The position numbers and the translations under genes are program-made. A model generated the notes under the pieces. It saw only the letters and a program-made list of their open reading frames with translations. It ran no database searches and was not told where the DNA came from. Shown piece after piece: positions 1-34,538 of a stretch of DNA of 34,538 bases. This DNA is from Deltaproteobacteria bacterium (GTDB lineage Bacteria; UBA10199; 2-02-FULL-44-16; JAAZCA01). Position 1 is the stretch's first letter, and every line of letters begins with the position of its first letter. The stretch lies in the NCBI GenBank assembly GCA_018645265.1, contig JABGOS010000091.1:1-34538 (forward strand), in the 5' to 3' direction.

Positions 1-17
1 TGTAGTTACATCAAAAT

Positions 18-350
18 GAACTATTTCACACTATTTTGATGTCGATTGGTGAAGCCATGTGGCAGCCTAGATTTCTGCAGTGGGTTGCCGAAATTGCACC
101 TGAGGGAAAAACCGGTGCGTACATGGGTATTGCACAGCTGCCATGGTTTATGACGAAATTCATCACGGCATCTTACTCAGGATGGTTTCTACAGAGGTAT
201 TGTCCTGCGGATGGCACGATGAATACGCAGACCCTCTGGCTCATATACGCATTAATTGCGATGATAACACCAGTGGTGCTCGTCGTTGCAAAGGGATGGA
301 TTGGTGCATCGGTGCAAGGCAGTGATATGTCATCGAAGAAAACAGCGTAG
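18..350 (+). CDS. C-terminal fragment of an MFS transporter (POT/peptide-like MFS); 5' part missing or interrupted at the window edge
   Basis: Translation (..FHTILMSIGEAMWQPRFLQWVAEIAPEGKTGAYMGIAQLPWFMTKFITASYSGWFL..) resembles the C-terminal half of MFS transporters; an in-frame TAG sits at 3-5, so only ~110 aa are open. Confidence 0.6.
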   Translation, partial: ELFHTILMSIGEAMWQPRFLQWVAEIAPEGKTGAYMGIAQLPWFMTKFITASYSGWFLQRYCPADGTMNTQTLWLIYALIAMITPVVLVVAKGWIGASVQGSDMSSKKTA

Positions 351-385
351 GCAAGGGTAAGTTACTACATGTTGAGGAATATGTT

Positions 386-1759
386 ATGACGAGAAATGTT
401 GTCCCTTATAGAATAAAGGTAGTCGAACCGATTGAACTCCTCTCGCGCGAAGAGAGGGAGGAGAGAATCAGGGATGCTGGATTAAATGTCTTCAGACTTA
501 AATCCAAGCATGTATATATCGACTTGCTTACGGATTCTGGAACGGGTGCTCTCAGCCAGGAGCAGTTGTCTCAGATGATGTTAGGGGATGAGTCGTATGC
601 GGGTTCGGAGTCTTTTTTCAGACTTGAGGAGGCGATTCACGATATCATGTGTTTGCCTCATGTGATTCCGGTTCATCAGGGCAGGGCTGCCGAGCAGGTT
701 TTGGATCATATCCTTATAAAGGATGGTATGGTTGTACCTGGCAATACGCACTTCGATACTACCAAGGCACATATCGAGTTTCGTGGTGGACGTGCGATAG
801 ACTGTACCATCGAGGAGGGGCGTGATGCTACAATTGAGCATCCGTTTAAGGGTAATATAGATTTAAACCTGCTGGAAAAAAGTTATGACAAATATGGTAA
901 GGATAAAATCGCATACGTTCTGATTACCGTAACATGTAACTCGGGCGGTGGTCAGCCGGTCTCGATGGAAAATATTAAAGAGGTTTCAGATTTTTGTAGA
1001 GATAAACATCTGAGGCTTTTGTTTGATGCTGCGCGTTTTGCTGAAAATGCATTCTTCATTCAACAGCGCGAAAAGGGTTACAAAAATAAATCAATAAGAT
1101 CGATCGTACGTGAGATGTTTTCATATGTTCAGGGTTGCACGATGAGTGCGAAGAAGGATGGACTCGTTCCTATAGGTGGCTTTTTGGCACTTCGAGATGA
1201 GGAACTCTACGAGGATTTGAAGCCAACGGATATCTTATTTGAGGGTTTCTACACCTACGGCGGCATGAGCGGAATGAACATGGATGCGATGGCTCAAGGT
1301 CTCTACGAAGTTGTTGAGCAGGGTTATCTAGCTCACCGGATAGGGCAGACCGCTTATCTTGGGAACGAGTTGTTGAAGCGTGAAGTTCCAATTGTGACTC
1401 CAGTTGGTGGACATGCGGTGTTCATTGATGGCAGGCGCTTTTATAAGAACATCCCCGAAGATCAGTTTCCTGCGCAGCTTTTGGTCGTGGAGCTCTATCG
1501 AGAGGGTGGCATTCGCGCTGTCGAGATCGGCTCATGTCTCGCCGGTCGTGATCCTGATACGGGTAAGAATGTAAGACCAGCACTCGATCTGTGTAGACTC
1601 ACAATTCCAAGGCGCGTCTATACGTTGGAACATTTCGATTATGTTGCTGATGTGGTGCACTCCGTGTACAGCGGACAGAAGGATCGCTCGACTGGCCTTA
1701 CCTTCGAGATTGAAACGAAGGGCATCAGACATTTCACTTCTACGTTTAAAGAAATTTAA
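386..1759 (+). CDS. tnaA: Tryptophanase (beta-eliminating lyase family, PLP-dependent)
   Basis: 457 aa; PLP-lysine motif MSAKKDGLVPIGGF, HFDTT and VEIGS as in tryptophanase rather than tyrosine phenol-lyase (FTTT / MERG), C-terminus RLTIPRRVYT..GLTFEIETKGIRHFTSTFKEI. Confidence 0.92.
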   Translation: MTRNVVPYRIKVVEPIELLSREEREERIRDAGLNVFRLKSKHVYIDLLTDSGTGALSQEQLSQMMLGDESYAGSESFFRLEEAIHDIMCLPHVIPVHQGRAAEQVLDHILIKDGMVVPGNTHFDTTKAHIEFRGGRAIDCTIEEGRDATIEHPFKGNIDLNLLEKSYDKYGKDKIAYVLITVTCNSGGGQPVSMENIKEVSDFCRDKHLRLLFDAARFAENAFFIQQREKGYKNKSIRSIVREMFSYVQGCTMSAKKDGLVPIGGFLALRDEELYEDLKPTDILFEGFYTYGGMSGMNMDAMAQGLYEVVEQGYLAHRIGQTAYLGNELLKREVPIVTPVGGHAVFIDGRRFYKNIPEDQFPAQLLVVELYREGGIRAVEIGSCLAGRDPDTGKNVRPALDLCRLTIPRRVYTLEHFDYVADVVHSVYSGQKDRSTGLTFEIETKGIRHFTSTFKEI

Positions 1760-1765
1760 GTTGCG

Positions 1766-2851
1766 CTATTTACTTTCGATCAGTTTCTTCTTCAATTTGT
1801 GATAATTCTTCCAGATGGGATCGACCTTGCTCTTTAGAAAATCCTTGGGCATGGGGCTCTTTGCCAGCTCTTCCATAAGCAGAATCATGTCAGAATAGTC
1901 ATTAGCCGATATATATTCTGGCGCGTAGCTCTTCGGCCCATGGTTATGATAATTGCCAAGCGGCAGCGCAATTCCTCCAACCAGATATTCCTCTGAAATA
2001 TATACGCAGGCTTCGCACCGGCCGCCCTTCAATAATGCCCGCTGGTGCTTGAATTTTTTATTCTTCTTCAAAACCATATTTGCCGATGCGATCAACCATG
2101 CTTCAACTTCAGGGTTGTATGAACTCTGCGCATCACCGGATCTGATGACTGGGCCTCCACCTATATCAACTTTACCGCCAGGGGCGGAGCTGCATTCCAT
2201 AACTATAAGTGGGTTCTTCTTCGACACCGATTCGGATTCCATTGCAGCAAAAGCACCTAGAAAACCGGCCTCCTCAGCGCGCGTGAAGAATCCGGTTACA
2301 TTCACTTTAGCCTTCTTAGCGACGAGCCTGGTCATAAGTTCTAATATGGAGGATACTCCCATCAGGTTATCTGCTGCGAGGGCGCTTATCCTGTCATCGC
2401 TAAATTTAATGTATGGGATGTCATAATGCCCGAAATCACCTTTCGACATTTCGGATTTGGCTTTGATCTGAAAGCATGGTTTACCGTTGGAGCTCTTCCC
2501 CGTTAAGAGTTTTCCAATAGTCGCCTTGCATGGTCCGTCAGCTGTATGAACTATAACCTTTGATCCTGAAAAAAACTTTACGTCAACACGGCCCCAAAGA
2601 GCTGCAGTGCCATCCATTCCCTTGGCCTGAATGATTTCAAAACCGGGGTGGTCCATGTGGGCGCTGAAGGTAATGCCCGACTTAGAACCTCCTGAATAAT
2701 TTACTATCACATTTCCAGCCATATCCTCCGAGACGTCCAGATCTAGACCTGCCGCATACCATTTTATAAAGGTAGACACGGCGGTTTCATTGAAGGTCAT
2801 GGTTGGGAGTGATAGGACCGATTCTATTAGATTTTTAGTGGCTTTATCCAT
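1766..2851 (-). CDS. M42 family metallopeptidase (glutamyl aminopeptidase/endoglucanase-M-like)
   Basis: GITFSAHMDHPGFEI, AADNLMGVSSILEL, TRAEEAGFLGA, NYHNHGP motifs. Start probably MDKATKNLIES at 2851, not the longest ORF start at 2938, which overlaps the upstream gene. Confidence 0.85.
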   Translation of the reverse strand: MDKATKNLIESVLSLPTMTFNETAVSTFIKWYAAGLDLDVSEDMAGNVIVNYSGGSKSGITFSAHMDHPGFEIIQAKGMDGTAALWGRVDVKFFSGSKVIVHTADGPCKATIGKLLTGKSSNGKPCFQIKAKSEMSKGDFGHYDIPYIKFSDDRISALAADNLMGVSSILELMTRLVAKKAKVNVTGFFTRAEEAGFLGAFAAMESESVSKKNPLIVMECSSAPGGKVDIGGGPVIRSGDAQSSYNPEVEAWLIASANMVLKKNKKFKHQRALLKGGRCEACVYISEEYLVGGIALPLGNYHNHGPKSYAPEYISANDYSDMILLMEELAKSPMPKDFLKSKVDPIWKNYHKLKKKLIESK

Positions 2852-2877
2852 AATCAATTTAAACCCATTTCCAAACC

Positions 2878-2912
2878 CTGGAGTTGAGGGAAGAGCCAAA
2901 ACTCCAGGAGTT
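2878..2912. terminator. Inverted repeats between the Lon-like gene and the M42 gene (possible weak terminator/processing site)
   Basis: ctggagtt(2878-2885)...aactccag(2900-2907), plus overlapping palindrome aactccaggagtt (2900-2912). Confidence 0.35.
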
Positions 2913-2915
2913 AAA

Positions 2916-5564
2916 TTAACGTTTTTTCTTTTTAGCAACTTTCTTCTTCACCCTCTTCTTTACGACCTTCTTCTTGCTCTTTTTCTTTACGACCTTCTTT
3001 TTGCTCTTCTTCTTTACGACCTTCTTTTTGGTGTTTTTTGCGACCTTCTTTTCATCTTTTAGAGATTTACCGCCACCCATGCTCGCAAGAACCGCGTTCA
3101 TCTTTGAAATTCTCTTTGCGACTAGGGCGTGGATGCTGCCAGGCGGAAAGGTTCCATCCTTTCTGACTTTGCCGGCTGGTTTCCCCATTAGAAGTTCAAT
3201 GCCTTCATCGATGTTGGATACTGAATAGATATGGAATTTTCCAGCCTTAACCGCTTTGACGACATCCCCTCTGAGCATCAGATGTCTTTCATTCTGTACT
3301 GGAATGACAACACCCTGCTTTCCGGTGAGTTTTCTGGATTTACATACATCGAAGAAACCTTCGATTTTCTCGTTGGCGCCTCCAATAGGTTGAATATCCC
3401 CCAACTGATTTACAGAACCGGTTACCGCCAAATCCTGCCTTATGGGAACCCCAGATAGGGCGGAGAGCAAAGCGTAGATCTCCGTAGATGATGCGGAATC
3501 TCCGTCAACACCACCATAGGATTGCTCGAAGCAGAGTGAGGCTGAGAGGTTCAGTGGCTCACGCTGAGCGTATTTTTGTCTTAGGTATCCCGTGAGTATC
3601 AATACGCCCTTATCGTGAATAGGTCCTGACATCTTAGCTTCGCGCTCTATATTTACGATCCCACTCATGCCCACAGATGTAGTGGCGGTTACGCGGGAAG
3701 GTTTACCAAAAGAGACGTGTCCCATCTGATAGACGGATAGGCCGTTGATCTGACCTACGCGTTTACCTGAGGTGTCGACGAGGAGCACTCCCTCATCTAT
3801 CAATCTTTGCACGTGTTCCTCAGTTAAGCCGTGTCGCTCGCGTTTCTCATCAAGCGCACGCTCGACATGTTTTCTTCCGATGTGTTTTTTGTTGTCCTGA
3901 CTAGCCCAATAGTCCGCTTCACGAAGTATATCTGTGATGTAGGCAAAACGAGTGGATATCCTGTCGCGCTGTCCAGCCTCTTCAATTCCATGTTCAATCA
4001 TCGCGATAATTCCATCCTGATCGAAGTTCCGCATTTTGCCTCTTTCGCAGACCGCTTTCAGCACGGATGCAAACTGCTTCGTAGAATCGGTGGTCAGAGG
4101 CATCGTCGTTCCAAAATCTGATAGGACCTTGAAGGTCTTCGCAAAATCTTCTTCATGATGATAGAGGAGGTGGTAGACCCAGGATGGGCCGACCATAATG
4201 ACTTTCACCCTCAGATCTATCGGCTCTGGCTTTAGGGATAGTGGTGCAACCTGGAAATATGTTTCAGGTTGTTGAATCGATAACTGTTCCGTCTTTAAAA
4301 CCCTCTTAAGTTGATCCCATACGACAGGGCGCCTCATAATATCTAGCGCGTTGATAATGATATATCCACCGTCGGCTCGTAGTAATGACCCAGACTTTAT
4401 ATGTCTGAAGTCGGTGCTCCAGAAACCGCCGTGGCCTACGTTATACTCGATTGCACCGAAAAGATTCGTGTAGCTCGGATTGTGTTCCTCTACAATCGGG
4501 ACCTTCTTGTGCTCAGATCCTTCGGATGATGAGTCGTAGAGGAGGTTTACCTCATAGTACCAAAACTGATCTTCCGGTGGACGTGAGGGCGCACCGCCTA
4601 AAACTATAATGCCTTCACCTCCGCCCTGACCTCCATGTTCCGCTCCCCCATCCTTCTTTCCAGAGAAGGCCTCGATGTTATTCAGTATATGCGTTTTGAC
4701 TCTGAGTAAGTACTTTCTTACATCCTCATCCTTATGACGTGATTGCAAATCATCCATAAGGCCATCAAGAACCAGCGATGCTGAGCGCTGAACAAGCTTG
4801 TCCATAGCGTGGTGCATCTCCTTGCCAAGCGCCCTCGCTTTAGTAAGCACCCGTTTAAGTTCTGCAGAAAGCTCCTTATGACGTTTTACTTTTTTGTCCC
4901 GCTCCTTCTCTTCCATCTTTTTTTCTTTAACGAGGTTGTCGAGATAATCTATCGACACAGCCTCATTGCCTACTATTGGAAATACACTCGGCGCGACGTA
5001 TCCACCCTCCTGAACCTGAATCAGCGCAAAGCCTTCGGTCTTCAAGCTTTCTGCAAACTCTTCGAAGACCTTCTTCTCCTGCCTCTGATATCTGTCGATT
5101 ATCATCTCACGTTCGCGCTGTATGTGCTGAGATTCCAAAGTTTTCGGTATTTCAGTCCGGAGCACTCGAACTAGCTCACCCATGTCGTCACGAAATACCC
5201 TGCCCTGTCCCCTGGAGAAGGATAGCAGTACGGGCTGTGATGGATCGGTGAAGTTATAGACGTAACATCTGTCTGGAGCGCCATTGAAGCCGTCAGTTTT
5301 CGAAGGCGCCTTATCGTATTCCTTACACACCTGTTCGAGGGCTCTCTTGATGGTCGTCATTCTACCGGTACCGGCGATGCCGGCGACGTAAATGTTATAT
5401 CCAGGCTTATATAGCTTAAGGCCGAGGTCTAGCGCATCGGTCGCTCGTTTCTGACCGACTATAGCTTTGGTGGGCATTAGCTTTTTTGGTTCCTTGAATT
5501 GACCTAAAATCTTCTTGGTCGGAAGCCATCTGAGTTCTTTGTAGGGTATCTTTCTAGCGGACAT
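2916..5564 (-). CDS. Lon-like ATP-dependent protease (AAA_32/LonB-like family) with C-terminal Lys-rich tail
   Basis: 882 aa; P-loop-like VAGIAGTGRMTTIKRAL; Lon catalytic Ser region GGVDGDSASSTEIYALLSALSGVPIRQDLAVTGSVNQLGDIQPIGG and catalytic Lys region ANEKIEGFFDVCK; final 44 aa are almost entirely K/V/S/R. Confidence 0.9.
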   Translation of the reverse strand: MSARKIPYKELRWLPTKKILGQFKEPKKLMPTKAIVGQKRATDALDLGLKLYKPGYNIYVAGIAGTGRMTTIKRALEQVCKEYDKAPSKTDGFNGAPDRCYVYNFTDPSQPVLLSFSRGQGRVFRDDMGELVRVLRTEIPKTLESQHIQREREMIIDRYQRQEKKVFEEFAESLKTEGFALIQVQEGGYVAPSVFPIVGNEAVSIDYLDNLVKEKKMEEKERDKKVKRHKELSAELKRVLTKARALGKEMHHAMDKLVQRSASLVLDGLMDDLQSRHKDEDVRKYLLRVKTHILNNIEAFSGKKDGGAEHGGQGGGEGIIVLGGAPSRPPEDQFWYYEVNLLYDSSSEGSEHKKVPIVEEHNPSYTNLFGAIEYNVGHGGFWSTDFRHIKSGSLLRADGGYIIINALDIMRRPVVWDQLKRVLKTEQLSIQQPETYFQVAPLSLKPEPIDLRVKVIMVGPSWVYHLLYHHEEDFAKTFKVLSDFGTTMPLTTDSTKQFASVLKAVCERGKMRNFDQDGIIAMIEHGIEEAGQRDRISTRFAYITDILREADYWASQDNKKHIGRKHVERALDEKRERHGLTEEHVQRLIDEGVLLVDTSGKRVGQINGLSVYQMGHVSFGKPSRVTATTSVGMSGIVNIEREAKMSGPIHDKGVLILTGYLRQKYAQREPLNLSASLCFEQSYGGVDGDSASSTEIYALLSALSGVPIRQDLAVTGSVNQLGDIQPIGGANEKIEGFFDVCKSRKLTGKQGVVIPVQNERHLMLRGDVVKAVKAGKFHIYSVSNIDEGIELLMGKPAGKVRKDGTFPPGSIHALVAKRISKMNAVLASMGGGKSLKDEKKVAKNTKKKVVKKKSKKKVVKKKSKKKVVKKRVKKKVAKKKKR
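2919..3050 (-). repeat. Imperfect ~30-bp coding tandem repeat giving (KKKVVKKKSK)n tail of the Lon-like protease
   Basis: Plus-strand units of 'tttacgaccttcttnttgctcttnttc' repeat with ~30-bp period; protein tail KKVAKNTKKKVVKKKSKKKVVKKKSKKKVVKKRVKKKVAKKKKR. Confidence 0.85.
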
Positions 5565-5687
5565 ATGGGTTTTCCTCCGGTGAATATGATTGGCAGGAGT
5601 TTAGGTTATTGCGACAGTTTTGTCTAGGATAGCCACTTTACAGATGTTGCAGGAAAGGGATATATCCTTCAAACGATAGGAGGATTT

Positions 5688-7988
5688 ATGCAATATCTCT
5701 GCGATGCTGATATTGAGCGGTTTCAGGGCCTCTCAAGAATAGACGAAATTCTAGAAACTGCCTGTGAGAGGGGTGATGGAACGCTCTTCGAACATGAGGC
5801 GTATGAGGTCTTTGATGCAATAGGCATCCAATCTCCCTGCTGGCAATTTTTCAAGGCTGGCGTGGCAAAGGAAGAGCTGCGAGAAAAACTTTCAAATAAA
5901 ACATATGTTGCGAAAGTAGTTTTGATGGGCGCAACCCACAAGACAGAAATCGATGGAATCAGATTCGATGTAAGCGTAGAAAATGCATTTGATATTATAT
6001 CTGATTTCCACGGAAGAATTGAAAATATAGAGGGTGTTCTATTCGTAGAGCAGAAGGAGTATAAGTGCTCCCTTGGTTCGGAACTTCTTTTGGGTATGTA
6101 CCAAGATCCATTTTTTGGTCCATGTCTCGCAGCTGGATTTGGTGGAACTTCCACAGAAAACTATAAAGAACTCATGAAATCCGGATGTGCACAGATCTTT
6201 CTTCCGGCATCAATAGATCTTGGGAAATCAAAGGATCTTCTGAAAGATCTTCCAATACTTAAATATCTTGAGGGTGATGTTAGAGGAACTTCTAGGGTTC
6301 TATCATTTCAGAAATTCTTGGATGTTCTCAAAAACCTTCAGATGCTAGCAAGGTACTATTCCTCAGACAATCCCGATACTAAGTTTATCATCGAGGAGGC
6401 GGAGATCAATCCAGCGATAGCTGTGGATGGCGATATATTAGCCCTGGATGGAGTCGTAAGGGTTAGAAGGGGTGGGAGCCGTAATCTTCCTTCGAAACCT
6501 ATTACAAGGATAGCGAACCTTCTCGAACCTAAATCGGTAGCCATCGTTGGTGCATCAGGAAAGAACAGGGCAAATCCATCAAATATAATTCTCTCAAAAT
6601 TTCTAAAATCAAAAATGCCAAGGGAGTCTATCTATTTAGTTCACCCTAAGGAGGAGGAGATTGATGGTATCAAATGTCACGATGATATTGCCGCCCTCCT
6701 TGCCGCAAGAGGCGGTGAACCGGTTGACTGTTTCATAGTTGGTGTTCCGGCAAAGATAGCGGCGCCGTTAGTTGCTGATGGGTTGGATAAATATGCGGCC
6801 AAATCCTACCAGATCATATCCGCAGGTTTTGGTGAGACAAAGGCTGGGGTGAAGATTCAGGATGAACTCAAGGCGAAGCTCGACTCCTTGGATCCTGACA
6901 GGCGTCCCGTGATTAACGGTCCGAATACTTTGGGAAATATATATCACGACACACAGACGCTCTTTACTCCGAAATACAAGTCATCGGGAACTGGGAAGGG
7001 ATCAGGTGGCGCTGCGCTCATATGTCAGAGTGGAGCGTTCATGATCACGAGGATATCGGATCTGGGAAATATTGTGGCGCCGAAAGTTTCCATATCGGTT
7101 GGCAACCAGATGGACCTCTCCGTTGTCGATTTCTTGGAATTTCTTATCGATGAAGATGGGCTGCGTTGCTATGGGCTCTATATCGAAGGTTTGAATGAGG
7201 GTGACGGTCTAAGGCTCATGAAGCTCATCGAAGCCGCAAGAGAGAATGGACGCTTTGTAGTTATCTACAAATCCGGCAGGACAGAGGCTGGTATGGAGGC
7301 TGCCAAAGGTCATACCGCTGCGATGGCGGGCGATTATGAAATGTTCTATGATTTTATGACGAAGGCAGGTGCCCTTATTGCCGATACGTATGAGGAGTTC
7401 AATTCACTGATGATGCTTTGCACATACTGTGAAGGTTTGTCGGAGCTAAATAATAAAGATGAAATTGGAGTAGCAGGTCTTTCGAACGCTGGTTTTGAAA
7501 AGTGTGCTATAGCTGATCATCTTACTGCTACAAAATCGAAAAAGTTTGGAATTGCTTCGTTGAATGAGAAAACAAGGGCTCGGCTTCAGGATATTTTTAC
7601 AGCATATGGTATATCATCGATCATAGATCAGGGTGATATCCTAGACCTCTCCCCCATGATGAATGATGAAGGCTACGATGCAATTATCAGAGCAACCTTG
7701 GATGATGGTGCGGTCGACATTGGCATATATTCCATTGTTCCGGAGACTGTGATGATGAATACGTGTGAAAAGGGTGAGAGGCATAGAGAGGATATGATGG
7801 CCGAAGGTGGCATCTTAAGCCGTCTCATTGATATCAAGAAAGGCGCTAAGAAGCCGTTTGTTGTGTCATTTGAATCGGGATGGAAGTACAATGCATTTGC
7901 AAAGAGGTTGCTGGAAGAGGGTATTCCAACCTTCAGAAGTGTCGATGAAGCCGCAAGAACCGTCGCCAAGTGTTTGCGGATACTTTAA
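5688..7988 (+). CDS. ADP(NDP)-forming acyl-CoA synthetase, fused with ATP-grasp (beta) domain N-terminal and CoA-binding/ligase (alpha) domain C-terminal
   Basis: 766 aa; ATP-grasp_5 features AKVVLMGATHKTEIDGI; CoA-binding VAIVGASGKNRANPSN; phospho-His segment KSGRTEAGMEAAKGHTAAMAGD; SD 'aggagg' upstream. Confidence 0.88.
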   Translation: MQYLCDADIERFQGLSRIDEILETACERGDGTLFEHEAYEVFDAIGIQSPCWQFFKAGVAKEELREKLSNKTYVAKVVLMGATHKTEIDGIRFDVSVENAFDIISDFHGRIENIEGVLFVEQKEYKCSLGSELLLGMYQDPFFGPCLAAGFGGTSTENYKELMKSGCAQIFLPASIDLGKSKDLLKDLPILKYLEGDVRGTSRVLSFQKFLDVLKNLQMLARYYSSDNPDTKFIIEEAEINPAIAVDGDILALDGVVRVRRGGSRNLPSKPITRIANLLEPKSVAIVGASGKNRANPSNIILSKFLKSKMPRESIYLVHPKEEEIDGIKCHDDIAALLAARGGEPVDCFIVGVPAKIAAPLVADGLDKYAAKSYQIISAGFGETKAGVKIQDELKAKLDSLDPDRRPVINGPNTLGNIYHDTQTLFTPKYKSSGTGKGSGGAALICQSGAFMITRISDLGNIVAPKVSISVGNQMDLSVVDFLEFLIDEDGLRCYGLYIEGLNEGDGLRLMKLIEAARENGRFVVIYKSGRTEAGMEAAKGHTAAMAGDYEMFYDFMTKAGALIADTYEEFNSLMMLCTYCEGLSELNNKDEIGVAGLSNAGFEKCAIADHLTATKSKKFGIASLNEKTRARLQDIFTAYGISSIIDQGDILDLSPMMNDEGYDAIIRATLDDGAVDIGIYSIVPETVMMNTCEKGERHREDMMAEGGILSRLIDIKKGAKKPFVVSFESGWKYNAFAKRLLEEGIPTFRSVDEAARTVAKCLRIL

Positions 7989-8017
7989 AAAATAATTATT
8001 GAAGTGTTATTGAGTTC

Positions 8018-8593
8018 CTACTGAACTGCCGCTTCTCCGAATTCAAAGGCCTTATGGTTGAGCTGCACGACAGCCTCACCCTTTTTTGAAAAACGCTTTT
8101 CAACATCCTTGAGAATGCCATCCTTAAGGCCTTCTATTCCGATCGCCTTTGAAAGGGCACCTATCATAGCGACGTTTATAACGCGCTCATTTTTAAGCTC
8201 ATCGACAAGGCCGTTGGCATCAACCACTATAGAGTTGCTGCGTTTCTCAATTGAATTGATGATATCCTTCTCATCGGGATAGTCGATATTCTTAAACGGT
8301 CTGTTGCTTGTAATTACTGTGCCATCCTTTGATAGATATTCGATATACCTCAAGGCTTCCATCGGTTCGGTAGCGAGGATTAGGTCAGCTGATCCCTTCG
8401 GTATGATATCGCTGTAAATTTGGCCATCGGAGATTCTCACGTGACATACTACGGAGCCGCCGCGCTGAGCCATGCCGTGTACTTCATTCTGTTTGCACTG
8501 AAAGCCCAACTTATCAACCTGAGTTACTATCATGGCTGCAGCTGATACGATTCCCTGTCCACCCACGCCTGCAAAAATAATATCTTTTTTCAT
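8018..8593 (-). CDS. iorB: Indolepyruvate oxidoreductase subunit beta
   Basis: 191 aa; MKKDIIFAGVGGQGIVSAAAMI..NEVHGMAQRGGSVVCHVRIS typical of the POR/KOR gamma-type domain. Confidence 0.9.
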   Translation of the reverse strand: MKKDIIFAGVGGQGIVSAAAMIVTQVDKLGFQCKQNEVHGMAQRGGSVVCHVRISDGQIYSDIIPKGSADLILATEPMEALRYIEYLSKDGTVITSNRPFKNIDYPDEKDIINSIEKRSNSIVVDANGLVDELKNERVINVAMIGALSKAIGIEGLKDGILKDVEKRFSKKGEAVVQLNHKAFEFGEAAVQ

Positions 8594-8606
8594 TTGGCAC
8601 CTCGCA

Positions 8607-10208
8607 CTATTTGATTTGAATACATTTTCTCAAAGCTATAATGACACTAGGTCCAGCGTATTCAAGTTCCTCTTCAAATACTTTTACATTTTGCTCATGT
8701 TGTTTTGGTAGGGGGATGATTCTACGAAGATGTTTTTGGTCTATTCCCATGCCGACTACGAGCTTCTCCAACGCCGTTTCGCCACAGATCGTGTCCTGTC
8801 CACCAGTCATTGCTGTTGTGGAGTTATCAACTATAACTACGGTAAAGGGGTTCTCCCGTTTTATTCCCTCAAGAAGCGGTGTGATTCCGGAGTGATCAAA
8901 TGTGGAATCGCCGATTACAGCTACAGCATACTTGAGACCATTTTCAGCGGCGGCCTTGGCCATGGAGATCGATGCGCCCATACAGAGGCAGGAATGTATC
9001 GTCTCGTATGGAGGGTATGCCCCAAGCGTGTAACAACCGATATCGGAGAAGACGATTCGTTCCTTCTCCTTACCCTTCAGTGCTTCATTGAGCGCAAGAT
9101 ATGTGTCGTGGTGTGGGCATCCCTTGCAAAGCGCAGGAGGCCTTGGCCTAACAAGCCCAGATGTATCCGACTCACAATTTTCGAGTGATCCCATGCCAAG
9201 GGCAGCTCTAACTATTCCTGGAGTTAGTTCGCCCTGTTCAGGAAGTGTCCCATCGAGCTTGCCTTTTACTGAAACATTAATTCCGAAGCGCATGAGATAG
9301 GATGGCAGGTATCTCTCTATGTAGGGATATCCCTCTTCAATAACTAGTATTTCCTGACAGGAACTGGCCAACTCCTTAATCTTCTTTTCGGGAAGCGGAT
9401 ATACGCCGATCCTGAGTATGGAACATTCTATGGAACCATCTTGAATATTCTCCATCAGGTAGTTATATCCAAGCCCGGAAGTGATAATTCCTAACTTTGA
9501 ACCCTTGGTTATCTTTAATTCATTGAACGCAGATGCATCCGAATAGGCTATCAGGTCCTTTTGTTTCTGCAGAAGTTTCTTGTATTGGGGGCGAGCATTC
9601 GATGGAAGAAGCGTCCATTTTTTGAAATTGTCTGGGAGTTTGAGCTCGTTTTGACCCCTTGGTTTTGCAAAGCTGACACGTGCTCTGGTATGAGCGAGTC
9701 TTGTCGTAAGCCTCAGAAGGATCGGCACTTCATATTTCTCAGCTATATCGAATGCCTCGCGCGTCATATCGTAGGCCTGCTGCTGATTCGATGGCTCGAA
9801 ACATGGGATCTTTGCAAAATCGGCATAGTATCTGCTGTCCTGCTCATTCTGAGAGGAGTGCATAGATGGGTCATCCGCAGCAGCTATCACTATGCCACCA
9901 CCGCAACCGGTTATAGCAGCATTCATAAACGGATCCGCGGCAACGTTTACACCGACATGTTTCATATTTACGAGGGATCGCTTACCTATCAGTGATGCAC
10001 CTACCGCCTCCTCCATTGCGACTTTTTCGTTGATTGACCATGCAGAGTTAATTTTGGGATCCGGATAGGCTGCGACGTATTTCTGTATCGCCTCCTGAAT
10101 TTCCGTAGCAGGCGTTCCTGGATATGCATAAGCCGCTGATATTCCTGAATGAATTGCCCCCATAGCGATTGCTTCATCGCCCAACAGTGCCATCGATTCA
10201 GAGCTCAT
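8607..10208 (-). CDS. iorA: Indolepyruvate ferredoxin oxidoreductase subunit alpha, lacking the usual C-terminal ferredoxin domain
   Basis: MALLGDEAIAMGAIHSGISAAYAYPGTPATEIQEA; CKGCPHHDTYLALNEAL; FSDIGCYTLGAYPPYETIHSCLCMGASI; GDSTFDHSGITPLL. Longest ORF starts at 10355 but an SD (AAGGAG) fits the ATG at ~10208. Confidence 0.9.
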   Translation of the reverse strand: MSSESMALLGDEAIAMGAIHSGISAAYAYPGTPATEIQEAIQKYVAAYPDPKINSAWSINEKVAMEEAVGASLIGKRSLVNMKHVGVNVAADPFMNAAITGCGGGIVIAAADDPSMHSSQNEQDSRYYADFAKIPCFEPSNQQQAYDMTREAFDIAEKYEVPILLRLTTRLAHTRARVSFAKPRGQNELKLPDNFKKWTLLPSNARPQYKKLLQKQKDLIAYSDASAFNELKITKGSKLGIITSGLGYNYLMENIQDGSIECSILRIGVYPLPEKKIKELASSCQEILVIEEGYPYIERYLPSYLMRFGINVSVKGKLDGTLPEQGELTPGIVRAALGMGSLENCESDTSGLVRPRPPALCKGCPHHDTYLALNEALKGKEKERIVFSDIGCYTLGAYPPYETIHSCLCMGASISMAKAAAENGLKYAVAVIGDSTFDHSGITPLLEGIKRENPFTVVIVDNSTTAMTGGQDTICGETALEKLVVGMGIDQKHLRRIIPLPKQHEQNVKVFEEELEYAGPSVIIALRKCIQIK

Positions 10209-10353
10209 CTTCATCTCCTTTGATTGTTCTTGTAGAGTTGCAAGGCCTATAACTGCAGAGACCTTGAAAGTCAACGTATCCCAGGGGGTCCATTTTTTAT
10301 ATCTCCCGAACTTTTCAAAGACACGGTTTTCAAGAAATGATACTATTTCGAAC

Positions 10354-11466
10354 ATGAATGATGGCGATCTACAGTTAAAGTTATCTCAGCAGGTTAGGTG
10401 TCAAAGGGACACCGAAAGAGCGGACGAAAGTACGAGCGATAATCCGGTATGGAGGGTTACCGTCAGAAGGGTTGTTGCATTTATCATCGATGGATTGGCC
10501 CTTATGGCGACAGGCGTCCTTATTACGATGATCGGGGGAAGGTACCTATTCTTCATCGGTGATAATGGCTGGTGGATCGGAATTGTTATTTCAGCGATCT
10601 ATTTTGGAATGCTCGACAGCTCAATTGGAGGGGGCAGGACCCTTGGGAAGAGGTTTACAGGCATAGAGGTAGTAAAGATCGATGGCACACATATCGGTTT
10701 TCTTGATGCGCTTTTAAGATATTCCCCGTTCGCGATTATTGCGACCGTTATCCTCTTTACGAATCAGGCAAATGGCTATTCGCCGATAGTTGTTCTGCTT
10801 GAACTGATAGGCACGCTCACATTTCTTGCTATTGCGATCTTTGGCATGGTGCATCCTCAAAGAAGGTCTCTTCATGATCTTCTGCTCGATACTATGGTGA
10901 TCAAAAATGACAAGGTCTTTACGTTCAAGTCAGCTTCGATAAAAACCCCCCTGATAATTTTTTTGGTAGCTGGTTTTTTAATAGGGGGGGCTGAAATAGC
11001 CATGAAGGGTTATCTTATCTACAGCGCTGATGGGAGAAAGCTACACACACTGTATGAAAGGTTGGCAGTCAGAAAGGATATAGAGAATCCTCAGATCTCC
11101 CTTTTCTATACCTTGGGTAAAGATTTTAAGATCAGGAAGGCGGTGGTTATCAGGGCGTATGTTCCAGGGGGTATACGTACTGTTGTAAGATATAAGGATA
11201 CGAAGAGGATTGCGGATAATATAAAGATGTTTATTTCGGGGATCCATCTGGCGCCAGGAGATACAAAGGATATCATGATTGAGCTTAGAAGCGGATATAC
11301 TATTGGCATAGGTGGTGAAATGACAAGGTTTCACTTCAAATACCCTTATTCAAGACATGTCATACCCGTAATCAGGGGACCGAAAAAACCCATCATCAGA
11401 AGATTCCAGGGTGGAAGTAAGAAGAAATATGAAGTTGAGAAAAAGAAAACGGTTGAGAAGAAGTGA
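10354..11466 (+). CDS. RDD-family membrane protein with Lys-rich C-terminus
   Basis: WRVTVRRVVAFIIDGLALMATGVLI ... GKRFTGIEVVKIDG ... HPQRRSLHDLLLDTMVI is RDD-like; tail KKKYEVEKKKTVEKK. Start probably MNDGDLQ at 10354; the ORF track start is 10264. Confidence 0.8.
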   Translation: MNDGDLQLKLSQQVRCQRDTERADESTSDNPVWRVTVRRVVAFIIDGLALMATGVLITMIGGRYLFFIGDNGWWIGIVISAIYFGMLDSSIGGGRTLGKRFTGIEVVKIDGTHIGFLDALLRYSPFAIIATVILFTNQANGYSPIVVLLELIGTLTFLAIAIFGMVHPQRRSLHDLLLDTMVIKNDKVFTFKSASIKTPLIIFLVAGFLIGGAEIAMKGYLIYSADGRKLHTLYERLAVRKDIENPQISLFYTLGKDFKIRKAVVIRAYVPGGIRTVVRYKDTKRIADNIKMFISGIHLAPGDTKDIMIELRSGYTIGIGGEMTRFHFKYPYSRHVIPVIRGPKKPIIRRFQGGSKKKYEVEKKKTVEKK

Positions 11467-11501
11467 TTCAATTGCCTATAGAATGTGTGCCTATCTAAAT
11501 A

Positions 11502-12593
11502 TTAAGATCCCAACTTCACAAGCAGGTCTATCCCGCGCTTTAGTGTTTCATCATCTGTGGCAAATGATACCCTGAAGTGTGTATTCTTTTCACCGAATGC
11601 GCTCCCGGGGACTACGAGTATCTCATTTTCTATACATCTCTTTATGAATGATTCGTTATCGATGTTCCTCGGTTTACAAAATGCATAGAAGGCACCCTCG
11701 GGTCTATTGAGTTCAAAAGTATGCCTCATTCCGTCGTACACCATATCCCTTTTTACCCTATACTGCTGTATCAAATCGGAAATATCCGTATCGAATGCAG
11801 CGGCAGCCGCGCACTGGAAAGGCATGGGTGAACAGATAAATGTGAATTGCTGAAGCATGATCATGTTATCGATGATTTCTTTAGGACCGAAGGCATATCC
11901 TACTCTCCATCCGGCTATACCCCAGGTTTTACTGAATGCACGAATCGTGACGGCACTTGGATCATATTTTGCGAACGATACATGCTCGTGATCGTAGCAG
12001 AATTTATCATAGACCTCGTCGGAAATTACCTGCAGTCCAAGTTCCTTAGCCGTCTTCGCGATCGCAGCGATTTCATTATCCGTATAGGCAACGCCGGTCG
12101 GGTTTGCGGGTGAGTTGAAGAGCAATATTTTTGTTTTTTCGGTACACGCGTTTTTAAGTTTTTCAGGCGTCAGGCGAAAGTCAGGGTAGGTGTCGATGCG
12201 CCTTATCTTTGAATCAGCCAGCTTTACCAGATGTCCGTATGTTGCAAAACATGGATCGGTGAGAAGAACCTCACAATCTTCATCGGCCAGGGCGAGCATG
12301 GATGTCATAAGTCCACCCTCAGCGCCACTAGTCACCATTACCGCCTCAGGCGAAAGGCCATCTTTTTTCAGCGAATTCAAAGCTGCTTCCTTGAGCGCAT
12401 CAATACCAGCAGTCATTGAGTAGCCGCTCTTGCCTTCGTTTATCGCTGCTATTGCAGCATCTCTAACCGGTTTCGGTACGGGAAAGTGGGCCTGGCCAAG
12501 CGACAGATTGATCGGATTCTTCATCTTTGCCGCGAGTTCAAAAAATTTCCTTATTCCAGAACTTTCAAGCTTCTCCATCCTCTTCGCCTGCAT
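11502..12593 (-). CDS. Class I/II PLP aminotransferase (aspartate/aromatic-type)
   Basis: 363 aa; NSPANPTGVAYTDNEI, SDEVYDKFCYD, RAFSKTWGIAGWRVGY (PLP Lys), FRVSFATDDETLKRGIDLL. Confidence 0.92.
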   Translation of the reverse strand: MQAKRMEKLESSGIRKFFELAAKMKNPINLSLGQAHFPVPKPVRDAAIAAINEGKSGYSMTAGIDALKEAALNSLKKDGLSPEAVMVTSGAEGGLMTSMLALADEDCEVLLTDPCFATYGHLVKLADSKIRRIDTYPDFRLTPEKLKNACTEKTKILLFNSPANPTGVAYTDNEIAAIAKTAKELGLQVISDEVYDKFCYDHEHVSFAKYDPSAVTIRAFSKTWGIAGWRVGYAFGPKEIIDNMIMLQQFTFICSPMPFQCAAAAAFDTDISDLIQQYRVKRDMVYDGMRHTFELNRPEGAFYAFCKPRNIDNESFIKRCIENEILVVPGSAFGEKNTHFRVSFATDDETLKRGIDLLVKLGS

Positions 12594-12684
12594 AGAAACC
12601 TCCCTTATGAAGCGTGTATATCATTAGATAGAGCACCAATTGTCAACAGTTGCTAAAATTGCGAGTTAGGGTTACTTTTTACGA

Positions 12685-13035
12685 ATGGCGCTGGAGACAA
12701 AAAGGTTCAAAGTGATCAACGAGGGTTTTAAGTGTGAGAACTGTGCTGTGGATGTTCCGTCAACTTCAGGCAGCACGCCAAGGAATCACTGCCCATATTG
12801 TCTATATTGTAAGCATGTCGATATTAATCCAGGTGATCGCGCCAATACGTGCAAGGGGTTGATGAAGCCTATTGGAGTATATACTCACGCTAAAAAGGAA
12901 TACGTGATTCTCCATCAGTGTCAAAAGTGTGGAGGTAGGGTTAAAGCTAAGGCTATATTGGGTGACGGCAATGCGTCTGACAATTTCGACATCATTTTAA
13001 AGCTATCCAGCATGCCTATTGATGAACAGGTATGA
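12685..13035 (+). CDS. RNHCP domain-containing zinc-ribbon-like protein
   Basis: FKCENCAVDVPSTSGSTPRNHCPYCLYCKHVDINPGDRANTCKGLMKPIGVY; contains the literal RNHCP signature and further CxxC. Confidence 0.9.
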   Translation: MALETKRFKVINEGFKCENCAVDVPSTSGSTPRNHCPYCLYCKHVDINPGDRANTCKGLMKPIGVYTHAKKEYVILHQCQKCGGRVKAKAILGDGNASDNFDIILKLSSMPIDEQV

Positions 13036-13075
13036 TCGCTTAGGTTTGAACGGTAAACCCTTCTCCCTAATCGTA

Positions 13076-13414
13076 TTAGATTTTTCCCTGAAGCAGAAAA
13101 GCGATAACAAGTGCGTATATTACGAGCGACTCGATTAGGGCCAATGCGATGATCATCGGCGTCATGATCTTGCCGGCGGATTCAGGGTTTCTTGCGATGC
13201 CCTCCATAGCAGCAGTGGCAACCTTGCTCTGGCCGAAGGCACCGCCGAGTGTCGCAATTGCTATCGCAAGACCAGCCGCTATTGCCACCATCGCTTTGAA
13301 TTTGAACATGTCCCCGCTATCCTTTGCAGCATTGCCCGCAAACTCCTGGGCAATAGCAGAATTGGAAATTAGGAGAGCGAACGTTCCGTAGAAGATAGCC
13401 ATGATCTTTTTCAT
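13076..13414 (-). CDS. atpE: F0F1 ATP synthase subunit c
   Basis: Start MKKIMAIFYG at ~13414; signal-peptide-like N-terminus, then AIAAGLAIAIATLGGAFGQSKVATAAMEGIARNPESAGKIMTPMIIALALIESLVIYALVIAFLL. Confidence 0.93.
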   Translation of the reverse strand: MKKIMAIFYGTFALLISNSAIAQEFAGNAAKDSGDMFKFKAMVAIAAGLAIAIATLGGAFGQSKVATAAMEGIARNPESAGKIMTPMIIALALIESLVIYALVIAFLLQGKI

Positions 13415-13425
13415 AATCCCCCCGA

Positions 13426-14172
13426 TCAAAAAGTGTCCGACACTTTTTTTGCGTGGTGTTGTTCTAAACCGCCAGTTGCTAACGATATATATATAATCGA
13501 CAATAAGGTAAAGACAAAGGCCTGTATGAAGGCGATAAAAATTGCCATAAACATGAATATTATTGGGATAACAAACGGTATCAGTTCGGAAAATAAGCCC
13601 AGCACCATATGGTCGCCCATTATATTTCCAAAGAGCCTGATCGAAAGAGATATGGGGCGAACTATATGGCTTACTATTTCGATGGCGAGCATGAGTGGGG
13701 CAATCCAAACTATCGGTCCAGACATGCTTTTAAAGTACCCCTTAAATCCGAGCTCCCTTATTCCTGCGATATTGTAATATACGAACACGACGATTGCTAC
13801 GCTTAGGTTCGTATTGATATTTTCGGTAGGTGGCTTGACCCAAGGTATTACAGCCATCAGGTTACAAATCAAAATGTAGATGAAGATGATGCATATAATC
13901 GGAAGATGCCTTTTATATGATGGTCCTATTATATCTTCAGATATCCTGGATAGAGCAGAGATTAAGACTTCGAATATATTTATAGCGGAAGCCCTGTCAT
14001 CGGGCAGTAGATGATCTTCAGGAACTTTTGCCCTTTTCCAAACTGCGATAGAGAGCGCTGTTATTATAGCTAGCGCTATTACGGACATGGATATGTGAAT
14101 ATACTCGCTTGCGAGCGAGGGGTGCAGGTTTATGGCCTCTATTAACCATTTAAATGGCGTCTGCTTTTCCAC
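13426..14172 (-). CDS. atpB: F0F1 ATP synthase subunit a (GTG start)
   Basis: 248 aa; SLSIRLFGNIMGDHMVLGL and FIAFIQAFVFTLLSIIYISLA conserved subunit-a segments. Confidence 0.93.
   Translation of the reverse strand: MEKQTPFKWLIEAINLHPSLASEYIHISMSVIALAIITALSIAVWKRAKVPEDHLLPDDRASAINIFEVLISALSRISEDIIGPSYKRHLPIICIIFIYILICNLMAVIPWVKPPTENINTNLSVAIVVFVYYNIAGIRELGFKGYFKSMSGPIVWIAPLMLAIEIVSHIVRPISLSIRLFGNIMGDHMVLGLFSELIPFVIPIIFMFMAIFIAFIQAFVFTLLSIIYISLATGGLEQHHAKKVSDTF
13428..13450. repeat. Palindromic element copy 1: AAAAAGTGTC-C-GACACTTTTTTT
   Basis: Perfect 10-bp arms around a single C; overlaps the last codons of atpB (KKVSDTF*). Near-identical copy at 30235-30257. Confidence 0.85.
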
Positions 14173-14548
14173 AGTTTAACCTTACACCTTCGATGATGAG
14201 GGCGAAGACGAGTATGGAGAATCCACCCATAAATGAGAATGGTTCGACATGCCCCCTCGTTATGAGCAACCACAGGACTCCTCCCAACACACCCAGCTTT
14301 AGGATTCCAACTATCGCCCAACCCACGCTCTTAACGTGTTCTCCCGAAAAGGATTTCATTACGGTCATAACCAGCACGAAGAAGCTGACAAATCCGATGA
14401 CCCATCCGGAGCCGATAGATATCGCTGCTTGTTTTGATTGTAATGCGATCGCGATTACGACAGATATTGCCATGACAATGGCGGAAATCAGAAAAACCCT
14501 CCTGAGTAATCCCCCAATAATTGACTTCGATTCCTTTTGATCGGACAT
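14150..14548 (-). CDS. atpI: ATP synthase subunit I-like membrane protein
   Basis: Start MSDQKESKSIIGGLLRR at ~14548; four predicted TM segments; directly upstream of and overlapping atpB. Confidence 0.7.
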   Translation of the reverse strand: MSDQKESKSIIGGLLRRVFLISAIVMAISVVIAIALQSKQAAISIGSGWVIGFVSFFVLVMTVMKSFSGEHVKSVGWAIVGILKLGVLGGVLWLLITRGHVEPFSFMGGFSILVFALIIEGVRLNCGKADAI

Positions 14549-14670
14549 TCTTAAAAGCCCCCTTCCTAGCCAGAGACATATATTACATGCGATGAGGAAG
14601 CAAAGGTTTAGATAGTTCCGAATATCCTTAGATTGACGGGTCTTTAGCGGCATGATAGGGCAGGCGCACT

Positions 14671-15672
14671 ATGAGATTTCCTATGAAACAAACCCTTGCG
14701 GTTGCAAAGCATATAGGTAGGCAAAAGAGACGTGGAATCAAGAGGTTCCCCTTAGTCTTGATGCTAGAACCACTGCATGCATGTAATCTTACATGCACTG
14801 GCTGTGGAAGGATTAGGGAGTATAAGGATAATATCAAGGACATGCTGCCGCTGGAGAAATGCCTTGCAGCGGTGGACGATTGTGAAGCCCCTGTCGTATC
14901 GGTGTGCGGTGGGGAGCCCCTCCTGTACCCTGAGATACAGGAGCTCGTCGCAAAGATTTTGGAACGTGGCAAAGTTGTTTATCTGTGCACCAACGGTCAA
15001 GTCTTGGATAAGAAGCTCGATCTTTTCCAGCCTCATAAGATGTTCAATATCAATATACATCTCGATGGACTGGCGAAGACTCATGATATGATAGTCGAAA
15101 AGGATGGTGCCTTTGATAAAGCTGTTGCAGGTATCAAGCTGGCAAAGGATGCTGGTTTTATAGTTTGTTCGAATACTACGGTCTACAAGCAGACGAATAC
15201 GAATGAAATTAGAGAGCTCGTCAAATATCTGGATGGAATAGGCGTTGATGGGTTCCTCATGTCTCCCGGGTTCGACTACTCCGATGTCGAGGATCAATCC
15301 GTATTTCTTACGAAGGACGCCATCATTGAGAAATTCAATGAGTTGGATGATGTGACCTCAGGTCCAAAAATTTGGAACACTCCGCTTTTCTACGACTTCC
15401 TAAAGGGCAATCGTGATTATCCATGTACCCCGTGGGGAAATGTTACGTACAACATCCGCGGATGGAAGGCTCCATGCTATCTCGTAACCGATAAACACTA
15501 TGAATCGTATGACAATTTCATAAAAGATGTAGCATGGGAAAAGTATGGCCCAGGTTGCGATCCCAGATGTACGAACTGTATGGCCCATTGTGGCTTTGAG
15601 GCTACTGTCGCTCTAACCTCTACCAGTAAATTGTCGGATATGTTGAGAATGGCGAAATGGACACTTCTTTAA
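14671..15672 (+). CDS. hpnH: Radical SAM adenosyl-hopene transferase HpnH
   Basis: FPLVLMLEPLHACNLTCTGCGRIREY (CxxxCxxC), VSVCGGEPLLYPEI, NINIHLDGL, FLKGNRDYPCTPWGNVTYNIRGWKAPCYLV, CTNCMAHCGFEATV; these match HpnH. Confidence 0.9.
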   Translation: MRFPMKQTLAVAKHIGRQKRRGIKRFPLVLMLEPLHACNLTCTGCGRIREYKDNIKDMLPLEKCLAAVDDCEAPVVSVCGGEPLLYPEIQELVAKILERGKVVYLCTNGQVLDKKLDLFQPHKMFNINIHLDGLAKTHDMIVEKDGAFDKAVAGIKLAKDAGFIVCSNTTVYKQTNTNEIRELVKYLDGIGVDGFLMSPGFDYSDVEDQSVFLTKDAIIEKFNELDDVTSGPKIWNTPLFYDFLKGNRDYPCTPWGNVTYNIRGWKAPCYLVTDKHYESYDNFIKDVAWEKYGPGCDPRCTNCMAHCGFEATVALTSTSKLSDMLRMAKWTLL

Positions 15673-15729
15673 TATTTAAGCGTAATATACCGAATTGACT
15701 TCCCTCTCCCTCAGCCGTAAAACAACTGT

Positions 15730-16476
15730 ATGTCCCAATACCCACTAGCTTTGGTCGCGGCCTTGGATGATGAGATACGCATTGTCAAGTCACGTATGGA
15801 GGTGGATTCCAAGATACACATCCGCCCATCCCAGATAGTGATCGGCAAATATAACGGAAAATCGATTATAACATTACGAAGCGGCATCGGCAGGGCTGCG
15901 ATGGCGAACGCGATCTCCTATTTGATTGAAAACTATCATCCTGATTTCTGTCTTCACGTGGGATACTGCGGTGGTACCGACCCTCGCTTTGCAGCTGGGG
16001 ATGTGATCATCGCGGATGCAATCGTAAATGCGAAAGATGGTGCTAAGCTGAACCCTGATGCAGCTAGTGTTGAGCGAGCGATAAAGCTGTGCAACGAAAA
16101 GGGCATTCGTGCGAAGGTGGGGTCAGTAGTTACAGTTGAAAAGGCGGTATGCTCTCCACATGAGAAAGCCTTCGTTGGAACGAAACATGCGGTAGTCGGA
16201 ATCGATATGGAGAGTTTTGAGTTGGCTCGCTCATGTGATTCTAATTCCGTACCATATCTTGTGGCCAGGGCAGTGTTCGATCCGCTCGACATGGATCTCC
16301 CTGATCTTACCGATAACCTGGACAAAACCGGCGAGCTTGATGGTATGATGCTAGCTGAGGATCTGATAAAAAATCCAAAAAAGATGATGAAGCTCCCCAA
16401 GCTGCAGTATTGTGCGGCGCAGGCTAGGCAAACCCTCACTTCATTTGTGGATGCCTGGCAGGAGGGGGTTGAATGA
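15730..16476 (+). CDS. hpnG: Nucleoside phosphorylase-fold protein, probable HpnG (adenosylhopane nucleosidase/phosphorylase)
   Basis: ALVAALDDEIRIVKSRM, IGRAAMANAISYLIENYHPDFCLHVGYCGGTDPRFAAGDVIIADAIV, GIDMESFELAR; adjacent to hpnH. Confidence 0.75.
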   Translation: MSQYPLALVAALDDEIRIVKSRMEVDSKIHIRPSQIVIGKYNGKSIITLRSGIGRAAMANAISYLIENYHPDFCLHVGYCGGTDPRFAAGDVIIADAIVNAKDGAKLNPDAASVERAIKLCNEKGIRAKVGSVVTVEKAVCSPHEKAFVGTKHAVVGIDMESFELARSCDSNSVPYLVARAVFDPLDMDLPDLTDNLDKTGELDGMMLAEDLIKNPKKMMKLPKLQYCAAQARQTLTSFVDAWQEGVE

Positions 16477-17384
16477 AGGTGAGATGGAAGTTAACTGTTC
16501 GTCTTCTCCTGCTTACATTGATGATCCTTTTCGTCGCCGTCATCGTTAAAGATTCGACCCATCAGTTTCTGAGGGAGGAATATGATGTTGCCGAATCAAC
16601 CAGTGTTAAAGTTGCAAAAATTTCAAGGTGGATCTCCACAAATTCTGATTTTGAAATTCTTTTCGATGTCTGGCGATTGATGCAAAATCCTATGATAGCC
16701 TCTCGCGTTATGAAGGTTTTGGAAGAGGAGGATGGTGGGGTATACGATCTGCTGAAGGCATTCCTAATGAGAAACAGTTCGATAGGTATGCTCATGTTTC
16801 AGGGGGGGTTCGATAGTGCAGGTGAAGCACTGCAGCCCAGGTTTGTGGCCGTTGCACAGGGAAGCTACAATAAGGAGGAGATGGTCGAAGTAATAACATC
16901 TACCTTCGGTGACTCGGATGTCAGTCCAATCGATGTTGAAGGATTAAACGGCAATAGCGTGTATTGTGACGATCTCGATATGCAGTTTTGTTTTTCCTTC
17001 CTTGATGATGAACATCTCGCCATAGGTTATCGCACTTCATTTGAAGAACTCTTAGCCGGTCTGCCATCAAAGATCAGGTTGCCCGAGGATGTAAGGAGTT
17101 CAATGATAGCGGGCCAGGTGACTAAGGCTCCAAAATTAGCAGGTCAGAAGAAAATAAAAGAATTATATTTTTGGAGCAATGATGGTCAGAAGCTATTTGC
17201 CGTCCTACCTTATAAGAGCGTTTCAGATGCACTTGATGCTAGAATTCTTCTGGAGGGGATGAGGTCATTGTTGATGATGCAGAACGAAGGTCGCGAGAGC
17301 ATCATTAAGATTCTTCAGGGGATCAAAATTTATGATGACGAAGAGGATGTGTTTCTAGAGTTGAATATCCTCAATTTGATATAA
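16473..17384 (+). CDS. Membrane-anchored protein of unknown function, overlapping hpnG by 4 nt
   Basis: 303 aa; single N-terminal TM (LTVRLLLLTLMILFVAVIV), soluble rest with no family I recognise; ATGA overlap with hpnG stop. Confidence 0.75.
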   Translation: MKVRWKLTVRLLLLTLMILFVAVIVKDSTHQFLREEYDVAESTSVKVAKISRWISTNSDFEILFDVWRLMQNPMIASRVMKVLEEEDGGVYDLLKAFLMRNSSIGMLMFQGGFDSAGEALQPRFVAVAQGSYNKEEMVEVITSTFGDSDVSPIDVEGLNGNSVYCDDLDMQFCFSFLDDEHLAIGYRTSFEELLAGLPSKIRLPEDVRSSMIAGQVTKAPKLAGQKKIKELYFWSNDGQKLFAVLPYKSVSDALDARILLEGMRSLLMMQNEGRESIIKILQGIKIYDDEEDVFLELNILNLI

Positions 17385-17412
17385 CAGAAATAATCCTTTT
17401 TTTGTATTTCTT

Positions 17413-19131
17413 CTAATTGAATAGAGAAACTATCTTTCCCTCCTCAACATCAAGCAAGCCTCGATCTGTTATCCTGAGTCTTGGCACTACTGATAGCGAC
17501 ATGAAGGAGAGTGAGAGAAACGGGTTCTCTATCTTAGAACCCAATTTCTTAGATGCCCGTTCAATTCGATCATAGTTTTCCGCCACATCAGGTGCGCTCT
17601 TATCTGACATCAGGCCTGCAATTGGAAGAGGCAGCACATCCAGTATTTTTCCATTGGATGATGCAGCAAATCCGCCCCCGGATTTTTTTAGCGCATCAGC
17701 CGCTATGAGCATGTCTTCATCGTTGGTGCCAACCACGATGAGGTTGTGTGCATCATGACATACTGTAGATGCTAGCGCACCTTTTTGAATGCCGAAACCC
17801 CTTACCAGCCCTAACCCCACTCTTCCGGTGGAATGATGCCGCTCTATTACAGCGACTTTAAGTAAATCGCGCTCTATATCTGATACTACCAGACCATCGG
17901 ATATTTTCGGTGCTATAAGCTCCACCAGCGTTGTTATTTGATTGGGGACTAATTTGATCGCGCGGACTTTTCCATTTCGACCACTTATTTTTAACGCATT
18001 CTTGCTGATTTTCTTTATATGAACACTGTTTCCTACCGGTGGTTTATGCGAAGGTGTACATGGTGCCAGCAGTTTCCCATTTTTTGCCACTAGCTTTCCA
18101 TCCTTAAAAACTTTTTTAGCTCTAAAATTTTTTAAATCGTCGAAGACGACAAGGTCGGCTACGTAACCGATAGCTACAGCACCCTTTCTACGTTTCAACC
18201 TAAAGTAATAGGGAGCATTGTTCGTGGCCATCTGAAGTGCAGTTATCGGAGGTATTCCAGCCTTAACTGCCATTCGCAGGATGTCATCGACGTGTCCGCG
18301 TTTTATCAGATCGTGTGCACTCCTATCGTCCGAACAGAAAAAACATCGGTGAGAATTTGCGGGAGTTACTATACTTGCCAAGTCTATTAGGTTCTTTTCC
18401 GTGGTTCCCTCGCGAATCATTATATGAAGGCCGGCAATTAGTTTTTCCCGCGCTTCTGATGCCGTAGTACTTTCATGATCGGAATGGATTCCAGCTGCTA
18501 TATATGCATTTAAGTTCTTTCCGGTAAGTCCCGGTGCATGTCCGTCGACGCGCATGCCAGGTATTAAGCGGATCTTCTTCAGAAGTTCATTACGCCCCTC
18601 TATGACCCCTGGGAAATCCATTACTTCACCGATGCCTACCACGCGTGGCAGGTGAGCGAGTTTTTTGAGTTCCTTGCTTCCGAGTTTAGCCCAAGAACTT
18701 TCGAACTTAGATGCCGGGACGCATGATGGTAGCACGATATTAATATCTATGGGGAGCCCTTCGCTTGCTTGCAAAATCCACTTGATGCCCCTGGAACCCA
18801 TTACATTTGCGATCTCATGTGGATCGGCGACTACTGAGGTGGTGCCTTTAGGGACGACCGTCTTTGCAAATTCAGCGGGTGTGAGAAGCGTAGATTCTAT
18901 ATGAATATGGCTATCTATCAGACCCGATGAAAGGTAACCGCCCTTGAGATTGATCTTCTTTTTTGCTTCATAGCTTCCAAAACCGACGATTACACCGTCA
19001 GCTATAGCTACATCAGTTTTGACTATTTCATCAGCGAGGACCGAGACAACCCTTCCTCCTGTTAGAAGTAGATCGGCAGGCTTCCTTCCCGCTGCGACAT
19101 CGATTCTGTGCTTAACGGAGCTTCTTTTCAT
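17413..19131 (-). CDS. ade: Adenine deaminase
   Basis: 572 aa; GLIDSHIHIESTLLTPAEFAKTVVPKGTTSVVADPHEIANVMG, FCSDDRSAHDLIKRGHVDDILRMAV, VCHDAHNLIVVGTNDEDM. Confidence 0.95.
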   Translation of the reverse strand: MKRSSVKHRIDVAAGRKPADLLLTGGRVVSVLADEIVKTDVAIADGVIVGFGSYEAKKKINLKGGYLSSGLIDSHIHIESTLLTPAEFAKTVVPKGTTSVVADPHEIANVMGSRGIKWILQASEGLPIDINIVLPSCVPASKFESSWAKLGSKELKKLAHLPRVVGIGEVMDFPGVIEGRNELLKKIRLIPGMRVDGHAPGLTGKNLNAYIAAGIHSDHESTTASEAREKLIAGLHIMIREGTTEKNLIDLASIVTPANSHRCFFCSDDRSAHDLIKRGHVDDILRMAVKAGIPPITALQMATNNAPYYFRLKRRKGAVAIGYVADLVVFDDLKNFRAKKVFKDGKLVAKNGKLLAPCTPSHKPPVGNSVHIKKISKNALKISGRNGKVRAIKLVPNQITTLVELIAPKISDGLVVSDIERDLLKVAVIERHHSTGRVGLGLVRGFGIQKGALASTVCHDAHNLIVVGTNDEDMLIAADALKKSGGGFAASSNGKILDVLPLPIAGLMSDKSAPDVAENYDRIERASKKLGSKIENPFLSLSFMSLSVVPRLRITDRGLLDVEEGKIVSLFN

Positions 19132-19255
19132 AATCGATATGAACGACCAGCTGCCAACCCTCTACACCTGTCGACATTGTTGCTGTAATATTATACGAAG
19201 TAAATATAACTATATGATAAATATGCTATATTTGTTCTGCGCCGATATCTACAAT

Positions 19256-19975
19256 TTAAAATTGATATCTGAATGCAGGGCCAGCGAAGAAGCTTACCAT
19301 CATGTTGCTTCTGACGAGCAGATGTAGCGAGGCATCAAAACCAAACGACATGCTGTCGTTGTACTGCCACCAAAAACCGCCACCTGGGATTGCAATATCA
19401 GCGGCGATATTTCCACCATCTACCAAAGCAATTCCAGCACCTGCTTGAACATAGAACGACCATCTCGGAGCACTTTCAAGGTCAAAGACGTATCTCGCCT
19501 GAGGGACAAAGCTGACTATAGTATTCGGATTGTTGTCGCTCTTAAAATCGGTAGCAAGGTTGATGCGAAGCCCTGCAGAGAACTGTTCAAAGAAGAAGTA
19601 CTCACCCTCGACGCCTAGCCCCATCATGACGTTGATATTTTTATTGCCAGCGTATACTCCGGGTCCTACGAGTCCTGCACGAAAACTGCCTTCACGGTAT
19701 TTCTTATGAAATGCGGGGGCTATCTTGATACTCTTATCGATATTAACTTCCACCCTCTCCACTTCGGCGCCATCCTCATAGCTGACTTCATCGCTTACAT
19801 GGGCAGTTTCCTTCTCCTTTACGATTACGGTATCTCCCGAATCGGTCTTTAGTTCGTCGGTTACGCTTGCGTCTAGCGTTTCCTCCTCTATCTCAGGTTG
19901 TGATGCATCCTGCGCATACGAGAGTATTGGAACTGCAATAAGTAATACGGAAAATAACGCTATAGTTTTTTTCAT
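19256..19975 (-). CDS. Secreted outer-membrane beta-barrel protein
   Basis: Signal peptide MKKTIALFSVLLIAVPILSYAQ; alternating barrel-like strands; C-terminal ..FFAGPAFRYQF ends in aromatic F. Confidence 0.75.
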   Translation of the reverse strand: MKKTIALFSVLLIAVPILSYAQDASQPEIEEETLDASVTDELKTDSGDTVIVKEKETAHVSDEVSYEDGAEVERVEVNIDKSIKIAPAFHKKYREGSFRAGLVGPGVYAGNKNINVMMGLGVEGEYFFFEQFSAGLRINLATDFKSDNNPNTIVSFVPQARYVFDLESAPRWSFYVQAGAGIALVDGGNIAADIAIPGGGFWWQYNDSMSFGFDASLHLLVRSNMMVSFFAGPAFRYQF

Positions 19976-20012
19976 CTCGATCTCCCCCTAATTTGGGAAC
20001 CATTCGGTACGG

Positions 20013-20747
20013 TTATTTTGAAAAGCGCTTAAAGAAGTAGAGCGCTGTCTTAGCGACCCTCTCCTTTTTATAGTCCATTGTTAAAATATGTCGACAGTCT
20101 TCAAATATCATACTTTCGATTATACTGGAAGCCACAGTGTTCTTAAGTATATCCACGTTCATGAGCGGTGCAACCTTATCCTCCTTGCCGTGCATGATTA
20201 AAAGTGGGTGGGATATCTTCGACAAAGAGGCCAGGATTTTCACCTGCAGGTCGATTATTTCAAACACAGCATTCAACGGTATTTTCGGTAAGCTCATCTG
20301 CTCGTACTTCAGTCTTCCTGCAGGGTCCGCTATGCTTTTATTCCAATCCTTCGGAATATTTTTTATAATGGCCTTCAGCGGTGTATGTCTGACCATGCTT
20401 ATAGCAATTCTCTCCAGCATGGAGAGTCGAAGCGGCGTCCCGAGGAGGGCGATTCCCTTTATCCCCCAACCCTCATCCAGGGCTAGCTTGAGGCATAATA
20501 ATGCACCGAGTGATGTTCCAGCGCAGAAAACTCGATCCACATCCCTCTTCAGGGTCATGTATGAGATTCTGACAGTGTCATACCAGTCCTCCCAACTGAC
20601 CTTTGAGAGATCCTCAACGCTTCCGCCATGGCCTGCCAGGCACGGCGTATTTACAGTATAACCTGCGCCTATGAATGCCCTCTGAAAGGATGCCATAGTG
20701 GCGGGCGTACCGGTGAGTCCGTGAACGATCAGGCAACCATCAACCAT
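20013..20747 (-). CDS. Alpha/beta hydrolase (carboxylesterase Est30-like)
   Basis: CLIVHGLTGTPATMASF, GTSLGA nucleophile elbow, LLIMHGKEDKVAPL, catalytic His in DCRHILTMD. Confidence 0.88.
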   Translation of the reverse strand: MVDGCLIVHGLTGTPATMASFQRAFIGAGYTVNTPCLAGHGGSVEDLSKVSWEDWYDTVRISYMTLKRDVDRVFCAGTSLGALLCLKLALDEGWGIKGIALLGTPLRLSMLERIAISMVRHTPLKAIIKNIPKDWNKSIADPAGRLKYEQMSLPKIPLNAVFEIIDLQVKILASLSKISHPLLIMHGKEDKVAPLMNVDILKNTVASSIIESMIFEDCRHILTMDYKKERVAKTALYFFKRFSK

Positions 20748-20814
20748 CTAATTTAAATAGCACAGGGATCAATCATTGACAAGAAAGCCAGCTATTTAGC
20801 ACAGTGATGCCGTG

Positions 20815-21783
20815 ATGCAGGGAATTACAATCCCCATAAGGAAGGATCTGGATCGTCTCGAGGAGTTCTTTTCAAGTGCCCTTGGGTCAGGTGTGGATTT
20901 CGCTGATTCCGCAATAGAACTGATAATTCAGAATGGTGGAAAGAGGATCCGACCGGTTATCTTTCTACTCTCCGCCCATCTGTGCGGTTCATCATCATCC
21001 GATAATTACAGGACGGCCGCTGCGATCGAAATGATTCATGCGGCGAGCTTGCTTCATGATGATGTGCTGGATGATGCATCTATCAGAAGAGGTTCGATGG
21101 TGGTGAGGAAGCGTTTCGGAAATCGCACCAGTATCGTGGTCGGAGATTACTTATGGTCCAAGGGTATCAGCCTGATCATCCGTGAGAATAATATTGATTT
21201 GTTGAATGCGTCCTCTTGTGCGGTGGAGAGGTTGGTGGCGGGCCAACTTCTTGAGATGTCTAACTGCAACAAGGTCGATATGGAAGTTGAAACGTATATG
21301 AAGGTAGTGGAGAAAAAGACCGCATCCCTTTTTGCCATGTCCGCTGAGATGGGTGCTATTGTGGGTGGAATACAGGGGAGCCATAGAGAGGTTCTCTACA
21401 AGTATGGGACCGAGATCGGTATAGCTTATCAGTTGTGTGATGATCTTCTGGATTATATCGGGGGGGAGTCAACGCTTGGAAAAAGCTCTGGGCAGGATCT
21501 TAGAAGGGGTATAATGACATACCCTCTGATAGTAACGCTTGAAAGGGCTAATCGCTGCGAGAGAGATATTATAATTGAGGGATTTCTATCTGAGTGTCCA
21601 CCCGACGATATGTTCCGAAATATATGCAGCATAATGGATAGATATGGGGGCATAGCTGCAACCAGGGAATTAATATCAAAGACCTGTTTTTCCGCAAAGG
21701 AGATGATTGAAAAATTTAAACCATCCATTGAAAGGGATGCCCTGGCCAGCTTAGCGGATTTGGTCATGGATAGTATTCAGTAA
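20815..21783 (+). CDS. Trans-isoprenyl (polyprenyl) diphosphate synthase
   Basis: LLHDDVLDDASIRRG first Asp-rich motif and LCDDLLDYIG second motif; GGKRIRPVIFLLSA. Confidence 0.93.
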   Translation: MQGITIPIRKDLDRLEEFFSSALGSGVDFADSAIELIIQNGGKRIRPVIFLLSAHLCGSSSSDNYRTAAAIEMIHAASLLHDDVLDDASIRRGSMVVRKRFGNRTSIVVGDYLWSKGISLIIRENNIDLLNASSCAVERLVAGQLLEMSNCNKVDMEVETYMKVVEKKTASLFAMSAEMGAIVGGIQGSHREVLYKYGTEIGIAYQLCDDLLDYIGGESTLGKSSGQDLRRGIMTYPLIVTLERANRCERDIIIEGFLSECPPDDMFRNICSIMDRYGGIAATRELISKTCFSAKEMIEKFKPSIERDALASLADLVMDSIQ

Positions 21784-21975
21784 AAAAGTATTGCCCAGTT
21801 TCACTTCACCCGCATTGAATATGCAGCACCCGCATTTCCGAGTATGTTTTTGACCAGCAGTATCCTTCCAATAATTTCGACAGATTAGCAGTTATTTCAT
21901 AACGCCGAGTTTTGGCATGTGGCTTGCTATGTTGGAACGCAACTTCGCAGTTACAAAAGAAAGGAGGGTGTTTGT

Positions 21976-22167
21976 ATGAGTGAAAATATACCGAAGGATG
22001 CTTTTACTATAGTGAAGGGAAGCGATGAAAAGTCGCGGTGGGTAAAGATAGGTGCTGCTTTCACAAACCGAGACGGATCAGTGAATGTAATTCTCGATGC
22101 CCTTCCATGCGATGGAAAGATTCAAATTAGGGAGAGACGAAAAAATCTTAAGGAATCGGTGAACTAA
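21976..22167 (+). CDS. Small conserved-looking protein of unknown function (63 aa)
   Basis: SD aaaggaggg before ATG at 21976; MSENIPKDAFTIVKGSDEKSRWVKIGAAFTNRDGSVNVILDALPCDGKIQIRERRKN. Confidence 0.65.
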   Translation: MSENIPKDAFTIVKGSDEKSRWVKIGAAFTNRDGSVNVILDALPCDGKIQIRERRKNLKESVN

Positions 22168-22188
22168 TAACTGAAAGGAGAGAACGTT

Positions 22189-22533
22189 ATGAAGAGATGT
22201 AAAAGAATGAAATCCGTATCTACATTGCTTGGGCTCCTGGCTACGTTGGCTATCACCAGCCAGTTGTATGCCGCAAAGCCACCGCCATCGTCAGCGGTGA
22301 ATATCAACAGTGCTAGCATCGAACAGCTGATGGAGCTCCCGGGCATTGGTAAGAGTAAAGCGGAGGCTATCGTTGCATATCGCACACAGTCGAAATTTAC
22401 CGCCAAGGATGATCTGTTGAATATTCGAGGGATTGGCGAAAAGCTCCTAGCGAAACTGGATAGCTATGTAACCGTTTCAGGCAAAGGGGCAGTTAAAGGG
22501 TCTGGCACGATGGTTAAGTCTAAAAAGCAGTAG
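22189..22533 (+). CDS. Secreted ComEA-like helix-hairpin-helix DNA-binding protein
   Basis: Signal peptide then VNINSASIEQLMELPGIGKSKAEAIVAYRTQ..FTAKDDLLNIRGIGEKLLAKLDSYV; SD ggagag upstream. Confidence 0.9.
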   Translation: MKRCKRMKSVSTLLGLLATLAITSQLYAAKPPPSSAVNINSASIEQLMELPGIGKSKAEAIVAYRTQSKFTAKDDLLNIRGIGEKLLAKLDSYVTVSGKGAVKGSGTMVKSKKQ

Positions 22534-22559
22534 GGCTGATACCGTCAAAATGAAGGGGT

Positions 22560-22593
22560 GGGCCTGGTCGATGATCCCCCTTCGACCAGGTCC
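22560..22593. terminator. Stem-loop after the comEA-like gene
   Basis: cctggtcga (22563-22571) / tcgaccagg (22582-22590), flanking g/c pairs extend it; no clear U-tract. Confidence 0.5.
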
Positions 22594-22646
22594 TAGTCCC
22601 CCTGCTAAATATACAATGGATTTCACACGAGCGATCTGCTAATTTT

Positions 22647-23138
22647 ATGCACATGAATAAAAAGAAAGCCGAAAAGATAGATACGTCGCTAATACCGGTT
22701 GAGGGGGATGTGAAGAATCTTCTGGATATGTTTGAGTTCTTTCTCATGGAGCGACATCTCGAGAAACCTATTGAATCCTTAGGTGAGGCAGTCAGGGATC
22801 TGCGACTCATCATAGGCAGAATTCTAGTCGATCATTTTTTGAAGGTCGAAGCGGAGGAGGAGGCTAAGTTCTGTGCTGCCCTAGCTACAATGCTTGCCGA
22901 TCGCTGTGCTGAACTTCCCGTCGAGGGCGGGTTGGAGCAGTCCTATCAGGATTATTGTATAAGCGAGATACTAGTATCGTTTGAATATGCGCAGGAGATA
23001 AAGGAGGCTTATCCTGACGATACCGTTCTTCAGAAAATTCTAGCGCTGGATATTCCGATCCTACGTCCATTCGATTATGGGCTACAGGGAAAACTGAAGG
23101 TCATAGAAAAACAGAAGAAACGAAAGTTTCATGGGTGA
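22647..23138 (+). CDS. Hypothetical helical protein (~160 aa)
   Basis: Open frame with ATG (22647 or 22653); no recognised family. Confidence 0.6.
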   Translation: MHMNKKKAEKIDTSLIPVEGDVKNLLDMFEFFLMERHLEKPIESLGEAVRDLRLIIGRILVDHFLKVEAEEEAKFCAALATMLADRCAELPVEGGLEQSYQDYCISEILVSFEYAQEIKEAYPDDTVLQKILALDIPILRPFDYGLQGKLKVIEKQKKRKFHG

Positions 23139-23191
23139 TTATCATCCTTGCCAGCACGTACATCTGGTGAAGGTATAACTCATGACACGAA

Positions 23192-24859
23192 TCATGAATA
23201 ATTGAATGCACTCCCACCGATAAACTCGCGCAAAATGGAGCTCTTTGGCACTTCCACTGCCAGGATCGGTATGAAATACGAGAAGAACTTAGCGAGTCGG
23301 TATGATTCCATGAAGGATGCATGCGATCTAGGTACCTCAGCTAAATATCTTTCTGAATATGGCTTTAACAGGGAGTGTTCATATGCCAGAGCGGAGTTGA
23401 ACTGCACATCCGCGTCCTCCTGAAATGGGAATATATACTTTTTCTCTCCAGCCCTTACGCTCGACCAACCCTCTATCGTTTCCGCCGCTACGGTTCCCCT
23501 GAACAGTCGGTCCCTAACTATCCTTCTGCACAGCCTCGTGTCGTTGGTAAAAATCCTATTGTGATCATCGAGGCAAAGTTGGGTTAACGCTGAGACAAAT
23601 ATCTTAAATTTATTTTTTGCGGGTATCGCGCTGGACATGATCTCGTTCAAACCATGTATGCCTTCGGTGATAAGGATCTGTCCTTTTTTAAGCTTCAGCT
23701 TTCTCGATTTTGTGACATCCCTCTTGCCGAGTGGAAATGAGTAAAACGGTATTGCAACCTCCTCACCGTGTAGGAGTTTTTGCATATGGTCATTGAATAG
23801 ATCGATATCCAGTGCATCTATCGATTCAAAATCATACGTGCCATCAGCATGTTTTGGAGTTCTGCTTCTGTCGACGTAGTAATTGTCGATTGAGATAGCG
23901 ATTGGTTCCAGGCCGTAAGTTTTTAGGTGTATCGATAACCTCTTGGAGAAGGTAGTCTTGCCGGAACTGGATGGACCAGCTATCAGGACGAGACGCACAT
24001 CCTTGCTAGATGCAATCTGGTCGGCGATTGTCACTATCTTCTTTTCGTGAAGGGCTTCCGCAACCTTCACTAGATCTCCAGCGGTCCTTCCCATACACTT
24101 TTCATTCAGATCCGCTACGTTTTCAATATGCACCAATTCGTTCCATCGTTTCGTTTCGAGATATGTGGCGAAGAGCTTTGGTTGTGTTTTGGTTTCCTCT
24201 TCAAGTTCATTATTTTCATTTGGGAACCCTAACACTATCCCATGCTCGTATGGGCGTATGCTGAATTTATCTATCAGGCCGGTTCTGTAGGCGATAGGGC
24301 CGAATCCGTAGCCGCTGTATTTTCCGAGCCTAACTATCGGGACCTCTGCTCTCCTGAGCTGATTGAGCAGTTTAGATTTATCGGTGCTGCCCTGTTTTTG
24401 AAAGACCTCCATGGCCTCTTCGACTGACACCCATTCACGTTTAAGCGGGACGTCCTTCTCCACTATTCGTCTCATATGTTCGTCGAGCGAACTTATAAAC
24501 TTCTGATCGACTATGTGGTTGTGGACTTCAAAGAAATAACCAACACCTATCGACTGTCCTACGACGATTCGCGCCTGTGGCGCAATTTCGGCCAGCGCCG
24601 AATACAGTATCATCAATGTGGTTCTACGATAGATATCCATACCCTCTCGCACTGAGAGGTCCACCGTGTTGATTTCACCTGGGCTTGTGAGTTTGTAACT
24701 GAACTCTACGAGATGGTTGTTGAGTATTGCTCCAACAGCTGGATAAGATCCTTTATGGGGAGCTTTTGGCAAGAGATCCACTATCCGCGTATCTGGTTTT
24801 ACGGATAGATCTTCGCCGTTGATGGTAATATCTATTTTTTTAAACATCTGTACCTCCAT
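23192..24859 (-). CDS. TGS-domain nucleoside (uridine) kinase-like protein
   Basis: N-terminal TGS-like/ThrRS-like region (DITINGEDLSVKPDTRIVDLL.., FFEVHNHIV), Walker A AGPSSSGKTTFSKRL, uridine-kinase-like IDNYYVDRSRTPKHADGTYDFESIDALD. Confidence 0.85.
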   Translation of the reverse strand: MEVQMFKKIDITINGEDLSVKPDTRIVDLLPKAPHKGSYPAVGAILNNHLVEFSYKLTSPGEINTVDLSVREGMDIYRRTTLMILYSALAEIAPQARIVVGQSIGVGYFFEVHNHIVDQKFISSLDEHMRRIVEKDVPLKREWVSVEEAMEVFQKQGSTDKSKLLNQLRRAEVPIVRLGKYSGYGFGPIAYRTGLIDKFSIRPYEHGIVLGFPNENNELEEETKTQPKLFATYLETKRWNELVHIENVADLNEKCMGRTAGDLVKVAEALHEKKIVTIADQIASSKDVRLVLIAGPSSSGKTTFSKRLSIHLKTYGLEPIAISIDNYYVDRSRTPKHADGTYDFESIDALDIDLFNDHMQKLLHGEEVAIPFYSFPLGKRDVTKSRKLKLKKGQILITEGIHGLNEIMSSAIPAKNKFKIFVSALTQLCLDDHNRIFTNDTRLCRRIVRDRLFRGTVAAETIEGWSSVRAGEKKYIFPFQEDADVQFNSALAYEHSLLKPYSERYLAEVPRSHASFMESYRLAKFFSYFIPILAVEVPKSSILREFIGGSAFNYS

Positions 24860-24957
24860 CGAATTTAGATACTTTTATCAGATGAAGCATTATAGGACAA
24901 GTGCGGTGATTCCTACGCTTGCTTTTGTGGACGGCTATATATATCAGTGAATACATC

Positions 24958-25410
24958 ATGAGGATTATAATCGTAGACGGATACAATATGATTAGGAGGA
25001 TCCCCAGGTTTATCGAGGGGGAGCGCGATGGCCTTGCGTCCGGTAGGGAAAAGCTCTTAATTGAGCTGGAGGATTATGGTGCCAGGATGGGCGTACAGAT
25101 TGCTGTGGTCTTCGATGGAGGTACTAGGCCCCACTCCTATGTGGGTGAATTGCCAAGCTTCGAGGGTTTTGCCGGAATTGACGTGTTTTTTTCTAAACGT
25201 GGACAGTCGGCAGATCAGAACATAGTGGAAATTGCAGGGGGAATTCTTAAAAAGAAAAGGTATAGAGGTGTGGATGTTGAGGAGATGGACGTTATCGTGG
25301 TCAGCGATGACATAATCCTAAATGATGATGTGAAGGAGTTGGGAGCATACCTGGTCTCCCCCGCATCACTTGAATATGCGATGCGGGATCTTAGTATTCC
25401 GAAATACTAG
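24958..25410 (+). CDS. NYN-domain (YacP-like) putative ribonuclease
   Basis: MRIIIVDGYNMIRRIP.., VVFDGG, VVSDD; start ATG at 24958. Confidence 0.82.
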   Translation: MRIIIVDGYNMIRRIPRFIEGERDGLASGREKLLIELEDYGARMGVQIAVVFDGGTRPHSYVGELPSFEGFAGIDVFFSKRGQSADQNIVEIAGGILKKKRYRGVDVEEMDVIVVSDDIILNDDVKELGAYLVSPASLEYAMRDLSIPKY

Positions 25411-25427
25411 ATCATGTGGGTCGTAGG

Positions 25428-25814
25428 TTAATCTTTCTTGCTCTTTTTGGTTGCAGACTTTTTCTTTGGAGCAGACTTTTTAGTAGCGACGGTAAATTTG
25501 CTGAGCTTCTTCTCTACACTGGCGACCGTATCATCAAGCTTATCCACCTGGGAAAGAAGTTCCCTCATATGTTTTGTAAGCTCTATGTTCTGAGGTTTAT
25601 TCTGTGTTTCATATTTCTCGAATATGAGATCACCAAGTTCGTGGAGAGCTCTGTATTTTTCTATACGACATTTCTTGGCCTGCATGTGAAGTTTTGCAGC
25701 ATCGGCGGTCTTGCCGGCGATAACCTCGGCCTCGCTTACGCCGTTTTTTAAAATTTTGAGCCCTTCCTCGATAAGTTCTTTAGCCTTTACCTGCATTTCA
25801 TTCCAATGTGGCAT
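25428..25814 (-). CDS. Small alpha-helical protein with Lys/Ala-rich histone-H1-like tail
   Basis: 128 aa; C-terminus VATKKSAPKKKSATKKSKKD. Confidence 0.7.
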   Translation of the reverse strand: MPHWNEMQVKAKELIEEGLKILKNGVSEAEVIAGKTADAAKLHMQAKKCRIEKYRALHELGDLIFEKYETQNKPQNIELTKHMRELLSQVDKLDDTVASVEKKLSKFTVATKKSAPKKKSATKKSKKD

Positions 25815-25934
25815 GACAGCTCCCCTTTTGAGTTACATCCAACGTGTCGGGGGAATTTAATTCGTAGGGGGGTGCTTCGGCAAGTAAAAAAGAGGAATAC
25901 GTGAAAATTGAAATTATATGAGCAGGGGTGTATC

Positions 25935-26501
25935 ATGCCTCACATGCTTTCAGCCCATTTAGCTCCGCCGTTGATAGCGAAAGCTCTTCGGCCGGATATC
26001 AATCTCTTTGCGGGTATTCTCCTCTGCTTTCTGCCTGATATCCTTCATTCGATATGCGTATTCCTTGGTGTTGAGAGACTTAGGGTGGATGAGCGTTATT
26101 CCCATGCCTTAATCACAGTGTTGTTCATGTCGTTTGCCGTGTTCGTCATATGTAGATTCTTAGATTTGCCTGTTACCCCATCCATCATATATGCGGGTAT
26201 AGTTCTATCTCACTTTCTGTTGGATTTGGTGAATAGACGAAAGATGGCAGTTACACCGTGGGGTCCATATATCCCGGGTATAGGACTGCATGAGAGGAGT
26301 CGTATCTTGGGATTTGCGGTGGAGCTCTCCATGGTCTTGATCTCGGTTGGAATTTTCGCAGTCATGAAGTTTAATGGGGAACTGGCATCTCTCAGGCTGC
26401 CAGCGCTCCTGCTTTTGATCATGCTTATATTAGAGGCTTTCTACTTTCGAATCTATTTTCCTGATGTCAAAGGGCTTATCAGCGCCAGGTTGAACTCTTA
26501 A
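25935..26501 (+). CDS. Membrane-bound metal-dependent hydrolase-like protein (DUF457/YdjM-like)
   Basis: MPHMLSAHLAPPLIAKALRPDINLFAGILLCFLPDILHS .. ERYSHALITVLF .. AGIVLSHFLLDLV; His/Asp spacing plus multiple TM segments. Confidence 0.6.
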   Translation: MPHMLSAHLAPPLIAKALRPDINLFAGILLCFLPDILHSICVFLGVERLRVDERYSHALITVLFMSFAVFVICRFLDLPVTPSIIYAGIVLSHFLLDLVNRRKMAVTPWGPYIPGIGLHERSRILGFAVELSMVLISVGIFAVMKFNGELASLRLPALLLLIMLILEAFYFRIYFPDVKGLISARLNS

Positions 26502-26632
26502 GTTGTTGTATTTATTGGGCCAATCACTTTTTCCCCTCCATGTCGACAGAGCTATAAAGGACACAACATATTCGATTTTTTGCCGATAATAATAATAGGT
26601 CTTATGGTCATATCAATCGTAAGGAGGTCAAA

Positions 26633-27202
26633 ATGGCATTTCCAAGTGATCCTTATAAAATCTGCAAGTCGCATCCAGAACTCAAAGGACAACCGGTAGG
26701 TGGAAGTAAAATTCCACTTAGAATGGATAATGTTGATATCGATGGTGATGGAAAGCCGGACAGGGTGGTGGAGCACTATGAATCCGTATACATATGCCCA
26801 AATAAGCATATGGAAGAGACTTCTACGGTGGCCCCTCTGGCGGATTTCAGCACTGTAAAGAGCGGCGCGCTCAAATTCTTCTCACTCGATGGCAAATCTG
26901 CGATGCAGCCATTTAAAAGCGTTGTTACCGATAAAAAGGGCGAGCAGTATGTGACGATGGATTTCGGGTATGATGAGGCTATTAGTTGGAATGGTGAGAA
27001 GGCCGAAGTGGATAGATCTAAGATAACCGTCTTTGTAGTCCCGCTTGCAGTTTTCAAGAAGTGTCGCAGAATGGCCCGTGAAGCTGAGGAGAAGAGGTCG
27101 GAGGAGTTGGCTGCTGAGGCTCAGAAGGAGTTGATGGCGAGCGCCAAACTGTTCAAGCTTGGTGAAGTTTCAGTTTCTGCCGTGCCGTTTAAATTGGATT
27201 GA
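26633..27202 (+). CDS. Hypothetical protein with an EF-hand-like calcium loop
   Basis: 189 aa; NVDIDGDGKPDRVVEHY (DxDxDGxxD); strong SD aaggaggtcaaa; no recognised family. Confidence 0.7.
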   Translation: MAFPSDPYKICKSHPELKGQPVGGSKIPLRMDNVDIDGDGKPDRVVEHYESVYICPNKHMEETSTVAPLADFSTVKSGALKFFSLDGKSAMQPFKSVVTDKKGEQYVTMDFGYDEAISWNGEKAEVDRSKITVFVVPLAVFKKCRRMAREAEEKRSEELAAEAQKELMASAKLFKLGEVSVSAVPFKLD

Positions 27203-27217
27203 TAATTCTTCAAATAA

Positions 27218-27250
27218 TAAAGGGCTCCTGAATTTCAGGAGCCCTTTTAT
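27218..27250. terminator. Bidirectional rho-independent terminator between convergent genes
   Basis: aaagggctcctgaa-ttt/att-ttcaggagccctttt: long GC stem with A-tract on one side and T-tract on the other. Confidence 0.92.
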
Positions 27251-28647
27251 TGTTTTAGTTGTTGGTTTATGTGATAGCACCAATGCCAAGGTTCAAAGTC
27301 TATTCCACTCATATTTGTTTTTGTGTAGGTTTGTTTAAATCCGTATTTAGATGCATTCTCCTCCAGCCATCTATATTCTTTGCTATCTTCGGAGACGGCC
27401 TTTCCAGTGCTCGCGTTTCCAAAATCTATGGCTAGTCTGTCAGTACATACGTGCTCGCTATTTTTAGGCAGTGCCACCAACGCTAAAGCCTTGGAAAGAC
27501 AATATCCGTTTTTCCTTATACTGGAAAGAATCAAAAAAATCTGGTACCCGTCTGAGCGATAGGCGGAATTTATCTTTAAGGAGACCTTTTCTTTTGATGC
27601 GTCAACCAAAAGTGAGATCAGAGCGTCCGTTGCGTCGGAATTTAACCAAAAGGATTTCTCGTTTCCAAGCTGATCTTTCTGTTTAAACGTCACGAATATA
27701 TTCTTGTCGAACGACCTATTACATTCGATATCGTGTTCACCTAAGATTTTATTTGATCGAATTAAGAGATTCTTTATGAACTCCCCTTCATCTGGAGTCA
27801 GTAATGCCATGAGGTCGTTCCGTGTGGTAAGGGATGCCATTCCCGTTTTTATGTCGAATGCTAAATTGCTGAATATCTTTGCAATTAGATAATCAATTCT
27901 GCGTGCATCGATTTCATTCAGCATGAAGTCGCAACTTGTCGAACCCGAATCAAGGGCAGCAATCGGGGGAAGGTAGTATTGTATAAGTTCATAAAAAATA
28001 TTAGCCCCTGAATTCATAAAGCTATCTGGTGGTTTTCCTTTAGTTATAAGTTTAGGGTTAGGGAGGATTGACGCAAGGAAGGCAGCCTCGTGTGGCCCAA
28101 TTTCAGCCGGTGTATTTTTAAAATAATATTGTGAGGCGTTACCTATTCCAAAAATACAAGGTCCCCACTCCGCTACATTGAGATAAAGCTCCAAAATCCT
28201 CTTCTTGGACAGTTTATTTTCAAGTTTGAATGTAATGATTGCCTCTTTAATCTTTCGAAAAATATTTTTTGAGGGTGTCATGTAGAGATTTTTTGCTAAT
28301 TGCATCGTGATTGAGCTTCCACCCCATACAAATTCTCCATGGCGGATATTAGCCTTGAGCGCGTGATATATGTTCCCCCAATTTAATCCTCTATGATAAT
28401 AGAATTGTGGGTCCTCAGCTAAGATGACGGCATTTGATAGAAACGGGGAGATCTCGTTCAACTGGTGCCATCTTTGAAGCGATACCTCGGGACACTTGAT
28501 CTTGATGAATGAGGTTGTGTTTGGATTTCTATCGATAAGATCGCTTACGTTGGGAGTGGTGAAATAGATAAACAAAAGCAACGATGTTAAAATAAACACT
28601 ATCAATACAAGGGAGAACCCCGCTGCTTTCATAGCTGATTTTATCAT
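27247..28647 (-). CDS. Bimodular peptidoglycan enzyme: GT51 transglycosylase N-terminal, VanY-like M15 D,D-carboxypeptidase C-terminal
   Basis: GT51: LAEDPQFYYHRGLNWG, WGGSSITMQLAKNLYM, RKIKEAI, KKRILELYLNVAEWG. M15/VanY: INSAYRSDGYQIFL, KNSEHVCTDRLAIDFG, YRWLEENASKYGFKQTY, FEPWHWCYHIN. N-terminal TM anchor. Confidence 0.88.
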   Translation of the reverse strand: MIKSAMKAAGFSLVLIVFILTSLLLFIYFTTPNVSDLIDRNPNTTSFIKIKCPEVSLQRWHQLNEISPFLSNAVILAEDPQFYYHRGLNWGNIYHALKANIRHGEFVWGGSSITMQLAKNLYMTPSKNIFRKIKEAIITFKLENKLSKKRILELYLNVAEWGPCIFGIGNASQYYFKNTPAEIGPHEAAFLASILPNPKLITKGKPPDSFMNSGANIFYELIQYYLPPIAALDSGSTSCDFMLNEIDARRIDYLIAKIFSNLAFDIKTGMASLTTRNDLMALLTPDEGEFIKNLLIRSNKILGEHDIECNRSFDKNIFVTFKQKDQLGNEKSFWLNSDATDALISLLVDASKEKVSLKINSAYRSDGYQIFLILSSIRKNGYCLSKALALVALPKNSEHVCTDRLAIDFGNASTGKAVSEDSKEYRWLEENASKYGFKQTYTKTNMSGIDFEPWHWCYHINQQLKQ

Positions 28648-29988
28648 TTAGAAAGGACAGGCGATTCTACGGTTTTATGAAGCAATTCATCAGCCCATGT
28701 TTTGTAATACAGTGTGAACGATGTGCCAGAGCCACCTTTTGAGGAATCGGTTACTTTTTCCTTTAACCTAATTGCCCAAGAGCCTGAGGATGTATTCTCA
28801 TCCGGGAGAAGTGGTATAAATATATTAACAATATCCGCTGTTACGTTTTCTTGTTTGGTGGAAAAGCATCTAGCGGCACTGTCCTCCGCATCGGTGCCAC
28901 CAGCCTCGCCGTACAAGCAATAGTTAAATGGGTAAGCAAGGGGGTTATTTATAATTTTGTTATTGTATGTGGAGCCGAGGTCACCAAAGTTGGCAAGGGG
29001 GTCTTCAAGCAAAGCAGTTCCTACATTTATATATTCATCGGCTTTAATTCCTAAATATGGTTTTGCGGGATCTCCAAAAAATTTCATGTAACTGAATGGC
29101 CTTTTGTGCGTTACAGCACCTGTGCCAGATGCCTTGTAATTCTCCTGATCACCTGTGCGCATTTCAACGTAGGCCGCTTTTACGTTAGAGAGATCCCAGT
29201 TTATTACGAAGGCACCCTCCCTAACGGCGTTGGCGCAAGCCCCAACTGAATCGGAACATTGAAGATCGGAGGGTATCCAGTCTGGATGGTCATCATTGTT
29301 GAAATCTCCACAGTAGCATCCGGTTAACGATGCTGATGTCTCAGCCTGTTCCTCACCCTCATTTAATGTGCTATCCGTTGTGCCAAATGGATTTTTATAA
29401 TCACCGCCTACGCTTTCCGAAGGGGAAGCCTGTATGCCATTCGATGAAAGCACATTGAAATGCTTTGAATAGGTTTTCATCTTGCCGTTGGATAAAAATA
29501 TTTCGATCTTTCCAGGACTGGAAGTGTCCGGCACTGTGATGCTGAATTTGCCCGAAGTGGAAGGAGGTTGTAATGGAGCGTCTTCCGCTCCTGCTTGCGA
29601 ATCGTCTGCGGAGAGCTCGTCGATAGGTAAATTTTCATCCTGCGTTGAACCGTCTGCTGCAATTTCGATTTCTGTTTTGGTTTCAGATGTTGGAATGTCG
29701 GATATCGACAAGGCTCCCATGTTGATCATCTGTACTGCTGAGCTTCCAAAGACCACTTCATAGTCAGATGTATAGTTTGAAACATCCAATTGAATTACCG
29801 TTCCAGGCAAACCGGACTCGGGTGATACGCTATTTATTACCGGTACGAACAGTAATTCAGAATTGCCAACCCCCCCCGCTTTTCGGATTGCACTGCGTCA
29901 TCAGTATGAATGAAAATGAAACCAGCAGTAGAAGGATTGTTCTGTAGAAGTTCGTGTGAATGATATTATTCTTAAAAAGGTTTCTCAT
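28644..29988 (-). CDS. IPT/TIG-like lipoprotein-like surface protein, interrupted by a frameshift at a G8 tract
   Basis: SD GGAGG then ATG at 29988 encodes MRNLFKNNIIHTNFYRTILLLLVSFSFILMTQCNPKSGG; at the G8 tract (29870-29877) the frame shifts and stops after ~43 aa. Removing one G joins it to VGNSELLFVPVINSVSPESGLPGTVIQLDVSNYTSDYEVVFG.. (track ORF 28644-29810). Confidence 0.8.
29870..29877 (-). repeat. Homopolymer G8 tract (C8 on plus strand) inside coding sequence
   Basis: Direct count: 'aattgccaac cccccccgct'. Confidence 0.95.
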
Positions 29989-30234
29989 GGCCGACCTCCA
30001 ATAAACCCCCACATTATGAACGACACCCTATTAATAGCAAAGCCTGTGCCGGAAATGGCATTTTATCTCAAAAATAAGCTCAATATCAGCAATCAAAATA
30101 TACATTTAATGATCCTCTATTGCGAATAAATCCACCATTCTGCGCCCACTTTGCACATATATATCTTCGGCAGGTGGCACAGGTATAGTTGCCTGCGCTA
30201 TTCTATTAGTCATATCATGCGGTTATAGCCCAAC

Positions 30235-30257
30235 AAAAAAGTGTCCGACGCTTTTTT
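30235..30257. repeat. Palindromic element copy 2: AAAAAAGTGTC-C-GACGCTTTTTT
   Basis: Same core as 13428-13450 with one A>G difference in the right arm. Confidence 0.85.
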
Positions 30258-30339
30258 GAGGGATTATTTGCAGGATCTCAAAAAGAAGGGCATAGGATTT
30301 ACTTTTCAGTACCTTAGTAGAAATGAGGGATTATTTATC

Positions 30340-31728
30340 GTGAAAAAAATATCAACAGCGATTAAAGCCGGATATGGAGCTGCTGAAGCTTCAAGCTCTA
30401 TAGTCTTTACCCTCTTCTATACCTTCGGGATGATGTTCTTTACAGATGTGCTGAAGCTCAGCCCTGGCTTTGCGGGGGCGCTCTTCGCAATAGGTCTTCT
30501 GTGGGATGCATTTGTAGATCCAGCGGTGGGTATGATATCAGATAGACTTAAATCGAAATATGGCAGGAGGAGGCCTTTTATAATTGCTGTAGCGTTACCT
30601 CTTGGCTTAATCACATGGCTTCACTTTACAAATTTTCATCTAGGGCCGCTTGCCACAAAGATTTATTTCGTATGCATCGTAATTCTATATTTCACAGCGT
30701 ATTCAGTTTTGGAAACTCCGCACCTTGCCCTAGCTGCGGAGATGACTAAGGATTATGATGAGCGCACAGGGCTTCTCGCTTGGAGAGCAGGCTGGAGTCA
30801 GCTTGGTTCGGTAATTGCCGGTCCAGGTGCTCTGGCGCTTATAGTATATTTTCAGAAGCTCTCGGGAGATAAGGCGATGGGTTGGTCCCTTATGGCTGCT
30901 TCACTGGCCCTTATTTCAGTTCCCCTCATAGTAATATCGTGGCGTGTGACAAGGGGATTCGAACTCTTTGCTGAGAGAGCAGATTTTAAACTCAAGGATA
31001 TCTTCAGTGGCCCTCTTAAAAACAAACCCTTTCGTTATACCATAGGGCTATACACGCTGAGCCTTGTAGCTGTAACTATCAGCGGTGGCGCTGGAATGTA
31101 TTTTATGCAGTATGTGATGAAGTTCTCGCAAACACAGCTTTCCATAGCGCTGTTTATAATCGTCGGAGTGGCAATACTGTGGATTCCATTGATAGAATAT
31201 GTTTCGGCAAAGATTGGCAAGCGCGGTGCCTGGATTGTCTTTGTAGGTGCCTGGGCTCTGGCACATGGGATAGGCATTCAGTTCTTTGCCCGTCCTGAGT
31301 GGCCGTACCTCACATATTTTCTGTTCTTATTTACTGGTGCAGGATTTGCATCGGTATTTCTTATTGGATGGTCTGTTATATCCGATTGTATAGAGGTTGA
31401 TGAATTCAAAACCGGATTTAGGCGTGAGGGATTATACTTCGGTGTAATATTCTTCATCCAAAAGATCTTGTGCGCGGCGGCGATGTGGAGTTTTGGAATA
31501 GTACTTCATAAAGTAGGATATATTGCTGATGTTGCACAAAAACCTGCAGCGCTGATGGGAATAAGAACTGTTAGTGGTATATCCGTTGCGGTGCTCCTGG
31601 TTGTTAGCATCCTATTTTGTATTAAAATGCCAATGACAAGAGGTAGACATAGGGCATTGTTGGAGGCTATTAAATTGAAAAATGAGGGGAAAACTTATGA
31701 CGATAAAGAGATCGAAGCCCTTTTATAG
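30340..31728 (+). CDS. MFS transporter of the GPH (glycoside-pentoside-hexuronide:cation symporter, MelB-like) family
   Basis: GYGAAEASSSIVFTLFYTFGMMFFTDVLKLSPGFAGALFAIGLLWDAFVDPAVGMISDRLKSKYGRRRPFI; start probably GTG 30340 (SD GAGGG) rather than track start 30241, which lies inside the palindrome. Confidence 0.88.
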   Translation: MKKISTAIKAGYGAAEASSSIVFTLFYTFGMMFFTDVLKLSPGFAGALFAIGLLWDAFVDPAVGMISDRLKSKYGRRRPFIIAVALPLGLITWLHFTNFHLGPLATKIYFVCIVILYFTAYSVLETPHLALAAEMTKDYDERTGLLAWRAGWSQLGSVIAGPGALALIVYFQKLSGDKAMGWSLMAASLALISVPLIVISWRVTRGFELFAERADFKLKDIFSGPLKNKPFRYTIGLYTLSLVAVTISGGAGMYFMQYVMKFSQTQLSIALFIIVGVAILWIPLIEYVSAKIGKRGAWIVFVGAWALAHGIGIQFFARPEWPYLTYFLFLFTGAGFASVFLIGWSVISDCIEVDEFKTGFRREGLYFGVIFFIQKILCAAAMWSFGIVLHKVGYIADVAQKPAALMGIRTVSGISVAVLLVVSILFCIKMPMTRGRHRALLEAIKLKNEGKTYDDKEIEALL

Positions 31729-32521
31729 TAAAAGAGTTTATTTTATAGGTCTGAGCGTTCTTTTCCTTTCGATCTTCTTTGTGAATTACGCGGCAGCTTA
31801 TGATGAGAGCTTCCCAGTAGACATGACTGAGATGGTCCAAGCCTTCAATGAAGGTGGTAAAAAAATCAGCGGTGGTGTCGATATGACATTGATCTCCAGA
31901 TACGTCTGGCGTGGTCAATATTACACCCAGGGTCCGGGATGGCAGCCTGAGGGGTTTGTTTCTGGCTATGGTTTTACCGGTTCAGTTTGGGGCTCGATGG
32001 CGCTCGGCAATGAACAATATCAGGGCAAATTTTCCGAAATAGACCTGAGTTTGATTTACGCCAAGGAGATCTATGGGCTTACGATTGCCCCAGGATACGT
32101 TCACTATTTTTATCCGGTAGGCGGCGCAGCGTCCACGGGGGAACTCTTCCTGATGTTGGATTATAAATTTAAGTATTTGCACATCTTTACGAGCCAATTC
32201 TTCGACGTAAAGGAATACAGAAAATCATATTATGGCGCATTCGGTGTAGCCTTCCTATATGATTTTAAGGAGCGTTTTTCCCTTAAGACTGCAGCCTCCA
32301 CATCCTGGGGAGATCCGCGTTTCAATGAAGCTTATTTCACCGTGGATAAATGGACTTCAACAGTTGTTTCACTTGATGTTAGCTTGGGCATTGAAGTTCT
32401 AAAGTGGCTATTTATTAAACCAGGGGCTACATACGATATTGTGGTCGATGGTGATCTTAGAAAGGCAACGGGGGAACCCAATCTAATTACGGTCGGAGTG
32501 GATGTAGGGTTTGCGTTTTAA
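31697..32521 (+). CDS. Outer-membrane beta-barrel protein with signal peptide
   Basis: MTIKRSKPFYSKRVYFIGLSVLFLSIFFVNYAAA signal; GGVDMTLISRYVWRGQYYTQGPGWQPEG..; C-terminal ITVGVDVGFAF. Start codon lies inside the upstream transporter gene. Confidence 0.8.
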   Translation: MTIKRSKPFYSKRVYFIGLSVLFLSIFFVNYAAAYDESFPVDMTEMVQAFNEGGKKISGGVDMTLISRYVWRGQYYTQGPGWQPEGFVSGYGFTGSVWGSMALGNEQYQGKFSEIDLSLIYAKEIYGLTIAPGYVHYFYPVGGAASTGELFLMLDYKFKYLHIFTSQFFDVKEYRKSYYGAFGVAFLYDFKERFSLKTAASTSWGDPRFNEAYFTVDKWTSTVVSLDVSLGIEVLKWLFIKPGATYDIVVDGDLRKATGEPNLITVGVDVGFAF

Positions 32522-32524
32522 GAT

Positions 32525-33328
32525 TTATAGTTCACAGAGTTCTTCGTATCTCTTCTGTGCTTTTTCGATGTAGAGAGGGTCGTCAATGGATATCTCGATT
32601 GCACCCTCAGGACACGCCATGGCGCACCTGCCACAGCCTGCGCAACCTTTGCCGATGAGAGCCTTGCCCTTTTTCATTTTAATCGCACTGACGAAACACT
32701 CTTCCTTACATTTTCCGCAGCCGATGCATTTTTCAGGATCTACCTTGATTGTAAGGCCATCCAAAAAACGATATACGCCCTTGCGGCGAAGGTACGCGGG
32801 CATATATTTAGAATATCTCATGCAACAACAGCAGCTGCAGCAGAAACATACGGCAAGAAAACGTACTCCAGAGGTTACCCCGAAGTATGAATTGTCCATC
32901 GTCGTTCTTCCGACGTAGGGGATGAGCCCCTTGTCATCCTGTGCTTTCTTAACACGCTCCAATGCTTCCGCTTCACTAACCTTCCGGCCATATTTTTCAG
33001 GGATATCAGTGTCAGCATTTCCGAGGAACATGCATGATAGATCTTCAGAGTGATTTTTACATGAGAGCAGTGCCCTGCATTCGCATTTATGGAGAAGTAT
33101 CCTGCTCTTCGCTTTTTTTATGAGATTTTCAAGGAGGACTATTGGTTGTGGTGTGTCCTGTGGTAGCTTTATCCTATCGTATGTTGGCAAAAATACAGAA
33201 TCCCAGTTGCCAGGTTTCGTATATGGGTTGATGTAGTGATAACCGGGTATCCATTCAAGCGCAAAGAGCAGTCCCAGCAACTTGAATGAAAAGGGGTCTC
33301 TTCTCTTTGTTATGACTGTATGATGCAC
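32525..33328 (-). CDS. Iron-sulfur protein with Cys-rich motif CFCCSCCCC and two C-terminal 4Fe-4S ferredoxin motifs
   Basis: CIGCGKCKEECFVSAI and CAGCGRCAMACPEGAI; CFCCSCCCCMRY around 32819-32848; additional HKCECRALLSCKNH. Confidence 0.88.
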   Translation of the reverse strand: MHHTVITKRRDPFSFKLLGLLFALEWIPGYHYINPYTKPGNWDSVFLPTYDRIKLPQDTPQPIVLLENLIKKAKSRILLHKCECRALLSCKNHSEDLSCMFLGNADTDIPEKYGRKVSEAEALERVKKAQDDKGLIPYVGRTTMDNSYFGVTSGVRFLAVCFCCSCCCCMRYSKYMPAYLRRKGVYRFLDGLTIKVDPEKCIGCGKCKEECFVSAIKMKKGKALIGKGCAGCGRCAMACPEGAIEISIDDPLYIEKAQKRYEELCEL

Positions 33329-33346
33329 TATGGTTATTTTTAGCGT

Positions 33347-33387
33347 AATTTAGAGCTCTTTACCATGTGAAATTTCAATTTAGAGCT
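33347..33387. promoter_or_regulatory. Direct repeat aatttagagct x2, spaced 30 bp start-to-start, in a divergent intergenic region
   Basis: aatttagagct at 33347-33357 and 33377-33387, between the iron-sulfur protein (-) and the sensor gene (+). Confidence 0.4.
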
Positions 33388-33448
33388 GACTAATTATAGT
33401 AGCTTAACAGCGATCAATTTGTTAAAAATATTACTTCAAGGGGGATCC

Positions 33449-34538
33449 GTGTTTAGCCATATAGTAACGGTCATCGCTTTCGGTTGCATCTTTCTAAATC
33501 TCTTTCTGGGTCTTTTGGCCCTGACGCAAAGCCGTAAAAATAGCATCCATTGTCCCTTCTTTATGATGAACGCAGTTCTCGTCCTATGGAATGTCGCTTA
33601 TTATGTGACGGTGCAAACTGGTTTTCTGCAGGTTGCCGATATTGTCGTCCTTGAATGTACTGCGGTCCTTATTCCCGCGGTTGTCCTTCATTTTATTGTA
33701 CGGTTTACCGGAATTGCACGTAGAGGATTCTGGATCTTGTTTGGATATGCCGCAGCTCTTGCCTGGTGTTGCATCTTTATCTTCACGTCACTTGAGATAT
33801 GGAAGACTACAGCGGGCCTAGTAGGGATAACTACGCTTGTGATAGGGACGATCTGCGCTATCATGTTGATTAATGCCCTGAGAAGAACCCCGGAAGGCGG
33901 CGAGAAAAAATGTCTTGCCGTAATAACCTTCGGCTTCTTCATGTACTTTGTGCTTGGTCTAACAGATTACCTCTGTTGTTTTTTGTGGGATCTCTATTTG
34001 TTTACGAGCATGATAGGTAGCCTTATTTTTTCGCTATGCATTGCATGGGCGGTATTCACATATCAGCTGCTCGACCTTCGAGAATCTATTCGCCAAGCAA
34101 TATGGGCAGCCACATTGTTCGTTCTTACATATTTTCTCTATTTAGGTGCCCATCGTTTGGTCATGCCCATACCTGGAATGGAACCACTTGCTCTCGTAAT
34201 AGGCATACTCGCTGTAGCCTTCATCCTCAGCCCGCTGGGCCCTTCAAGAATACGCGAGGCTATTCATTCTATCTTCTTTCCGGATAAGATGACGTTAGTC
34301 GACATTATCAATCGCTTTATGTCCGAGGAAGTCGGCATAAATAGCGTGGAAAATTTGGTTACCCTCTATCTGGGCAGTATTACTGAGGGCCTATCAGCTC
34401 ATTCCGGAATGCTATATCTACATGATGATACAGATAAACTCTTGCTCGTCGGTTTTTCTGGAGATGGTCATCCTCTTTCGCTTCCGAAAATAATTTCCGG
34501 CAAGGAGCGGGAGGTGTTTAGGGGGATCCGAGGGTTTC
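33449..34538 (+). CDS. N-terminal part of a 7TM membrane sensor (probable histidine kinase), runs off the window
   Basis: Manual translation from GTG 33449 stays open to 34538: MFSHIVTVIAFGCIFLNLFLGLLALTQSRKNSIHCPFFMMNAVLVLWNVAYYV...SIRQAIWAATLFVLTYFLYLGA..FFPDKMTLVDIINRFMSEEVGINSVENLVTLYLGSITEGL.. Several TMs followed by a GAF-like region. Absent from the ORF track because it has no in-window stop. Confidence 0.75.
   Translation, partial: MFSHIVTVIAFGCIFLNLFLGLLALTQSRKNSIHCPFFMMNAVLVLWNVAYYVTVQTGFLQVADIVVLECTAVLIPAVVLHFIVRFTGIARRGFWILFGYAAALAWCCIFIFTSLEIWKTTAGLVGITTLVIGTICAIMLINALRRTPEGGEKKCLAVITFGFFMYFVLGLTDYLCCFLWDLYLFTSMIGSLIFSLCIAWAVFTYQLLDLRESIRQAIWAATLFVLTYFLYLGAHRLVMPIPGMEPLALVIGILAVAFILSPLGPSRIREAIHSIFFPDKMTLVDIINRFMSEEVGINSVENLVTLYLGSITEGLSAHSGMLYLHDDTDKLLLVGFSGDGHPLSLPKIISGKEREVFRGIRGF

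Follow-up and report, generated by a model that had tools for sequence, protein, structure and literature searches.

A lipoprotein gene split at a G8 tract beside a peptidoglycan transglycosylase gene in a deltaproteobacterial genome

A lipoprotein gene with its two halves in different frames

In the window (the whole stretch of 34,538 nucleotides analyzed here), a lipoprotein gene is split at a homopolymer of eight G residues, so that its signal-bearing start and its body lie in two different frames that meet at this tract (Table 1). We tentatively favor the explanation that an ordinary slippage mutation, real rather than artefactual, has put an otherwise selected gene out of frame within a conserved lipoprotein-transglycosylase operon; we rank a sequencing or assembly indel second, a selected switch third and recoding last.

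The start of the open reading frame, read directly from the sequence, consists of GGAGG followed by an ATG at 29988 on the minus strand, encoding MRNLFKNNIIHTNFYRTILLLLVSFSFILMTQCNPKS. As the first-pass annotation had described, this well-placed start leads through a signal peptide and a Cys into the G8 run, which begins four codons past the Cys of LMTQC, and the frame stops after 43 codons. The second frame has no stop between the tract and the stop codon at 28644-28646. From the base composition, the probability that 406 codons are free of stops by chance is about 7e-11, and the remaining two frames contain 21 and 33 stops.

Table 1. Coordinates of the split lipoprotein gene and its downstream neighbour in the window
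Feature	Position	Strand	Evidence
First 37 codons of the lipoprotein gene, encoding the signal peptide and the Cys (LMTQC)	29878..29988	-	Ribosome site GGAGG upstream, hydrophobic core ILLLLVSFSFILM
G8 homopolymer (C8 on the plus strand), Gly codons of the tether, point of frame change	29870..29877	-	Sequence read
Lipoprotein body, read in the second frame, with an IPT/TIG-like N-terminal region followed by the conserved C-terminal domain	28644..29864	-	TIG matches, homologues in five relatives
Monofunctional peptidoglycan transglycosylase fused to a VanY-type D,D-carboxypeptidase	27247..28647	-	Transgly E 3.8e-47, VanY E 1.3e-21
Terminator-like stem of 13 bp, flanked on each side by a T-rich tail; closes the two-gene operon	27219..27247	-	Sequence

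A profile search of 46 genomes of the class identified homologues of the lipoprotein in five other genomes (G009, G010, G022, G027 and G034). All five are intact: the signal, the Cys and the C-terminal domain are encoded in one frame, and the signal and Cys occupy the position equivalent to that in the window. Therefore, the signal half and the body half in the window are one broken gene, which bears out the earlier proposal of a single lipoprotein gene split by the G8 run. In addition, the region behind the Cys in G009 and G010 (PALTDIVPSKGAPG and PQIADINPTEGPAG, respectively) resembles the second frame of the window (PVINSVSPESGLPG). Given that two frames meet at the tract and that the homologues show the joined architecture, the length of the G8 run would determine whether a full-length or a truncated product is made.

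The homologues are distant from the window protein, with 23-29% identity, and the gene is absent from the three other genomes of the family. In the C-terminal domain, the window copy retains the conserved residues (W, NYC, C, YY and A), and thus no decay is visible after the break. The Gln before the Cys, which had been flagged as atypical for a lipobox, is present in LMTQC; the corresponding pairs are GC or AC in the relatives and NC in another lipoprotein-like gene of the same genome.

The suggested IPT-like N-terminus also appears to hold. The TIG domain (Pfam PF01833) scored 16.7 bits in the window protein, under the Pfam cut-off of 20.9, and 29.2 bits (E 9.2e-7) in the relative G010, above the cut-off; an IPT/TIG-like region was found in the homologues of at least two of the five relatives. 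The window protein may thus resemble IPT/TIG-domain proteins in its N-terminal region, and its poor structure model (mean pLDDT 52) also matches an IPT/TIG domain of EBF1. It differs from these proteins in its C-terminal domain (28644-29315, with the motifs W..NV.SA, NYC and YY..WA), which has no Pfam match; every member found belongs to this class and adjoins a transglycosylase. No match to the window lipoprotein was found in NCBIfam, and the search of solved structures gave a weak match of the N-terminal part to cyclodextrin glucanotransferase and nothing else. We dropped the assignment of a fold to the C-terminal domain from the model, given its pLDDT and its matches, which were mainly to generic beta-sandwiches.

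Pairing of the lipoprotein with a peptidoglycan transglycosylase

In all six genomes, the lipoprotein gene is located directly upstream of a peptidoglycan transglycosylase gene, and this operon adds to the account given in the first-pass annotation. The enzyme in the window holds PF00912 and PF02557 only, that is, it has a Transgly domain and no transpeptidase domain. The fusion to VanY is found in four of the six genomes (the window genome G000, G009, G022 and G027) and is absent in G010 and G034. Such a fusion beside the lipoprotein, which occurs in four of the 46 class genomes, unites polymerisation with the trimming of stem peptides in a single chain. The lipoprotein stop codon and the transglycosylase ATG overlap by 4 nt (ATGA) in the window, and the gaps between the two genes are 69 nt in G009, -1 nt in G010, 4 nt in G034, 48 nt in G022 and 51 nt in G027. 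The two-gene operon is conserved and presumably functional. A transglycosylase match was obtained in 44 of the 46 genomes of the class, and the window genome has further ones; therefore, the lipoprotein-transglycosylase pair is accessory.

Because this pairing is fixed, we infer that the lipoprotein serves the adjacent transglycosylase in the way that PBP1A and PBP1B are served by LpoA and LpoB. LpoA and LpoB are outer-membrane lipoprotein activators of these class A PBPs (PMC4632607), and the two systems are alike in that a lipoprotein is linked to a peptidoglycan glycosyltransferase, the link here being a conserved gene pair. However, the partner in our case is a monofunctional transglycosylase, in some genomes with VanY, rather than a class A PBP; activation is putative, and none of the six members matched the Lpo families in Pfam at E<=1. 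By analogy with LpoA and LpoB, a protein laid out as signal, Cys, Gly-rich tether, IPT/TIG-like domain and unnamed C-terminal domain could reach from its membrane to dock with, or regulate, the adjacent glycosyltransferase. The conserved partner points to a periplasm-facing role in the cell wall, which makes the earlier description of the product as a surface protein doubtful. The lipoprotein and the transglycosylase form a family still without a name and, in a lineage that has received little study, a candidate for an Lpo-like partnership.

G tracts in the window and throughout the genome

It had been cautioned that uninterrupted G7 tracts occur in other genes of the window. Two of these are found at the positions given (10984-10990 and 16802-16808), whereas the third lies at 21460-21466 and not at 21470-21476. 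GGGGGGG was observed five times in the window against an expectation of 3.15, and 24 of 100 dinucleotide shuffles reached five. In the whole genome, we counted 28 tracts of at least eight G compared with 29-36 expected under a first-order chance model, six of at least nine compared with 7-9, and two of at least ten compared with about two. A genome-wide excess of G tracts, which is typical though not obligatory for phase-variable loci, was not found; with tracts at the chance level, we ruled out a genome-wide phase-variation repertoire. Loss of mismatch repair was also ruled out, since mutS and mutL are intact in the genome.

According to our classification, 12 of the 28 tracts lie in other coding frames, six immediately precede a start codon and nine are intergenic or unclear; only the window tract interrupts a gene. 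All 12 of the other coding tracts, which are 8-10 G long, are in frame, including those in HemW-, MlaE- and TolQ-like genes (names that reflect our reading of the translations). Lipoprotein tethers just behind the Cys hold three of the 28 tracts, namely the window tract, L028 and L038, although random placement would give roughly 0.1 by a rough estimate that assumes about 150 lipoproteins. L028 (G000:C97, 1407-1414) and L038 (G000:C141, 2001-2008) are lipoprotein genes in which the G8 of the Gly tether after the Cys is in frame. In the five distant homologues, no G run longer than six was found in the first 240 nt.

Origin of the frame break

The reading that we prefer, if tentatively, is that slippage in the G8 run of Gly tether codons altered its length, which would have put the lipoprotein gene out of frame in the sampled population. 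The G8 allele would then give no lipoprotein, and, because of the ATGA overlap, the untranslated 1.2-kb stretch would probably result in less of the downstream enzyme. Since no decay is seen in the remainder of the gene, the change of frame would be recent, and it would be reversible in principle; its cause would be ordinary homopolymer instability and not an evolved switch. However, the three tether tracts exceed random placement, which leaves room for selection, the Gln before the Cys is atypical for a lipoprotein gene, and the basis of the cell-wall role is the gene neighbourhood, the structure model being poor. A sequencing or assembly indel, with the true tract in frame and the gene intact and expressed, seems rather unlikely. 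With 161 contigs for 2.24 Mb, the assembly is fragmented and apparently a MAG, likely G-run artefacts occur in the related records G001 and G002, and the good conservation of the remainder of the gene also fits this explanation. However, that the other coding tracts are all in frame makes frequent assembly indels unlikely, and a scan for frame breaks in 139 kb of the genome revealed no other clear split gene, the candidates reading as ordinary neighbours or alternative starts. Given these two results, homopolymer errors do not appear to be rampant in the assembly, and a single error may have occurred. As for programmed recoding or transcriptional slippage at the G8 run, which would yield some full-length protein, homopolymers are slippery and both frames are otherwise well formed, but none of the five relatives has a comparable tract or frame break; such a mechanism would be private to this lineage, and we regard it as highly improbable.

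The first-pass annotation had proposed that the locus is phase-variable. The position of the tract inside the reading frame, just after the signal and the Cys, agrees with this proposal, but we found no sign of switching: tracts are no more numerous than chance predicts, the genome has its mismatch repair genes and the relatives lack the tract. As a selected contingency locus, the gene would undergo reversible slippage at the G8 run that turns the lipoprotein, and with it the coupled transglycosylase-VanY, on and off, producing mixed envelope states. We consider this doubtful, although several observations favor it. The tract lies right behind the signal of a gene that is otherwise intact, and it passes the cut-off of PhasomeIt for Campylobacter, under which 7 or more G or C constitute a potentially hypermutable repeat (PMC6321876). 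Tethers hold more tracts than random placement would give. In other bacteria, long G/C and other homopolymers vary: C. jejuni NCTC 11168 shows this for G/C tracts of 8 or more (PMC6321876), and in N. meningitidis homopolymers of at least 8 are mostly variable (PMC5084427). Furthermore, homopolymer indels in the C. jejuni peptidoglycan hydrolase gene pgp1 alter cell shape (PMC5530802). Against a contingency locus, tracts occur at the chance level throughout the genome, whereas those of Campylobacter peak at 9-10 G (PMC6321876); mutS and mutL are present; the tract is absent in relatives, and neither L028 nor L038 is put out of frame by its tether tract; and Gly-rich tethers favor G runs even without selection. 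The known systems show the same mixture of likeness and difference. In the poly-G genes of Neisseria (hmbR and hpuA) and Campylobacter, the length of a G run within the reading frame likewise sets the frame (PMC3786947, PMC6321876), but length variation among isolates is documented there, whereas here we have one genome, with a G8 tract, chance-level counts and mismatch repair genes. The pgp1 case is similar in that homopolymer indels change a cell-wall function, but it concerns a hydrolase gene with short A or G runs in selected clones, whereas the gene in the window encodes a lipoprotein and adjoins a glycosyltransferase gene. On/off flipping could occur, but the length of the G8 run does not exceed what chance alone permits.

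It is more improbable still that GGG-coded, Gly-rich lipoprotein tethers act as contingency sites in this uncultured lineage, giving stochastic control of cell-wall synthesis through envelope lipoproteins and the coupled transglycosylase-carboxypeptidase. If the tract really switches, phase variation would act on peptidoglycan synthesis. If it does not, the locus is a useful caution against inferring phase variation from one split gene at a G8 run in an assembled sequence.

Other homopolymer runs

We also considered the long G runs of G001 and G002 as support for variable tracts and rejected them as likely artefacts. One locus of G001 (G001:C7, 2777-2893) contains a G39 near a G10, and the G10 abuts an apparent Illumina adapter (AGATCGGAA) and Ns; in G002 (G002:C64, 1996-2014), a G19 lies at a contig end and is likely an assembly artefact. 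A candidate second split gene at 13076-14172 in the window, beside a C6 run, proved to be two neighbouring genes, those for ATP synthase a and c. The G6 run at their junction (13418-13423, minus strand) seems to lie close to the ribosome site that serves the c gene.

The six tracts directly before start codons, in the window genome (L007, L008, L037, L039, L040 and L044), are G8-G10 runs that serve as ribosome-binding sites, and three of them (L007, L037 and L039) precede lipoprotein-like genes. A change in the length of such a tract would shift the spacing and not the frame. Relatives also have G tracts at ribosome sites (for example, L170 and L209), and therefore this part of the pattern is general.
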